DNA of 59,918 nucleotides from positions 1 through 59,918 of the forward strand of contig SXID01000197.1 in NCBI GenBank assembly GCA_005772955.1, given 5' to 3'. The position numbers and the translations under genes are program-made. Positions 1 to 59,918 of the stretch are shown here, in pieces. The stretch's first letter is position 1; each line of letters begins with the position of its first letter. The notes beneath the pieces are model-generated. The model ran no database searches. It was not told where the DNA came from and was given only the letters and a program-made list of their open reading frames with translations. The DNA is from Planctomycetia bacterium (lineage in GTDB: Bacteria > Planctomycetota > Planctomycetia > Gemmatales > Gemmataceae).

Positions 1-366
1 GCCGCTCTCAAGGACATGATCGTTTACGTCTACACCGCCCAGGAGCGCGTGTCCGAGATCCCAGCCGCGTTGGAACGCGTGAACGGGTTGAGCTTCGTGG
101 ACGTTCAGCGGTCGTTGTCGGTCATGCAGTCGCGAGCCGAGGAGATGGCCAAAGACCGCATGGGCGCAGCACAGTCTAACCGAATGATGAGCCTCACGGA
201 CTATATCGCTGCTGGAACTGGGGCCGTAAGCGGAGGCGCGACGGGAAGGCAGAAGACCAGAAGCGATGGTGCCTCTGGTCTTCTGCCTTTACTCGCAACT
301 CGCAACTCGTCACTCGCAACTCCTCACTCGCAACTCCTCACTCATCATCCTTCTTGTCGAACTTGA
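1..366 (+). CDS. 3' end of an unidentified gene, tail encoded by repeats
   Basis: The reading frame is open from base 1 (AALKDM...) to a TGA at 364-366, so the gene begins outside the window. About the first 75 residues look like ordinary coding sequence, with helix-forming stretches such as EIPAALERVNGLSF and SRAEEMAKDRMGA. I do not recognise a family. From about base 240 the frame runs through a hairpin (246-289) and a heptamer array (292-347), producing a low-complexity tail rich in Ser, Leu, Thr and His. The end overlaps the 3' end of the convergent thioredoxin-like gene by 29 bp. The original stop was probably lost or displaced by the repeat; this is inference. Confidence 0.45.
   Translation, partial: AALKDMIVYVYTAQERVSEIPAALERVNGLSFVDVQRSLSVMQSRAEEMAKDRMGAAQSNRMMSLTDYIAAGTGAVSGGATGRQKTRSDGASGLLPLLATRNSSLATPHSQLLTHHPSCRT
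246..347. repeat. Hairpin plus 8-unit heptamer array
   Basis: Bases 246-289 form a hairpin with 16-bp perfect arms around a CCAGAAGCG...TGCCTCTGG core. It is followed by eight degenerate 7-bp units at 292-347 (CTCGCAA, CTCGTCA, CTCCTCA, CTCATCA types). The same hairpin core, with a different outer stem, recurs at 9187-9266. The array contains the TGA stop (338-340, minus strand) of the thioredoxin-like gene. The hairpin followed by TTT could also act as a terminator. Confidence 0.8.
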
Positions 367-958
367 TTCGGCACCCGGCGGCGGCGGGTGTCTCGGCGGG
401 CGCCGCAGGTTTGCCCGCGAGCGCGGCCTTCACTGCCTCCTCGACGTATTTCACCTTCGGTTCGCCCGGTTTGTCGTCGAATGCGCCCATGTACATCACC
501 TTGCGGTCCTTCGTCAGCACGAAGCACTCGGGCGTGAACACCGCGCCGTACGCGAGTGCGGTCTTCTGCGACGGGTCGTACAGATAGGTGAAGCCGAACT
601 TCTTCTTCGTGGCGCGTTCTTTCATCGCGGGGAGCGCGTCGGCTTTGCCGGTGTTCACGTTGATTGCGACGAACCCCACCCTGCTCTTCGGCTGATTGCA
701 CTCATTTGCAAACGCGATGAGCCGGTCCTCGTAGACCTCCGCGACGATACAACTATTGCAGGTGAACACCACAACGAGCACGTCCTTGTCCTTCCAGTCT
801 GTGAAGGAATACTTCTTGCCGTCGGTGCCTTCGAGTTTCTCCCACGATGGGGCCGCGTCCCCGATGTTGATCTTCTTGTTGAACTTCCCGGCCCCGACCG
901 GTGACGCGACCAGCACGCCGGCGAACAGCGCAAAGAGGAAGCAGGAGGTGAGTTTCAT
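338..958 (-). CDS. Exported thioredoxin-like (AhpC/TSA-type) protein
   Basis: This 206-aa protein starts with a signal peptide (Lys followed by LTSCFLFALFAGVLVASPVGA, cleavage near residue 23). It then shows a redoxin fold: GDAAPSWEKLEGTDGKKY at residues 33-50, and a CNSC redox motif at 67-70 after the strand LVVVFT. Further on, YDPSQKTALAYGAVFTPECFVL carries the cis-Pro-like segment (TPE) typical of AhpC/TSA and thioredoxin-like proteins. The C-terminus is Ala/Pro-rich and ends in KKDDE. It probably acts as a periplasmic disulfide or peroxide-linked redox protein; partner unknown. An AGAGGA ribosome site precedes the ATG. The stop codon lies inside a heptamer repeat array. Confidence 0.8.
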   Translation of the reverse strand: MKLTSCFLFALFAGVLVASPVGAGKFNKKINIGDAAPSWEKLEGTDGKKYSFTDWKDKDVLVVVFTCNSCIVAEVYEDRLIAFANECNQPKSRVGFVAINVNTGKADALPAMKERATKKKFGFTYLYDPSQKTALAYGAVFTPECFVLTKDRKVMYMGAFDDKPGEPKVKYVEEAVKAALAGKPAAPAETPAAAGCRIKFDKKDDE

Positions 959-1118
959 GGGAAGTCCTCTCGGGGGGTCGCAAAGAGCTTCCGACCAGTC
1001 ACTTTCCGCGAAGGTAACCGGCCCGCTCCCGGCAGGTCACGACACGATCCCAATAGCTCCGCATTCACTTTACGTGCTTCTTCGGTCCAGGTCAGCGTGG
1101 CAGCGAGCCACCTCCAAA

Positions 1119-3452
1119 TTACTTCGGGTCTGGGGCGAACCAGACCTTCAGCCAGTAGTCGCGACTGTACTCGCCGGTCTGTTGGGTGAACGCGGAAGGC
1201 GGCAGTTTGTCGAACGCGTCCCGCATCCGGTCGCGCAGGGTTAGCGCCTTGCCCGGTTCGTTCAGTTGCTTGAACGCGTGGTACATGAGGCTGAGGATGA
1301 TCAACTCCTCGACCGTGTCCTTGTGCCGGTCCAGGAGCTGGTCGGCTTCGGCGAGCAGATCGTTGGGCTTCTTCATCTGCTGGTACGTTTGCAGTACCCG
1401 CAGCGCGGCCTGGAGCCGGAGCCACGCCTCGCGTTCAAGCAACTTGCCGTTGCGCTTCTCTGTGTCATTGCACTCGGTGACAATCCTTCGGAACACGGTC
1501 ACGGCTTCGAGCCGCATCTCCGCGGCACTCGCAGCGGTGACGCTGGGCGCGGCGGCCTTCTGCAGCAGGCACACGCCGAGCAGGAGGCGGGCCAGTTGCG
1601 CCTCCGAGCCGATCGGGTAAAGCTGAAGTTGTGACCGCAGACGCGATTCGGCGTCGGCGAAATTGCCCTGTCGGATCAGGTCGTTCGCCAGTTCGGTGAG
1701 TGCCCGCTCGTGGTACTCGCGTTCGTTGGCATCCACGTTCTGCTGCTTGGCGATCTGCTCGAACAGCGCGCGCCCAACCGGGACCAGTCCGGGGTGCCGC
1801 GAATCCACGAACTGCCGTGCGAGCCGATATCGCGTAGCGGTGGATGTGGGGCCAACGGAGGCCATGACCTCGTTGAAGATCTTCCACACCTCGTCGGTTT
1901 GCTTGGCCGCGAGCAGGGCGTCGGCCAGTTCGATCCACACCGGGCCAACGAACGACTCCGGAATGCCGGGCAACTTCGCCGCTTCTTTCAGGCGGAGCAC
2001 GGCTGTCGCGGGTTCATCCGCTTGCCGGTACATCGCGGCTGCGCGGCGGAGCATTTCGAGTTTGCCGTCGGTCTTCGGTTGGAACACGTCCAGCGCCGCG
2101 AATTCGTCCGCAGCAGCCTTGAACTTCGGCTTCGCGTCTCCGCCGTTCTTCTTGATCGCGACGCCCCAGGCGGCCAGCACGTCGGCGCGTTTCTCGCGGT
2201 CGCGTCCGGTGGCCGACACCGCGGCGTAGGTGTCCGCGACCTTCAGCGCCGGCCCGAACGCGCCGTCCGCGAGGAGCGTGGTCACGGCCAACTCGAACGC
2301 AGTCTGTACTTCGTTGATTGGGACCAGTTCGTTCTTGTAGTCGGCGGCGGTCTTCACGCCCTTCACCGCGTCGGCGAGCAGTTCGGCGGCAAGTTTGTGA
2401 CGGGCCGGGTCCGTGGACCGGAGGTGCAGGTCGGCGAGTTGAACCGCAGACGCGGTCGCTTCCTCGCCGGTGCCCTTCGCGGCCTCCTCGAAGAGTTTGG
2501 TCGCGGCGTCCAGCTCGCGCGCCTTCAGTTTGCAAACCGCGAGGTCGTAGGCCGCGTCCGTGCGGTACTGGGGCGAGATGCCTGGCGCAGTGCGGAGTAC
2601 GTCCAGTTCCTTCGCCGCGCCGACGTAGTCGGCCTCGGCCATGAGGAGACGTGCGAGTAATGCCTTCGCGGGCGCGAGTACGTCAGCGGGCGCGTCCCCG
2701 CCGATCTGCGCGAGCCACTTGCGGGCCTGGTCGTACTCCTTCGTGCGGACGAAAATTTCGCCAAGCCGAAGTCTGGCGCGTGCGAGCGAGGCCGGCGGAG
2801 TCGCTATGCCAGCGGCTGTCAGATACTGCGTGAGAGAAACCTTCGCAAGCGCGAGGTCTGGCGGGTTCTGGCGCAGCGCGAGGTCCGCGATCAGTCGCCG
2901 CGTTTCGCCGCCCTCATCACCGGGCGGGGGAAGTGACAGAACCTGCATCAAAAGTGAAATCTCGGCGGTTGGCGTGTCGGCTGACAGCCCGATTGCGGCG
3001 CGTACCTTCGCCGTGCGGAACGAGAGTTTCGGCACGTCGTTGGGGTCGCGGAGTTGCTTGTCGGTAACCAGTTCAAAGTGCTGACGCGCGAGCGTCCAGT
3101 ACCCACGAGCTTCGTCCGGTTGGCCGGTCACTTCCGCGAGCCGCGAGTACCCGCTGCCGAGGTGGAACCGGGTCCGTGCGGCGTGTTCCGGGTACGCTTC
3201 CACACCGCCGGCGACCTTGTTCAACTGCGATTTCAGTTCGGCCGGGTCCGGCGTCAACTTCTCGTAACTGGTCTTGAGGGTCGCGACATCTCGCGTGAAC
3301 ACCGACGCCGGGTCATTCCGGCCGAGCGGAATCCACCCCTGCCACGCGGACACGAACACGCCGACGCCGAGCAAGAGCGCTGGCAACTGCCACAGGTGGC
3401 GCGTCGGATCGGTGGGATGAGTGGTGGGCAGAGCGGCCGTGTCCGTGGCCAT
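1119..3452 (-). CDS. Membrane-anchored tetratricopeptide-repeat protein
   Basis: The 777-aa protein has a single hydrophobic segment near residues 21-38 (LPALLLGVGVFVSAWQGW) followed by many helix-turn-helix units of TPR type, for example segments ending in YDQARKWLAQIGG and FADAESRLRSQLQLYP. I chose ATG 3452 rather than the upstream 3527 because the added 25 residues look random. TPR arrays scaffold protein complexes; no catalytic motif is visible, so the specific role is unknown. It lies downstream of rsmB on the same strand, 115 bp away, with a G-run hairpin between (3540-3566), so it may be a separate unit. The 160 bp between 959 and 1118 contain nothing I can assign. Confidence 0.7.
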   Translation of the reverse strand: MATDTAALPTTHPTDPTRHLWQLPALLLGVGVFVSAWQGWIPLGRNDPASVFTRDVATLKTSYEKLTPDPAELKSQLNKVAGGVEAYPEHAARTRFHLGSGYSRLAEVTGQPDEARGYWTLARQHFELVTDKQLRDPNDVPKLSFRTAKVRAAIGLSADTPTAEISLLMQVLSLPPPGDEGGETRRLIADLALRQNPPDLALAKVSLTQYLTAAGIATPPASLARARLRLGEIFVRTKEYDQARKWLAQIGGDAPADVLAPAKALLARLLMAEADYVGAAKELDVLRTAPGISPQYRTDAAYDLAVCKLKARELDAATKLFEEAAKGTGEEATASAVQLADLHLRSTDPARHKLAAELLADAVKGVKTAADYKNELVPINEVQTAFELAVTTLLADGAFGPALKVADTYAAVSATGRDREKRADVLAAWGVAIKKNGGDAKPKFKAAADEFAALDVFQPKTDGKLEMLRRAAAMYRQADEPATAVLRLKEAAKLPGIPESFVGPVWIELADALLAAKQTDEVWKIFNEVMASVGPTSTATRYRLARQFVDSRHPGLVPVGRALFEQIAKQQNVDANEREYHERALTELANDLIRQGNFADAESRLRSQLQLYPIGSEAQLARLLLGVCLLQKAAAPSVTAASAAEMRLEAVTVFRRIVTECNDTEKRNGKLLEREAWLRLQAALRVLQTYQQMKKPNDLLAEADQLLDRHKDTVEELIILSLMYHAFKQLNEPGKALTLRDRMRDAFDKLPPSAFTQQTGEYSRDYWLKVWFAPDPK

Positions 3453-3539
3453 AAGCGTGTCCCGGTTTGGGTCGCGAGAATCCGAATTGAGAGTAGAACC
3501 GGCCGAAGCGAAGTGCGTCAAGGGCAACTGCCGGCGGAA

Positions 3540-3566
3540 GCCCCCCCGCAGGGAGGGGGGGCGGTC
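3540..3566. repeat. C-run/G-run hairpin
   Basis: A run of seven C is followed after about 7 bases by a run of seven or more G, forming a short hairpin directly after the rsmB stop. It could be a terminator-like structure or a remnant of the GC-hairpin repeat families seen elsewhere in the window. Confidence 0.5.
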
Positions 3567-3567
3567 T

Positions 3568-5052
3568 TCACGCTTTCCGCAGTCGCGCCCAGTAGCCGCC
3601 GTCGGACGGGCATCCCGGCACGGAGTGGTGTTCCGCTTCCAGCGACATACTCCGCATTCCGCGACACACCGCCTTCACTACGCCTTCATTCTCGTCAGGT
3701 TCGATGCTGCACGTGGAATACACCACTGCTCCGCCCGGCTTCACGCGCTCACTGGCGAGGATGAGCAACCGCGTCTGAAGCCGGATGAGATGTTCGAACT
3801 CGTTCGGCTTCAGACGCCACCGCACCTCAGGTCGACGACCGAGTACGCCCATGTTGCTGCACGGCACATCGACGAGCGCGGCGTCGAAGGGGCCGGGCGG
3901 AAGGTCGCCTTTCTCGTCCAACACGACGGTTTCCACGCCCTTGATGCGGAGCCGCTGACCGAGCGCTGTCACTGTTTCGAGGCGCTTCGGGTCGATGTCG
4001 CCTGCGGTGACACGCCCGCGGTTGTCCATCAGTTCCATCAGGTGCGTCGTCTTGCCGCCGGGGGCGGCGCAGGCATCGAGGACGTGCATCCCCGGTTGCA
4101 CGCCGAGCGCGGACGCGACGAGCATCGACGAATGATCCTGCACCGCGAAGTCGCCTTCGGCGTAGCCGGGAAGTTCGCGGATGGGATGGTGTTCCGGGAA
4201 CCGGAGCGACTGCGGATGTTCTCCGGGTTCCGCGTCAATCGTTTGCCCGGCGAGTTGGATGCGGTACGATTCGCGGCTCGCGTGGAGCTTGTTCACGCGA
4301 ACCCACAGCGGCGGTGGCGCGTTGAACCAGAAGCCCAGGCGGGTGCATTCGTCGGGGCCGTAGCGTTCGAGCCAGCGGTTCGCGAGCCACGGCGGGAACG
4401 AGAACGCCGCCGCGAAGTAGCCCGCCGGGTCGGTGATGGGATTGGGGAGGATGGCGCGCGTGAGGCGGCGGTAGCGGCCGAAAGTCAACCCCTCCCCAAC
4501 CCCTCCCCTAAGAAGGGAGGGGCTTTCAGCAGAAGATGCGCGGTTCTGCGCCTCTGTGTTTTGCTTTTCTCCCCCTCCCTTCTTAGGGGAGGGGGTTGGG
4601 GGGAGGGGTTCCCACGCGAACCCGACCGCGTCCGCGCCCGGCTTGTCGGTGAACTCGTCCGTCACCAACTCCGACACGCGGCGCATGATGCTGTTGACGA
4701 ATCCCTTCGCCTTCATCGCGCCGACGTAGGGTGCAAGTTCCACCGTTTCGTTGACGGCCGCGTGCTTGGGTACGTGCGTGAGGAACGTGAGTTGGAACGC
4801 GCCGAGTCGCAGCAAGTCCCACACGCGCGGCTGAACCGCGTGGAGCGGCAGTTGGATGAACGGCTTGAGGATCGCGTCGAGCGTGCCGGCCCGCCTCGTG
4901 ACGCCGAACACCAGTTGCGTAACGAACCGCCGATCCTGCGGTGCAAGGTTCGCGGCGCCGAGCGCACTGTCGATGAGTTCAGCGGCGAAGCCGTCGTGCG
5001 CGCGCGACCGGTGCAAAACGTCGGCCGCGATCTGCCGTGCGGTGATCGTCAT
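3568..5052 (-). CDS. rsmB: 16S rRNA (cytosine-967 C5)-methyltransferase RsmB
   Basis: This 494-aa protein has the RsmB layout: an N-terminal NusB-like RNA-binding domain (about 1-135) and a C-terminal Rossmann methyltransferase domain. Visible motifs are the SAM loop DACAAPGGKTTHL, motif IV VDVPCSNMGVLGRRP, and motif VI YSTCSIEPDENE, which supplies the catalytic cysteine. It methylates 16S rRNA in the cytoplasm. Residues about 149-189 (PTPSPKKGG to RGGVGEG) are not native: they are translated from a 124-bp inverted repeat at the boundary between the two domains. The ATG overlaps the fmt stop by 4 bp (ATGA), indicating translational coupling in a def-fmt-rsmB operon. Confidence 0.92.
   Translation of the reverse strand: MTITARQIAADVLHRSRAHDGFAAELIDSALGAANLAPQDRRFVTQLVFGVTRRAGTLDAILKPFIQLPLHAVQPRVWDLLRLGAFQLTFLTHVPKHAAVNETVELAPYVGAMKAKGFVNSIMRRVSELVTDEFTDKPGADAVGFAWEPLPPTPSPKKGGGEKQNTEAQNRASSAESPSLLRGGVGEGLTFGRYRRLTRAILPNPITDPAGYFAAAFSFPPWLANRWLERYGPDECTRLGFWFNAPPPLWVRVNKLHASRESYRIQLAGQTIDAEPGEHPQSLRFPEHHPIRELPGYAEGDFAVQDHSSMLVASALGVQPGMHVLDACAAPGGKTTHLMELMDNRGRVTAGDIDPKRLETVTALGQRLRIKGVETVVLDEKGDLPPGPFDAALVDVPCSNMGVLGRRPEVRWRLKPNEFEHLIRLQTRLLILASERVKPGGAVVYSTCSIEPDENEGVVKAVCRGMRSMSLEAEHHSVPGCPSDGGYWARLRKA
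4487..4610. repeat. 124-bp inverted repeat inserted in frame in rsmB
   Basis: The left arm (4487-4522) begins AACCCCTCCCCAACCCCTCC and the right arm (4572-4610) is nearly its reverse complement, with about 50 bp of loop. The frame is kept open through the whole element. Related C/T-rich versus G/A-rich arms occur in gaps at 26059-26180 and 37300-37412, which makes this a dispersed family. Confidence 0.9.
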
Positions 5053-6044
5053 GCGAGCACTTCCGGCCCGAACCGCATGCCTTCAACGATGGGGTAGCCG
5101 CGCAAGAATTCCTCCGCCGTCATCTTCTTCTTTCCCGCGGGTTGCAGTTCGAGGATTTCGATGATGTCATGAAGCGTCGCCGGCCCGCACCGCACCCCAA
5201 TACCGCCACCGACCAAATCAAGTAACTCTCCGACTTCGTCTTCCAAGGCACGAGCCGCGGGATGAAACCCACCGGCTTTGCTCATGATCACGCGCATCGG
5301 TTCCTTGCCGGGGCGGTGTAGGAACGTGTACGCGGTCGGCCACGGTTGCATCGCGCGCACGAATCGCGCAATGTAATCCGCTGGGCGAGTCCAGTCGATC
5401 AACCCGAATTCCTTCTTGATCTTCGGAGCCTTCGTCACGCGCGCCGGGTCTTGCTTCACGCCTTCGACCGCACCGCCAGCCGCGTACTTGCGCGCGGCTT
5501 CGACCGCCATTCGCGCGCCGAGCGTCGAAAGGCGCGCTTCGAGGCTACCCGTCGTGTCACCGGGGAGGATGTCGAGCGCTTCTTGAAGGATCATGTCGCC
5601 CGAGTCGAGACCGGGCGTCACCTTGATGATGGTCACGCCGGTTTGCGCTTCGCCACCGAGAATGGCATACGCAACCGGGGCCGCGCCGCGGTACTTCGGT
5701 AGCAGTGAGGCGTGGACGTTGATCGTGCCACGCGTCGGAACCGTCAGCACCTCACGCGAGAGAATCTGCCCGTAGGCCGCGACGACGAGTAGGTCGGGCT
5801 GCATCGCGCGGAGTTGTTCCAGGCCTTCCGGTGTGTTGATGCTCTCGGGTTGGGCTACGCGGCAAGCCGTGGAGTGGGCGATGTTCGCCATGCCCTTGCC
5901 GGTTTGGCGCGTGCTGCCGCGCTTGCTACCGGTGTCGCGCTCCGGTTGTGTGACAAGCCCGACCACGTCAGTGCCAAACGCACCGATGAGCGCCTCGAAG
6001 GTCGGCTCCGCGAACGTCCCCGTTCCCATCATCGCTATTCGCAT
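5049..6044 (-). CDS. fmt: Methionyl-tRNA formyltransferase
   Basis: The 331-aa protein formylates initiator Met-tRNA using 10-formyl-tetrahydrofolate. It shows the Rossmann start MRIAMMGTGTFAEPTFEAL, the loop NVHASLLPKYRGAAP with the catalytic Asn and His, and TPGLDSGDM with the catalytic Asp. The C-terminal beta-barrel tRNA-binding domain is present, ending near the usual family length of about 310-320. The ATG at 6044 was chosen because the frame upstream belongs to no known domain. It follows def by 11 bp and overlaps rsmB by 4 bp. Confidence 0.95.
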   Translation of the reverse strand: MRIAMMGTGTFAEPTFEALIGAFGTDVVGLVTQPERDTGSKRGSTRQTGKGMANIAHSTACRVAQPESINTPEGLEQLRAMQPDLLVVAAYGQILSREVLTVPTRGTINVHASLLPKYRGAAPVAYAILGGEAQTGVTIIKVTPGLDSGDMILQEALDILPGDTTGSLEARLSTLGARMAVEAARKYAAGGAVEGVKQDPARVTKAPKIKKEFGLIDWTRPADYIARFVRAMQPWPTAYTFLHRPGKEPMRVIMSKAGGFHPAARALEDEVGELLDLVGGGIGVRCGPATLHDIIEILELQPAGKKKMTAEEFLRGYPIVEGMRFGPEVLA

Positions 6045-6055
6045 GCAGCACTCCG

Positions 6056-6610
6056 TCACATCTTCGGTTCCAGGTCCGGCGGCAGGTCGCCCTTCTTCTT
6101 GGCCTTCTCGAAGTCCGCGACGAATTTTTCGAGATCGCGCTGGCTGCGAGACAGGCCGAGCGTACCCATCTTGTCGATGAACAACGTGCCCTGAAGGTGA
6201 TCGATCTCGTGCTGCCACACGCGGGCCGCGAGGTCGTGGCACGTCATCTCGAACTTCTCGCCCTTCAGGTTGTACGCCTGCGCCACCACGGTTTTCGCGC
6301 GACGAACGTTCTGATACAGACCGGGGAAGCTCAGGCACCCTTCGCGGTCGCTCACGGTACCGCCGCGTGACTCGATGATCACCGGGTTGATCGCGACCAC
6401 TTCCTGGTCGGGCCGGTCCGCTTCGCCTACGAAGTTCATCACGATCATCTGATAGTCGAGCGTGACCTGCGGCGCCGCAAGGCCCAGTCCTTCGGTCTTG
6501 TACATCAGTTCCAGCATCTCGGCGGCGGCCTTCTGCACGTCCGCGTCGATGGCGGTCACGGGTCGCGCCTTCGCACGGAGCGCCGGGTGCGGGTATTTCA
6601 CGATCTTCAT
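6056..6610 (-). CDS. def: Peptide deformylase
   Basis: The 184-aa protein removes the N-formyl group from nascent chains. All three metal-site motifs are present: GLGLAAPQ, EGCLSFPG with the metal Cys, and QHEIDHLQG with the two metal His and catalytic Glu. The start MKIVKYPHPALR is typical of the family; an upstream ATG at 6667 would add 19 unlikely residues. It is the first gene of the def-fmt-rsmB operon, a conserved functional pairing of formylation and deformylation. Confidence 0.96.
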   Translation of the reverse strand: MKIVKYPHPALRAKARPVTAIDADVQKAAAEMLELMYKTEGLGLAAPQVTLDYQMIVMNFVGEADRPDQEVVAINPVIIESRGGTVSDREGCLSFPGLYQNVRRAKTVVAQAYNLKGEKFEMTCHDLAARVWQHEIDHLQGTLFIDKMGTLGLSRSQRDLEKFVADFEKAKKKGDLPPDLEPKM

Positions 6611-6650
6611 TGCGAGCCTGTCTACGCCTCGGTGTGGGAATGGTAGGTCG

Positions 6651-6679
6651 ATTATAGCAGACTCCACCTTGAAGCAATC
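6651..6679 (-). promoter_or_regulatory. Putative promoter of def-fmt-rsmB
   Basis: Read on the minus strand, a perfect TATAAT (6651-6656) lies about 40 bp upstream of the def ATG. The -35 region 17 bp further up (GATTGC) is poor, so the assignment rests on the -10 box and position. Confidence 0.45.
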
Positions 6680-6796
6680 CGTTTAGCCGCGACCCGTAGT
6701 CCACGGAGGGGAGCGCGGCGACAGAAAATATGCGTGCGTCACACCACAGTGGGGAGTACAAGTGCGGAAGTTCCCACCTCGAAGGAGTCACTCCGC

Positions 6797-9184
6797 ATGA
6801 CCCGCCTCTCCCTCGCGCTCCTCGCGCTAGTCAGCCTCGCGAGCGCCGCACGCGCCGCGGACGTTCCCGTTGTCGGTGATGTCGAAGGACAACCGCTCGC
6901 CGCGAACGCGGGCCGCATCGTGAAGGCGCTCGACTTCCTCGGCACGCCGCTCCCTGAAGACATCGGCAAGGCGCTAGCAAAGGCGATTGAAGACAAGGAT
7001 GCGAAGAAGGTTCAGGAGGTTCTCGACAAACACGTACTGTTCGCGATTACGATCAACCCGGAAGCACGCATCAAGGTCGCGAAAGGGCCGGGCAGCACGT
7101 CGCTTCAGCAAGCGGGTTGGACGCCGGTACTCGTAAAAGTGATGAACGACAGCACCGTGAAGAAGCAACTCAAGATCATGAGTCCGCAGGCCGGCGACCG
7201 GTTCAGCGGGCGCGGCGACAAGAACCCGAAGGACGATCCCAAGATCGCGGAACGGTTCCTCGGCGTCGAAGTGTTCACCGCACCGCCGCTGACCGACACG
7301 CTCAGCGGGCTTAAGGTCGAATACGCCATCGCCCTCATCTACTCCAACGAGAGCGGCAAACGCGAGGCGACGATCGGCTTCGACATCGGGCAAGGCAATC
7401 AGGACTTGGGATTCCGCGGGGAAACGCCCGTGCTGTTCGAGGTGAAGCCCGCCGTGCCCGTGAAGGTGAAGATCACCGACTTCGACGGCAAGCCCACAAC
7501 CGGCCGGTTCCTGATCACCGACGCGAGCGGTCACGTGTACCCACCGCAAGCCAAGAGGCTCGCCCCGGACCTATTCTTCCAAAAGCAAATCTACCGACAC
7601 GACGACGGAGTGATTCTCCTGCCGCCGGGTAAGTTCACCGTGCAGTACGGGCGCGGGCCGGAGTACTCGCTGAAGACGGCGGAACTCGTCGTACCCTCGG
7701 TCAACGCGCGATCGCCGCAGTTCAGCGCGAAGCTCGACCGGTGGGTGAACCCGGCCGACTACGGGTTCTTCAGTGGCGACCACCACATCCACGCGGCCGG
7801 TTGCGCGCACTACACGAACCCCACCGAGGGCGTACTGCCCGAACACATGTTCCTGCACGTGAAGGGCGAAGGGCTAAACGTCGGCTCGTGCCTCACCTGG
7901 GGGCCGTGCTACGACTACCAGCGCAAGTTCTTTGAAGCGAAGCCGTGGCAAAAGAGCGAGCCGTTCACGGTTCTCAAGTACGACGTGGAAGTGTCTGGCT
8001 TCGGCTCACAGGCGCTCGGGCACGTGTGCCTGCTGAACTTGCGCGACCAGACGTATCCCGGTTCCGACGGGACTAAGCTCAAGGGCTGGCCGACGTGGAC
8101 GACACCCTTGATGAAGTGGGGCAAGGATCAGGGCGCGGTGACCGGCTACGCGCACTCCGCGAACGGCCTCGGCGTGAACCCCCAAGCGGCGCCGAAGCGG
8201 TTACTCGCGGCGCTCGACGCGAACAAGGACGGCATCATCAGCAAGGACGAAGCGAAGAACGGCTGGTGGCCGCTGCCGGAACCGTTCGCAACCATCGACG
8301 CGAACAATGATGGCGACATCAGTCCGGCGGAACTGGAGAAGAGTGTCGCGCGGGTTCTCGACCGGCTTCCGAACCTGAACATCCCGAACATGGACGGCAT
8401 CGGCGCGCAGGAAATCTGCGTGACCACCGCGATGGGCGTGTGTGACTTCATCAGCGCCATGGACACCGCGCGGGTGCTCGAATGGAACTGCTGGTACCAC
8501 ATCATGAACTGCGGCTTCCCGCTCAAGGCGAGCGGAGAAACCGACTTCCCGTGCATCAGCGGCAGCCGCGTCGGGCAGGGGCGTGTGTACGTGCAACTCG
8601 GTAAGAAGACCGACATGGTCGATTACGGCGCGTGGTGTCGCGGGATCGCGCAAGGGCGCTCTTACGTCTCCGACGGCTACGCACACGCGCTCGAATTCGG
8701 CGTGAACGGCACCGCACCCGGCTACGGCGACGTGAAACTCGACAAAGCCGGCACGGTGAAAGTATCCGCGAAGGTCGCGTTCGCGCGTGACGTGTCGCTC
8801 GGCACCGCGCCCGGCGCGCAGGTGCCCGTCGGCAACGTCCGCAAAGTGGAACTCGTGGTGAATGGGAAGGTGGTCGCGTCGAAGGATGTCGCGGCCGACG
8901 ACAAGACGCACGACGTCGCGTTCGACGTGAACATCGACAAGAGTTCGTGGGTCGCGATCCGTCACTTCCCGCAGATGCACACGAACCCGGTGAACGTGAT
9001 CATCGCGAACAAGCCGATCCGCCCGAGTCGCGAGAGCGCGAAGTGGTGCATCGGCGTGATCGAGCAACTGTGGAAGGTTCGCGGACCGGGGATCAAGGCC
9101 GAAGAACGCGACGAGGCCGAGAAGACGTTCAAGAAGGCGATCGAGATGTACAAGAAGATCGCTTCCGAAGCCAGTGACGAGTAA
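6797..9184 (+). CDS. Exported PHP/CehA-type metallohydrolase-like protein with EF-hands
   Basis: The 795-aa protein starts with a signal peptide (TRLSLALLALVSLASAARA) after a GAAGGAG ribosome site. A middle region has the metal-binding pattern GDHHIHAAGCAHYTNP near residue 328, as in CehA/McbA-type PHP hydrolases, with later histidines such as TGYAHSANGLG. Two EF-hand-like calcium loops sit inside the domain near residues 471-515 (DANKDGIISKDE and DANNDGDISPAE). The C-terminal part is beta-rich, then helical to the end. The substrate is unknown. The stop codon is the first triplet of a heptamer array that leads into a long hairpin. Confidence 0.7.
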   Translation: MTRLSLALLALVSLASAARAADVPVVGDVEGQPLAANAGRIVKALDFLGTPLPEDIGKALAKAIEDKDAKKVQEVLDKHVLFAITINPEARIKVAKGPGSTSLQQAGWTPVLVKVMNDSTVKKQLKIMSPQAGDRFSGRGDKNPKDDPKIAERFLGVEVFTAPPLTDTLSGLKVEYAIALIYSNESGKREATIGFDIGQGNQDLGFRGETPVLFEVKPAVPVKVKITDFDGKPTTGRFLITDASGHVYPPQAKRLAPDLFFQKQIYRHDDGVILLPPGKFTVQYGRGPEYSLKTAELVVPSVNARSPQFSAKLDRWVNPADYGFFSGDHHIHAAGCAHYTNPTEGVLPEHMFLHVKGEGLNVGSCLTWGPCYDYQRKFFEAKPWQKSEPFTVLKYDVEVSGFGSQALGHVCLLNLRDQTYPGSDGTKLKGWPTWTTPLMKWGKDQGAVTGYAHSANGLGVNPQAAPKRLLAALDANKDGIISKDEAKNGWWPLPEPFATIDANNDGDISPAELEKSVARVLDRLPNLNIPNMDGIGAQEICVTTAMGVCDFISAMDTARVLEWNCWYHIMNCGFPLKASGETDFPCISGSRVGQGRVYVQLGKKTDMVDYGAWCRGIAQGRSYVSDGYAHALEFGVNGTAPGYGDVKLDKAGTVKVSAKVAFARDVSLGTAPGAQVPVGNVRKVELVVNGKVVASKDVAADDKTHDVAFDVNIDKSSWVAIRHFPQMHTNPVNVIIANKPIRPSRESAKWCIGVIEQLWKVRGPGIKAEERDEAEKTFKKAIEMYKKIASEASDE

Positions 9185-9270
9185 CGAGTGACGCGTGACG
9201 AGTAAAAGCCGAAGGCCAGAAGCGTTGATGCCTCTGGCCTTCGGCTTTTACTCGTCACGCGTCACTGTTT
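9182..9270. terminator. Long hairpin, convergent-gene terminator/repeat
   Basis: Arms of 34 bp at 9187-9220 and 9233-9266 pair perfectly around the loop AGCGTTGATGCC. The outer part is made of 7-bp units (TAACGAG, TGACGCG, TGACGAG) mirrored on the other side. It lies between two convergent genes and probably terminates both. The central core matches the hairpin at 246-289. Confidence 0.75.
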
Positions 9271-9271
9271 C

Positions 9272-10660
9272 CTACGGCAGCGGGATGTCCTTGAACTCGA
9301 ACGCGACCTCGTGCGTGACCGTGAGCCACTCGGTGAGAACCAGGCGGGCCGGCGGGCCGAGTTTCACGTTGCTGGGGCGCCCGGTGCGGCGGTCTTCCGG
9401 CCCGAACATTATTGTCATTTGCAGTCCGCCGGGGGTATGGTTGCTCGCCTGCAACCCGTAGTTGAAGAACCGGTTCCCCTTGTCGTCAGACAGCTCGATC
9501 CGCTGCTGGATGTTGGATGCCCACTGGTAATCGTCACCACGACGCGGGTCCACCGGGATGCGGCTCTTCGCGGTCACGTTCATCGTGTACACGCCCTTGT
9601 TGTTCGCGTCTTCGTCCACGGTGGTCACCTCCAAGTCGGCCGTGCGCCCGGTGAACGTCTTCTTCTTCACCTTCAGCGGGTCCACAACTACCACCTCTGG
9701 CGCGGTGCCCGAGAGCAGTTCGACCCGCACGCGACCCTTCAGCGACTTGATGGTGGTCGCGCCGCGATCACCGCGAATCAGGTTCACGCTCATCGACATG
9801 TTGTGCGAGCGGCTGCCGCGGTTGTAGTACCCGCTGCGGTACTCAAAGTCGTTGCGCTCCCGCGGCGGTAGCAGTGTACCGCCCAAGTTGTCGGTCGCGA
9901 CCAACAGTTCCGGTTGCGAGATGCCAAGCATCGGGTTCTTCGGCTCCGAGTTAACCTGGAAGCTCAAGCTCATGTACTCGGTGACGCGTTCCTGTCCGCC
10001 ACGCTTACTGATGTTGGACAACTGCACGTTGCGGTTGCACTGAATGTTCGTCGCGAGGAACCGGAACGGCCCGGCGTACGCGACGTACGGGTTCATCGCC
10101 TCATGGTTGTAGACGCGGACGGTGTCATCCTCGTACTCCGTATACACGGTGAGTCCGGCCGCGTTCGCGACGGTGTCGATGGCCTGCCAGAACGAGGCGT
10201 TGTTGAACTCGAACGAGTGCTTCGTGTCTGATTGCTCGCCGAACTCGATCTTGTAGCCGGTTTGCTTGGCGATGTCCGCGACGATCTCCTTGGCGGTCCG
10301 ATCCTTCGCGTTGAGCGTGACCCGCTTGGCGACGACGAGCCGGTCGAAGTCCATCCGCTTGACGAGTACCGCGAGCCGGCGCTGCACTTCCGGGTTCTCG
10401 GTGCTGAGGAGTACGCGGCGCATGTACGGCAGCGCCTTCTCGCCCTTCGCGGCGAGGTCGCGCCCGGCCTGTTCGCGGGTGCGCCAGTCTTCGGAGCCGA
10501 GATCCTTGATCATCTGCTCGATGACCACGTCGCCCGGCCCCTCTGCGACAAGCGGCATCGGGGCTGGCGACTCGGAGATGTAGTAGCGTTCTTTTCCTCC
10601 GACCGCACACGTCGCGAGAATCAGCAGCCCAAACACTGCGGTGATGGCCATCGTTCGCAT
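9272..10660 (-). CDS. Exported HEAT-repeat-type protein, function unknown
   Basis: The 462-aa protein has an N-terminal signal peptide (RTMAITAVFGLLILATCAVGG). A short HEAT-like pair follows (MIKDLGSEDWRTREQAGRDL, then ALPYMRRVLLSTENPEVQRR, residues about 50-95). Next comes a segment resembling secretin/TonB short N-terminal domains (VTLNAKDRTAKEIVADIAKQ and TVANAAGLTVY), and a long beta-rich C-terminal half. This build, damage-prone repeat plus STN-like fold, recurs in planctomycete exported proteins, but I know no function. ATG 10660 was chosen over a TTG two codons upstream. Confidence 0.6.
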   Translation of the reverse strand: MRTMAITAVFGLLILATCAVGGKERYYISESPAPMPLVAEGPGDVVIEQMIKDLGSEDWRTREQAGRDLAAKGEKALPYMRRVLLSTENPEVQRRLAVLVKRMDFDRLVVAKRVTLNAKDRTAKEIVADIAKQTGYKIEFGEQSDTKHSFEFNNASFWQAIDTVANAAGLTVYTEYEDDTVRVYNHEAMNPYVAYAGPFRFLATNIQCNRNVQLSNISKRGGQERVTEYMSLSFQVNSEPKNPMLGISQPELLVATDNLGGTLLPPRERNDFEYRSGYYNRGSRSHNMSMSVNLIRGDRGATTIKSLKGRVRVELLSGTAPEVVVVDPLKVKKKTFTGRTADLEVTTVDEDANNKGVYTMNVTAKSRIPVDPRRGDDYQWASNIQQRIELSDDKGNRFFNYGLQASNHTPGGLQMTIMFGPEDRRTGRPSNVKLGPPARLVLTEWLTVTHEVAFEFKDIPLP

Positions 10661-11229
10661 GGGCAACCTCAGGGGGCCGGTCGAAGGAGTTAATCGGAAC
10701 GGGGCGCGGGGACGGGTTCTAGCCTACCAGCAGGGTTGAAGGCCCTCAAGGGTGCGGTGACGAGACCGTTACGCGATTTTGTAAAGAAGTGTTCAAGCCT
10801 GACGCGGCTGAAAGGTCGGCGCGATTGCACCGACAGTGCGGGTCGCGTCGCACTGTCGGTTTGTGCGAAATGCGACAAGGTCGAGTGTGAAGCTCGCGTG
10901 CCTACCAGTTGGACAATTTGTGCCGGCAGCGATTGACATACCCCGGCTGTTAATACCGCGCACGGGAGAACGAACAGCTAGAGAGAAGTCCGCGCGGGGA
11001 AGGAAATCTGGAGGTTGTCGAACTGCCGGCGTCAGTCGGCTGGGTTTGGAGCAGCACCTGGCCGGCTGACGCCGGCAGTTCGACTGGGTTCGCTTTCTTC
11101 AGTACAGTTTACCGCAACGGCCTTTGCGCGACTTCGAGAAGTTTCCGCACCCGACAGCGAGAAAGACAACTCTCACTGTCGGTATCATTGACGAGAGCTT
11201 CGCTACCTGGTCTTTTGGGACGCGACCGC
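10661..11229. other. Intergenic region with two inverted repeats
   Basis: No convincing gene is seen here. A 12-bp-arm hairpin lies at 10829-10860 (ACCGACAGTGCG). A larger inverted repeat lies at 11017-11084 (GTCGAACTGCCGGCGTCAG and its complement), related to the one at 48144-48209. An imperfect copy of the first stem occurs at 11152-11181, just before a TATCAT box (11183-11188) that could be the -10 element of the next gene. Confidence 0.5.
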
Positions 11230-11823
11230 ATGACCCGCTATTTGCCCTCGAAACGCTCTTCCCGCAACGTGATGGTAGCGATGGTGCTCGGCACCGCGCT
11301 CGCCTCTTCACCTTCGAAAGCCAACGCCGCGCTGCCCGCGGAACCTAGCTCGAAAGCCGTCACCGACATCAGCAAGTACTGCCAAACGTGCTGGCGGAAC
11401 GCCCGCCTCCCGGCTGACCGGTGGCAGGACTGCACCCAGGCCGTTTTCGTCCGCCTCCTTGAGCGCGTCGAAGCGGATAAATGGGGCACCGTGCTGGTGG
11501 ACTGCGAGACGGATGAGCGCCGCGAGTTTCTCCGCGCCATCGACGCGGTGAAGAAGCGCACTCAGCGCGCTCGCAAGTTCGCGGCGCTGTCGCCGGAGTT
11601 GCCCGACCGGCAACCGGTGAACACCACCCGCGACGACCGCGAGGCCGTGGCGAAGGTCGCCGCCGAGCAACTCAACCCACGCCAGCGCCGCATCCTCGAA
11701 CTGACCGCCGACGGCTGGCCGGTGCCAGATATCGCCGCCGAACTCGCGACCACCGTCGCGCGAGTCAGCGACGAGAAGTACAAAGCCATCAAGAAACTGC
11801 AGCACCACTTCGGCGACGTGTAA
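11230..11823 (+). CDS. ECF-type sigma factor with signal-peptide-like N-terminus
   Basis: The 197-aa protein carries a sigma region-4 helix-turn-helix at about residues 145-190 (NPRQRRILELTADGWPVPDI, then VSDEKYKAIKKLQHHF) and a shortened region-2-like stretch (WQDCTQAVFVRLLERV) near residues 65-80. The first 35 residues are unusual: basic start, hydrophobic VMVAMVLGTALASS, then an AxA-like site (SKANAA), as in an exported protein. It could be a membrane-tethered or mis-started sigma factor. ATG 11230 gives the shortest sensible start; an ATG at 11272 would remove part of the hydrophobic stretch. Confidence 0.7.
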   Translation: MTRYLPSKRSSRNVMVAMVLGTALASSPSKANAALPAEPSSKAVTDISKYCQTCWRNARLPADRWQDCTQAVFVRLLERVEADKWGTVLVDCETDERREFLRAIDAVKKRTQRARKFAALSPELPDRQPVNTTRDDREAVAKVAAEQLNPRQRRILELTADGWPVPDIAAELATTVARVSDEKYKAIKKLQHHFGDV

Positions 11824-11849
11824 GCGGAGGCCGGTTGAACGCGGAACGC

Positions 11850-11968
11850 CGGTTCGCGATGCACCTCAAAGACTCCCAGAACCTCGGAGGTCCCTACCCG
11901 AGAAGGTTGCGGAACTCCCGAAGGCGTTGCCGAACTGCAAGATCGAGTGGGACACGCCGAAGAAGTGA
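11850..11968 (+). pseudogene. Remnant of a leucine-rich-repeat protein C-terminus
   Basis: From 11900 to the TGA at 11966-11968 the frame reads EKVAELPKALPNCKIEWDTP followed by KK, a recognisable C-terminal cap of Gemmata-type LRR and WD40 proteins. Just upstream, in a different frame, MHLKDSQNLGG looks like a preceding LRR unit, so a frameshift separates the two. No intact gene is present. The rest of the gap to 12169 holds a short hairpin (CCCCGTCGC...GGCGGGG) and nothing else I can assign. Confidence 0.5.
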
Positions 11969-12169
11969 ACGGCTTCCGAGGTCGCACGCACTTGCGCGTG
12001 GCGTCACATCGCGGAAGGGTAATGCTTAATGAAGTTGGTGCTCGGCACAAAACCCCGTCGCGTGTGGCGGGGTAGGTTGCGCCTCTCGGCAAGAAAGAGG
12101 CCCCGCGGGCGGACTTGGGAGAAGGAGCAGTGACGAGTCGAAGACGCGCAACGGCTCATCTTCCACTTG

Positions 12170-13075
12170 TCACTTTTCATTCTCTCTCTTCTCTTCCTTC
12201 TGCTTCAACTCGTTCATCTTCACGTATCGCAGGTATTCGTCGCGGGTCAGCAGGCCGTCGCCGTTGAGGTCCATCTCCGAGTAGAGCGCGACGGGGCGAC
12301 TGCTTTTCCGCCACTCGAAGAGCGCAATCTGACCGTCCTTATCGGCGTCGAGCGTGGTGAACCACTCCGGTAGCCCAGAGCCCGGTTTCGGCTTGCCCAC
12401 GGGCTTGCCGTCCGGCCCGCGCCCGTTCGAGTCGCCCTTGTTTGTGGTGACCAAGACCTCGGCCTTCGTCGTGACCTTGCGCTGGAAGTAGTCGCGGTAC
12501 TCCTCCTTCGTGATGCGCCCGTTCCCGTCCGCGTCGGCTCGCAACTTCTCGTCCTTCAAGCCGCCGGTGAACTCGTCGCGTTCCAGTTCCCCATCGCTGT
12601 TACGGTCGAGAACCCGGAACACCTTGTCCGCGTCCTCGTTCGGGTCCGTACCGTTCCCCGGCTGCGGGTTGAATTGCATCAGACGTTTGGCGTACCGCGC
12701 GAATTCCTCACGCTTGATCGACGGCACCGGCCCAAGTTCCAACCGCGCGAGTACCTTGTCGAAGAGTTCGGTGATCGCCGGGCTGGTCGAGTCGTCGCGG
12801 CGCCACTCCTCGCCCTTGCCGGCAAGGAGGGCGAACCACGTCGCGTACTCGTCCTCGGTGAGAGCCTGCACCACCACCTTGCCGGGAAACGCCACTTCCA
12901 ATTCCTTGATCCAGTGGCTGCGATCGTTCTTCCCCGTCTTCAGCGACCTCTCGGCACACCGAATGATCGTCTGCTCCTCGTACCGGTCTTGCTCCTCCGC
13001 AGCGCGACAATGCGGCACGGGGCAGACAAGTGTGCACACGAGCGCAAAGGAGAGAAGAGAGGCAGCATGGGGCAT
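12170..13075 (-). CDS. Exported EF-hand protein
   Basis: The roughly 301-aa protein has a signal peptide (PHAASLLSFALVCTLVCPVP, cleaved near RAA) and at least four EF-hand-like loops in the second half: DRNSDGELERDE, DADGNGRITKEE, DADKDGQIALFE and DLNGDGLLTRDE. It is probably a calcium-binding exported or envelope protein. The C-terminal tail is Lys/Glu-rich. An alternative ATG at 13093 adds six residues. Confidence 0.8.
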   Translation of the reverse strand: MPHAASLLSFALVCTLVCPVPHCRAAEEQDRYEEQTIIRCAERSLKTGKNDRSHWIKELEVAFPGKVVVQALTEDEYATWFALLAGKGEEWRRDDSTSPAITELFDKVLARLELGPVPSIKREEFARYAKRLMQFNPQPGNGTDPNEDADKVFRVLDRNSDGELERDEFTGGLKDEKLRADADGNGRITKEEYRDYFQRKVTTKAEVLVTTNKGDSNGRGPDGKPVGKPKPGSGLPEWFTTLDADKDGQIALFEWRKSSRPVALYSEMDLNGDGLLTRDEYLRYVKMNELKQKEEKRENEK

Positions 13076-13206
13076 AGCCCAACCTCGAAACATGACGACC
13101 GGCGGGAGAGTAAGGCGGGAGGCAATCGGGCGGGGTCAATCGTCGGGAGTCCATTAGGAGTGTAGCGTACCGTCGCGGAAATGTCACGCGCGAACCAGAG
13201 GCGAAA

Positions 13207-13872
13207 TCAGCCGCGGAAGAGCCGGCGCAACCACGAACGCCGGTCCGGTGTCGCGGGCAACGGTTCGGGCAACGCGGGCATTCCGTTGCCCGGCACCGGG
13301 TTCGGTGCCGGCCGAAGCGGGGGCAGGTCCAGCCACACCCACGCGACGACGTGAACCTGTTCGCAATACTCCTGATTTGCCGCGTCCCCGGCGTCGTCGC
13401 CGGGGGACGACAGACACTGTTCGGCCACGCGAGCCGCAGTACGCGACACCCCTTCTCCCATCGCTTGATCGAGAGCCGCGCTTGGCTTTTCGTTTGGTTG
13501 CGCGGCGAGTAAGAACGGCACGAGTTCTTCTGGGCGATAACCGGACAAACCGCGCCGGAGAAAGGGAACCATGCGAGTCGCGATCGCGGCCAAGCACACC
13601 CGCCGGCGCTCCGAATCGGGCCACCGCTCCAAGGCGAGCGCCTCTTCCAACCACAGGACTGCTACGCGTTCGCACACCGGCCAACCGTGGTTTCGGTGGA
13701 ACCACTTGAGCACCTTTGAGCACGCCTCCCAGAACGGCGATTCGACGAGGAGGCGGACGAGGTCGCCACCGGGCTGGGCGTTCTCGTCGAGCCAGTCGGC
13801 GTACACCAACCGGGCCGTCGCCTCGCTCGGATTTGCGCGGATCGCGGCGCGGAGCGAGTCCCCGTCGGACAT
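13207..13872 (-). CDS. TIGR02996-type protein
   Basis: The 221-aa protein opens with DSLRAAIRANPSEATARLVY followed by ADWLDE, the hallmark of the TIGR02996 domain found in many copies in Gemmata and some Myxococcota. The rest is helical with no catalytic motif, then a Pro-rich linker and a basic end (RRSWLRRLFRG). It starts 5 bp after the stop of the second permease gene, so it is probably the last gene of the export operon. Function unknown. Confidence 0.75.
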   Translation of the reverse strand: MSDGDSLRAAIRANPSEATARLVYADWLDENAQPGGDLVRLLVESPFWEACSKVLKWFHRNHGWPVCERVAVLWLEEALALERWPDSERRRVCLAAIATRMVPFLRRGLSGYRPEELVPFLLAAQPNEKPSAALDQAMGEGVSRTAARVAEQCLSSPGDDAGDAANQEYCEQVHVVAWVWLDLPPLRPAPNPVPGNGMPALPEPLPATPDRRSWLRRLFRG

Positions 13873-13877
13873 GGTCG

Positions 13878-15923
13878 TCACCGGAGTGAGTCGAGAATCT
13901 CCATCCGCATCGCGGACAGCGCCGGAACCAGGCCACCAAGGCGGCCCATCACCAGCGTGAACAACATTCCGGCGGCGAGCGTCTGGTAGTCCACCACCAT
14001 CCTCAGCGTGACACTCTTGCCACCGCCTTGCCCGCCCGAAAGTGTGCTCGCGGCCTCGAAGCCGTTGGCGAAGTAACCGAGAACGCACCCCAGCACGCCA
14101 CCCACGAACGCGATCGCCAGCGACTCGATCATGAACGAGATGAGGATCTGCCACCGCTTGAATCCGAGAATACGCAGCACCCCCACTTCCTTGATGCGGG
14201 CCGCGATCGACGCAAACATCGTGTTCATCACCCCGAAGATGCCGCCCACCGCCATCACCCCCGCCAGGAACACGATCCACGTCAGGAACGTCTCGTTCGT
14301 CTTGGTCAACTCGTTGTAGTAGTCCGTTTCGGCGAATGCTTTCAGGCTCGCCTGCGTGTACCCGCGGTTCAGGTAGTCGGAGACGGCGCGGGCGGCGACC
14401 TCGGTGTCGGCGTCGGTGCGTAGCACGAGCGTGGTGTACCGGTTCTTCTTGCCCGCCGCGTGGACCGCGAGGTTGTTGTCGCTCACCCACATCTCGGAGC
14501 CGAACGTGGTTCCCTCGGACTTCATCACGCCGGTGACGATCCACTGGTAATCAGCCAACTCGAACGTGTCGCCCGGTCCGAGCCGGCGCTTGCCGACGTC
14601 CGCGCCGAGGGTGCCCGCGGCCCCGTTGCCCAAGACACATGGCAGGTACGCCCCGCCCGACTCCTGATGCACGCCGGTCTTCGCGAACCACTTGCCGCCC
14701 GGCTCCAGTTTCATGTTGTGGACCGCGCCGGCGATCTGCGGGTCGCGCATCGCACGCGTCTGGAGGAACCGACGCCGCTGCGGTTCCCCCGGCTTCGACG
14801 GCACGGCCTGGTTCATCACCATGTACGATTCGAGGCTGGCGAGGTACTCCGCGCCCCTCACCTCCTTCGGCGCGTCGATCGGCAGCCGCTCCGGCACGCC
14901 GCCGGGGCCACGGGTCGCTCGCGCGACGCGGTACTTCGCCCCGTTCGCGCCCGTCACCTCGATCCGCTCCACGTTCTCAGCCGAGGCCCGTTCCAGATTG
15001 CTGAACAACTCGTCCGTCGAACCCTCGGCGAGCACCATCACGTTCCCCGGTACGCCGGTGCTCTCGTTCAACTTGTACATGCCGTTGACAAACGCGAGCA
15101 GCACGACCACCAGCGCAACGACCACAGTAAATGCGAGCGCGGTCAGCGAGGTGTCCCGCTTGCGCACCCACAGGTAGCGGAAGTTGTAAGTCAGCGGCAC
15201 CTTTCCGATAAGCATCAGCAGCAACAAGTCGGTGCCGTAGACAATGAGAAACACGAACGGCCAGTGCTGGATCAGCGCCGGCGGGAGAACGGTCCAGATC
15301 GGCTCCGCCAGCCACGGGCGCAACTTCGGGTCGAGCAGCACCTTCATGTGGACCGATTTGAGCGCCCGCTCGTCGATGTCGCGCTGGGCCTGTGCGAGTT
15401 GGGCTTCGTCGTCCGGGGTCCAAAGGGTGGTGGTCTGGCCCCGCGCGGCCCGGTCGCGGGCGCGTTCCAGCGACTTCTTCCGGTCGAGCAGGTCCTGAGC
15501 GCTGAACCACGAAGCGTCGGGCTTCACGCCGGCCATTGCTCGTTCCGGCAGCAGATCGACGGTGCTGGAGCCGAGTATCTTCTTCGCAAGCACGCCGAGT
15601 TGCCCGCCTGCGGGGAGCGGGAGCCGGGTGACGACCTCGACTGCGAACGCGAACAGCGCGATGAGGACCGCCACCCCGGCGCACGCGGCTAACACCCGCC
15701 GCGCGGTACGGCGCCACCACGATTTGGCCGGGCGCACGGAGTCGCTCAACACCGCCTCGCTCGGCGCCACCAGAGGCAGCGCGACCAGCAGCGAGGCCAA
15801 TGGGAGCAGTGAGAACCCGATCACGAACAGCGTGCCGATCAGCCGCAAGATCGCGCGGCCGAAAGCCAGGACAACACGTCCCGCCCGCTGAATCGGACTG
15901 GCGCTCGAACTCGGATCGGCCAT
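13878..15923 (-). CDS. ABC transporter permease, FtsX/MacB type (second permease)
   Basis: The 681-aa membrane protein has two N-terminal hydrophobic segments (LFVIGFSLLPLASLLVALPL and VLAACAGVAVLIALFAFAVE), a further one near residue 210-230, one at about 260-280, a large periplasmic MacB-PCD-like domain, and the C-terminal FtsX core with three segments. The core has the typical cytoplasmic loop ARIKEVGVLRILGFKRWQI, which contacts the ATPase. It is the second of two permeases in the TetR-regulated operon, and probably forms a heterodimer with the first. Confidence 0.85.
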   Translation of the reverse strand: MADPSSSASPIQRAGRVVLAFGRAILRLIGTLFVIGFSLLPLASLLVALPLVAPSEAVLSDSVRPAKSWWRRTARRVLAACAGVAVLIALFAFAVEVVTRLPLPAGGQLGVLAKKILGSSTVDLLPERAMAGVKPDASWFSAQDLLDRKKSLERARDRAARGQTTTLWTPDDEAQLAQAQRDIDERALKSVHMKVLLDPKLRPWLAEPIWTVLPPALIQHWPFVFLIVYGTDLLLLMLIGKVPLTYNFRYLWVRKRDTSLTALAFTVVVALVVVLLAFVNGMYKLNESTGVPGNVMVLAEGSTDELFSNLERASAENVERIEVTGANGAKYRVARATRGPGGVPERLPIDAPKEVRGAEYLASLESYMVMNQAVPSKPGEPQRRRFLQTRAMRDPQIAGAVHNMKLEPGGKWFAKTGVHQESGGAYLPCVLGNGAAGTLGADVGKRRLGPGDTFELADYQWIVTGVMKSEGTTFGSEMWVSDNNLAVHAAGKKNRYTTLVLRTDADTEVAARAVSDYLNRGYTQASLKAFAETDYYNELTKTNETFLTWIVFLAGVMAVGGIFGVMNTMFASIAARIKEVGVLRILGFKRWQILISFMIESLAIAFVGGVLGCVLGYFANGFEAASTLSGGQGGGKSVTLRMVVDYQTLAAGMLFTLVMGRLGGLVPALSAMRMEILDSLR

Positions 15924-15959
15924 CAGACACCAGGGTTCGTGTTTTAGGGTGTGTTCAGA

Positions 15960-16039
15960 GAAGGTTTAGCGTCCGCCCCAGCGGGGCGGCTTTCTCGACG
16001 GAAAGACACCGCCCCGCCGGGGCGGACGCTAAACCTCTT
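15960..16039. repeat. Inverted repeat between permease genes
   Basis: Arms of about 30 bp (15960-15990 and 16009-16039) share GGTTTAGCGTCCGCCCC and its complement, with a GCGGGGCGG inner part. The core motif CGCCCC-N4-GGGGCG, followed by CGCTAAAC, recurs at 48590-48613 and in part at 49211-49239 and 59781-59800. Confidence 0.85.
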
Positions 16040-16052
16040 CCACGCCCTCGCC

Positions 16053-17537
16053 TCAAGCTACCTTCGCGAACACTTCAGCCACCTTCACGTTCTTGGCGTT
16101 CATCGCCGGGCCGATGCTGCCGAACACAGAGACGAACACGCCCAACAACGGACCTAGCACCAGCGCCTGCCACGGCACGATAAACGCGCCAAAAAACGCA
16201 ATCTGGAGCTTCAGGTTGCCGATCCCGAGCCAGGACAGAAACGCGGCCATCGCACCGGCCAGCAGACCCACCAGCACCGCTTCGCCCAGCACCAGCGCGA
16301 GTACGTGCCGCGGTTGGAACCCCAACACCTTCAGCACCGCCATCTCGGTGCGCCGCTCACGCACGCCGATGCTGATCGCGTTGGCGATCACCAGACACAT
16401 GATCGCCACCATCGCGGGGGTGAGCAGGTACTTCATGCCGAAGAAGATGTCCTTGTAGGCGTCGAGCCACGACCCGATGCCGCTGGACGCGGTCTCCATC
16501 TTCACCGACGGACTGCTGAACGGTCGCGTGGCCTTCGAGGCGGCCGGCGGATCGACCATCCGGTTGAGCACATCGAATGCTTTGCGGTTGGGCAGTTTCA
16601 CCCAGATCAGGTTCACCGCCTTGTCTTGCATGACGTAGTCCTGCGGTTTGTCCTTGAGCTTCTTCGCCAGGTAGGCCTTGTTCATGAACCCGACGCCCTC
16701 GTACTTGCCGTCCGGGAGGACGCCGATGATCTTGAACTCGAACTCCATCTTCGGGTAGTTCAGCCCGGTCAACTTGATCGGGTCACCGATCTGCTTGTTC
16801 AGCTTCTTCAGCCGCGACTTGCTCACGACGATTGCCTGTTCGTTGGTCTGCATCTCTTTGACCCCGGCCTCCAGTTGCGCCTTCTCGTCGCCGGTCAGGT
16901 CGTCCAGGCCGTCCATCATCGTCAGGATCTTCTCCGGCTCCAGGCAGAACATGAACAGCACGTTGTCCGGGCGGATGTTCTTCGGGTCGGTGGTGCCGCC
17001 GACGAACGACCAACTGACGATATCCTGTTCACGAACCACCAGCGGCGGCTCGTCGGGGTATTCCTTCGCGTACTCCTTGGGTAGTTCCTCAATCGCGAGT
17101 CGCTTGAACTCCGTGTAGTGCTTCGGAGGCATCTGGCTGGGGATCACTGTCTTGTGCGTGATGATCGCCTTGAAGTTGGCTTCCTTCTCGGTCGTCACGT
17201 TGCCGATGAACGTGAGGATCGTGTAGAGGAACACGAGCACCACCGTGAGGACGAACAGCGCCAGGTACGTAAGCGAAGTGCGCAGCGGGCTGCGCCGCAA
17301 CCCGCGGAACATGATGAGTACCAGTTTGGGAACGAACGCCCCGGTCGCATTCGCGACCGCGCGGGCGCCCTGCTCGATGACGAACAGCACGAGGAAGAAC
17401 ACCGGCAGGGTAGCGATCCCGAGGGACAGCGCCCCCGCGATCAGCGCAGCAAGTACCGTCAGCAGGTAACCGGAGAGCATCAGGATCGACGGATCGAACC
17501 CGGCCGGCCCACCCATCTCCTGCGGCATACCGTACAT
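16053..17537 (-). CDS. ABC transporter permease, FtsX/MacB type (first permease)
   Basis: The 494-aa protein has N-terminal hydrophobic segments (MLSGYLLTVLAALIAGALSL, LTYLALFVLTVVLVFLYTIL), a large extracytoplasmic domain, and a C-terminal FtsX core. The signature loop SIGVRERRTEMAVLKVLGF sits between core segments. I chose ATG 17537, which has a GGAGG site 6-10 bp upstream, over 17591. It lies between the ATPase gene and the second permease. Confidence 0.85.
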   Translation of the reverse strand: MYGMPQEMGGPAGFDPSILMLSGYLLTVLAALIAGALSLGIATLPVFFLVLFVIEQGARAVANATGAFVPKLVLIMFRGLRRSPLRTSLTYLALFVLTVVLVFLYTILTFIGNVTTEKEANFKAIITHKTVIPSQMPPKHYTEFKRLAIEELPKEYAKEYPDEPPLVVREQDIVSWSFVGGTTDPKNIRPDNVLFMFCLEPEKILTMMDGLDDLTGDEKAQLEAGVKEMQTNEQAIVVSKSRLKKLNKQIGDPIKLTGLNYPKMEFEFKIIGVLPDGKYEGVGFMNKAYLAKKLKDKPQDYVMQDKAVNLIWVKLPNRKAFDVLNRMVDPPAASKATRPFSSPSVKMETASSGIGSWLDAYKDIFFGMKYLLTPAMVAIMCLVIANAISIGVRERRTEMAVLKVLGFQPRHVLALVLGEAVLVGLLAGAMAAFLSWLGIGNLKLQIAFFGAFIVPWQALVLGPLLGVFVSVFGSIGPAMNAKNVKVAEVFAKVA

Positions 17538-17564
17538 CGAAACCTCCGGTTTTGTGTCGGTGGT

Positions 17565-17584
17565 CACAGGGCTTCCGCCCTGTG
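17565..17584. repeat. Small hairpin between ATPase and permease
   Basis: CACAGGGC-TTCC-GCCCTGTG is a perfect 8-bp stem with a 4-base loop in the 70-bp gap. It could tune relative expression of the two genes by stabilising or attenuating the message. Confidence 0.5.
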
Positions 17585-17607
17585 TGCCCATGCGGACGCG
17601 GGTGAAC

Positions 17608-18300
17608 CTAAACCGCGGCCGTATCCAACACCAACTGACCCTTCTCCAGATGGAGAATGCGCTGGGCGCGGGCGGCGGCCTTCGGGTCGTGCGTCACCAT
17701 AATGATCGTCTTGCCCAGTTGCGCACGAAGAATCTCCATCAACTGAAGAATCTCATCGGCGCTCTTGGTGTCGAGGTCGCCGGTCGGTTCGTCCGCGACG
17801 ATGAGCGTCGGGTCGGTGACCATCGCGCGGGCGATGCCGACGCGTTGCTGTTGTCCGCCGGAAAGTTGCCCCGGCCGGTGGTGCATGCGGTCCGTTAGTC
17901 TCACCAGATCGAGCGCCGTTTCCACTTGCTTCCGCCGCTGTTCCTTCGTGAGGTTGAGCAGCAACAGCGGGAGTTCGACGTTCTCGTACGCCGTGAGTAC
18001 CGGGAGCAGGTAGTAGAACTGGAAGATGAAGCCGACGTGTCGCGTGCGCCATCGTGCGAGTTCGCTTTCCGACATCTCGGAGATAACGTTCGCGCCGACA
18101 GTGATGGTGCCGTCGGTCGGCTGGTCGAGACCCGCGATGAGATTGAGCAGGGTGGTCTTGCCGCTGCCCGACGGACCCATGAGCGCGAGGAACTCGGCTT
18201 CACCCACGTCAAGCGTTAAGTCGCGCAGCACGTGAATCGCTTCGGCGCCGCGGGTGAACGACTTGTGTAGGTCACGGACCTGCACGATGGCACGAGACAT
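17608..18300 (-). CDS. ABC transporter ATP-binding protein (MacB/LolD type)
   Basis: The 230-aa protein has Walker [11 protein letters not shown]-loop [19 protein letters not shown], signature [15 protein letters not shown], Walker [13 protein letters not shown], and switch histidine in MVTHDP. The length and the TGDLD sequence place it with MacB/LolD-type ATPases, which power FtsX-type permeases. It presumably serves both permeases downstream, and the adaptor upstream. Confidence 0.95.
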
Positions 18301-18324
18301 TTGCGCTCCCGAGTCCGTTGTCTT

Positions 18325-18460
18325 TGTCCCTCTCCCCTTGCGGGAGCGGGTGGCGAGTCTTCGAGCCGGGTGAGGGGTGAGCGCCTTTTGTGGGCTAACG
18401 TTTCACTCCTCACCCGGCCGCGAGGCGCGGCCACCCTCTCCCGCACGGGGAGAGGGCGAA
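18325..18460. repeat. Large inverted repeat in export operon
   Basis: The gap between adaptor and ATPase holds CCCTCTCCCCTTGCGGGAGC near the left and CCTCTCCCGCACGGGGAGAG near the right, with CCGGGTGAGG / CCTCACCCGG inner arms. It belongs to the same family as the short hairpin inside the TetR gene end (19862-19887). Confidence 0.8.
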
Positions 18461-18498
18461 AACCAAAGCACGCCGTTACCCTTCCACCCGATTCGGTG

Positions 18499-19824
18499 TC
18501 ACTTCTTCGCCTTCCACGCCTTCGCCCACGCGGCCAGGCGCGCCGTCTCGTCGCCCCACACGAGGTCCGCGTCGGTCGGCACGAACCGCTTCTCGTACAC
18601 GGTCGCGGTGATGCTCATCTTCGGCTTCAGGAACGCGTCCTCGTCCACGTCCTTCTTCGGCAGGTACACGCGGATGCGCACCTTCACCACGTTCTTGGTA
18701 TCGTCAGCGATCGGCATGACGCGATCCACCACACCGCGATACTCGCGGGTCGGGTCCGCGTCGGCCTGGAGCTTGCACTCCTGACCCGACCTGATGCGCA
18801 TGATCTGGCGTTCCGGTACGTCGATTTCCACTTCGAGCTTCGATAAGTCCGCGATGAGGCAAATACCGGCCGCGACGTTGAACGACATCGGGCTGACGAG
18901 CGCGCCCTTGTCGGCGGACTTGGTGAGAATGGTCCCGTCGATGGGCGCGGTGACGGTGCAGTTATCCACGAGGCGATTGGCCTCATCGCGGCGCGCTTTC
19001 GCGGCGTTGAGGTCGGCTTCCGCGGCCCGCACGTTGGCGGCGGCGGTCTTCACGTCGGCCTCGGCCGCGTCGATCTCGCGCTTCGCGGCCTGAATGTCGG
19101 CGTCAGCGGCGATCTTGTCCGCGTCGGCCGCATGCTTGTCCGCGTCGTATTTCTGGTAGTCCTGCTGGGAGATCGACCCGCCCGCCCGCTGCTGTTTGGC
19201 TTGGTCGAAGTCCTTCGTCGCGCGGTCCTGGATGGCGACGGCTCGCGTCCCGCGTGCTTCGGCGGCAGCGAACGCGGCCTTCGCCTTCGCCACTTTTGCG
19301 GCGGTCGATGTCTGACCTGCCTGCGAGCGCGCCACCTGCGCCTCGACCGAGGCCACCGACGCGGACTCCGTGTTGAGTCGGTTCGCGTACTGGGCGTCGA
19401 GAAGGGTCGCGAGCTTGTCGCCCTTCTTCACCCGTTTGCCCTCAGCGAAGTAGATCTCCGTAATCTCGGCCGCCACGTCACGCGGGCTGACGGTGATCTG
19501 AAGCGAAGGGATGACGTTCCCTTTGAGTTGTGTGATCAGCTCGCCCGGCGCGACGGCCGACGCGCCCGACTGCGGGGCGGTGCCGGTGTTCGCCGCGGGC
19601 GCGAACCCCGGTGCGTCGTCGGCCTTCGGGCCGCCGTTCTTATACGACCGCACGCCAACCCCGGCCCACGTGACCGCGAGCAACCCGCACAGCACCCACG
19701 GGAGCCACGAGCCGCCGCTGCGCGTGCCCGTACCCTTGCCGAGTTGGTCGTCGAGCCGGAGTTGCTGCACGCGGTTGACGAGGTCGCCGTTGGCCGACGC
19801 GCCAAGTTCCTTTGGAGTCGCCAT
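18499..19824 (-). CDS. HlyD-type membrane-fusion/adaptor protein
   Basis: The 441-aa protein has one N-terminal membrane segment (WLPWVLCGLLAVTWAGVGV, about residues 42-60). Next come a biotinyl-lipoyl-like half motif (EGKRVKKGDKLATLLDAQYA), a long Ala/Lys/Asp-rich coiled-coil hairpin (about residues 155-290), and the second half motif with DGTILTKSADKGALVSP. A beta-barrel end follows. It should link the inner-membrane ABC exporter to the envelope, as MacA does. It starts 2 bp after the TetR stop, so the two genes are co-transcribed. Confidence 0.88.
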   Translation of the reverse strand: MATPKELGASANGDLVNRVQQLRLDDQLGKGTGTRSGGSWLPWVLCGLLAVTWAGVGVRSYKNGGPKADDAPGFAPAANTGTAPQSGASAVAPGELITQLKGNVIPSLQITVSPRDVAAEITEIYFAEGKRVKKGDKLATLLDAQYANRLNTESASVASVEAQVARSQAGQTSTAAKVAKAKAAFAAAEARGTRAVAIQDRATKDFDQAKQQRAGGSISQQDYQKYDADKHAADADKIAADADIQAAKREIDAAEADVKTAAANVRAAEADLNAAKARRDEANRLVDNCTVTAPIDGTILTKSADKGALVSPMSFNVAAGICLIADLSKLEVEIDVPERQIMRIRSGQECKLQADADPTREYRGVVDRVMPIADDTKNVVKVRIRVYLPKKDVDEDAFLKPKMSITATVYEKRFVPTDADLVWGDETARLAAWAKAWKAKK

Positions 19825-19826
19825 CG

Positions 19827-20582
19827 TTAGCCCTCACTCCCGGTCGCGGGGTTATTGCTTTTGCCCTCTCCCGCAAGGGGAGAGGGGGAAAACAGATTGC
19901 CCGCTTGACCGAACAGCGGAGCCAGGAGCTTCACGCACGTGCCGAACATCTCTGCGCGGTCGAACGCGTCCGAGTCCATCATAAGTTGCACATCCAGGCC
20001 GTGAAACAGCGCCTGCACCAGCGCGGCCGTCACACGGGGCGACGCAAGGCGTGGTTCAGGCACGCTGCCCGCAACGTCCGCCGCGATGAAAGTTCGCCAC
20101 TCGGAGTACCACTGCGACAGCCGTTTGCGGTAGTCCTCGCTATGCCCCATCTGCGCCAGGAACGTGAACAACAGGCTGAACAAATCGCGCCCCTCAGGCG
20201 GCGGCCAGTTTGGTTCCAGGTGCTTCTTCAAACCGTGTTGGAGACACTCCCACGCCTGCCCGGTCATCGGCTTCGGGCCGTTCGCAGCCATCCGCTCGCG
20301 GATCATTCGCCGAAGCATCCGGTCATGGACAGCGAGAAGAATCAGTTCCTTCTTGGGGAAGTAGTACGTCAGTTGCCCGCGGCTCATCTTGGCCTCGTCC
20401 TCGATCCGGCCAAGCGACAGTTCCTGAATGCCGTGCCCCGCGATGATGGCTTCGGCCGCGTCGAGGATCTGCTCACGCCGCGTGAGGGCGATCTCGGACA
20501 AGCCGACCGCGAGGTCGCTCAAGCCGGGAATCTCTCCCTTGCGCATCTCGTCACAAGGATTCGCTGGTGCGGTTTCATCCAT
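19827..20582 (-). CDS. TetR/AcrR-family repressor
   Basis: The 251-aa protein has the N-terminal TetR helix-turn-helix near residues 36-82 (RREQILDAAEAIIAGHGIQ ... MSRGQLTYYFPKKELI). The C-terminal ligand domain is helical. The last about 20 residues (SPSPLAGEGKSNN...) are encoded by a GC hairpin repeat at 19862-19887 and look grafted. It heads the export operon and two palindromic boxes lie upstream, so autoregulation and control of the exporter are likely. An internal ATG at residue 13 is a possible alternative start. Confidence 0.9.
   Translation of the reverse strand: MDETAPANPCDEMRKGEIPGLSDLAVGLSEIALTRREQILDAAEAIIAGHGIQELSLGRIEDEAKMSRGQLTYYFPKKELILLAVHDRMLRRMIRERMAANGPKPMTGQAWECLQHGLKKHLEPNWPPPEGRDLFSLLFTFLAQMGHSEDYRKRLSQWYSEWRTFIAADVAGSVPEPRLASPRVTAALVQALFHGLDVQLMMDSDAFDRAEMFGTCVKLLAPLFGQAGNLFSPSPLAGEGKSNNPATGSEG
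19862..19887. repeat. GC hairpin inside the TetR gene end
   Basis: CCCTCTCCCGCAAGGGGAGA continues with GGG, making a 9-bp stem that encodes SPSPLAGEG near the end of the TetR protein. It matches the family seen at 18325-18460. Confidence 0.75.
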
Positions 20583-20646
20583 CAGAAAATGCCGTACGCA
20601 TCCGAAGCGATATTGAAGACTGAACTTCCGTCAAGAATTGTGCGAG

Positions 20647-20695
20647 TAGACTGAGTGGTCTAGAGCGCTGGTGTGATCGTAGACTGGTCGGTCTA
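20647..20695 (-). promoter_or_regulatory. Two palindromic operator boxes upstream of tetR
   Basis: Two near-identical 16-bp boxes, TAGACTGAGTGGTCTA (20647-20662) and TAGACTGGTCGGTCTA (20680-20695), share the form TAGAC-N6-GTCTA. Their centres are 33 bp apart, about three helical turns, so dimers would bind one face. On the minus strand a TTGACG (near 20629-20634) lies between the boxes and the gene and may be the -35 element. The form resembles TetR-family operators such as that of NemR as I recall it, not verified. Confidence 0.7.
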
Positions 20696-20765
20696 GAGTG
20701 TCAAGTGCGCACGCCGAATCTTCACTCGCGAACGCGCTGGGCGACGGAGGCCACGTGCCGGCGCA

Positions 20766-21041
20766 GTGCGTAACCTCGACCGCCAAGATCAACCAAAAAA
20801 CTCAACCAACCGGCACGCTACTTCGCGTCGCGAAGCACGGAACCGCGTGGCGGCCGACGCGATCAAGACGCGCGAGGCGAAGCAGCCCGGTGCGAAGTTG
20901 CTGGAAGCGCAAGTAACGTTGGATTGGTTGAAAGCACGGACAGAAGTGGTGACCGAGGTGATGGCGTGGCATCAGGCCCGTGTGCGTCGGAAGGCCGCGC
21001 GGGGTTGGCTCGCGTGGGAGTGTCTGGCCGAGGCAAGGTGA
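20766..21041 (+). CDS. Possible small gene or remnant, unknown
   Basis: This 91-codon frame has a plausible helical C-terminal half (KLLEAQVTLDWLKARTEVVT, then MAWHQARVRRKAARGWLAWE), while the first 30 residues look random. There is no clear ribosome site and no family I recognise. It fills the gap between the tetR operator and the convergent exported protein. It could be the tail of a decayed gene. Confidence 0.25.
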   Translation: MRNLDRQDQPKNSTNRHATSRREARNRVAADAIKTREAKQPGAKLLEAQVTLDWLKARTEVVTEVMAWHQARVRRKAARGWLAWECLAEAR

Positions 21042-21060
21042 CGCGGCGCGACCGGCGATT

Positions 21061-21582
21061 CTACTTCAGATCCTTCGCGAGCAGGGCGTCAAGCTCCTTG
21101 AGTTCAGCCTTCACGCGAGCGTTCTCGGCCATCTTGCCGGTCGCGGGGATCGCGGTCTTCAGGTCGATCACGTCGTTCGTGGCGTCGCGGCGAATCTGTT
21201 TGATCCGCTCGGCACCGGGCGACTGGGGCGGGACGATGCGCTTCGCGTCGTCGAGGGTCGGCAGGAGGGCATCTTGAACGACCTGGCGAAACAAGCCGGT
21301 GAGTTCGGCCACGCGCTCGGCGTCCTGCTTGCCCGCGGCATCGTGGGCCGCGTTCGCTAGCGCCTTCGCGGCGCTGCGACAGTGTTCGACCCGCGCCACC
21401 GGGTCGTTCGCGTTGGAGAGTTTGACGCCGTGATCCACGAGGTTGTCGATCAGCGTGCCGTTCGCCTTGAGCAACCGGAGTTGGTCGGCGGGGGTAAGTG
21501 TCGATGCGGGAACCGGCCCCTGCGCGCCGGCCCACGCGGCGAGAGTAAAGAATGTCGTCAGGATGTACGCCCAGCGGGCCAT
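21061..21582 (-). CDS. Exported helical protein next to sigma/anti-sigma pair
   Basis: The 173-aa protein has a signal peptide (ARWAYILTTFFTLAAWAGAQG) and a helical rest rich in Ala, Asp and Lys, ending in ELKELDALLAKDLK. ATG 21582 was chosen because it lies 1 bp after the anti-sigma stop; the longer frame to 21681 overlaps that gene. I do not recognise a family. It could be a periplasmic sensor or partner of the anti-sigma factor. Confidence 0.65.
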   Translation of the reverse strand: MARWAYILTTFFTLAAWAGAQGPVPASTLTPADQLRLLKANGTLIDNLVDHGVKLSNANDPVARVEHCRSAAKALANAAHDAAGKQDAERVAELTGLFRQVVQDALLPTLDDAKRIVPPQSPGAERIKQIRRDATNDVIDLKTAIPATGKMAENARVKAELKELDALLAKDLK

Positions 21583-21583
21583 G

Positions 21584-22396
21584 TCAGTTCCCCTGTTGGG
21601 CGCGGGCGAGTTCCCGCGCGCCGTCGCGAGCAGTGTCCGCGATCCGCTTGAGTGTGGGCTGAGCGTCCTGCGGGGCCTCACGTGACAGTTTGTCCGCCTC
21701 GGTCGCGTCCGCCTCCAGTTTGGCCGCGAGTCCGTCCAACAGTTTCCGCTTCTCGGGCTGGGGCATCGCGTGAAGCGGCATCTCCTTCGCCTGCCGCACG
21801 ATGCCGTCCTTCACCACCTTATCGTACCACCGAGCAAGGTCATTCAACTCGGAAGGCGACGCGACGCGGGCCATACCGCGGGTTTCGCCAGCGAGGTCGT
21901 CAGCCATGCCGCCCAGCACTTCGAGCCGGCGGGCGGGCGTCTCCGCGCGGGCCAGCGCGACGTCTCGCGCGACCATCTTCTCCAACAGCGGGTGCTTCTC
22001 TGTCTGGACGAAATCCGGCGGCTTCGGCCCCGGCTGCTTATTCGCGTACCACGCAATACCAACGACGACCAAGACGGCGGCGGCCAACCCGCCAACGGCG
22101 TTCGCGTTCCGCTGAAGGAATCGCCCCGCGACCACAACGAAACTCGGCCGCGTCGCGGGCACCGCCATCGGCTGAATGACCGGGTCGGCCTGCATCAGGT
22201 CGCCGATCATTGCCTCTTTCTTCTCGGCTGGTGCGGGCGGCACGGGAAGTTGTTCGAGCAGCCCTTCGAGGCGCTCCGCCTGCCGCGCCCACGCCTGACA
22301 CGCAGCGCAACTGGCGACGTGCGCGAGTAGCGTTGGCGACAGTTGCCGCGGGTCCGGCAAGGCGATGATCTGGTTCTGGACGGCCTGGCAGTTCAT
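21584..22396 (-). CDS. Anti-sigma factor with zinc-finger motif
   Basis: The 270-aa protein starts with a short zinc-binding anti-sigma domain (LAHVASCAACQAW: H-x3-C-x2-C, residues about 25-38). A transmembrane segment follows near residues 99-116 (VGGLAAAVLVVVGIAWY), then a helical periplasmic domain. It should hold the sigma factor encoded 22 bp upstream at the membrane and release it on an envelope signal. Confidence 0.85.
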   Translation of the reverse strand: MNCQAVQNQIIALPDPRQLSPTLLAHVASCAACQAWARQAERLEGLLEQLPVPPAPAEKKEAMIGDLMQADPVIQPMAVPATRPSFVVVAGRFLQRNANAVGGLAAAVLVVVGIAWYANKQPGPKPPDFVQTEKHPLLEKMVARDVALARAETPARRLEVLGGMADDLAGETRGMARVASPSELNDLARWYDKVVKDGIVRQAKEMPLHAMPQPEKRKLLDGLAAKLEADATEADKLSREAPQDAQPTLKRIADTARDGARELARAQQGN

Positions 22397-22418
22397 GTCT
22401 TCACCACAATAGCGAGCG

Positions 22419-23075
22419 TCACTCTTTCGCCTCTTCCGAAACGGCTCCGGGCGGTAACAACTCCGGCGAAAGCACCTTCATTAACTTCTGGCGAGCCTTG
22501 AACACCCGCCACCGGGCGGTTTCTTCCGTGGTGCCGAGTACCTTTGCGACCTCGCGGAAGGACAACTCTTCGTTCACTCGAAGCAGCAGTGCGGCGCGAA
22601 AGTCGGACGGTAGGTCGGCCACAGCCCGGTTCACTACTTCGAGAGCCTCGCGATTCTCGGCGCTACTCTCGGCGGTTCCCTCTCCGGGTGCCGCGGCGTC
22701 ATCGGGGAGTTGGTGTTTCGTGCGCCGGTCGGCTCGCTTCTGGTTCACGAAGTTGTTGTGCCCAATGCGGAACACCCACGCCCGGAAGTTACTGCCGGGC
22801 CGGAAGGACTTTATCGCCGCGAGCGCCCGCAAGAACGTTTCCTGCGTCAGGTCTTCGGCCGCGTGTCGGTCGCGTGTCAGGTGGTAAAGCCAGCGGTACA
22901 GGCGGTCCCAGTAGCTGTCGATGATCCGCGCGAACGCGGCCCGGTCGCCGGCCTGGGCGGCCCGTATCCATTCGGCCTCCTCGTCAGGGAGGGCTGGCTC
23001 CGGTTCACGGGTCACGCGGCGTGTCCGACTGTGTTCAGGGTGGTTGCGGCGATCTGGTGAATCCACCTTAGCCAC
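22419..23075 (-). CDS. ECF-family RNA polymerase sigma factor
   Basis: The 218-aa protein has a sigma-70 region 2 at about residues 40-110 (FARIIDSYWDRLYRWLYHLT, DLTQETFLRA, RAWVFRIGHNNFVNQKR) and region 4 at about 150-200 (LPSDFRAALLLRVNEELSFR, then VLGTTEETARWRVFKARQKL). It directs transcription of a regulon set by its own -35/-10 preference. Adjacent anti-sigma and exported genes form a typical sensing operon. Confidence 0.93.
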   Translation of the reverse strand: MAKVDSPDRRNHPEHSRTRRVTREPEPALPDEEAEWIRAAQAGDRAAFARIIDSYWDRLYRWLYHLTRDRHAAEDLTQETFLRALAAIKSFRPGSNFRAWVFRIGHNNFVNQKRADRRTKHQLPDDAAAPGEGTAESSAENREALEVVNRAVADLPSDFRAALLLRVNEELSFREVAKVLGTTEETARWRVFKARQKLMKVLSPELLPPGAVSEEAKE

Positions 23076-23142
23076 CCGTGCGGCCGGTTGTCCAGCACCA
23101 GGAGCGCGTTACAGCCACTCCGTTCAGAGAGCATAACGAAAA

Positions 23143-23171
23143 CGCCCGCGATCCGTTGGCGGTCGCGGGCG
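23143..23171 (-). terminator. Hairpin downstream of the DUF1559 gene
   Basis: Arms CGCCCGCGA (23143-23151) and TCGCGGGCG (23163-23171) pair perfectly. On the minus strand the stem is followed by TTTTCGTT, consistent with a factor-independent terminator. Confidence 0.65.
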
Positions 23172-23197
23172 GAATTCGCATTCACGTCGGATAATCG

Positions 23198-24133
23198 TTA
23201 GAAGTTACCCGGAATGACCTCGCCTGTGTTCCGCGTGCTGATCGCGCGCCACACGCTAATCGGCACGGAGTTGCTGACAAATCGCACCGATCCGTCGGCG
23301 AGTACCACGTTCACGCCTCCGCTGTGGTAACTGCGGGCTGCCGAAAGCCCCTTGTTGTGGCTGCCGTTCCCGCAGTCCCACTTCCCGGTTGGATTGGGCG
23401 TGTAGTAGTGATTGTAGAGCGTGTTGCCGTAGTGCCCGTCGATCCACTTCCCGCCGCGTCGCGGCGAAAACGCGCCTGTCGTGGCGGCGTCGCAAGCCGC
23501 GGGCGTGGTGTCGCCACCGCTGGGAATCTCGAAAACCACCAACCGCGGGTCCGCCGCCGCGGCGCTCGCGGGCATCTGACCGTTGCCGAGCGTGCTCTCG
23601 CTGAACGCAACCGTATTCGACAGCCCGTCGGTGATGTCGCCGTGGCGCACCGGCGCTTGATTGAACAGGCCGTCGCCGGACGCGATCAGGCCGAAGCCGA
23701 TGGTGCCGCTACCATTGTTCGCGACATAGTTGGAGCCGAAGTCCGTCACGCCCGGTACCTGCCCGTTCGCCGGGTCACTAGGGCAGATGAACAGGTTCAC
23801 GCGGTGCTGCGCCGCCGCGACGTTTCTCGGGTCCGCGAGCGGCACGGTGTAATCGACCAACTTCTGCAAGCTCTCCTGTTCAACGTAAGGGAGCAATCGC
23901 GAAAGACCGGAGTGAACGAGCGGGAACGGGTTACGGGCTTGCGGAAACACGCCCAGTGCGACCTCATGGTTGTGCATCGCGAGGCCGAGTTGTTTCATGT
24001 TGTTCTGGCACTTCATCCGCGCGGCGGTTTCGCGCACCTTCTGCACTGCGGGCAGCAGCAAGCCGATCAAAATCGCGATGATCGCAATCACCACGAGTAA
24101 TTCAATCAAAGTAAAGGCGTGGCGCCTGGTCAT
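23198..24133 (-). CDS. DUF1559 protein with prepilin-type N-terminus
   Basis: The 311-aa protein begins with a type IV prepilin cleavage/methylation motif ([20 protein letters not shown]) and the planctomycete DUF1559 signature ([19 protein letters not shown]). The C-terminal part contains the H-x-G-G-x-N-V segment ([17 protein letters not shown]), the typical end of these pseudopilins. It is probably exported and assembled by a type II/IV pilus-like machine. Many copies per genome are usual in the group. Confidence 0.95.
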
Positions 24134-24262
24134 TGGTGTCCCATGGAGTGGTGTGACGAATCGGCGCGGGCCGTGGCCGGCGCGAAAGCGGTGGTTGGGT
24201 TAGGTGCAGGTGCGCGCCCCGCGGCCCCGGTGTTCGGAGCGCGATCGGCGGCGTGGGATGTG

Positions 24263-24841
24263 TCAGACGGTTCGGGGAGGTGGCGTCGGCGGACAGAGTG
24301 AAGTGAACGTCACGCGCGAGTTCGGGTCGCGAACGGATTCCGTCGGATCGAAAGTCGGGCGCGGGGCCGTGTCTTGCTCCGGCACGGCGATCAGTTCGAG
24401 TTTGAGCAGCCCGCCGAAACCTTCGCCCCGGCACTTCTGGGCGAACATCCCGGCAACCCACCGGATGCCCGTCTTCGCGGTGTTCGGTTCCGGTTCGCAA
24501 CACGAAGCGGTTGCCGTCTTCGTGCAGCACAGTTTGTCCGCTTTCGCGCGAGCCGCGACCGTGGGCCGGACGTGGGCCGGGGGGGTGATACCGCGAGCGT
24601 CCGCCCACGCGAGTTTCTGTTCGAGGGTAAAGCAACAGCAGTCGCCCGCCCAACCCTGTTCGCTGGTCGCGCACCCGCACGGGTGATCCTGGCACGGGAA
24701 CGCGACACCGCGGTTCTTGTTGTTCGTGGCAGACAGAGAGGGGATCGGCGCGCCGGTGGCCGCGACCAGTTGCGCCAGTAGCGCAGCGACCGCCACGGCA
24801 TGGCGCAGGAGTCGCGACGAGAATGGTTGGAGCAACCGCAT
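24263..24841 (-). CDS. Exported cysteine-rich protein
   Basis: The about 192-aa protein starts with a signal peptide (RLLQPFSSRLLRHAVAVAAL). It then has a dense cysteine region with PCQDHPCGCATSEQGWAGDC, CCFTLEQKLAWADARGI, LCCTKTATASCCEP, and one more Cys in MFAQKCRGEGF. The pattern suggests metal binding or disulfide cross-links. I have seen similar proteins in planctomycetes, without a known role. Starts at 24871 or 24919 in the same frame are possible; none has a clear ribosome site. It lies directly upstream of the DUF1559 gene on the same strand. Confidence 0.65.
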   Translation of the reverse strand: MRLLQPFSSRLLRHAVAVAALLAQLVAATGAPIPSLSATNNKNRGVAFPCQDHPCGCATSEQGWAGDCCCFTLEQKLAWADARGITPPAHVRPTVAARAKADKLCCTKTATASCCEPEPNTAKTGIRWVAGMFAQKCRGEGFGGLLKLELIAVPEQDTAPRPTFDPTESVRDPNSRVTFTSLCPPTPPPRTV

Positions 24842-24950
24842 GGGTTGTATCAGGTGGGAGGTAAGCCGCATTTTACGACGGTTGTGCGGCGACGCCAGAG
24901 ATTCTCGGCGCATTTTCAAAGAGGTGATATTCGACGTGGGTGACAGAGAA

Positions 24951-25550
24951 TCACACCGGCGGAACGCGATACGGCGCGAGCAACTCCAGCGCGCCGTCGG
25001 GGAGTTTCAGTCCGCTCGCGAGGCTCCACGACCACACCTTCGCGTCAGTGCCGTCGGTTCGCTCCAGCAGCATCTGGTGTTCCTGGTCCGCGAACGTCTT
25101 TGTCTGCCGATACCAGTGCCCGATGAGTTGGGTGAACGCTTCCTTCACCGGCGCGGGCGCGGCGTCTGCCGCGGTCGCGTATGCGACCTGCGCGCAACCG
25201 GGCCAGTCGTCGCGCCGGCCGCGCGGCGCGAGAAACGGACCCGTGAGCGATGTGAGCAGCCCGCGGTCCGCGCGGAGGACGTAGGTGTCCGCGGCGCGCA
25301 CCGTGTCGGACCCGAACAGCCGAACCGGGTCCACCTTCACGCTGGTGACGCTCTCCACCGGGAAGTTGCGCAAGAACAGCGTTTCGGTCCCCGCCGCGTG
25401 CGTTTCGGTGAACGTTCCGCCCGCGAAGTCGCGCCCGGTGTGTTCCGTGATGAACGCGTCCGCGCCGCCCATCAGTCGCGTCAGGAGCGCGTCGTCGTCA
25501 CTGCCGCTCACCATCAGAGCGGTCTTCACGTCGGCGAGGGTATCGATCAT
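24951..25550 (-). CDS. Phage head-tail connector (gp6-like)
   Basis: The 199-aa protein matches the gp6-like head-tail connector family in outline: helical start MIDTLADVKTALMVSGSDDD, ALLTRLMGGADAFITEHTGR, a beta section, then a helix KEAFTQLIGHWYRQTKTFAD. It would join the portal to a tail in an intact phage. It is the last gene of the capsid cassette (minus strand). The frame extends upstream through a GC repeat but the ATG at 25550 gives the canonical start. Confidence 0.7.
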   Translation of the reverse strand: MIDTLADVKTALMVSGSDDDALLTRLMGGADAFITEHTGRDFAGGTFTETHAAGTETLFLRNFPVESVTSVKVDPVRLFGSDTVRAADTYVLRADRGLLTSLTGPFLAPRGRRDDWPGCAQVAYATAADAAPAPVKEAFTQLIGHWYRQTKTFADQEHQMLLERTDGTDAKVWSWSLASGLKLPDGALELLAPYRVPPV

Positions 25551-25562
25551 GGGAAGCTCCAG

Positions 25563-25637
25563 GTGAACCCCGCCCGCAAGGGCGGGGGTGGATGAGGGCG
25601 GGCGCCGAACACCCCCGCCCTTGGGGGGGGGGTTCCC
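25563..25637. repeat. GC inverted repeat between capsid-cassette genes
   Basis: The left arm (GAACCCCGCCCGCAAGGGCG, then GGGGT) and right arm (ACCCCCGCCCTTGGGGGGG...) form a long stem. The same family lies at 28232-28306. Confidence 0.85.
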
Positions 25638-25645
25638 CGCGACCA

Positions 25646-26020
25646 TCAGAAGGTCTTCTTCTGTTCGCCGATGAGTGCCGACACGGGCACCGAGGGGTCG
25701 GGGCCTGTGACGATGCCGACGTACCGCACGTAGCGTTTCGTACGGCGGAACGTGATCGTCTGGATGTTGTTGATCGCGTCCACCGATTCGAACTCGGCGT
25801 CGTTGATCGCGGACCAGGATGAGCCGTCGGTGGACTCCTCGATGTGACCGGCCCAAGCGACATCGTCGGAGATCGCACCGACCTGTTGAATCGCGAAGCA
25901 CGGCCCGTCGGCGGTAATCAGGTCGATGGTGGACCCGGTCGTGTTCGCGGTGCGCACGGCCGGCACTACGCCAGCGTACACCGCGACAGCGGAGGCGAGA
26001 TCGTTCACGTGTGTGGACAT
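25646..26020 (-). CDS. Small beta-rich phage-type structural protein
   Basis: The 124-aa protein is rich in beta strands (ISDDVAWAGHIEESTDGSSW, then TITFRRTKRYVRYVGIVTG). This layout, an expected-value plus stress term and a T-KRYVRY core, is common among small structural proteins of tailed-phage heads. I assign it by that pattern and its place between capsid and connector genes. ATG 26020 is chosen; the frame upstream to 26071 includes repeat sequence. Confidence 0.55.
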   Translation of the reverse strand: MSTHVNDLASAVAVYAGVVPAVRTANTTGSTIDLITADGPCFAIQQVGAISDDVAWAGHIEESTDGSSWSAINDAEFESVDAINNIQTITFRRTKRYVRYVGIVTGPDPSVPVSALIGEQKKTF

Positions 26021-26058
26021 GGAAGGTTCCTTGAAGGTGAGGTGAGGTGGTGAAGAAG

Positions 26059-26180
26059 ACCTACCCCCCAACCCCCTCCCTGAAGGGAAGGGGAGAAAGA
26101 GTCGGGCACGTCGTTACGCGTCAGCGAAGCACCTGTGTCGGACTCCCCTTCCCGGTCAGGGAGGGGGTTGGGGGGTAGGT
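26059..26180. repeat. Inverted repeat downstream of the capsid gene
   Basis: Left arm 26059-26095 (ACCTACCCCCCAACCCCCTC...) and right arm 26143-26180 are near-complementary with about 48 bp between. It is related to the element inside rsmB (4487-4610) and to 37300-37412. Confidence 0.9.
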
Positions 26181-26188
26181 CGCCACGA

Positions 26189-27607
26189 TCACGCGACCAG
26201 CAACTGGTCGCAGAGCACGAAGCTGGCGGCGTGACGGGGGCCGGCGTCGATGTGCTGGATGCCGCGAAGGTACGTCATGTCGTTCTGCAGCGCCGTGTCG
26301 CCGAGGCCCGACGCGAGGAACTCCATCACGCCCATCCGCGCAACGATCCAGTCCGGGAAGTACCCCAACAGCATGTAGGTGAGGTTCGTGCCGCTGCCCT
26401 TCACGCGTGCGGCCGACACCTGCGCGGACCGCACCACGCGTGTTCCGTACAACTCGGCCGGCGGACCCGACGACGCCGACCGCATGTCGCGGAACAGGAA
26501 CGGACCCTTGCCGTCGTCGGCGCTCACCGCGTCGGCGCGGCGGTTCATGAGCGCCGCGTACATCGCCTTCCGCAGCACCCACGCGGTCGGCGATTCGACC
26601 GCGTCCGGCAGTTTGCTTTCCATCGTCGCGATGTCAGCCGGGGTGAACGTGTCGCCGTTCGCGCCGGTGGTACTCGCGGTGTGCGTCGCGATGCCGCTGT
26701 AGGTCGTGATGCCCTTGATCTGCGTGCCGCCGGTTCCTTCGAGCATCGCGAGATCGGCCTTCAGCGCCGCGGCGCGGGCCATGTCCAACCGCACCAATCC
26801 TTCCGCGCTCGGGCTGGCAAACCGGAGCAGTTCGTTGTTGATCTTCACCAGAACACCGAGTTTCTTCGCCTGAAGGTCGAGGTTCCCGGTCGTCGGCTGG
26901 CTCTCGGTGATCGCGCTTCCCTCGCCGACCCAGTACGCGGTGCTCGCGGCGGTGAGTTTGGGGAATTGCACGCGACCGTTCGGCGGCAGTGCCACTTCGC
27001 GTGCCCCAGCCACCGCGAACACTTCGAGGCTGCGTTGCAGGTCGATGAGTTCGCCGAGCATGGGCAGCGGCACCATCGTTCCGCCCGCGGTGTCGGTGAT
27101 CGTCCCGAGCGCCTTGCGCAGCGGATTGAGTCGGCGCCCGATCCAGTCGGCTTCGTCGGGGTCGTACTTCTCCGCGTGCGCGGTCATCTTCAGGTGCAGT
27201 TCGTCGCGCAACCGCCGGCCTTGCGGCTCGAACACCGGCAGGTGCGCCGACGCGAGCGGCACCAGGAACGACTGCTGCCCGTGATGCGGGGCGAAGCCGT
27301 AGCCCGCGTACAGGTCGCGAAGTTGTTGGTGCGCGTGAATCTCTTCCTTCGCCTGGTCCGCGCCGACGAAGCCGAGCGCGAACGCAGCGGCCTTCAGCAC
27401 GCTGTACCCCGCGGAGTCGGCGCACACCGGCCCCGACGTGACCCACGGCACCCGGCGTTCCACGCGGGTCGCCTTTTCGACGGCGGTTGTGGCTTGTTGT
27501 TCGATGAACGTCACCAGTTCGTCGCGGGACTGGAACTTGTCGGTTGGTAAGGGAGCGGTAGACACGGGAGGCCTTTCGTGTTTGATGTTTGGTGAGGTGT
27601 TATTCAC
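26189..27607 (-). CDS. HK97-type major capsid protein
   Basis: The 472-aa protein has the HK97 capsid build: a helical N-terminal delta-like domain (residues 1-about 150), then TAGGTMVPLPMLGELIDLQR, an E-loop/A-domain core (FPKLTAASTAYWVGEGSAIT, NNELLRFASPSAEGLVRLDM), and GTGGTQIKGITTYSGI. Conserved NxxTAxWVxE and GTG.. patterns are visible. The start is a GTG overlapping the protease stop by 8 bp, which couples translation. It could form a true capsid or a domesticated shell; no packaging gene is near. Confidence 0.85.
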   Translation of the reverse strand: MNNTSPNIKHERPPVSTAPLPTDKFQSRDELVTFIEQQATTAVEKATRVERRVPWVTSGPVCADSAGYSVLKAAAFALGFVGADQAKEEIHAHQQLRDLYAGYGFAPHHGQQSFLVPLASAHLPVFEPQGRRLRDELHLKMTAHAEKYDPDEADWIGRRLNPLRKALGTITDTAGGTMVPLPMLGELIDLQRSLEVFAVAGAREVALPPNGRVQFPKLTAASTAYWVGEGSAITESQPTTGNLDLQAKKLGVLVKINNELLRFASPSAEGLVRLDMARAAALKADLAMLEGTGGTQIKGITTYSGIATHTASTTGANGDTFTPADIATMESKLPDAVESPTAWVLRKAMYAALMNRRADAVSADDGKGPFLFRDMRSASSGPPAELYGTRVVRSAQVSAARVKGSGTNLTYMLLGYFPDWIVARMGVMEFLASGLGDTALQNDMTYLRGIQHIDAGPRHAASFVLCDQLLVA

Positions 27608-28208
27608 TGTGAACCGGCGGCTCGTCAGCTTCGACCAACTCGCGCATCACGTCGAACGCGCGGAACCACTCGCCGCCGCGATCGTCCGACGCGAGCCGCA
27701 GCCAGTCGCGGAGCGTGGTGTCGCGGACGAGTCCCTTTTGAAGCGCGACCGTCAGCGCACCGGGGTTCTCTGGAATGGGGACCGCGGAGTATTCGAGTAA
27801 GTCCCACTCGCTGACGTAGAGGGAGGTTGACCCGCCGGGCTGTGGTACGCGGCGCGCCCTTCGCGGCACGAACCCGATCGACCACCCGCGAAGCACGTTC
27901 TGTTCGTACAAGCGGAACAGGTCTTCCGCGAACGGCACGCCCTGCGCGAACCGCGTCTCCGCGACGATGCGCCGCGGCTGGATGTCGATCCACTCGCACG
28001 ACCCAATCGGCGGCACGCGAACGCGATCATGCGCCCAGAGTACGACCGGGTTCGTCATGAAGTCGTCAAGGTTCTTCAGCCCGATGGGTACAACCACATC
28101 GCCGGCGCGGTCCGGATCGATGGTCGTGATAACGCTGCGGATTCGCATCTTCGCAACGTCGATGTTGAGCGTGCGCGCGGCCGGATCGGCCCGGATATTG
28201 GGATTCAT
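27600..28208 (-). CDS. HK97-type prohead protease
   Basis: The 202-aa protein shows the prohead protease pattern: FMTNPVVLWAHDRVRVPPIG with the catalytic His, VLRGWSIGFVPRRARR with the catalytic Ser, and WDLLEYSAVPIPENPGA. It normally cleaves the delta domain of the capsid protein. ATG 28208 was chosen; upstream residues to 28280 are encoded by a GC repeat. It overlaps the capsid gene. Confidence 0.85.
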   Translation of the reverse strand: MNPNIRADPAARTLNIDVAKMRIRSVITTIDPDRAGDVVVPIGLKNLDDFMTNPVVLWAHDRVRVPPIGSCEWIDIQPRRIVAETRFAQGVPFAEDLFRLYEQNVLRGWSIGFVPRRARRVPQPGGSTSLYVSEWDLLEYSAVPIPENPGALTVALQKGLVRDTTLRDWLRLASDDRGGEWFRAFDVMRELVEADEPPVHSE

Positions 28209-28231
28209 CACGGTTCCAAATGGGGATTTGT

Positions 28232-28306
28232 GGCGAACCCCGCCCACAAGGGCGGGGGTGATTGCAAGTGGTGGATTCACCCCCGCCCTTGCGGGCGGGG
28301 TTCGCC
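28232..28306. repeat. GC inverted repeat overlapping the portal gene end
   Basis: Arms 28232-28261 and 28277-28306 (GGCGAACCCCGCCC...GGGCGGGGTTCGCC) pair with few mismatches. The right arm contains the TGA stop (28277-28279) and last codons of the portal gene, encoding GEPRPQGRG. Confidence 0.88.
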
Positions 28307-29524
28307 CTGCAACTCGGTGGGCAGAATCGGCTTGTCGAATCGTGGGTCCGGGAACGGGTCGAGACCGCGACTCTTCCGAATCTCGTTGAACGTCCGCAGC
28401 CCGAGCCGTGCGTCGAGTTCGTCGTCCTTGCGGCGCTGGTCGAGATTTCGCGGCGAGCAGTCCGGGAAGCTCACGACCGCGTCCGGCCCGTAGCGGCGTG
28501 CGAGATCGCGTGTGAGCGCCTGGCCGATCAGGTCGAGCTTCGGCTGAATCGTTCCTTCGCAGAACATCACTCGTGCGCCGAACCAGATATCAGCACCGAG
28601 GCCCATGTTCTCGACGATGCCGGTGATCGGTGGCGGCACGCGGAACACCGCGAGGATTTCATCACGCGTCATCTTCGACGAGTTCATGAAGTCCATTTCC
28701 GCCGGTGTGAGCGTCCACGGACTCGCCTTCAACCCCTGTTCGAGCACGAGCGGTCGATGCCAGTTGTCGCGGCCGCCGAACTTGGACGCAATCTTCTCTT
28801 CGAGCCGCGAGACCGTTTGATCGGTAAGCGTTTGCTCGGTGTGAAGCACCACGCCCGGCCGCTGACCCGCGAGGAACGTCTGGTAACGCGACTTCAACAA
28901 CTCGGTGTTCGCATCGACCGTGAGCGCGTTGGCCTGGAGCGGCGAAAGCCCGTAGTGCGGATCGAGCGGGTTCGGGTACTTCAGGTGAATGATCTCGTCG
29001 GAACTGAACGTCTCCGCGGGCACACCGGGAGCCGCGACCTGATACGACTTCACGTACTGCGTGCGATCCGGGACGATCTTCACCCACGGCGTCGGGATGA
29101 TCCAGATTTCGCCCGGCGTGCTCATGCGAGTGTCGCCGATGCTCTGCGGCGCAACGTACCAAAAAGCGTTACCGGTTAACTCCAAATACACAACGGTGAG
29201 GTACCACAACTCCCACGGTGTGAGCCACGGGTTCGGCCGGTCGAGCAACCGGCACAGCGGGTGCGTGTGCGGCAACGCGGTCTGCTCGTGTTCGGCCTGA
29301 CCGGTGTTCAGGTACAGGAACGGCTTGTGTCGCGCGGCTTCTTGGGCGATCGCGTTGACGGCCGCGTACACCCACGAGCGGTAGTTGCGGAGTTGCTCGG
29401 CGGGGTCGTCGTGCCACCACCCAGCCGCGGGGTACGCGGGGCTGAACACGGACGCGATCTTCGGTGGTGGAACCTTCGGCGCGGGCGGTTTCAGCGCCTT
29501 GAACAGACGCGAGAAGAGCGGCAT
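28277..29524 (-). CDS. Phage portal protein (HK97 family)
   Basis: The 415-aa protein has the portal pattern: YRSWVYAAVNAIAQEAARHK, HPLCRLLDRPNPWLTPWELW, YLELTGNAFWYV, EIIHLKYPNPLDPHYGLSPL, and FGGRDNWHRPLVLEQGLK. MTRDEILAVFRVPPPITGI is a well conserved element of the family. The portal forms the dodecameric DNA gate of the capsid. ATG 29524 follows a heptamer-repeat region. The last about nine residues come from a GC inverted repeat, so the original end has been replaced or extended. Confidence 0.9.
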   Translation of the reverse strand: MPLFSRLFKALKPPAPKVPPPKIASVFSPAYPAAGWWHDDPAEQLRNYRSWVYAAVNAIAQEAARHKPFLYLNTGQAEHEQTALPHTHPLCRLLDRPNPWLTPWELWYLTVVYLELTGNAFWYVAPQSIGDTRMSTPGEIWIIPTPWVKIVPDRTQYVKSYQVAAPGVPAETFSSDEIIHLKYPNPLDPHYGLSPLQANALTVDANTELLKSRYQTFLAGQRPGVVLHTEQTLTDQTVSRLEEKIASKFGGRDNWHRPLVLEQGLKASPWTLTPAEMDFMNSSKMTRDEILAVFRVPPPITGIVENMGLGADIWFGARVMFCEGTIQPKLDLIGQALTRDLARRYGPDAVVSFPDCSPRNLDQRRKDDELDARLGLRTFNEIRKSRGLDPFPDPRFDKPILPTELQGEPRPQGRG

Positions 29525-29548
29525 AACGCCTCCTTCGGAGGGAATAAG

Positions 29549-29653
29549 CACGAAGTGAAAAGCACGAAATCCGAAATGAAGGCCAGACCTGGACAGGTCA
29601 CACCGGCTCTTCGGTCTCACTTTCGGATTTCGAATTTCGAGTTTCGGATTTCT
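29549..29653. repeat. Facing heptamer arrays between portal and small gene
   Basis: Bases 29549-29583 are five 7-bp units (CACGAAG, TGAAAAG, CACGAAA, TCCGAAA, TGAAGGC). Bases 29619-29653 are five units of complementary type (ACTTTCG, GATTTCG, AATTTCG, AGTTTCG, GATTTCT). The second array encodes the Ser/Glu-rich tail of the 91-aa protein. Confidence 0.75.
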
Positions 29654-29873
29654 CCGACGCGGGCGGTGTTGGCTGGCTGATCGGCACCGCGTCCGCGACC
29701 TTGCGGTAGCCCAGACAGCGCGCGATGTGAAGCGCTTCGAGCCACGTCGGGTAGCGGCGGTCGTGCCGCTTCTGGTAGGTCGCGATCGCGAGCAGGAATT
29801 CAACATCGTCTTCGGTCATGTCAGCCCCGTCGAAGTACAACGAGTACGAGGAGTAATCCAACCAGTGGGGCAT
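29598..29873 (-). CDS. Small unknown protein heading the capsid cassette
   Basis: The 91-aa protein starts PHWLDYSSYSLYFDGADMTE and continues DDVEFLLAIATYQKRHDRRY, then PTWLEALHIARCLGYRKVA, which is compact, helical and well formed. The last about 18 residues (Ser, Lys, Glu, Thr) come from heptamer repeats. I do not recognise a family; helical small proteins before portal genes can be regulators or terminase small subunits, but no such motif is clear. The promoter-like site upstream would drive it and the cassette. Confidence 0.6.
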   Translation of the reverse strand: MPHWLDYSSYSLYFDGADMTEDDVEFLLAIATYQKRHDRRYPTWLEALHIARCLGYRKVADAVPISQPTPPASEKSETRNSKSESETEEPV

Positions 29874-30009
29874 GGCGCTTCACCTTCGCGGGTCGTCCGA
29901 GAGGACGGGACCGGGCGGGGAAATCGGGCGCCGAGTTCGACTTCCCCGCCCGGCGTTGGGGAGTGGCTCCCGAGCGTTTTCTCATTTACTGTTATCTTGT
30001 ACACTACTG

Positions 30010-30037
30010 ATAATGAGTCAACTACTCGAATTGTCAA
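30010..30037 (-). promoter_or_regulatory. Putative promoter of the capsid cassette
   Basis: On the minus strand TTGACA (30032-30037) and CATTAT (30010-30015) are 16 bp apart in a strikingly AT-rich island (about 29985-30055). Partly overlapping it, GTTATC and GATAA form an inverted pair around 12 bp, a possible operator. Confidence 0.5.
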
Positions 30038-30115
30038 CACTGCCGCGCGAAATTTTCTCGCCCTGGCGGGTATGATGCGTGCGAGAGTGGACGTGAACTT
30101 CAACGGAGGCGGATC

Positions 30116-30856
30116 ATGCATCGCGTGCTGGCGGTCGGGATCGTGGTGGCACTCGCGTGCGGAGTTGGCGTCGCAGAAGAGCCGAAGAAGCGCGAGAAGC
30201 CGAAGTACGAGTTCCCCGAGAAGTACGACCCGGACGGCATCGGCAAGGTCTACATGGGCCGCGAGATCGCGCACGTGATGGGGTTCGGCGCCGCGGGGTG
30301 GCTCGAGCGCAAGGAACGCATCAAGGAGGAAGACCCCGCAAAACTCATCAAGTCACTCGACCTCAAAGAAGGTATGGTGGTCGCGGACGTGGGCGCCGGT
30401 AGCGGCTACCACACGTTCATGATTTCGCCGCTGGTAGGTGAAAAGGGAAAGGTGATCGCGTCGGACATTCAGCAGGAGATGCTCGACCTGGTGACAAAGA
30501 AGGCGAAAGACAAGAAGGTCACGAACGTGGAGACCGTGAAGGGCACCGAGACCGACCCGAAGTTGCCCGCGGGCAAGGTCGATCTCATCCTGATGGTGGA
30601 CGTGTATCACGAGTTCAACCACCCGTTCGAGATGACGGAGAAGATGGTAGACGCGCTGAAACCGGGCGGACGGCTCGTGTTCGTCGAATTCAAGTTGGAA
30701 GACGACAAGGTGCTGATCAAGACCGTTCACAAGATGAGCGAGCGGCAGGTGCTGAAGGAGATGACGCCGTTCCCGGAGATGGGGCACACGAAGACGGTGG
30801 GCACACTCCCGTGGCAACACGTCGTCATCTTCACCAAGAAGGAACCGAAGAAGTGA
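30116..30856 (+). CDS. Exported SAM-dependent methyltransferase-like protein
   Basis: The 246-aa protein has a clear signal peptide (HRVLAVGIVVALACGVGVAE) after a GGAGG site. Behind it is a class I methyltransferase fold: motif I VVADVGAGSGYHTFMISPL near residues 83-101, motif II KVIASDIQQEML, and DLILMVDVYHEFNHPFEMTE. Such enzymes use SAM, which is cytoplasmic, so an exported copy is odd. The acceptor is unknown. It is coupled by a 4-bp GTGA overlap to the next gene. Confidence 0.8.
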   Translation: MHRVLAVGIVVALACGVGVAEEPKKREKPKYEFPEKYDPDGIGKVYMGREIAHVMGFGAAGWLERKERIKEEDPAKLIKSLDLKEGMVVADVGAGSGYHTFMISPLVGEKGKVIASDIQQEMLDLVTKKAKDKKVTNVETVKGTETDPKLPAGKVDLILMVDVYHEFNHPFEMTEKMVDALKPGGRLVFVEFKLEDDKVLIKTVHKMSERQVLKEMTPFPEMGHTKTVGTLPWQHVVIFTKKEPKK

Positions 30857-31938
30857 ACGCCTCTGCGTTTGTACTGCTCACACTGCTCGGCGCACCGCCA
30901 GAGCCGCCAGTCGTCGTGAAGGCGGAACCGGACGCGGTGCTCAACGCGCGCTTCCGCCTCAAGGACGGCTGGGTCGGCGGGGACGGCGCGTTCTCCGTGT
31001 CGCGGTCGGACAAGCGAACCCTGTGGCTGTTCAGTGACACGTGGGTCGGGACCGTGCGCGACGGCAAGCGCAAAAACGTGGTGCTGGTGAACAACACCAT
31101 TGGCGTTCAAGATGGGAACGGCCCCGACGCGAAGTTCACGTTCGCGATCCAGAAGAGCACGAACGGCAAGCCCCTGCCGATCTTCACGCCGCCCGACGGG
31201 AAGGGCTGGTTCTGGCAGTTCGCGGGGCACTTCGCGGACGAGAAGTTGCATGTCTTCTTGCCACGCTTCGAGAAGGCCGGTGAGGGCGCGTTCGGCTTCA
31301 AGGCGATCGACACGTGGCTCGGCACGGTCGAGAAGCCGGACGCGGACCCGCTGAAGTGGAAGCCCAAGTACGTGAAGGTGCCGTTCGCGACGTTCGACGA
31401 GCGGAAGATTTCGTTCGGCTCCGCCGTGCTGACGGTTGGCGATCACGTCTACGTGTACGGCTACGAGGAGAGGCAGACGCGATTCTTCCCGCGGCGTGAG
31501 TTGCTCGTCGCCCGCGTCGCGAAAGACAAGATCGCGGACTTCGATCAATGGCGATTCTACGCAAACGGTGAATGGAAGCCCGACGCGAAGGACGCGACCA
31601 AGCAGATCGACACGCTCGCGGCCGAGTTCTCGGTGAGCTACCTACCGGGGCTGAAGCAGTACGCGATCGTATACACCGAGAACGGCCTTTCGGACCGCAT
31701 CGTAGGGCGGTTCGCGACGGCCCCGGAAGGCCCGTGGTCGGACCCGGTGTGGCTCTACACATGCCCCGAGATGAAGAAGGACAAGAAGGTGTTCACCTAC
31801 GCGGGCAAGGCGCACGCGCACCTCGCGACCGGCAACGAACTCGTCATCTCCTACGCGACCAACTCCTTCGAGTTGGGCCCGGTGATCAACAACGCGGAGT
31901 TGTACTGGCCCACGTTCGTGAGAGTGGCGCTGAAATAG
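30853..31938 (+). CDS. DUF4185-like exported protein
   Basis: The 361-aa protein starts at a GTG that overlaps the preceding stop. A short hydrophobic start (NASAFVLLTLLGAPP) is followed by a five-blade-propeller-like sequence: FSVSRSDKRTLWLFSDTWVG, NNTIGVQDG, HVYVYGYEERQTRFFPRRE, and a closing GPVINNAELYWPTFVRVAL. This pattern fits DUF4185-type glycosidase-like propellers. Substrate unknown. A strong hairpin follows (31946-32007). Confidence 0.65.
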   Translation: MNASAFVLLTLLGAPPEPPVVVKAEPDAVLNARFRLKDGWVGGDGAFSVSRSDKRTLWLFSDTWVGTVRDGKRKNVVLVNNTIGVQDGNGPDAKFTFAIQKSTNGKPLPIFTPPDGKGWFWQFAGHFADEKLHVFLPRFEKAGEGAFGFKAIDTWLGTVEKPDADPLKWKPKYVKVPFATFDERKISFGSAVLTVGDHVYVYGYEERQTRFFPRRELLVARVAKDKIADFDQWRFYANGEWKPDAKDATKQIDTLAAEFSVSYLPGLKQYAIVYTENGLSDRIVGRFATAPEGPWSDPVWLYTCPEMKKDKKVFTYAGKAHAHLATGNELVISYATNSFELGPVINNAELYWPTFVRVALK

Positions 31939-31945
31939 CTCGGGT

Positions 31946-32007
31946 AACGAGCCGCGACCGCAAAGGAGTGGCAAACGCCAACCGCTCCCTTGCGGTCGCG
32001 GCTCGTT
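31946..32007 (+). terminator. Strong hairpin after the DUF4185-like gene
   Basis: Arms AACGAGCCGCGACCGCAA (31946-31963) and its perfect complement (31990-32007) form an 18-bp stem. It ends a two-gene unit and precedes the PfpI-type gene. No long T run follows, so it may also be a repeat. Confidence 0.6.
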
Positions 32008-32043
32008 CATACACTTCATTCTATCTCCTCCGGAGTCTCGGCA

Positions 32044-32568
32044 ATGAGTCTGCAAGGTAAGCGTGTCGCGGTGCTGGTCGAACAGCAGTACCAGGAAATG
32101 GAAGTGTGGTATCCGGTGTACCGGTTGCGCGAGGCCGGGTGCGTGGTCGAACTGGTCGGCCCCGAAGCGGGCAAAACCTACGCGAGCAAACTCGGCTACC
32201 CCGCGAAGGCCACACTTGCCGCGAAGGACGCGAGCGCCACGGACTTCGCCGCAGTGGTGATCCCCGGCGGCTTCTCGCCTGACTACATCCGCCGCGGCGA
32301 AGCGATGATGAAGCTGGTGCGCGACGCTCTCGCGCAGAACAAGCCGGTCGCGGCCATCTGTCACGGGCCGTGGGTACTTTGTTCGACAACAGGGCTGAAG
32401 GGCAAGAAGGTGACGTGCTTCCACTCCATCAAGGACGACGTGACGAACGCGGGCGGCACCTACGTCGATCAGGAAGTGTGCGTTGACGGCAACGTGATCA
32501 CGAGCCGCACCCCGGAAGACCTGCCCGCGTTCATGATCGCGCTGATGGAACAGATGCGCAAGGCGTGA
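32044..32568 (+). CDS. DJ-1/PfpI-family protein
   Basis: The 174-aa protein fits the DJ-1/PfpI fold: RVAVLVEQQYQEMEVWYPVY with the conserved Glu, FAAVVIPGGFSPDYIRRGEA, and nucleophile elbow PVAAICHGPWVLCS with the catalytic Cys. The length is that of PfpI-type glyoxalase/deglycase or protease-like proteins. It is cytoplasmic. Substrate cannot be read from sequence. Confidence 0.92.
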   Translation: MSLQGKRVAVLVEQQYQEMEVWYPVYRLREAGCVVELVGPEAGKTYASKLGYPAKATLAAKDASATDFAAVVIPGGFSPDYIRRGEAMMKLVRDALAQNKPVAAICHGPWVLCSTTGLKGKKVTCFHSIKDDVTNAGGTYVDQEVCVDGNVITSRTPEDLPAFMIALMEQMRKA

Positions 32569-32667
32569 ACGCGGAAACGCACGGCGCCAGTTGCGGTGAA
32601 GGGGGTGTGTTGACGACGGCAATGTGGTATCATCGTGTTGTAGCCCGGTCTCTTTGGGGGAACTGCC

Positions 32668-32772
32668 ATGCGGCTGTCACCCGTCCTCACCACGCGTCCG
32701 AACCACGTCACGCTCGTCATGCTCGCTGCCGTCCTGGCGCTGCTGTTATTGCTCGTCGCGAACGTCCGCTGA
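32668..32772 (+). CDS. 34-residue single-pass membrane protein
   Basis: ATG 32668 to TGA 32770-32772 encodes a short protein with a basic N-terminus (RLSPVLTTRPNHVTLV) and a long hydrophobic helix (MLAAVLALLLLLVANVR). A GGGGGAA ribosome site lies 7-10 bp upstream and a TATCAT promoter box at 32628-32633. The gene is too short for usual prediction; the membrane topology is likely N-in. Function unknown. Confidence 0.55.
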   Translation: MRLSPVLTTRPNHVTLVMLAAVLALLLLLVANVR

Positions 32773-33158
32773 GTGCCGAGCGGACGCGACCCGGAGGTAC
32801 ACGATTCGCTGCACGTCGCGCGGTGTGATGAGGCTCACCCTGATCCGCCGCCCGCTTAACTCGGGCCAGCATGCGAGAAAGTAAATCAGTTCAAGAGCGA
32901 ACAGCACCGAGGCCACACACACACCACCTTCGCGAACCCAGTCGGGGGTGCCCACCTTCGCGCCTCACACACCCGTCGCGGTCGCCAACGCCGGTATAGG
33001 TACCCACGGAGAACCTGACCCGCGGCAGAACCCACGCACGGCACCCGCGGCGGTGGGTCGCGCGATTGAGTACTTGGCGGTGGCGATCTGCTCCGCTCAA
33101 CACGTTCGAGGAACCGGAGATCATCCGGCGGAATGGGGAACTCGACAGGTTCGGACAC
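32746..33158 (-). pseudogene. Possible frameshifted gene remnant
   Basis: Three frames each hold a protein-like piece in order: [20 protein letters not shown] from a GTG at 33158, then a short [14 protein letters not shown] piece, then a membrane-helix segment GVCVASVLFALELIYFLACW with RVSLITPRDVQRIVYL ending at 32746. Together they suggest a membrane protein broken by frameshifts. The reading is speculative; the last part alone could be a 69-aa gene (start 32955). Confidence 0.3.
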
Positions 33159-33281
33159 GGCCTCTCCCCCAACGAAATGGATGGGATAAACGGGAAGCCG
33201 CCGACACAAATCCTACCCGCGCCCGCCGCGAAACGCTACCCTCACCTCACGACCCCCGAAACCTCTCAACTCAGGCGCGCC

Positions 33282-34595
33282 ATGTCATTCTTCCCCGACG
33301 TTCCCAAGATCAAGTACGAAGGACCGGATAGCACCAACCCGCTCGCGTACCGGCACTACAACCCGGACGAACTCGTCGAAGGCAAGTCGATGCGCGACCA
33401 CCTGCGGTTCGCGGTGTGCTACTGGCACACGTTCCGCGGGATGGGCGGCGACCCCTTTGGTCCCGGTTGCGCCGTTCGCCCATGGGAAGACGGCAGCGAT
33501 AGCCCCGAGATGGCGCTGAAACGCGTCGAGGTGGCGTTCGAGTTCATGGAGAAACTCGGCGTCCCGTACTACTGCTTTCACGATCGCGACGTGGCCCCCG
33601 AAGGCGCGAACCTTACCGAAACGAACAAGATCCTCGACAGCGTCGTGAAGAAGCTCAAGGACGCGCAGAGCCGCACCGGGATCAAGCTCCTGTGGGGCAC
33701 CGCGAACCTGTTCAGTAACCGGCGGTTCGTTCACGGGGCGAGCACGAGTTGCAACGCCGACGTGTTCGCTTACTCCGCGGCGCAGGTGAAGAAGGCGCTC
33801 GAAGTGACGAAGGAACTCGGTGGCGAGAACTACGTCTTCTGGGGTGGGCGCGAAGGGTACATGACCCTCTGGAACACCGACCTCAAGCGCGAACTCGCGC
33901 ACCTCGCGAAGTTCTTCCACATGGCTGTGGAGTACAAGCGGAAGATCGGCTTCACCGGCGCGTTCCTGATCGAACCGAAGCCGCACGAGCCGACTTCGCA
34001 CCAGTACGATTTCGACTGCGCGCACTCGCTCGCGTTCTTGCGCAGCAACGGGTTGGAGAAAGAGTTCAAGTTCAACGTGGAGACGAACCACGCGACGCTC
34101 GCGCGTCACACGATGGGCCACGAACTCGAATACGCGAGCATCAACGGGATGCTCGGCAGCATCGACGCGAACCGCGGCGACCTGTTGCTCGGCTGGGACA
34201 CGGACCAGTTCCCGACGGACCTGTACCTCACCGCGCAAGTCATGCTGATCGTGCTGAATCAGGGCGGCATCGGCAGCGGCGGGATGAACTTCGATGCGAA
34301 GGTTCGTCGCGACAGTTTCGAGCCGGTGGACCTGTTCCACGCGCACATCGGCGGGATGGATGCCTTCGCCCATGGTCTGAAGATCGCGGCGGCAATCCGC
34401 AAGGACGGCGTGCTGAAAAACATCGTGAAGCAGCGGTACGCGAGTTGGGACAGCGGCATCGGCGCCGACGTCGAATCGGGCAAGATGAAGTTCGAGGAAC
34501 TCGAAGCGTACATGCTGAAGAAAGGCGACGCGTCCCCGAACGTCTCCGGGCGTCAGGAGATGATCGAGAACGTGCTGAACCGCTATCTGAAGTGA
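33282..34595 (+). CDS. xylA: Xylose isomerase
   Basis: The 437-aa protein has the family length and hallmark motifs: catalytic His in [33 protein letters not shown], metal Glu in [37 protein letters not shown], and metal Asp in [19 protein letters not shown]. It converts D-xylose to D-xylulose (and glucose to fructose). I placed the start at ATG 33282 ([13 protein letters not shown]). No other pentose gene is adjacent, so it is a lone gene in this window. Confidence 0.97.
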
Positions 34596-34664
34596 CAAAG
34601 AATAGAAGAGCGGCCATCTGCGGCAATCGCTCTTCTCGCGTGCCTTCCACGAGGAATTACCCCA

Positions 34665-35618
34665 ATGGCAATCACCATCAAGTGCCCAGATTGCGGGCAC
34701 ACCAAACAGTCCGACGACGGCAACGAGGAAACGTGCCCTGAGTGCGAAGGCACCATGGTCCCGCCTGCCAAGAAGAAATACCAGGCGAAGACCAAGTCGC
34801 TCGAAGAAGAGTCGCGCGGCAAGAAGAAGTCGAAGTCACGAGACGATGACGAAGACGAGAAGCCCAAGAAAAAGGGCAAGGCGGTCGAAGATTTGCCCGA
34901 CGAGGACGAAGACGAGCCGAAGCCCAAGGCCAAGAAGAAAAGCGGGAGCGGTGGCGGCGGCGACTTCCAACGCGACCCCAGCGCGGCCGAGGCGCTCGAA
35001 CTCAACCCCGGCTTCAAGAACAAGACGCTGATGGCGCAGGTCGCGGAGGAGATGTCGCGCACCGAGGTGCTTCACTGGTGCGGGCGCATGTGCCCGGAGA
35101 TCGCGCAACGCAACGCCCGCGTGCCCCTGTTCGTCGGGATCGGGATCACCTGCGCCGGGCTGCTGTTCTCGGCCGTCTTCTTCGCGGTCGCCCCGTGGTT
35201 CGCCGGGTTGATCCCGCTCATCTTCGTCCTCGTCGGCGTCGGGATCATGATCTTCGTCCCAAAGGCCACGATCAAGGCCGCCGAGCGGAGTTGGTACGCG
35301 GTCACCGATCAGCGTGCGATCGTGTACGCCGCGTCGCTGTTCGGCTCAGGGGGTGAAGCCACCACCTACGAGCCAAGCGAACTGCGACGCATGAGGGTCA
35401 AGGGCGCGAAGTCGCCGGAGGGCGCGGGCAACCTGATCTTCAAAACCAAGATCACCGAGCAGCGCACCGACTACGTGGACCGCAAGACCGGGCGCACCGT
35501 GCGGAGCGAAACCAGCCAGACGACGACCCACTACGGATTCCTCGGCATCGAGAACGTGCGCGAAGTCGAAACGCTCATCCACAAGGTGTTGCTGAAGACA
35601 GACGATGACGACGAGTGA
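34665..35618 (+). CDS. Zinc-ribbon membrane protein with PH-like domain
   Basis: The 317-aa protein starts with a zinc ribbon (IKCPDCGHTKQSDDGNEETC, then PECEG: two CxxC pairs). A long charged linker of Lys and Asp/Glu runs (residues about 40-105) follows, then a helix pair and two transmembrane segments (FVGIGITCAGLLFSAVFFAV and FAGLIPLIFVLVGVGIMIFV). The C-terminal domain has SWYAVTDQRAIVYAASLFGS, the pattern of bacterial PH-like domains. Function unknown; possibly envelope signalling. Confidence 0.7.
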   Translation: MAITIKCPDCGHTKQSDDGNEETCPECEGTMVPPAKKKYQAKTKSLEEESRGKKKSKSRDDDEDEKPKKKGKAVEDLPDEDEDEPKPKAKKKSGSGGGGDFQRDPSAAEALELNPGFKNKTLMAQVAEEMSRTEVLHWCGRMCPEIAQRNARVPLFVGIGITCAGLLFSAVFFAVAPWFAGLIPLIFVLVGVGIMIFVPKATIKAAERSWYAVTDQRAIVYAASLFGSGGEATTYEPSELRRMRVKGAKSPEGAGNLIFKTKITEQRTDYVDRKTGRTVRSETSQTTTHYGFLGIENVREVETLIHKVLLKTDDDDE

Positions 35619-35646
35619 TCTGAAAACTGCATAGAGGGCGGATCGT

Positions 35647-36021
35647 ATGGCGAAGCAACACACGCCGGGGTTCCTGAAGATCGTCACCGACGCGAAGGCT
35701 CGCGTGACCGAATGCACGGTAGCGGACGTGTGCGCCCGCAAGGCCGCGGGCGAGACGTTTATTCTTGTGGATGTGCGCGAGGAAAGCGAGTTCGCGGCCG
35801 GGCACATCCCCGGTGCCGTTCACCTCGGTAAGGGCGTCATCGAACGCGACATCGAGGCGAAGATACCCGACCCCGCAACACCGTTGGTGCTGTACTGCGG
35901 CGGCGGGTTCCGCTCCGCGCTCGCGGCCGACGCGATCCAGAAGATGGGCTACACGAACGTGATCAGCATGGACGGCGGCTGGCGCGCGTGGACCGACAAC
36001 GGGCTGCCCGTGGAGAAGTGA
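35647..36021 (+). CDS. Rhodanese-like sulfurtransferase
   Basis: The 124-aa protein is a single rhodanese domain: FILVDVREESEFAAGHIPGA, active-site loop LVLYCGGGFRSALAA with Cys as sulfur carrier, and a closing MDGGWRAWTDNGLPVE. It transfers sulfane sulfur or acts as a phosphatase-like regulator. It follows the zinc-ribbon gene by 28 bp on the same strand and may be co-transcribed. Confidence 0.93.
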   Translation: MAKQHTPGFLKIVTDAKARVTECTVADVCARKAAGETFILVDVREESEFAAGHIPGAVHLGKGVIERDIEAKIPDPATPLVLYCGGGFRSALAADAIQKMGYTNVISMDGGWRAWTDNGLPVEK

Positions 36022-36050
36022 TCGCGTGCGTGCGAGGCCGCGAGCGGCTT

Positions 36051-37289
36051 TTACTTTTTCAGACTCACGCACATCAACTGCTTGCCATCGCGGACGTAGA
36101 GCAGACCGTTCGCCAGCGCCGGCGACGGGCGTGTCGGCTTCGTCAGTAAGGTTGCGCGAGCGCGTTCCTTGTAGCCATCGGGTGAGGCATCGAACCGCGC
36201 CAACTCGCCCGCTTCGTTCAGCGCGAGCAACCCGCCATCCACCGCGATCAGCGACGCGACGCCGAACTTCGCCTCGCTCCACTTCACTTCGCCAGTCTTC
36301 CACACGACACACCGCAGTTGCGCCGCGCCCAGGTCCGAGCGGCCGTTCGTTCCATAAAGGTAATCGCCCACGCGAACCGGCGTGTTGTACTGGCTCGATA
36401 GCGACTTGTCATTCGACCACACCTCCGTCAACTCACCCTTCTTCGTCTTGAGCAGCACGCCGCCGGTCGCGTAGGAGACAGTCAGGAAGATTTCATCCTT
36501 CCACACTAATGGAGTCGCGGCCTGCACACTGGCGTTGTCGCGTGGGCGCCACGCGAAGTCGTACAGCGACTTGCCGTTGTCGGTATCGAGAACGCGCAGC
36601 CCCGCACGCGTGAGAAACACCGCGGCCGGTTTGCCATCGATCTCCGCGATCGTGGGCGACGAATAACTCGGGCCGTCGTCGGTCGATTTCCACACCTCTT
36701 TGCCGTCGGTTGCGTCGAAGCAGACCACGCCAGCGCCCTTCGCGCCGACGTTCACGAACACCTTTTTTCCCACCACGAGCGGCGAACACGCGACCCCGAA
36801 GAACCCCTTCGCGGGCTTGTAGTCGTCGATCAGGTTACGCGACCAGATCTTCTTGCCGGTGGCAATCCCCACCGCGGTCAGGTCGCTGTTGGCGCCGAGC
36901 GTGTACACCGCTCCGTCGGCGATGGTGGGCGTCGCGCGCGGGCCGTTGTCGAAGCCGAAATCGTCCTTGTACTTCGTGGTGTAGGTGTACTTCCACTTCT
37001 CCTTGCCCGTCGTCGCGTTCAGGCACGCGACAATCTCGTCGTCTCCAACGCGGTGGAAGAGGATGAGGCTCTCGCCGCTCACGACCGGACTCGCCCAGCC
37101 GGCGCCGGTGTCGAGCTTCCAGACCACCGGTGGCCCGTCCTTCGGCCAGTCCCAATTGAGTTTGGTTTCGGCGGAGTGCCCGTCGCGCGCTGGACCGTGC
37201 AGGTTCGGCCAGTCGCCTGCGCGAAGCGTGAGCGTGAGTGCGAGTGCGAGTGCGAGTGCGAGTGCGAGAGGGAAACGGAGCCGAAGCAT
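36051..37289 (-). CDS. Exported PQQ-type beta-propeller protein
   Basis: The 412-aa protein has a signal peptide whose hydrophobic core is a dipeptide repeat of Leu-Ala then Leu-Thr, followed by RAGDWPNLHGPARDGHSAE. Several PQQ-like blades are clear: DEIVACLNATTGKEKWKYTY, LTAVGIATGKKIWSRNLID, GVVCFDATDGKEVWKSTDD. These proteins are common exported propellers of planctomycetes, usually without bound PQQ. ATG 37289 was chosen. Confidence 0.85.
   Translation of the reverse strand: MLRLRFPLALALALALALTLTLRAGDWPNLHGPARDGHSAETKLNWDWPKDGPPVVWKLDTGAGWASPVVSGESLILFHRVGDDEIVACLNATTGKEKWKYTYTTKYKDDFGFDNGPRATPTIADGAVYTLGANSDLTAVGIATGKKIWSRNLIDDYKPAKGFFGVACSPLVVGKKVFVNVGAKGAGVVCFDATDGKEVWKSTDDGPSYSSPTIAEIDGKPAAVFLTRAGLRVLDTDNGKSLYDFAWRPRDNASVQAATPLVWKDEIFLTVSYATGGVLLKTKKGELTEVWSNDKSLSSQYNTPVRVGDYLYGTNGRSDLGAAQLRCVVWKTGEVKWSEAKFGVASLIAVDGGLLALNEAGELARFDASPDGYKERARATLLTKPTRPSPALANGLLYVRDGKQLMCVSLKK
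37225..37268. repeat. Hexanucleotide tandem repeat in signal-peptide codons
   Basis: Five perfect AGTGCG units (37237-37266) follow two AGCGTG units (37225-37236). On the minus strand they encode alternating Leu-Ala and Leu-Thr pairs of the signal peptide. Unit gain or loss would change hydrophobic length by two residues without frameshift. Confidence 0.9.
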
Positions 37290-37299
37290 TGGGAAACTC

Positions 37300-37412
37300 C
37301 CGAAGAACCCTCCCAACCCCTCCCCGAAGAAAGGAGGGGCTACGGACAGAAGGCGTGGGTTCGCTACCTTCTCTTACTCCCCCTTCCTTGTTTAGGAAAG
37401 GGGGTTGGGGGA
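37300..37412. repeat. Inverted repeat upstream of the PQQ gene
   Basis: Left arm CCCTCCCAACCCCTCCCCGA, then AGAAAGGAGGGG, and right arm CCCCCTTCCTTGTTTAGGAA, then AGGGGGTTGGGGG, are complementary with mismatches. It belongs to the same family as the element inside rsmB. The remaining gap to 37765 holds no clear gene, only a promoter-poor AT-richer stretch. Confidence 0.8.
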
Positions 37413-37765
37413 TCGGTATCCCCTGTACTGCGGTCACGTCGCGGTTTGCGCGTGGATTGCTTGAATGCCACTGAAAATGCTCGAAACAGCTTGGATTGCT
37501 TGGAGTTTCTACTCACGGCCGTGGTGGGGATGTCAAAAGTGGCCTCTCCAGAAGTTGCGTCGGGACAAAGAATTACTCCAATCTGATTGAATGCCAACCG
37601 TCATTGTGCGCAAACAACAGCGTGACCTCCCCTGTTCTTGGAGGTCACAACGGAGATAGCCGCCTTCTGTTCGGTGGGATATAGGGGTTGAGTTGGAATT
37701 GGGGAGTGAACCTCCCACCCAGAGAAACTGTCCATCCAACAAACCAATTTTTGGAGGAGCCAACA

Positions 37766-38257
37766 ATGACCGACAACAAATTCCTGACCCAGTTCGAGAA
37801 CCGCCAGATCGCGCGCAAGGATTGGACGCACGAAGCGCACGTCCGCATGGCGTGGCTGTACGTGGCGCGAACCGATACTTACAGCCAGGCCCGGAGCAAG
37901 GTGCGGTCCGGGATCAAGAAACTGAACAACGCGTTCATCGCCCAGCAGAACCGGCCGTGCGGCGCCACCGCACCGGCAGAAGCGGCCGCCGAACCCGCGG
38001 CGGAGCCGAAGCCGATCGGTTTCCACGAAACCATCACGACGGCGTTTGTCCGGTTGGTCGCGGCACGGTCGAAGCCGGGGGAGAAGTTCGGCAACTTCCG
38101 CAAGCGCAACCCCGACCTGTTCGACCGCAACCTCTCGGCGATACTCGCGCACTACTCCCCGGCGCTGCTGTTCTCCGAAGAGGCGAAGGCGACGTTTGCC
38201 CAACCGGACCGCGAGCCGTTGCCGAAGCCGTGGCTCGCCGCTACCCCTTCGGTTTGA
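37766..38257 (+). CDS. Conserved hypothetical protein
   Basis: The 163-aa protein has strong coding character and a good GGAGGAG ribosome site. It begins [20 protein letters not shown] with the [14 protein letters not shown] motif, then has an Ala/Pro/Glu linker and a second motif [20 protein letters not shown]. The His/Glu-rich HEAHVRMAW could be a metal site. I do not recognise the family with confidence. It overlaps the convergent glycosyltransferase gene by 17 bp. Confidence 0.65.
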
Positions 38258-39080
38258 ACAGATTGCTCCGCCACAGCCGCAGTTTGTTCATCCAGTATTT
38301 GTTCACTGTCGTGAGCGTCTGGATGCCGTACTTCGTGCTGCGGCGGAAGTTGATCTGACTCGCCTCGTCGAAGTACCGCACGGGAACCGGGATGTCGCCC
38401 AGCCGGAACCCGAAGTGGACCGCTTGAACCAAGAACTGCGTGTCGAACACGAAGTCGTTGCTGTTCCGCTCGAACGGAATCGTCTCCAGCACCTGACGGC
38501 GGTAGACGCGGAACCCGCTATGGAACTCGCCCAGGTTCTGTCCGAGCATCAGGTTCTCGAACGCGGTCAGCCCGCGGTTGCTCACGTACTTCCACCACGG
38601 CATCCCACACTTCATCGCTTCGGCCCGGCTCCGCACCCGGTTGCCGAGGATCACGTCACAGATGCCCAGTTCGATCATCCCGACCGCGTGCGGGATCGTT
38701 CTCGCGTCGTACTGGTAGTCCGGGTGGATCATCACGACGATGTCGGCGCCGTGTTCGAGGCAGTACCTGTAGCACGTCTTCTGGTTGCCGCCGTACCCGG
38801 TGTTCTTCTCGTGAACGATGACCGTCAGCCCCATCTCGCGCGCGATCGCGACAGTGTTGTCCGTGCTGCCATCGTCTACCAGCAGGATTTCGTCCACGCT
38901 TCCGACGGGGAAGTCCGCGATGGTCGCGGCGAGCGTCTTCTCCGCGTTGTACGCGGGCAACACGGCGATGATCTTGTGCTTGCGCGGGGGCGTGATTTCG
39001 TCGGGCTTCAGGATGCGGTCCACGTGGAAGATCTCGTGGACCGGGTTCAACGGCGGTTCGGCGAGCAGGGTGGAAGGCAT
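38241..39080 (-). CDS. Family-2 glycosyltransferase (dolichyl-phosphate mannosyltransferase-like)
   Basis: The 279-aa protein has the GT2 core: [73 protein letters not shown] (the DxD-like position), and [16 protein letters not shown]. There are no C-terminal membrane helices, so it is a soluble or peripheral enzyme that probably uses a lipid-phosphate acceptor. A TATACT box 35 bp upstream of the ATG may be its -10 element. Confidence 0.9.
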
Positions 39081-39186
39081 GGGGTGCTTCGTGGTGGAGG
39101 AGCTTATTCGTTCCAGTATACGATGCGAATAGGGTGGCGAAATTCCTGAAATGTGCGGAGTGTCCGCGCTCCGCTGCGCGTCGCGG

Positions 39187-39927
39187 CTACGCGTGGCGTA
39201 AGCGAAAAGGCACTTCCAGACCGTGCTTCTCCATCAGATCAACGTTGGCGAGGAGCTTTTCGGCGGGTCCGTCGGCCGCGAGTTTGCCCGCGTCGAGCAC
39301 CAGCACACGCGGGCAGATGTCTAACACCAGATCAAGGTCGTGGGTCGCGATCAGTTTCGTCCCTGGGAGCGCGCGAATCACGGCGATCAACTCGCGCCTT
39401 CCCCGCGGATCGAGGAACATGCTCGGTTCGTCGAGCAACAGCACCGAAGGGCGCATTGCGAGTACGCCCGCGAGCGCGGCCCGGCGCTTTTCGCCGCCGG
39501 ATAGCTGAAACGGCACGCGCTCGCCCGCGTCCGGCATTCCCACCGCTTGAAGCGCCTCTGTCACGCGCGCCTTCGCCTCGTCGGGGGTCGCGCCCATGTT
39601 CAGCGGGCCGAACGCGACATCTTCCGCCACGGTGGGGCTGAAGAGTTGGTCGTCCGGGTTCTGGAACACGACACCGACCACTTCTGGCAGTTTCTTCCGG
39701 TGTTCGGGAACGGCGGGGTCGAGGCCGCCAATCGTCGCTTGCCCGGGCTTCCCCGCGAGGACGCCACAGAGCCGCAGGAAGAGCGTCGTTTTGCCGGCCC
39801 CGTTTGGGCCGACGATCGCGACGCACTCGTTCGCTTCGACCGCGAAGGAGATGTCATCGAGCGCGACGCGACCGTCCGCGTAGCGGTGGGACAAGTGCTG
39901 AGTTCGGAGTGCGGAGTTCGGAGTCAA
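39187..39927 (-). CDS. cbiO: Energy-coupling factor ATPase (CbiO-type)
   Basis: The about 246-aa protein has Walker [20 protein letters not shown]-loop [20 protein letters not shown] (the ECF-type Q-helix region), signature [17 protein letters not shown], Walker [13 protein letters not shown], and switch His in IATHDLDL. No ATG is available; a TTG at 39927 overlapping the cbiQ stop (TTGA) is my choice. The first about ten residues are encoded by a heptamer repeat. It pairs with the T component upstream. Confidence 0.88.
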
Positions 39928-39929
39928 GA
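39895..39929. repeat. Heptamer array at the cbiQ/cbiO junction
   Basis: Five 7-bp units (GTGCTGA, GTTCGGA, GTGCGGA, GTTCGGA, GTCAAGA) span the cbiQ stop (39924-39926) and the start of cbiO. Confidence 0.7.
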
Positions 39930-40685
39930 CAAACCCAAGCGGTCCCAGAGCACGAACGCGGCGGCGGCGGCAACGAGGGCCACAAAGGAGATGATATCGG
40001 CGGCGCGTGTACGGAACGCGGTGAGCGTGTGGAACTTGCCGTCGAACCCGCGACAGCGCATCGCGGCGGCGACGTTGTCGGCACGCTCGGCACCTCGCAC
40101 GAGCAGCGCGCCGGTGGCGTGTCCGAGAGCGCGGTAGCCGTGGCGTGTGGCTCGCACGCGGAACCCGCGCGTGCGCATCGCGACGCGAAGCCTGCGCATT
40201 TCGTCCGCGAGCAGGAACGCGTACCGGTACGCGAGCAGCGTGAGTTGCACCAGAAGTCCCGGTAGCCTCAACTTGTGTGCCGCCGCGAGCGTGTGGTGGA
40301 GCGGTGCGGTTCCGACCAGGAGGAGCGCGAAACAACCAATGGTAAGCCCGCGACAGAACACCGCGAACCCCGCGATCAGCCCACGCTCCGAGATTTTTAC
40401 CGGGCCGATGTCCCAACCCGGGCCTTCGAGCGTGAACGGCAGTACGAGCAGGAAGGGCAGGGCCGCGAGCGCGAAGAGGAACAACCGCACACGAACCCAC
40501 GCGCCGGGCAGGCGAGCGAGGATCAGAAGGGACAGTCCGAGGGCGAGCGCGACGGCCGCAGGCGCGAGGTGATCGAGGGCCGCGATTCCGCCGACAGCGA
40601 GCAGCACGGCCGCGAGTTTCCAGCGGCTATCCCACCGGGACAGAGCGGAATCGGGAACAGGTCGGTGGCGGAACGCGAGCGTCAT
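39924..40685 (-). CDS. cbiQ: Energy-coupling factor transmembrane T protein (CbiQ-type)
   Basis: The 253-aa protein has about six membrane segments (for example WKLAAVLLAVGGIAALDHLA, RLFLFALAALPFLLVLPFTL, GLTIGCFALLLVGTAPLHHT) and two Ala-Arg-Gly-like coupling helices: VAMRTRGFRVRA and AAMRCRGFDGKF, which contact the ATPase. It belongs to an ECF importer for cobalt, nickel or a vitamin. No substrate-binding S component (CbiM or similar) is in the window, so it may be shared with solitary S components elsewhere. Confidence 0.9.
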   Translation of the reverse strand: MTLAFRHRPVPDSALSRWDSRWKLAAVLLAVGGIAALDHLAPAAVALALGLSLLILARLPGAWVRVRLFLFALAALPFLLVLPFTLEGPGWDIGPVKISERGLIAGFAVFCRGLTIGCFALLLVGTAPLHHTLAAAHKLRLPGLLVQLTLLAYRYAFLLADEMRRLRVAMRTRGFRVRATRHGYRALGHATGALLVRGAERADNVAAAMRCRGFDGKFHTLTAFRTRAADIISFVALVAAAAAFVLWDRLGLS

Positions 40686-40724
40686 CGCGGCTTAGTATGC
40701 GTGCGAACCCGGCGGAATGACAAC

Positions 40725-40835
40725 GCGTTTCTTGTCTTTTGCCGCAAGCAGCAACAGACAAGAAACGCCGCCGAGCATCGTACCGAGGGAACCCACCTCG
40801 TTCGCGCTGCGCCGATGCGCTGCGTGAACGAGGTG
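40725..40835. repeat. Two hairpins between cbiQ and the exported protein
   Basis: A 13-bp perfect stem GCGTTTCTTGTCT / complement spans 40725-40768, and a second stem CACCTCGTTC / complement spans 40794-40835. They lie downstream of the large exported gene (minus strand) and could terminate it. Confidence 0.7.
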
Positions 40836-40859
40836 TGCAGTGCCCAACCAGCCAGTTGG

Positions 40860-43169
40860 TCAGTAGATGCCGCCGTGAATGCGTTCGGGCGTGAGGTGAG
40901 CGGGCTTGTCCTTGAACCAGAAGTGCCGCCACTCATTGGTAATCTGGCGCAGGTCCTCCGACTCACGAAGCAACTGCTGCATGCGGATGTTCGGGTTGCT
41001 CGTGTTGGCGTACATCAAGCCCGGAATCAGCACCTTCGCGGATACTTTCGCGGGCTTCGGCTCTTCATTCACCGACATCGCCGGCGGGATCGGTTGCGGC
41101 ATCTGCGGCATCTGCGGTGTCGGCTCAGTCATCGACGGCACCGGTTCCGACGCGCTCGACGGGACAACTCGCGGCGTCGGCAACGCCTGCGGCGGAAGCA
41201 TCTCGCTGTTCGGCGCGGGCGGAGGCGCGACGTAGTACGGCAGCCCCTGCGTTCCCGCCGAGGGCGCGACGTAAATGCTCGGTGCGGGCGGCAGCGCCTT
41301 CGGCTCGGCGGTCACCTTGATCGCCTTCGGCTTCGGCATCTGGACGCCGGCGGACTTGTAGCGTCCAGCCATGTACCCGGCCGGTTGCACTTCCATCTTG
41401 TCCGACACCGTCGGCATCCGCACGTTCCCGATCACCAGCGACAGATCGTAGGCGCGGAACGTCAGCGCGAACGGCTTGTCTTCCAGTGCCTTCTGAAGTT
41501 CGTTAAGCATCTCGAAGAACGGCTTCGAGTCTTCCTGAGGGAACTCGCCCTCGAAGCTCACATCCACGCTCGTAATCAGCCCCACGGCGGTCAGACCGTC
41601 GCGGGTCAGGTGGTAGTCGGCGGTGATGACGAGACTCGCGACCGAGACCTTACCGTTATCGTTGTGCGCCTCGGACACGGTCAGTGTGAGGTGATTCGGC
41701 AAGACCTTCACCACGCACTGTTTCCCGGCCACGTCGCGATACCACGTTCCCACGAAACTCGGCGTCGCTGGGGTGGGAATGTACGTCCCATGGATCGACG
41801 CGCCGGGGCCAGGCGGAACGGCCGCGCTCGGGCAGGCCAGTTCTCGCGGCATCGGAAACACTGGGTCCGGTGCGAAGTACTGCGGGAAGTGGTCCAGATA
41901 CCGCCCGCTGGGCAGCGTCATGCCGCCCATGACGCTGGCGTCGGTGATCGGTCGAGTCACTCCGCTTTGCTGAAGGAGCTGACCGAACGCTTCCGTCGCG
42001 AGTTGCTTCGTCGAATCATCTGGAACGCCGCCCCCGACCGGCTTAACTGGCTGCGGCGTTTGGCACGGCGGCGCGACGGGCACGTAAGCGCCACCGGGAA
42101 CGGCCGGCGCGATCATCCGGGGCGGGTTCGTGTTGAAGTCGATCCCAACACGCTGGCAATCTGGGGTCGCAGGCACGAGTTTGTAGGCGTCATTGCCAAT
42201 CAGCGCGCCCGTCGTGGCACCGGTCACAGTGCCGATGGCGGCTCCAACAACGGGCGGGGCGGCTTTTCTGGTCGTGTTCAGCGACACCGGGACCGGCACG
42301 CGCCCGTCCTTCGCGGGCTTGAACATGCCACCGAAGATGTCCGTTTCGCCTTTCGCCATTTGCGTACTGCACTTGAGGCCACTCACCATCAAGCCAGCGG
42401 AAGTCATCTTCGTGCGGAACGAGAACGGCGCATCTACGAGCTGTTGGAGGCCCGTCGCGAGTTCAACCACGGCCGAGTCAAACGGCGATTCGCCGGTCTT
42501 CGGGTCGATCTTGATGTCAACATCTGCGCCGGTGATGGCTCCGTACACCAGCCCGTCCTTCGTGAGCGTGTAGTGCGCAGTGATCGTGCAACTCGCAGTG
42601 TGGCCCTCGACGGACTGCGTCAGGTACAGTTTCAGTTCGTCGTGCGTGAAGGTCGCGGAGATCACCGTACCGGGCAACTCACGATACCACGTCCCCAACA
42701 GCGGGTTCGGAGCGATCCGCGGAAGCGGGCACGGTGGGCATGTCGGGGCGAACACGTCTTCCCCGCCGATCAGGACGATCCTGGGCGCGTCGCGGAGCGT
42801 GAACTGTTGCTGAGTCGCTGGCGCGACGAGTCGCGGAATCGCCGGCGCGCAGTACGAACCGAAACCGCGAGTGAAGGACTGTGGCTTCCCGTCCCCGCGC
42901 AGTTCGACACTGAACTCGAACACGTCGGTGCGAGGAAACGCGGGCGTCGCTGGCGGGGTCATCGTCGGCACGGGCAGTTCCGGCGGCACCGGGTTGGGCA
43001 TCAGCGGGCCGTTCACACGATCGTAAACGGAAAACGCGGCGAGATCGGGCCGGTTCTTCGCCCGCGGCATCGGCGCCGTGGGGCGTGCCTCTTGAGCCAC
43101 GGCGGGGGCCGTGAGTGTTGCGGCGAGCAACCCGATCAGCGCGAATCGCGGGACCGTTCGACCTGACAT
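40860..43169 (-). CDS. Large exported protein, function unknown
   Basis: The 769-aa protein has a signal peptide (RFALIGLLAATLTAPAVAQE). It contains two homologous halves, seen as GTWYRELPGTVISATFTHDE and VGTWYRDVAGKQCVVKVLPN, followed by LTLTVSEAHNDNGKVSVASL and ITADYHLTRDGL. This looks like a repeated beta-rich module, with Pro-rich linkers and a Pro/Met-rich tail (PQMPQMPQPIP). I know no function; the repeat may be a binding domain. ATG 43169 was chosen over 43277 because of the signal peptide. Confidence 0.7.
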   Translation of the reverse strand: MSGRTVPRFALIGLLAATLTAPAVAQEARPTAPMPRAKNRPDLAAFSVYDRVNGPLMPNPVPPELPVPTMTPPATPAFPRTDVFEFSVELRGDGKPQSFTRGFGSYCAPAIPRLVAPATQQQFTLRDAPRIVLIGGEDVFAPTCPPCPLPRIAPNPLLGTWYRELPGTVISATFTHDELKLYLTQSVEGHTASCTITAHYTLTKDGLVYGAITGADVDIKIDPKTGESPFDSAVVELATGLQQLVDAPFSFRTKMTSAGLMVSGLKCSTQMAKGETDIFGGMFKPAKDGRVPVPVSLNTTRKAAPPVVGAAIGTVTGATTGALIGNDAYKLVPATPDCQRVGIDFNTNPPRMIAPAVPGGAYVPVAPPCQTPQPVKPVGGGVPDDSTKQLATEAFGQLLQQSGVTRPITDASVMGGMTLPSGRYLDHFPQYFAPDPVFPMPRELACPSAAVPPGPGASIHGTYIPTPATPSFVGTWYRDVAGKQCVVKVLPNHLTLTVSEAHNDNGKVSVASLVITADYHLTRDGLTAVGLITSVDVSFEGEFPQEDSKPFFEMLNELQKALEDKPFALTFRAYDLSLVIGNVRMPTVSDKMEVQPAGYMAGRYKSAGVQMPKPKAIKVTAEPKALPPAPSIYVAPSAGTQGLPYYVAPPPAPNSEMLPPQALPTPRVVPSSASEPVPSMTEPTPQMPQMPQPIPPAMSVNEEPKPAKVSAKVLIPGLMYANTSNPNIRMQQLLRESEDLRQITNEWRHFWFKDKPAHLTPERIHGGIY

Positions 43170-43258
43170 GCACGCGCTCCTTGTCCGTAAGAAATGGGGC
43201 GAACCGGGCGGAATCATGCCGCGACCCGCCCAAACGCACAACCCCAACGGCGGCGCGG

Positions 43259-43264
43259 TATCAT
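43259..43264 (+). promoter_or_regulatory. TATCAT box immediately before gluQ
   Basis: GGTATCAT with TATCAT at 43259-43264 lies only 6 bp before the ATG. If it is the -10 element, the transcript would start at or near the ATG (leaderless). No -35 is obvious. Similar GGTATCAT boxes lie before three other starts. Confidence 0.35.
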
Positions 43265-43270
43265 GGGCGC

Positions 43271-44218
43271 ATGTCAACCGCTCTCACCGGCCGACTGGCA
43301 CCGTCGCCGACCGGGGCGCAGCACGTCGGGAATGCGCGCACGTACCTCGTTGCGTGGCTCTCGGCTCGCGCACAAGGCGGCGCGGTGAAACTCCGCATCG
43401 AGGACATCGACTCGCCGCGCATCAAGCCGGGCGCGGCCGAACAAGCGATCACCGATCTGCGCTGGCTCGGGCTGGACTGGGACGGCGAACCAGTGATTCA
43501 GACGACGCGGCTCCCACACTACGAAGCCGCGCTGGAAGTGCTGAGGCGGAACGAGTTGGTTTACCCCTGCACTTGCACGCGATCGGACATTAGTTCCGCT
43601 GCCAGCGCGCCGCATGCCGGCGAAGAGGTCACTTATCCGGGGACGTGTTCGCATCGGTGTGTCGCGGACGCGATGAAACTTCTCGCCGAAGGTAAGCCGT
43701 TCGCGTGGCGTTTCCGCGTGACCGAGAGCGTGCCTTTCACCGACCTCTGCGCGGGCGAGCAGCACATCGACGTGAAGCACGCCGGCGGGGACTTCGTCGT
43801 GTGGAAAAACACAGGAACGCCGGCGTACCAACTCGCGGTGGTGGTCGATGACGCCGCAATGGGGATCACGGAAGTGGTTCGCGGGGACGATCTGATTCCG
43901 TCCACGCCGCGACAACTTTTCCTCTATCGCGCACTTGGTTTGTCGGAGCCGCGGTTCGCACACGTGCCGCTCGTGGTGGGCGAAGACGGCCGCCGGTTGG
44001 CAAAGCGGCACGGCGACACGCGGCTCGCCGCTCTCCGCGACGCGGGGGTAAAACCGGAATCACTGGTAGGCTTGCTCGCGTGGTCGTGCGGCTGGCTCGC
44101 TCGCCCAGAGCCGATCACGCCGCGCGAACTGTTGCCGCGCTTCCGGCTGGAGAGCATTCCCGCGAAGCCGTTCGCGCTGACCGCGGAATTGCTCCGTGTG
44201 ATCGGGTATTTCGCGTAG
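43271..44218 (+). CDS. gluQ: Glutamyl-Q tRNA(Asp) synthetase
   Basis: The 315-aa protein is a shortened glutamyl-tRNA synthetase without an anticodon-binding domain. It has the HIGH-like motif RLAPSPTGAQHVGNARTYL, a zinc site CTCTR...GTCSHRC, and the KMSKS-like KRHGDTRLAALRDAG. It attaches glutamate to queuosine-34 of tRNA(Asp). The length matches GluQRS (about 300) rather than GltX (about 470). The start at 43271 is well supported. Confidence 0.92.
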   Translation: MSTALTGRLAPSPTGAQHVGNARTYLVAWLSARAQGGAVKLRIEDIDSPRIKPGAAEQAITDLRWLGLDWDGEPVIQTTRLPHYEAALEVLRRNELVYPCTCTRSDISSAASAPHAGEEVTYPGTCSHRCVADAMKLLAEGKPFAWRFRVTESVPFTDLCAGEQHIDVKHAGGDFVVWKNTGTPAYQLAVVVDDAAMGITEVVRGDDLIPSTPRQLFLYRALGLSEPRFAHVPLVVGEDGRRLAKRHGDTRLAALRDAGVKPESLVGLLAWSCGWLARPEPITPRELLPRFRLESIPAKPFALTAELLRVIGYFA

Positions 44219-44322
44219 TCATCACGCTCCGCGTGATGTCCGCGCCTGGGCAAGCGAGAACGTTCTGCGCAAAGCACACCTGAACCGCGAAGGCGACATC
44301 ACGCTCCGCGTGACGGCGACGA
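44219..44322. repeat. Direct repeat after gluQ
   Basis: CATCACGCTCCGCGTGA occurs at 44220-44236 and again at 44297-44313, each with an internal CACG/CGTG stem. The spacer has no gene. Confidence 0.7.
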
Positions 44323-45897
44323 TTACTTGACAAGCAGCGCGTCGCGGGCGAGCGAGTCGAGGGTCGGCCCGAGGGTCGCGGTGAGGCCCGCATGAAGTTC
44401 GTCCGCGTCGGTGATCGGCTGGCCGCCGCGCCGCACGGTCAGTTCCCCCGCGAGCGACTTTGTGGTGAGCGATTCCACGAGTGCGACTCGGTCGCGAGTG
44501 CCGTCGAGTAGTGGCAACAACCGCAGCCCCATGTCGGAGAGTTTCACCAACTCGTGTCGCCGATTGGTCACCGATGCGTGCCCGTCGGCGGCGCGCACGC
44601 GAGCATGAACCAGCGCCACCGGCTTCTCACCCGGAACGCGAGCGAAGGCGAGCGGCGTCGCGTGCAGTTCGAGCAGATCCGACGAGATGTAAGCGTTCAA
44701 GAGGCCCAACGCGAGCGTTTGCAGGTCTTCGTTAGTCGCGATCCGGCCGAGTTTCGCGACCGCCCGCTGGAGCAGTTCCACAAACGAGATCGTCCCCGGC
44801 CATGCTTCGATGAGCGTGAGCATCGCGGCCTTGAACACCGGGCCAGTCGCGGAGATTACCATCCCGCTGGGGCTTTGAAACTGCTGCGCAACAGTGTTCG
44901 ACGCAAGTTCGCCCCCCTTGCCCGTCGCTTTCGCCCCACAGGCGACGTGCAACCCGTACACACGCTCCGGTACGATTCCCCAGTTCGGGATCGCTTCGAC
45001 ACGCACCAACAGCGTTTCTCGGAACGTGCGGTTGCGCACGAAGTCGAGGTACTGCTCCGTCTGAATCTGGTCCGTGGCCATCACCGCGAGTGTCTTCTGC
45101 ACCTCCGGGCCGAAGTTGCCCGTGACCATCGTGTTGATGCGCGACTCGCCCAGGTAGCGAAGTCCAAACGGTTCGGCCCGCGCCATGAACTGGTGGAAGT
45201 ACACCGGCTCGTTGAAGTCTTCGAGTTGCTCGTGATAGATGTAGTGGTCCGACTGCCGCCGCAGGAGATCGAGTTCGGAGCGGAGCAGCACGCCATACGC
45301 GCCGGTGTCCTTCTCGGTCGATTGCGCGAGGAAGTCGAGCAGCGCGCGCGCCTGACCAATGCGCTGCTCCGGCTGGTCGAAGCGGAAGGCGTGGTAGCGC
45401 ATCATGTCGCGGATCATGCCGCGCATGTGCCAGCCCGGATACGTGTTGTAAGAGACGTACGCAACGCCGTTCGGCGTGAGGTGGTTGGCGCACACTTCGA
45501 AGATCTTCTGCTGCACGTCGCGGGGAACCCACGAGAAAACGCCGTGGCAAATGATGTAGTCGAAGTGGCCGTAGGTGTCGTCGATATCGCTGATGCTCGC
45601 TTGCCGCAAGGCTACGTTCGCGAGGCCGGTCTTGCGGATCATGAGTTCGCCGTCCGCGATCTGCCGGGCGGAGAGATCGACGCCGACGAACCAGGAATCG
45701 GGGAACGCCTCCGCGACCGGGATCAGGTTCCCGCCCGCGGCGCACCCGAGTTCGAGGACGCGGCACTTCGCGACGTTCGGCGGTGTCAGCCCGAACAGCG
45801 TGGCCATCGTCGCCAGACGCGACGGGTGCGACTGCTGGTACGGGTAACTGTCGTAAGGTACGTCGTCGTAACTGTTGCGCGACAGGGCTTCGTTCAT
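44323..45897 (-). CDS. SAM methyltransferase with PKMT-type regulatory domain
   Basis: The 524-aa protein has an N-terminal class I methyltransferase (SYDDVPYDSYPYQQSHPSRL, motif I VLELGCAAGGNLIPVAEAFP, YIICHGVFSWVPRDVQQKIF). A middle/C-terminal segment (YHEQLEDFNEPVYFHQFMAR, GFGPEVQ-type FGPEVQKTLAVM) matches the methyltransferase regulatory domain of rickettsial outer-membrane protein lysine methyltransferases. It may methylate lysine side chains on surface proteins; the substrate is inferred from family only. Confidence 0.85.
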   Translation of the reverse strand: MNEALSRNSYDDVPYDSYPYQQSHPSRLATMATLFGLTPPNVAKCRVLELGCAAGGNLIPVAEAFPDSWFVGVDLSARQIADGELMIRKTGLANVALRQASISDIDDTYGHFDYIICHGVFSWVPRDVQQKIFEVCANHLTPNGVAYVSYNTYPGWHMRGMIRDMMRYHAFRFDQPEQRIGQARALLDFLAQSTEKDTGAYGVLLRSELDLLRRQSDHYIYHEQLEDFNEPVYFHQFMARAEPFGLRYLGESRINTMVTGNFGPEVQKTLAVMATDQIQTEQYLDFVRNRTFRETLLVRVEAIPNWGIVPERVYGLHVACGAKATGKGGELASNTVAQQFQSPSGMVISATGPVFKAAMLTLIEAWPGTISFVELLQRAVAKLGRIATNEDLQTLALGLLNAYISSDLLELHATPLAFARVPGEKPVALVHARVRAADGHASVTNRRHELVKLSDMGLRLLPLLDGTRDRVALVESLTTKSLAGELTVRRGGQPITDADELHAGLTATLGPTLDSLARDALLVK

Positions 45898-45995
45898 GAT
45901 GTGGTTACTGTCCGCGATTCGCAGGCGAGTAGCAAGCGCAAGTAACACCCGGGCTGCTGACGCAGGCCGGGTCTCTTTGGAAGTGCGATCAACGC

Positions 45996-46024
45996 TGGTC
46001 AGCCGCGCGGCGAGTCGGTATCAT
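45996..46024 (+). promoter_or_regulatory. Putative promoter of the PPC-type protein gene
   Basis: TGGTCA (45996-46001) and TATCAT (46019-46024) are 17 bp apart, with the ATG 41 bp further on. The spacing is ideal; both boxes are one or two mismatches from consensus. Confidence 0.45.
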
Positions 46025-46065
46025 CGGACGCATCCCGCCTGAGATTCCCCTTCAGAGGTCACAAC

Positions 46066-48129
46066 ATGTCGTCACGCCGTCCCACCTGGGTTTTCGCGCT
46101 CATTGGGTTCGCGTCCGGGGTCGCGCTGGTGATGTCCACCGGCGAGCGCGACGCCGTGGCGCAACCGAAGGCGCCGGTGATCGTCGCCGCGCCCCAATCG
46201 CCCACGCTGACCACGCCCTCCACGCTCGGCGCGAAGCCGGGTGCGGAAGTCGAACTTACGCTCACCGGCACCAACCTCGCCGACGCCATGAGCGTGATGC
46301 TCGGTTGCCCCGGCAAGGTCACCATTCCGACCGACAACAAGAACGGCACCGAAGCCGCCAAACTGCGCGTGAAGGTCGCGATCGATCCGAAGTGCCCGAT
46401 CGGGCTGTACACCCTTCGCGTCTCGACCAAGCACGGCGTCTCGAACGCGCGGCCCTTCGTTGTGGACACGCTTTCCGTCGTTGCCTCCACGAACGCGAAC
46501 CGCACGAAGGACACCGCACAGGCGGTCACCGCGCCGTGCGTGGCGAGCGGCTCCGTCGCGCTGGAAACGTCCGAGTTCTACAAGGTAACGGTGACCGCCG
46601 GGCAGAAGCTCGCGTTCGAGGTGCTGGCCCGCCGCATCGGGTCACCGCTCGACCCGATCGTTGTGTTGCACGACGCGAAGACCAAGCGCGAACTGGTCGA
46701 TCTGTATGCCGACGACACGCCGGGGTTGCAGGGCGACTGCCGCCTTTCGCACACTTTCAAGGAAGCTGGCGAGGTGCTGGTCGAAGTGCGCGACACCACG
46801 CACCGCGGCGGGGCGGACTTCCTCTACCGGCTCCGCATCGGCGATTTCCCAGGCGCAACCACCGCGTTCCCGCTCGCGGCCGAGCGCGGCAAGCAAGCGA
46901 GCATCGGCTTCACCGGCTCGGACACCATTCCAGCCGTCAGCGTGACCGTGCCAACAGCCACGACCGCGTTCTACGCGGTGCCCACGGCTGGCAAGGACGC
47001 GGGCTGGCCGGTGCCGGTGCTGGTCACCGACTACCCGCAAGCCGCCGAGCAGGAACCGAACGACGAACCCGCGAAGGCGAACAAGTTGCCGGTACCGGGC
47101 GGTGTGTCCGCGCGGTTCGACAAGGCGAAGGACATGGACCACTTCGCCATCGCGGGGAAGAAGGGGCAGAAACTGATTATCTCCGTGTCCACGTTCGAGG
47201 TGAACTCACCAGCGGAGGTACTCGTTCGCGTGCTCGACGCGAAGGGGGCGCAGGTGGCGACAAGCAACCCGGCCACGCCGACGAACCGGTTCGAGTTCGC
47301 GCCGGCCGCGGACGGCGATTATGTCCTCGCGTGCGAACACCAGAACTTCCTACACGGGCCGAACGAAGTGTATCTCCTCACGGTGGTGCCGTCTGGGCCG
47401 GACCTCGCCGTGGCGCTCGCTTTCGACCGTACCGAAGCCGCCGCCGGGAGCAGCAGCGCGGTACTTGCCACCGTCACGCGACTGAACGGCTACGCGGGCC
47501 CGGTGGAACTCAGCATCGACGGCGATGCAGCACTGAGCGGCAAGGTCACGGTTCCGGTGGGGCAGGCGCTCGCGTTCGTTCCGGTACTCGTGAAGGCCGG
47601 CACGAAGACGGGCGCGTACCCGTTCCGCGTGAAGGCAACGGCCACCGCCGACGGCACGACCGTGACTCGCTACGGCACACTCACGGACGCAGTGAAGGCG
47701 AGCCTCGGCGGGATGCCGAACCCGCCCACGGAACTGCTCAACCAGTGCGCCGTCGGTGTGGTCGACAAGCCGCCATTCGGGATCAAGATGACGTTCGAGC
47801 CGGGCGCGATTGAGAAGGGCAAGACGGGGAAGATTCTGCTCGAAGCGACGCGGGGCGAGGGCGGGGACGGGGACATTGTGATCGCGCCGCTGTTCCTTCC
47901 GCCGACCGTGGTGCCGGTGGTGAAGCCGATCGTGAAAGGCCAGACGAAGGGCGAGATTGGTCTTACCGTACAACCCGCGACGCCCGCGGGACCGACGCCA
48001 CTCGTGTTCCGCGCGACCACGAAGGTCGGCGGCAAGGACTACGCCTTCACGCTCTCCGGCACGCTCGACGTGATCGAGCCGAAGAAGGCCGATCCGAAGA
48101 AAGAAGACCCGAAGAAAGACAAGAAGTAG
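46066..48129 (+). CDS. Exported protein with PPC-type domains
   Basis: The 687-aa protein has a signal-anchor-like N-terminus (WVFALIGFASGVALVMSTGE). It holds two pre-peptidase C-terminal-like modules: an Ig-like section with SPTLTTPSTLGAKPGAEVEL, and AEQEPNDEPAKANKLPVPGG (the EPND start of PPC domains), with DMDHFAIAGKKGQKLIISVS. The end is Lys/Asp/Pro-rich repeats (KKADPKKEDPKKDK). No protease domain is visible. It is probably an envelope or extracellular binding protein. Confidence 0.75.
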   Translation: MSSRRPTWVFALIGFASGVALVMSTGERDAVAQPKAPVIVAAPQSPTLTTPSTLGAKPGAEVELTLTGTNLADAMSVMLGCPGKVTIPTDNKNGTEAAKLRVKVAIDPKCPIGLYTLRVSTKHGVSNARPFVVDTLSVVASTNANRTKDTAQAVTAPCVASGSVALETSEFYKVTVTAGQKLAFEVLARRIGSPLDPIVVLHDAKTKRELVDLYADDTPGLQGDCRLSHTFKEAGEVLVEVRDTTHRGGADFLYRLRIGDFPGATTAFPLAAERGKQASIGFTGSDTIPAVSVTVPTATTAFYAVPTAGKDAGWPVPVLVTDYPQAAEQEPNDEPAKANKLPVPGGVSARFDKAKDMDHFAIAGKKGQKLIISVSTFEVNSPAEVLVRVLDAKGAQVATSNPATPTNRFEFAPAADGDYVLACEHQNFLHGPNEVYLLTVVPSGPDLAVALAFDRTEAAAGSSSAVLATVTRLNGYAGPVELSIDGDAALSGKVTVPVGQALAFVPVLVKAGTKTGAYPFRVKATATADGTTVTRYGTLTDAVKASLGGMPNPPTELLNQCAVGVVDKPPFGIKMTFEPGAIEKGKTGKILLEATRGEGGDGDIVIAPLFLPPTVVPVVKPIVKGQTKGEIGLTVQPATPAGPTPLVFRATTKVGGKDYAFTLSGTLDVIEPKKADPKKEDPKKDKK

Positions 48130-48143
48130 AGATGGTCGAAACA

Positions 48144-48209
48144 ACCCGGTCGGCTAACGCCGGCGGTTCGACGAGAAGCAGTCGAACCGCTGGCGTCAGC
48201 CGGCCGGGT
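48144..48209. repeat. Inverted repeat after the PPC gene
   Basis: Left arm (48144-48172, ACCCGGTCGGCTAACGCCGG...) and right arm (48181-48209) pair with three or four mismatches. It shares the GTCGAAC...GCGTCAGCCGGC parts with 11017-11084. Confidence 0.85.
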
Positions 48210-48295
48210 CCAATCACCTAACCGCCAGAATCCGTTACCGCACCACACGTCTCAGCCACTCATCCGAAATTCATGGCTCCGCGGGTAGCATCTCG

Positions 48296-48577
48296 GGGTT
48301 TAGTTGTTTTGAAGCCAAAACGGGCAAGGCGGCGTACACGAAGGAGCGCATCCCGAACGCGAAGGCGTTCTGGGCGTCGCCGTGGGCCGCGGACGGCAAG
48401 GTGTTCTGTCTCGACGAGGACGGCCAAACGCACGTGCTGAAAGCCGGGAAAGAGTTCGAAGTGGTTCACGTGAACAAACTCGGCCGCGACATGTTCTGGG
48501 CCAGCCCCGCCGCGGCCAACGGCACGCTGTTCATTCGCGGCCTCGACGCGATCTACTGCGTCGACGCGAAGAAGTAG
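48296..48577 (+). pseudogene. C-terminal remnant of a PQQ-propeller protein
   Basis: In the frame ending at TAG 48575-48577 the sequence reads CFEAKTGKAAYTKERIPNAK, FWASPWAADGKVFCLDEDGQ, then FWASPAAANGTLFIRGLDAI and YCVDAKK. This is the last two blades of a PQQ-like propeller, as in the intact gene at 36051-37289. There is no start codon, so it is a 5'-truncated copy, probably cut when the repeat at 48144-48209 or flanking sequence arrived. Confidence 0.75.
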
Positions 48578-48619
48578 ATCGTCTTTCGCCCCACCGGGGC
48601 GAACGCTAAACTGGGCATC

Positions 48620-49165
48620 ATGCCACCCTGTCGTAAACCATCTGCGCCTTTGCCGCCGCTGAACGAGCCGTTCGTCGCGATCGACTTCGAGACCGCGGAC
48701 AACGGCCCGGATAGCGCGTGTGCGGTGGGGCTGGTCCGTGTCGAAGCCGGGAAGATCGTTCACCGCGAAGCGGTGCTGATCCGCCCGCCTCGTGAACACA
48801 TCCTGTTCACCTACGTTCACGGTATCACGTGGCCGATGGTGAAGGACGCACCGGTGTTCGCGGACGTGTGGTCGAAAGTCGCGCCGGTGCTCGAAGGCGC
48901 GACCTTCCTCGCGGCGCACAACGCGCCCTTCGACCGGCGCGTGTTGCAAGCGTGCTGCGCCGCCGCAAAGCTGGAAACCCCGGTGCTGCCGTTCGTGTGT
49001 ACGGTTCAACTCGCGCGGAAGAAGTGGGCGCTGAAGCCCGCGAACCTGCCTGCGGTGTGTCGGCGGCTCGGCATCGGGCTGATCCACCACAACGCCGGTT
49101 CCGATGCCGAAGCGTGCGCGCGAATCGTGATCGCGGCGGCCGTTCAGAACGAGCCGGAAGCGTAA
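48620..49165 (+). CDS. 3'-5' exonuclease (DnaQ/epsilon type)
   Basis: The 181-aa protein has the DEDD exonuclease motifs: ExoI FVAIDFETADNGPDSACAVG, ExoII FLAAHNAPFDRRVLQACC, and ExoIII HNAGSDAEACARIV. The length and single domain fit a stand-alone epsilon-like exonuclease. The last residues EPEA and stop come from a dispersed repeat (49149 on), so the native end has been replaced. A CGCCCC-type hairpin precedes the gene (48590-48604). Confidence 0.88.
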   Translation: MPPCRKPSAPLPPLNEPFVAIDFETADNGPDSACAVGLVRVEAGKIVHREAVLIRPPREHILFTYVHGITWPMVKDAPVFADVWSKVAPVLEGATFLAAHNAPFDRRVLQACCAAAKLETPVLPFVCTVQLARKKWALKPANLPAVCRRLGIGLIHHNAGSDAEACARIVIAAAVQNEPEA

Positions 49166-49336
49166 GCTTTGAAGTTGCGCTCGATGCGTGTGCAAGAAGA
49201 ATTGGCATTTGGTTTTCGCCCCGGAGGGGCGAAAACCAAAAAGCCAACTCCTCGTGAGCTTCGGCGAGCGCAACTTCAAAGAGCGTAAGCGACGGACAGG
49301 CCAATCCATCGCTTACGCTTCCGGCTCGTCAAAACG
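49149..49336. repeat. Composite inverted element; 83 bp copied at 59718
   Basis: Bases 49149-49231 match 59718-59800 with one mismatch. Within this locus the outer arms GAGCCGGAAGCGTAAGC (49151) and its complement (to about 49327), inner arms CTTTGAAGTTGCGCTC and complement (49266-49281), and a central TGGTTTTCGCCCCGG hairpin (49210-49238) are nested. The first arm holds the exonuclease stop codon. Confidence 0.92.
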
Positions 49337-49436
49337 CATCACTCTTTCCACTCCAGTACGATTTCCAGCGCGGAGGAGCAGCGTCAGTTCCTCGCGGGTA
49401 CAATCGGGCAACCCTCATCCCAACCGGAGCACCACC

Positions 49437-50426
49437 GTGTTACTCGCCATTCGCTTCGCGCCCGTCCTTCTGTTGACCGCTTCGCTGTGTTCCGCCGCGG
49501 ACGACGCGCCGAAACCGGTGCGCATGGCGACCGGCGTGAGCGGGCACATCCACCCGGCTGCGTGCGTCACAAAAACCGGTGCCGTACTCGTCATCTACAG
49601 TCAGTCGAACTACAAGGATTTGCGGCTCACGCGCTCCGCCGACGGTGGGAAAACGTGGAGCGAACCGGCCGCGTTCAAGCACACCGAGAAGCTCGAAATC
49701 TACCCCGGCTCGCTCACGGCGCTCGCCGACGGCCGCGTCGTTCACGCCTGGAACACGTGGTACAAGGACGCGAAGGATGTGAAGTCGCGGTTCGTGCAGT
49801 TCAGCGTGAGCCGCGACGACGGCAAGACGTGGGACGAACCGAAAACCCTCCCGAAGAACGCGGACGCATTCAGCGTGATCCGGCATCCGTTCATCGAACT
49901 CGCGGAGGACGAGTGGCTGTTCTCACTCAGCGATCGCACGCTTGCATACAACCCGAAGACGGAAACGGTGACCGACTTCGCGGACGGCACAAAGCACGGG
50001 CTGGTGCCAATCGTGCGCACGCCGAAGGGCACGCTGGTGAGTGGCGCGGGCACACGCTCCACGGACAGCGGGAAGAAGTGGGAAAAGGTCGCCCCGTTCC
50101 CCGCGATCGGCGCGAACGGCTGGCGGTTCGACATGGTCGCGCTGGGTAATGGCTACCTGGTCGCGGGCGAAGTGCAGGGCGAAGGTGTCGGCGGCACCAA
50201 GTGGCGGTACGTGGTGTCGCGCGACGACGGCAAGACCTGGGACTTCACCAACACCGTTGAGTTCTACGCTCCGGGGCGCGCGATCGGAGGCCGCGCGTGC
50301 CCGCGCACCGTGCAGCTCGACAAGGACACGATTGGCACCGTGTTCTACGACGACGACAAGGCGCAGACCGGCGGCAGCGGAGTGTTCTTCCTGCGCACGC
50401 CGATCAAGGCGCTCGGTGGTAAGTGA
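49437..50426 (+). CDS. Exported sialidase-like (BNR repeat) protein
   Basis: The 329-aa protein starts at a GTG with a signal peptide (LLAIRFAPVLLLTASLCSAA). Asp-box-type repeats S-x-D-x-G-x-T-W are clear: TRSADGGKTWSEP, SVSRDDGKTWDEPK, VSRDDGKTWDFT, with a weaker TDSGKKWEK. The six-bladed propeller fold of exo-sialidases is likely; whether it cleaves sialic acid cannot be judged. No ATG fits better; the frame upstream crosses the repeat element. Confidence 0.8.
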   Translation: MLLAIRFAPVLLLTASLCSAADDAPKPVRMATGVSGHIHPAACVTKTGAVLVIYSQSNYKDLRLTRSADGGKTWSEPAAFKHTEKLEIYPGSLTALADGRVVHAWNTWYKDAKDVKSRFVQFSVSRDDGKTWDEPKTLPKNADAFSVIRHPFIELAEDEWLFSLSDRTLAYNPKTETVTDFADGTKHGLVPIVRTPKGTLVSGAGTRSTDSGKKWEKVAPFPAIGANGWRFDMVALGNGYLVAGEVQGEGVGGTKWRYVVSRDDGKTWDFTNTVEFYAPGRAIGGRACPRTVQLDKDTIGTVFYDDDKAQTGGSGVFFLRTPIKALGGK

Positions 50427-50429
50427 GCT

Positions 50430-50470
50430 TTTCGTACTGGCGCGGGCTTCCAGCCTGCGCCAGTACGAAA
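50430..50470 (+). terminator. Hairpin after the sialidase-like gene
   Basis: A 14-bp perfect stem, TTTCGTACTGGCGC (50430-50443) and its complement (50457-50470), directly follows the stop. The gap from 50471 to 50710 holds no gene I can support. Confidence 0.75.
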
Positions 50471-50710
50471 TGCGCCTTCACTGGCGCTCGACGCGGAACG
50501 GATGCGACGCCAGAAACGGGCGATTTTCGGGATTATTCCCGTTACGGCTCAAGTCCCCATACAGCCGTTACAGCAGGCCCGAAGTGTGCGCCTTTGGATG
50601 CGTTCCACCGATTCTCTACGATACCTTCCGCCGACATTACCGGTTGAATCCTCGCGAGCGTGAGCCGATCCAACTGCACATTACTCGCATTTTTCCGACG
50701 GGACAGTGCC

Positions 50711-53050
50711 ATGAGTTCGAGCCGAAATGCCCTGCCGAACACCCGCCGGTTCGTGCCACGCGTCGAGAGTCTGGAAGACCGCACGGTTCCATCCGGGAAC
50801 GTGCGGGTGGTGCTGTTCGGCGGCACCCTCTACGTCACGGGCGACGACGCGGGGAACCGGATCCAGATCACGGGCGATGCGAACGGCGGCGCAACCGTCC
50901 GCGCGCTCGACGCGACCACCACAATCAACGGTGGCGTTTCACTCTCGGTCGCGAAGGTCGAGCGTGATCTGTACATCCGGTTGTTCGGCGGCGACGACCA
51001 GTTGATCGTCTCCGGGATGCGCAACCGCGGCACACTCGATGCGGACACGGGCGACGGGAACGACGTGTTGGGGGTCTCAGGCGCGGAACACCGGGCCGCG
51101 ACGATCCTGCGCACCGGGTCCGGCGACGATCTCGCGATCCTGAACGGCTCGGTGTTCCGCCGGTACGTGTTCCTCGACACCGGCGCGGGCGACGATCAGG
51201 TCATCGCTTCGAACGTTGGAGTCGTCGCTATCGGACTGCTCAACCCGTCCGGCAACGACCTCTTCGATAACCGCAACTCCACGCTCGTGCGCCCGGCCAT
51301 GGTCGGGTTCACCAACGGCTTCCGGCCAGTGCCCACGACGCCCCCAACCCCGACCTTGTCCACCACGGTGACGGACCCGACCCGCACGTCCCCGATCGCA
51401 CTCGCCGTGAACTTCGACGAGGACGTGACCGGGTTCGACGCATCCGACTTGACCGCGACCAACGGCACGGTGACCGGGTTCACTGCAATCGACGCGCGGT
51501 CGTTCACGGTCGAGGTCACGCCAACAAACCAGGGCGTGGTGACCATAACGGCCGCGGCTGGCGGCGCGACCGACGCCGCGGGCAACGCGAGCCTGGTCTC
51601 GAACACGATCACGCTGACGTTCGACAGCCTCATGCCGGTGGTCACGACCAACGGGCAGACGACCATCGACACCACCCCGACGCTGACCGGAACCGTGGAC
51701 GACCCGACCGCGACCGTGCGCGTGACCGTGAACAACCAGACGTACACCGCGACCGTGTCTGGCAGTGTGTGGAGTGCGAACGTGACCGACGTGATCCCGG
51801 ACGGCACGTTTGTGGTATCCGCGACCGCGACCGACCCGGCCGGCAACGTTGGCACCGCGGCACCCGTGAACCTGACCGTGGATACCACCGGACCGGTCGT
51901 TTCGCAGTTCAACCTTGCTGCCGCCTCCGACAGCGGCACGGCGGGCGACCTCCGCACCGACGCGAGTTCGGTCAACCTCACGGGTACAACTGAGGCCAAC
52001 GCAACCGTTCGGTTGTTCGCGGTCACCGTGCCCGGCACACCGGGCACCGGCACGCTGCTCGCCGAGACGACCTCCGCGTCGAACGGGGCATTCACCTTCG
52101 CGGGCGTGGTGCTGGCCGTTGGCCCCAACAGCTTCGCGGTCCGCTCGCTGGACGCGATCGGCAACCTCGGCGCAACACTCGCGCAGACCTTCACGCGCAA
52201 CACCCCGCCAACCGTTACCGCTGCCATCGTGGATCAGTCTGCGGTCGCGGGTGGGGCGGACCTGACGTTTAACCTCACCAACACGTTCGCCGACGCGGAA
52301 CGGATCGCCCGGCTGACGACCACGTTCCCAACCAGTCAGACAGGCTCCATCGACGTTCACCTGTTCGCGACTCAGGCGGGCGCAACGGTAACCAACTTCC
52401 TCTCCTACAACTACGACAACTCCGTGTTCCACCGGCTGGCGCCCAACTTCGTCCTCCAGGGCGGCGGGTTCAAGTTCAACGACGCCGGTACGATCACAGC
52501 CACTGCGTTCCCACCGATCCCGGCTTCGCCCCCAATCGCGAACCAACCGGGAGTGTCGAACACACGCGGCACGATCGCGATGGCGAAAATGGGGGGCAAC
52601 CCGAACAGCGCGACCAACGAGTTCTTCTTCAACCTGGCCGACAACTCGACCAACCTGGACGCCCAGAACGGCGGGTTCACGGTGTTCGGACAGGTAATGA
52701 ATGGCGGGCAGCAGGTGGTGAACGCGATCGCCAGCCTCTCGACCTTCGACGGCGCCGGCATCCCCGGTGCGCCGCCCTTCCCGATTCGCAGCGGCGCGGA
52801 CACGACCAACTTCCCGGCCAACATCACCGCGAACGACGTGGCGCTCGTGACCACCGTCCGCGAACTGGCCGCGGTCGACCGGATGATCTTCACCACGAGC
52901 AGCACGAACCCTGCTGTCGCGACCGCGACCGTGGCGGCGGGTGTGCTGACGATCGACCCGCTGACGACTGGCACAACGACGATCACCGTGCGGGCAACCG
53001 ACCTGGACGGGTCTTTCGTCGAGATCCAGTTCGCGGTGAACGTGTCCTGA
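50711..53050 (+). CDS. Surface protein with Ig-like repeats and a cyclophilin domain
   Basis: The 779-aa protein has the N-terminal motif RVESLEDRTVPSG, common on Gemmata-type extracellular proteins, and no classical signal peptide. Glycine/Asp-rich units (TGDGNDVLGVSG, TGAGDDQVIAS) resemble calcium-binding repeats. Bacterial Ig-like domains follow (residues about 210-490). The region about 525-700 is a cyclophilin: VHLFATQAGATVTNFLSYN, SVFHRLAPNFVLQGGGFK, GTIAMAKMGGNPNSATNEFF, FTVFGQVMNGGQQVVNAIA. A last beta module ends the protein. The peptidyl-prolyl isomerase may be active outside the cell. Confidence 0.85.
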   Translation: MSSSRNALPNTRRFVPRVESLEDRTVPSGNVRVVLFGGTLYVTGDDAGNRIQITGDANGGATVRALDATTTINGGVSLSVAKVERDLYIRLFGGDDQLIVSGMRNRGTLDADTGDGNDVLGVSGAEHRAATILRTGSGDDLAILNGSVFRRYVFLDTGAGDDQVIASNVGVVAIGLLNPSGNDLFDNRNSTLVRPAMVGFTNGFRPVPTTPPTPTLSTTVTDPTRTSPIALAVNFDEDVTGFDASDLTATNGTVTGFTAIDARSFTVEVTPTNQGVVTITAAAGGATDAAGNASLVSNTITLTFDSLMPVVTTNGQTTIDTTPTLTGTVDDPTATVRVTVNNQTYTATVSGSVWSANVTDVIPDGTFVVSATATDPAGNVGTAAPVNLTVDTTGPVVSQFNLAAASDSGTAGDLRTDASSVNLTGTTEANATVRLFAVTVPGTPGTGTLLAETTSASNGAFTFAGVVLAVGPNSFAVRSLDAIGNLGATLAQTFTRNTPPTVTAAIVDQSAVAGGADLTFNLTNTFADAERIARLTTTFPTSQTGSIDVHLFATQAGATVTNFLSYNYDNSVFHRLAPNFVLQGGGFKFNDAGTITATAFPPIPASPPIANQPGVSNTRGTIAMAKMGGNPNSATNEFFFNLADNSTNLDAQNGGFTVFGQVMNGGQQVVNAIASLSTFDGAGIPGAPPFPIRSGADTTNFPANITANDVALVTTVRELAAVDRMIFTTSSTNPAVATATVAAGVLTIDPLTTGTTTITVRATDLDGSFVEIQFAVNVS

Positions 53051-53213
53051 TCCGGGTGTCCGCGGGGCGATCACTCCCGGACCTTGGGCACCAGCTCCAG
53101 CGGAGCCGCGCCGACTCGGCTCATGCGTTCCCTGGTGAAATGGACCCCGCCTCGCTGCCGTCTACTCGGTTCTGTCTGGCAGCAGCGAGGTGGTTCGGTA
53201 GACGCCTGACCCA

Positions 53214-53248
53214 AAAAATAGCAGGCCCCGGCGACAATCGCCGGGGCC
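53214..53248 (-). terminator. Factor-independent terminator of fur
   Basis: On the minus strand an 11-bp GC stem (GGCCCCGGCGA / complement, 53224-53248) is followed by TGCTATTTTTT. Stem plus T run 27 bp after the stop is a classical terminator. Confidence 0.85.
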
Positions 53249-53274
53249 ACGAAGTGATACGGCACGCCATTGCC

Positions 53275-53769
53275 TTACATCACCAGTCGGGGCTTCGCGG
53301 CCCGCGCCGCGTTGCACACCGCGCAGATGCCGCGGATCACAAGCGTGTGACCCGTCGGCCGGAACTGGTTCTGTGCGGCAACCTTATCTAGCAGCGATTC
53401 CAGTTCCTCGCTCTGGAACTCCTCCATCGATTTGCACTGTTCGCAGACGAGGTGATCGTGGGCCGGGTAGCCGTAATCGTGGTCGAAGACAGTCCGTTCT
53501 CCGAGTTCGATCCGGCGCAACAGGCCAGCGTCCACCAGCTTCGAGAGCGTGCGATACACGGTGGCGCGGCTCACACTCTTGCCCGCGCTCTTCAGGGCGC
53601 CGATCAGTTCCTCGGCGTCGAAGTGCGTGTGACGCGAGAAGACGTGTTCCACCAGTTCGCGCTGCTGGTCGGTGAACCGCTGCGGTTTGGGGCGGCTCGC
53701 GAGGTACTCCCGAAACTTGTTCTCCGGGGTCTGCGACACCGCGACGGCAGGCAGTGACACGATAGACAT
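53275..53769 (-). CDS. Fur-family metalloregulator
   Basis: The 164-aa protein has the winged-helix DNA-binding domain (RFTDQQRELVEHVFSRHTHF, KSVSRATVYRTLSKLVDAGL), metal site HDHLVCEQC and the C-terminal CAVC pair. Both CxxC motifs for structural zinc are present. It resembles Fur/PerR proteins; which metal it senses cannot be read. ATG 53769 chosen. It has its own promoter and terminator, so it is monocistronic. Confidence 0.92.
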   Translation of the reverse strand: MSIVSLPAVAVSQTPENKFREYLASRPKPQRFTDQQRELVEHVFSRHTHFDAEELIGALKSAGKSVSRATVYRTLSKLVDAGLLRRIELGERTVFDHDYGYPAHDHLVCEQCKSMEEFQSEELESLLDKVAAQNQFRPTGHTLVIRGICAVCNAARAAKPRLVM

Positions 53770-53799
53770 CTCCAATCGGGTGGAACGCGATCACCCGCA

Positions 53800-53830
53800 A
53801 TTATAGCCGAGCGCGAGGCGGTGAGGTGAA
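53800..53830 (-). promoter_or_regulatory. Putative promoter of fur
   Basis: A perfect TATAAT (53800-53805 on the minus strand) lies 30 bp upstream of the ATG. A TTCACC 19 bp upstream may serve as -35. Confidence 0.5.
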
Positions 53831-53838
53831 GACAACGA

Positions 53839-53869
53839 GAAAGCCGACCCGTGAATCGGGTCGGCTTTC
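53839..53869. terminator. Hairpin between fur and the FlgM-like gene
   Basis: Perfect 13-bp stem GAAAGCCGACCCG with a 5-base loop. It lies downstream of the FlgM-like gene on the minus strand and upstream of the fur promoter, so it likely insulates the two. Confidence 0.7.
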
Positions 53870-53953
53870 GGCAATTCGGTAACTGGCCTCTGCGAGGCTG
53901 GGTCTTCGCAACGGGTGGCGTTCCGAAGTCACAGACCCCAGTTCCCGAAACGC

Positions 53954-54232
53954 TCACACGCAGCCCGCGACGCGGCGAAGCAACGCTTCTTCCGCGAGGA
54001 GCCACTTCTCCTCGGTGTCGTAGGTGCCGTCAGCGATCTGCTGCCGGACGCGGGCAACAAGTTCGTGCCGGATGCCGTCCGGCCCCTTCGGTTCCGGGCG
54101 CCGCGTCGCTTCCGGGTCCGCGATCGGCGCGGCGCCGAGGCGCGTCATCCGGTCGAACGCGGGGGGCGTGGCGGCAGATTTGACGACAGTAACGCGCCAG
54201 CGGTGCCAGCCACGTGGTGAAGTCTCGCGCAT
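53954..54232 (-). CDS. FlgM-like anti-sigma-28-type protein
   Basis: The 92-aa protein has an unstructured N-terminal half and a C-terminal helix pair IRHELVARVRQQIADGTYDT, then EEKWLLAEEALLRRVAG, the pattern of FlgM-type flagellar anti-sigma factors. In E. coli-type systems FlgM holds sigma-28. No other flagellar gene is near. ATG 54232 was chosen, with GGGAG upstream. Confidence 0.55.
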   Translation of the reverse strand: MRETSPRGWHRWRVTVVKSAATPPAFDRMTRLGAAPIADPEATRRPEPKGPDGIRHELVARVRQQIADGTYDTEEKWLLAEEALLRRVAGCV

Positions 54233-54764
54233 TGGAATATCGTCTCCCTGCTTTTCGCGAGTGTGGCCCGCGAGGCAGTCGGTCGGTGTGCGACCCCCGG
54301 TCAAGCCGAGTGCGTCGCACGCGGTTCGCCCTCTCCCGGACCTGATGCAAGCAAGACGCCGAAACGCCTGAGGCTTGCCCGGTCCAAACCCTCCGTCGCG
54401 CCGTCGATCCTGACCTCGCGCCGGTCGGTCTTTGTCCTGGGTAGGGGCGGAATCCGCCGCCCCGGGACTCGGTTCACCCATTCCGTGATCCGCGTCCTAT
54501 TCTACGCAGGTGTATCGTCGTTCGCGCGTACCCTCTCGCAAGAAAATGCGCGCCCTGTGGTCTGACTACAGCCGGTTCTTGGCTTCGCGCGCCCGTTACC
54601 CGGATGATGCGCGGCGAACGGTTCACGCGGTCGCCCCAACCCCCACTCGCGCCGCACTTTGCCGGAATCGGCTCAAGCTTCTTGGTCATTGGTCATTGGT
54701 CATTGGTCAGTGCTCTTGTCGCCCGCTTCCGACCCGCCCGAAGCGAGTGACCAGTAACCAACAA
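54233..54764. other. Intergenic region, mostly without genes
   Basis: I see no convincing gene here. A GC-rich hairpin-like part lies near 54330-54395. The main feature is the heptamer array at 54682-54709 with its inverted partner at 54748-54775. Confidence 0.4.
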
Positions 54765-54775
54765 CTAATGACCAC
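54682..54775. repeat. Facing heptamer arrays at the endonuclease V gene end
   Basis: TTGGTCA occurs four times in tandem (54682-54709). The inverted partner at 54748-54775 reads TGACCAG, TAACCAA, CAACTAA, TGACCAC. The second array includes the TAG stop of the endonuclease V gene (54765-54767). Confidence 0.85.
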
Positions 54776-55442
54776 TCCGCAAGCGGTTCGCGGCCATATG
54801 CCCCGCGCGGGTTGGCACGGGATGCCGGTAGCCGCTCAGGGTCGCGCACACCAGCGCGGTCGCGGAGGCCACGTCGATTTTGTGGCCCGGCGACACGTAC
54901 ACCGGCTTCGCTCCCGTGGCGGAACGCACCACCGCGCCAACCGTTTCGCCGTTCACGGTCAGAGGGGTCGTGTCGCCAGCACTGGGGCCTGGGTGGGTGT
55001 GATCGCCCACCAGCCAGCTCTTGGCGCAGCCCACACACGGCAAGTCTAGCCACAATCCGAGGTGGCAGGCCAGACCGAACCGGCGCGGGTGTGCGATTCC
55101 CTGTCCATCGAGCATAACCGCGTCAGGAGGTTGGCGCAATTCGCGGAACGTGTCAAGCAGCGCAGGTATTTCGCGGAACGACAGCAGCCCCGGAATATAC
55201 GGGAAAGTCACTTCACGTGAGATGGTCCGCTCTTCGACCACCGACAGATCGGAAACCTTCAGCACGACGACCGCCGCAAACAGCCGCGACTCCGTAAGGT
55301 GGTACGCGATGTCCGCACCCGCGACATACTCGATGGGCCGAACTGGCGCGGCGGAGGTGTCCACACGCTTCGCGAGCGTGTGTTGGAGTGCGACCGCGCC
55401 CTCTTCAGTAACTGGCCAATCGTGGAGATGAGGGAACTGCAT
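54765..55442 (-). CDS. nfi: Endonuclease V
   Basis: The 225-aa protein has the family motifs: YVAGADIAYHLTES (metal Asp), EVTFPYIPGLLSFREIPALL, and VMLDGQGIAHPRRFGLACHL with metal Asp, followed by GCAKSWLVG. It cleaves DNA near deaminated adenine (inosine). The ATG at 55442 gives the usual length. The last residues SGH and the stop are made by a heptamer repeat. Confidence 0.93.
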   Translation of the reverse strand: MQFPHLHDWPVTEEGAVALQHTLAKRVDTSAAPVRPIEYVAGADIAYHLTESRLFAAVVVLKVSDLSVVEERTISREVTFPYIPGLLSFREIPALLDTFRELRQPPDAVMLDGQGIAHPRRFGLACHLGLWLDLPCVGCAKSWLVGDHTHPGPSAGDTTPLTVNGETVGAVVRSATGAKPVYVSPGHKIDVASATALVCATLSGYRHPVPTRAGHMAANRLRSGH

Positions 55443-55733
55443 AACAACCACGTGTCGAACGCGTTGAGGGTAATAGAATCTGATTATTCCGGTTGTAGTG
55501 ACGCTCCGGCAGGTGGCGCGGTTCGATTCACGCGGGGAACTCTTTGCGGCGTGAGGGGTTGAATACCAATCAACTTCGGGGTCCGGGCAGATCGTAACAT
55601 CCGCCGGTTCCGTCGGGCGAATGTCCCGTGTCCCGACCTGGTGGGCACCGTTAACCTTTCCGGTTGGGCAGACCGCACGGTGTGACCGTGTCACGCCAGT
55701 TCCGGCGCATTTATTCGGCAGGACGATCACGAC
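55443..55733. promoter_or_regulatory. Divergent intergenic region
   Basis: This 291-bp gap lies between nfi (minus) and the synthetase gene (plus), so it should hold both promoters. I see no clear -35/-10 pair. An AGGA site 12 bp upstream of the TTG start may be the ribosome site. Confidence 0.35.
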
Positions 55734-58700
55734 TTGGAACCGCGTTTGCTCCACGAGTTTCTCACACGGTCAGCCCGGAAGTGGCCGGCGAATGTCGCCA
55801 TCGACGCCCCACCTTGCGCCGCGAGTCCGCACCGTCGCACCACTACGTACGCCGAACTCGACCGCCGGACCGATGCCCTCGCCGCACACCTTCGCGCGTT
55901 CGTGACCCGTGAGTGTGTGGTCGCAATCATCCTCCCGCGGAACTCGGAACACGTCTACCTCGCGCAACTCGCGGTGCTGAAAGCCGGTGCCGCCTATGTC
56001 TGCATCGACCCCACTTTCCCGGATGCGCAGGTCGACACCATCCTCGACGATGCGAAACCCGTGGCCGTGCTCACCGATGCCGCCGGGCTTGGCCGTGTCC
56101 GCCGAATCGACTCGGCCCTCGGTGCCCTCGATGTGGTGACCTGGGCCGCACAACCCGAGGGGCACGCTCCGCACCTCACCCCGGCGCCGTGGCTCACACC
56201 GCACAGCCTCGCGTATCTCATCTACACCTCAGGCACGACCGGCAAACCGAAAGGGGTGATGATCGAACACGCGGCCATTGCGAACCTCGTTCGCGGCGAC
56301 TGCGCCACGTTCCCCGCCTCGCCCGAAGACCGCGTCGCCCAGAACTCTTCATGTGCATACGATTCGTCCGTCGCAGAAATCTGGATGGCGTTCGCGGCCG
56401 GCGCCACGCTCGTCGTAATGGACGACGACGCGATCCACCTCGGCCCAGACCTTGTACTCTGGCTGCAAACGGAGGGCGTGACGGTCTTCTGTCCGCCACC
56501 AACGCTCCTGCGGACGATGGGTTGCGAACACCCCGAACGCGACCTGCCCGAGTTGAAACGCGTGCACGTCGGCGGAGAACCGCTGCCGCGGGATGTTGCC
56601 GATCACTGGGCGCCCGGGCGCTGTTTCGTGAACGACTACGGTCCAACCGAGTGCGCCGTGGTGGCGCTGCGGGGCGTCGTTCGCGCTGGCGACTCCATCC
56701 ACATCGGCCTCCCCGTGCCCGGCATTCAGGCGTGGATTCTCAATGACCGTCTCGAAGAAGTGCGGGACGGCGTGACGGGCGAACTCTGCCTCAGCGGTGT
56801 CGGTCTCGCTCGCGGCTACTTGAACGATTTCGACCTGACGCTCCGCAAGTTCCCGGTTCACCCGCGACTCGGGCGCATCTACCGCACCGGCGACCTCGTT
56901 CACCGTGGCGCCGACGGCAACTACATCTGCCACGGCCGCATCGACACGCAGGTGAAGATCCGCGGTTACCGCATCGAGTTGGAAGCGATTGAGTCGCGGC
57001 TCGCGGACTGCGTCGGCGTGCGGGAAGCCGCGTGTCGCGTGCAAGGGGAGGGGCCGCAGCAACAGATTGTCGCGTACGTGGTGCCCACGAACCCCTCGGA
57101 CCCGCCGCACTTTGATGTCCTCAAGACCGCGCTCCGCGAACAGCTTCCCGAGTACATGGTGCCGGCCCACTTCGGTCTGCTTCCCGCGTTGCCGACAGCA
57201 GTGAGTGGGAAGTTGAACCGTCGCGCGCTGCCGGCGCTGGAGATTCACGCGCCGGAACCGCACGGGCACATCACGGACCCGCGCGACGAGATCGAAGAGC
57301 GTATTGTGGCCGCGCTGCGCCGCGTCTTTGATTTGAAGGAGCGCATATCGGTCGATCACGACTTCTTCAACGACCTCGGTGGCGACTCGCTCCGTGCCGC
57401 GATGCTCGTTTCCATCCTTCGCGACGACCAGGCGACCGCGGCGCTCACGGTTCGCGACCTCTACCAGACTCGCACCGTCGAAGGAATGGCCGCGAGTGTT
57501 CGTCGTGCGGGGAGTGCGCACAATCACCAGCCGACCGAACCCACTGCGCGGTTGAACCCGTTCCTCGCGACGGTCTTGCAAACCGGCTGGCTGTTACTCG
57601 GGCTGATGGTCGCCGGTCCGATGGTCTATCTGCTCGCGTTCCACATCGTCCCTGATGCGACGGAACGTCTGGGCCTCGCACCGTTCCTGCTGACCATGCC
57701 GCTGCTCTACGTGGGTGGCGTCTGCCTGTACGCGGTCAGTTCGGTGGTTTTCGTCGTGATCGTGAAGAAGGTGCTGATCGGCCGCTATCGCCCGACCCGT
57801 GCGCCGATCTGGGGGAGTTTCTACGTCCGCAGCTGGATCGTGCAGCAAACCTCGCGGCTCATCCCCTGGCAACTCCTCGACGGCACCGTCTTCGTGAGCG
57901 TGATCTTGCGAATGCTTGGCGCGAAAATCGGAAAGGGTGTTCACATCAGTCGCGGGGTGACGCTTGTTCACGGCGGCTGGGATCTGCTCGAAATCGGCGA
58001 CAACGTGAGCATCAGTCGCGATGTAACGCTGCGACTCGTCGATCTCGAAGACGGGCAGATTGTGGTCGGGCCGGTTTCGATCGGCAGCGGTTGCACGCTC
58101 GATGTGCGCTCCGGTCTCAGCCCAAACACCAGGATGGAAGACAACAGTTATCTTTCGGCGCAATCCTACGCGCTCCCCGGCTCGGTCGTTCCCGCGGGCG
58201 AACGATGGGCCGGAATCCCGGCGGCGCCTGCTGGGGCCGCGCCCGCGGCCCCGCCGCTACCGGAAGGGAGCCGCGAGCTTTCGCCCGTGCTGCACGGTTT
58301 CGTGCTGTTCGGTGCGAAGTTGCTGAGCACGGCGCTCACGATTTTCCCGCTGGCGCTCGTTGCGATCCTGTACTCCTGGACGCAGGGAATCGACACCGCG
58401 GCGGCAACCGGGTGGCTGTTGCACCCCACCATCAGCGCTAACGAGTTCTTGCTCTCCGTGCTACTCACACTACTCGTCATCCCCGCGATGCTCGTGTCGC
58501 GATGCTTCTCGATGCGGATGCTCGGCAAGATTCCCGAAGGTGTGGTCAGCCGGTGGAGTTACACCTACATCCGCGTTCTGTTGAAGCGGGACATTCTGGA
58601 CTGGTCGAACGACTGGCTCAACGGCACGCTGCTCTGGCGCGTCTGGCTGCGAGGCGCGGGCATGAAGATCGCGCGCGACACCGAACTGAGCACGATCTTC

Positions 58701-59708
58701 GACACCGTGCCGGAACTGGTCGAACTCGGTTCGGGCACCTTCTTCGCCGATGGCATTTATCTCGGCGCGCCGCTGGTTCACCGCGGCACGGTCACGCTCG
58801 CATACACGAAACTCGGCAACGGCGTATTCCTCGGCAACTACGCGGTCATCCCGATTGGCCAGACGATCCCGGACGGCGTGCTGCTCGGCGTCTGCACGGT
58901 CGCGGATGACCGCATCATGACTCGCGGCACGTCATGGTTCGGGGTGCCACCGTTCGAGCTACCAAAGCGGGAGATTGTGGAAGCCGATGCGAGCCTGACG
59001 CACAAGCCGTCGTGGCTTCGCTACCTGAACCGCGTCTTCTGGGAGTTATTGCGGTTCACGCTTCCGCTGGTGCCGCTGTTGCTGGTCGTGGCGTGGTTCG
59101 CGGTGCTGGAAGCGGCACAGCCGGAAGTCTCCCTCGGCGTACTGGTCTTTGGTATCGTGCCGCTACTCGACCTGGGATTCCTGCTGGGCCTCGGCATATT
59201 CGGTTTGGCGCTGAAGTGGTTCCTTCTGGGTCGCGTTCGACCCGCGACGCGCCCGCTGTGGTCGTGCTGGTGCAGCCGGTGGGACTTCAACTACATCGCC
59301 TGGCACTACCTCGCACTGGCCCCGATGCAGGCGCTCGAAGGCACGGTGATACTGAACTGGTATCTGCGCGCGCTGGGCGTGAAGATCGGCAAGAACGTCG
59401 TCGTGGGGGACGTGTTCGCGCTCGTCGTTGACCCCGACATGTTGGAATTGCAAGAGGGCGCGACCGTGAGTTGCCTGTTCCAAGCGCACACGTTCGAGGA
59501 TCGCGTGCTGAAGATCGACCGCGTCGTGATCGGGAAGAACTCGTCGGTGGGAATCGGCGCGGTGTTGCTTTACGGCTGTCACATCGGCGACGGCACCCGC
59601 GTCGCGGGTCACAGTGTGGTGATGAAGCGCGAGCGATTGCAGCCCAACCACACCTACGCCGGCTGTCCGACCCAACTGATGAGTTCAACTCCGAACGGTC
59701 GGGATTGA
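55734..59708 (+). CDS. Pls/PosA-type membrane NRPS (A-PCP-LbH)
   Basis: The 1324-aa protein starts at TTG. An adenylation domain spans about 1-510, with motifs A3 YTSGTTGKPKGVMIE (about 162), A5 NDYGPTECAVVAL (about 299), A7 YRTGDLV, A8 IRGYRIELEAIES and A10 SGKLNRRALP (about 491). A carrier domain follows with FNDLGGDSLRAAML (phosphopantetheine Ser about 553). Then come three blocks, each of two or so membrane helices plus a left-handed beta-helix (residues about 605-840, 850-1090, 1100-1320). This is the layout of poly-lysine synthetase-like enzymes, which extend an amino-acid chain at the membrane. No thioesterase or phosphopantetheinyl transferase is near. Amino acid choice cannot be read. 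Confidence 0.9.
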   Translation: MEPRLLHEFLTRSARKWPANVAIDAPPCAASPHRRTTTYAELDRRTDALAAHLRAFVTRECVVAIILPRNSEHVYLAQLAVLKAGAAYVCIDPTFPDAQVDTILDDAKPVAVLTDAAGLGRVRRIDSALGALDVVTWAAQPEGHAPHLTPAPWLTPHSLAYLIYTSGTTGKPKGVMIEHAAIANLVRGDCATFPASPEDRVAQNSSCAYDSSVAEIWMAFAAGATLVVMDDDAIHLGPDLVLWLQTEGVTVFCPPPTLLRTMGCEHPERDLPELKRVHVGGEPLPRDVADHWAPGRCFVNDYGPTECAVVALRGVVRAGDSIHIGLPVPGIQAWILNDRLEEVRDGVTGELCLSGVGLARGYLNDFDLTLRKFPVHPRLGRIYRTGDLVHRGADGNYICHGRIDTQVKIRGYRIELEAIESRLADCVGVREAACRVQGEGPQQQIVAYVVPTNPSDPPHFDVLKTALREQLPEYMVPAHFGLLPALPTAVSGKLNRRALPALEIHAPEPHGHITDPRDEIEERIVAALRRVFDLKERISVDHDFFNDLGGDSLRAAMLVSILRDDQATAALTVRDLYQTRTVEGMAASVRRAGSAHNHQPTEPTARLNPFLATVLQTGWLLLGLMVAGPMVYLLAFHIVPDATERLGLAPFLLTMPLLYVGGVCLYAVSSVVFVVIVKKVLIGRYRPTRAPIWGSFYVRSWIVQQTSRLIPWQLLDGTVFVSVILRMLGAKIGKGVHISRGVTLVHGGWDLLEIGDNVSISRDVTLRLVDLEDGQIVVGPVSIGSGCTLDVRSGLSPNTRMEDNSYLSAQSYALPGSVVPAGERWAGIPAAPAGAAPAAPPLPEGSRELSPVLHGFVLFGAKLLSTALTIFPLALVAILYSWTQGIDTAAATGWLLHPTISANEFLLSVLLTLLVIPAMLVSRCFSMRMLGKIPEGVVSRWSYTYIRVLLKRDILDWSNDWLNGTLLWRVWLRGAGMKIARDTELSTIFDTVPELVELGSGTFFADGIYLGAPLVHRGTVTLAYTKLGNGVFLGNYAVIPIGQTIPDGVLLGVCTVADDRIMTRGTSWFGVPPFELPKREIVEADASLTHKPSWLRYLNRVFWELLRFTLPLVPLLLVVAWFAVLEAAQPEVSLGVLVFGIVPLLDLGFLLGLGIFGLALKWFLLGRVRPATRPLWSCWCSRWDFNYIAWHYLALAPMQALEGTVILNWYLRALGVKIGKNVVVGDVFALVVDPDMLELQEGATVSCLFQAHTFEDRVLKIDRVVIGKNSSVGIGAVLLYGCHIGDGTRVAGHSVVMKRERLQPNHTYAGCPTQLMSSTPNGRD

Positions 59709-59710
59709 GA

Positions 59711-59918
59711 CGTTTTGACGAGCCGGAAGCGTAAGCTTTGAAGTTGCGCTCGATGCGTGTGCAAGAAGAATTGGCAGTTGGTTTTCGCCCCGGAGGGGCG
59801 TTGGATGGTAGCCAGGGGTGAAGCGAACCGAAGGTGAGCGCAACCCCTGGTGGGTGAGACAAAATAACCAGAAGCCCCGTTTGGGGCGACGGAACCTCCG
59901 GGTGAAGGTGTCCGTCGC
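59711..59918. repeat. Repeat-rich end of window
   Basis: Bases 59718-59800 repeat 49149-49231 with one mismatch. After that, GCCAGGGGT and ACCCCTGG form a hairpin (59811-59850) and GCCCCGTTTGGGGC another (59874-59887). No gene is visible. The left edge also matches the inverted arm at 49309-49336, CGTTTTGACGAGCCGGAAGC. Confidence 0.85.

Follow-up and report, generated by a model that had tools for sequence, protein, structure and literature searches.

The rsmB gene of the window (the whole 59,918-nt stretch of DNA analysed here, from a Gemmataceae draft genome of 5.93 Mb in 278 contigs, labelled G000) raises the question of how a long palindrome comes to lie within the reading frame of a conserved enzyme, and why it is kept there. 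The gene is assigned by the NCBIfam rsmB models (TIGR00563, 335.5 bits against a cut-off of 269.05), and the inverted repeat that a preliminary description placed inside it is real: its arms are ungapped, 32 nt long, 91% complementary and 49 nt apart, and the minus-strand RNA of positions 4480-4615 folds at -90.1 kcal/mol versus -54.9 +/- 4.1 kcal/mol in 200 dinucleotide-preserving shuffles (z -8.6), none of which folds as stably. The frame stays open through the palindrome, as had been proposed, in a 494-aa ORF with Pfam domains on both sides (Table 1). The VPCS and TCS stretches, which we take to be the catalytic cysteine motifs of RsmB, are likewise retained. They align with E. coli RsmB/Sun (PDB 1sqf), and the neighbouring def and fmt genes upstream of rsmB are intact by Pfam, in keeping with the same description. 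Two details are to be refined. An insert of about 41 residues had been proposed, and it is present, although the gain relative to the empty site of the relative G015 is slightly larger (135 nt, 45 codons); moreover, the insert does lie between domains, but more exactly between the NusB-like and the ferredoxin-like domain, the latter preceding the methyltransferase domain. The AlphaFold model of the protein has a mean pLDDT of 55, with residues 131-202 and a large part of the NusB domain below 50, and gives no usable evidence for a loop.

Table 1. Features of the rsmB locus in window coordinates.
Feature	Position	Strand	Basis
rsmB, 16S rRNA (cytosine-C5)-methyltransferase, 494 aa	3568..5052	-	ORF list; Pfam; NCBIfam
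RsmB/F methyltransferase domain, residues 315-472	3637..4110	-	PF01189
RsmF/B ferredoxin-like domain, residues 219-290	4183..4398	-	PF22458
Palindromic element, ~125 bp, RsmB residues ~148-189 (by position, linker)	4487..4611	.	match extent to other genomic copies; fold
Left arm of RsmB palindrome, shorter arm version	4491..4522	+	inverted-repeat search; version by eye
Hairpin unit core CCCTCCCCTAAGAAGGGAGG, exact match to dispersed pattern	4501..4520	+	pattern search
Spacer between RsmB arms, poorly conserved among copies	4523..4571	.	arm search; copy comparison
Right arm of RsmB palindrome, longer arm version	4572..4603	-	inverted-repeat search; version by eye
Second hairpin unit core, inverted, exact match to dispersed pattern	4574..4593	-	pattern search
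NusB-like domain, residues 4-127	4672..5043	-	PF01029
fmt, methionyl-tRNA formyltransferase, 4-nt overlap with rsmB	5049..6044	-	Pfam on 5052-5984; start codon by eye
def, peptide deformylase	6056..6610	-	Pfam on 6059-6610

The RsmB palindrome is one copy of a dispersed family. A 20-base arm pattern, allowing up to 3 mismatches, has 79 forward and 72 reverse matches in the own genome, against none on either strand for the reversed control pattern, and the full-length matches of other genomic copies mostly span positions ~4487-4611 of the window. Sixty-seven places were read, namely those among the matches listed (part of the 151 arm matches, and the full-length matches) together with their neighbours in the fetched loci; one of them, at window position 37318, matches weakly and with a single arm, and its status as an element is doubtful. 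Two inverted arms are held by 55 of the 67 places, around a spacer of 15-73 nt, a range from which L013 is set aside as a self-overlap of one arm. Each unit consists of a foot (GAAGAACC followed by a variable C/T-rich stretch) and a hairpin, which exists in a shorter and a longer version, and coding copies are found with either order of the arms and in several peptide readings. The GAACC/GGTTC-type ends and the inverted arms constitute terminal inverted repeats. By eye, GTAG or CGTC is absent from the hairpin foot, the feet reading GAAGAACC-like before the C-rich arms, and no target-site duplication is seen at RsmB (G000 versus G015 and G014) or at a flavoprotein gene (G000 versus G001), loci whose flanks have diverged. 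Rfam returns 12 matches at E <= 1, all below their own gathering score. Mobilisation by a RAYT stays unproven, because none of the eight Y1_Tnp loci, read with ~1.5 kb of flank where the contig allowed, contains an arm (<=5 mismatches) or a foot (<=2).

Palindromes of other types are present in the window as well. One with 36-nt arms of the CCTCCCTGAAGGGAAGG type lies between ORFs at 26058-26181, beside a Phage_capsid gene (26189-27607), and belongs to a different family; another, of the CCCTCTCCCCTTGCGGGAG type, occupies 18313-18471, where it separates an ABC ATPase ORF from the next same-strand ORF. Long inverted repeats that differ from these in sequence are found at 9180-9273, 15962-16036, 25553-25647 and 28232-28306.

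RsmB is one of many hosts. Copies were called coding when the frame is open through the element and codon usage is of the coding type on both sides, backed by Pfam, and such in-frame copies account for 29 of the 67 places in 28 host ORFs; three of the 29 show one arm only, leaving 26 two-arm coding places. Pfam matches are found in 24 of the 28 ORFs (the exceptions are L015, L019, L021 and L141), and the hosts include MutL, chorismate synthase, MnmE, UbiD, lipoyl E2, a carboxyltransferase, a Mur ligase and an FtsK-like protein, as well as polyprenyl synthase, the flavoprotein, a P-type ATPase, and ABC, amine oxidase and acyltransferase/AMP-binding proteins. Chorismate synthase, UbiD, the flavoprotein and the carboxyltransferase carry the insert within the extent of a single Pfam domain. 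Among the remaining 38 places, 19 lie between co-directional genes, with the upstream stop preceding the element, 4 between divergent and 3 between convergent genes; 7 are unclear, and in 5 the upstream ORF enters the element, so that at most 5 of the 67 copies are possibly gene-breaking. Even if those five are counted as broken, the frame is kept in 29 of 34 cases (p 6e-10 versus one third, a value that ignores shared descent and the scoring cut-off). The idea that the element is tuned to be stop-free was dropped because the non-coding copies barely exceed shuffles in open frames (2.17 versus 1.93 of six).

The same pattern recurs in relatives. A DNA search at E <= 1e-5 yields matches in 12 of 18 relatives from the genus and none in the other 6. 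Relatives' copies, taken as the listed full matches of this search with 14 candidates scored per genome, are in frame and coding in 9 of 14 cases in G012 (three contigs), 7 of 14 in G007 (one contig) and 5 of 12 in G001, where RsmB and AroC had already been read (7 of 14 with them), which gives 21 of 40 in the three relatives. Eighteen of the 20 ORFs scanned among these 21 have a Pfam match (L074 was left out of the scan), and the hosts include UvrA, an MgsA/RarA-type ATPase, an ATP_bind_3 protein, QueG and an RNB-domain exonuclease. Since the in-frame pattern is found again in genomes of one and three contigs, an assembly slip is unlikely, as the preliminary description had held.

At the RsmB junction itself, empty and filled sites coexist within the genus. 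RsmB matches were obtained in all 19 genomes searched, with both flanks on one contig in 18; the G005 gene, split between contigs, and orthologues lacking a flank were left out of the junction comparison. The insert is absent from G015, G003 and G014, which have 132-135 nt less than the window at this point, and the G015 protein, with its empty site, is 92-93% identical to that of the window. Both computational checks suggested in the preliminary description, for relatives that lack the insert and for further coding copies, thus speak for it. Repeat-type inserts of unlike families, recognised by eye, occupy the junction in ten genomes: family A, with CCCTCCCCTAAGAAGGGAGG arms, in G000, G001 and G018, the GCGGGAGAGGG type in G004 and G013, other repeat types in G006 and G016, and composites in G007, G009 and G012. 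The ungapped inverted-repeat test is failed by the inserts of G006, G007, G009 and G018. Nine of the ten are in frame, the exception being G013 (L044), whose insert of 200 nt leaves a remainder of 2 and contains a run of G. The junctions of G002 and G008 hold 42 and 33 extra nt, and longer linkers free of palindromes are found in G010 (+111 nt), G011 (+66 nt) and G017 (+66 nt). The observation that would speak against an insertion, an equally long linker of the same sequence type in relatives free of the repeat, is thus made only in part; linker length alone is therefore not diagnostic. A further species (L228) carries a triple repeat-type insert in RsmB, and a record of Gemmata sp. IIL30 (L224), a strain within this genus, has the same junction peptide as G009. 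The junction peptide of a public MAG named Singulisphaera sp. GP187 (L222) is the same as that of G001, and the name may be wrong.

Other genes show comparable loops. Orthologues of MnmE, polyprenyl synthase, the flavoprotein and chorismate synthase were read genus-wide. In the MnmE loop, G000 and G001 have family A, G015 has a CTCTCCCCTTGCGGGAGAG type, G016, G007 and G012 have CCCTCCCTGAAGGG types, and G003, G006 and G009 have CCTTCCC types, so that the sister genomes of the tree, G007 and G009, differ in family. The fewest family changes on the tree are 7 for MnmE and, for RsmB, 11 with all states or 6 for presence. In polyprenyl synthase, a single loop shows by eye at least six unlike inverted repeats (family A in G000/G001, different ones in G004/G006, G005, G008, G014 and G018); all 18 of its junctions keep the frame, and 6 of them pass the palindrome test. 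The flavoprotein site is filled in G000, G015, G009, G006 and G004, shorter and remnant-like in G007 and G012, and empty in G001; in G016 (L303) it holds a 415-nt out-of-frame composite with a stop. The chorismate synthase loop has family A only in G000 and G001 and another palindrome in G014, and is elsewhere an ordinary variable loop, long and palindrome-free in most species. Coding copies sampled regardless of orthology also coincide in gene and position in UbiD, the L015/L260 protein, lipoyl E2, a FabA-like protein, UvrA (G007/G012) and PSD1 proteins. The UbiD loop shows an apparent single unit in G000 (L149) and a full element in G001 (L263).

Over five genes, 26 of 89 junctions are palindromic, having a palindrome that exceeds those of all 60 shuffles and a length 24 nt or more above that of the shortest junction, and 23 of these 26 are in frame and stop-free (p 9e-9 versus one third, ignoring shared descent); in the exceptions, RsmB of G013, MnmE of G006 and the flavoprotein of G016, the frame is broken or a stop is held. 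The other 63 junctions are in frame except for MnmE of G009. The frame-breaking or stop-holding inserts (L198 in G006 MnmE, L200 in G009 MnmE, L303 and L044) may be real splits, frameshifting or sequence errors.

Comparison of spacers gives some indication of age. Between G000 and G001, the lipoyl E2 spacer shows 94% identity, and the insert is therefore probably inherited in these two genomes. The RsmB spacers of the same genomes are 61% identical and the RsmB and MnmE spacers within G001 94%, which places the arrival, or the overwriting, of at least one RsmB copy after the split. Selection on the inherited inserts appears relaxed on thin data: dN/dS is 0.47 for UvrA (G007/G012; flanks 0.05) and 1.5 for E2 (flanks 0.07), the insert values drawing on only 7 and 5 changes, respectively. 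For polyprenyl synthase the ratios are 0.64 (insert) and 0.15 (flanks), from two inserts that may be different copies, and the PSD1 pair was discarded since the genes are paralogous (56% identity). At the DNA level, the E2 insert (L006/L258) changes less than its flanks, as if homogenised or constrained.

The reading that best accounts for these observations, with a probability of roughly 0.78, is that non-autonomous mobile palindromes land often, and that copies that happen to be in frame in permissive loops survive, would be translated as Pro/Gly-rich filler and may later be exchanged. For part of this reading the DNA speaks directly: the copies are dispersed, lie in frame and conserve it, sites exist in empty and in filled states, and one site can hold unlike families. 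Translation, transposition in trans by some enzyme, and neutrality and disorder of the peptide are the parts that it would presuppose. In structure, the insert is a pair of REP-like hairpin units, set head to head across a variable spacer and with GAACC...GGTTC-type ends, and its family is one of several palindrome families that the genus carries as dispersed copies. Copies would land both between and inside genes; those that break genes would mostly be lost, and those in frame in surface loops or interdomain linkers would persist as filler rich in Pro, Gly, Ser and Lys, the persisting site in RsmB being the linker between the NusB-like and the catalytic parts. Once colonised, a loop may diversify: the resident may decay, be joined by additional elements or give way to a different family, either by a new insertion or by recombination of similar arms, two routes that these data do not separate.

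The strongest competitor holds that palindromes entered the loops a single time, in an ancestor, and that all apparent turnover is gene conversion between resident and other copies, with no fresh insertion. The C-rich feet common by eye to family A and the families of G003, G006 and G016 are in its favour, as are the RsmB and MnmE spacers of G001, which are as alike as conversion would make them, and the E2 insert, which between G000 and G001 differs less (5 changes in 41 codons) than its flanks (163 in 398). However, empty sites are nested among filled lineages in the tree and junctions (RsmB of G015, the flavoprotein of G001), so that gain or loss is needed in any case, and some families at the same site, as in polyprenyl synthase, have no arm sequence in common. 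Conversion as the sole process is accordingly rated unlikely, though it is the most credible of the alternatives.

Considerably less probable is that the inserts are kept for a function, either in the protein, as an extended linker, or in the mRNA, as a strong hairpin at which translation would slow between domains. The recurrent filling of particular loops, the interdomain position in RsmB, MutL, E2 and an ABC protein, and the very stable fold would all suit such a role; yet close relatives do without the insert in RsmB (G015) and in the flavoprotein (G001), many inserts lie within a domain and not between domains, the few changes in the UvrA and E2 inserts point to relaxed selection, and the non-coding copies are hardly more stop-free than shuffles. 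Removal of the insert at the RNA level, or its bypassing by the ribosome to give a protein without it, is very improbable: the very long hairpin in the coding strand and the out-of-frame cases in MnmE (G006, G009), RsmB (G013) and the flavoprotein (G016) would fit, but a skipped insert need not keep the frame, whereas 23 of the 26 palindromic junctions keep it free of stops, and at the worst count 29 of 34 copies in the own genome keep it. Origin of the palindrome by chance, by misassembly or through a contaminant contig, suggested by the fragmented draft, has a negligible probability in view of the empty reversed-pattern control, the shuffled folds, the related-type RsmB inserts in other genomes of the genus and the in-frame pattern of G007 and G012.

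Insertion of mobile palindromes with survival of the in-frame copies has known parallels. Rickettsia palindromic elements (RPE) were reportedly described by Ogata et al. in 2000 and 2002, and protein-coding palindromic repeats of Wolbachia, which lie in coding genes as here, reportedly by Ogata et al. in 2005. In the portions available of two accounts, RPE are palindromic repeats of ~105-150 bp with a stable stem-loop (PMC2229807, PMC10969869), comparable to the present ~125 bp, and 44 copies are counted, nearly half of them in ORFs (PMC10969869); they occur both in intergenic DNA and, in frame, within a wide variety of protein genes, as do the present copies, 29 of 67 in frame and 26 of 67 intergenic. 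The elements described here differ in belonging to another phylum and presumably in sequence, in their two G+C-rich units around a variable spacer and in the filling of the same loops with unlike families by several species of one genus. The likeness is one of behaviour, and the earlier comparison is apt in the sense that the element works like an RPE; membership is not claimed because the host is a planctomycete.

REP/BIME sequences are similar in being short hairpin units (20-40 bp), often inverted dimers 20-100 bp apart and often downstream of genes, according to the accessible part of the survey of tagged REPs by Di Nocera et al. 2013 (PMC3733652). The same part lists Planctomycetes among REP hosts and, in other species, intragenic REPs, including those in UvrABCD and RecBCD genes and different REPs of two Xanthomonas species at about the same recB site (PMC3733652). 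The present family differs in the foot, which has no GTAG/CGTC, in having no copy near the eight Y1_Tnp genes, in a much larger coding share and in the many instances of a shared site that a single genus provides. Those bacterial MITEs that have open frames (ERIC, Correia, YPAL, RU-3, QMITE) are, in the excerpts at hand, small and non-autonomous, with terminal inverted repeats, a stem-loop and occasional in-frame fusions, as here (PMC2229807, PMC5896051); in contrast, no target-site duplication or parent insertion sequence is seen among the loci read here, and the hosts are largely conserved housekeeping genes. No account of palindromic elements within planctomycete coding genes was found in the literature, as far as searched, which agrees with the preliminary description, and within the same search the phylum, the high coding share outside Rickettsia and the repeated filling of the same loops by unlike families appear to be new.

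Protein-coding palindromes are best known from Rickettsia, intracellular bacteria with small genomes. The same behaviour is met here in conserved genes of a lineage whose genomes measure 5-10 Mb, and roughly half of the copies sampled are in frame. Because 19 genomes present empty, filled, nested, decayed and swapped loops, the possible making of new protein segments by selfish DNA becomes traceable step by step, and the filled loops constitute a natural map of sites at which enzymes tolerate ~40 extra residues. A bolder extension, tentatively put forward at somewhat below even odds, is that the genus keeps permissive loops (in RsmB, MnmE, polyprenyl synthase, the flavoprotein, UbiD and others) as standing sites for the landing or exchange of palindromes, which unrelated families enter, swap and nest in with the frame held, in a process that would be ongoing. 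If this is true, mobile DNA would be a main source of loop change in these essential enzymes.
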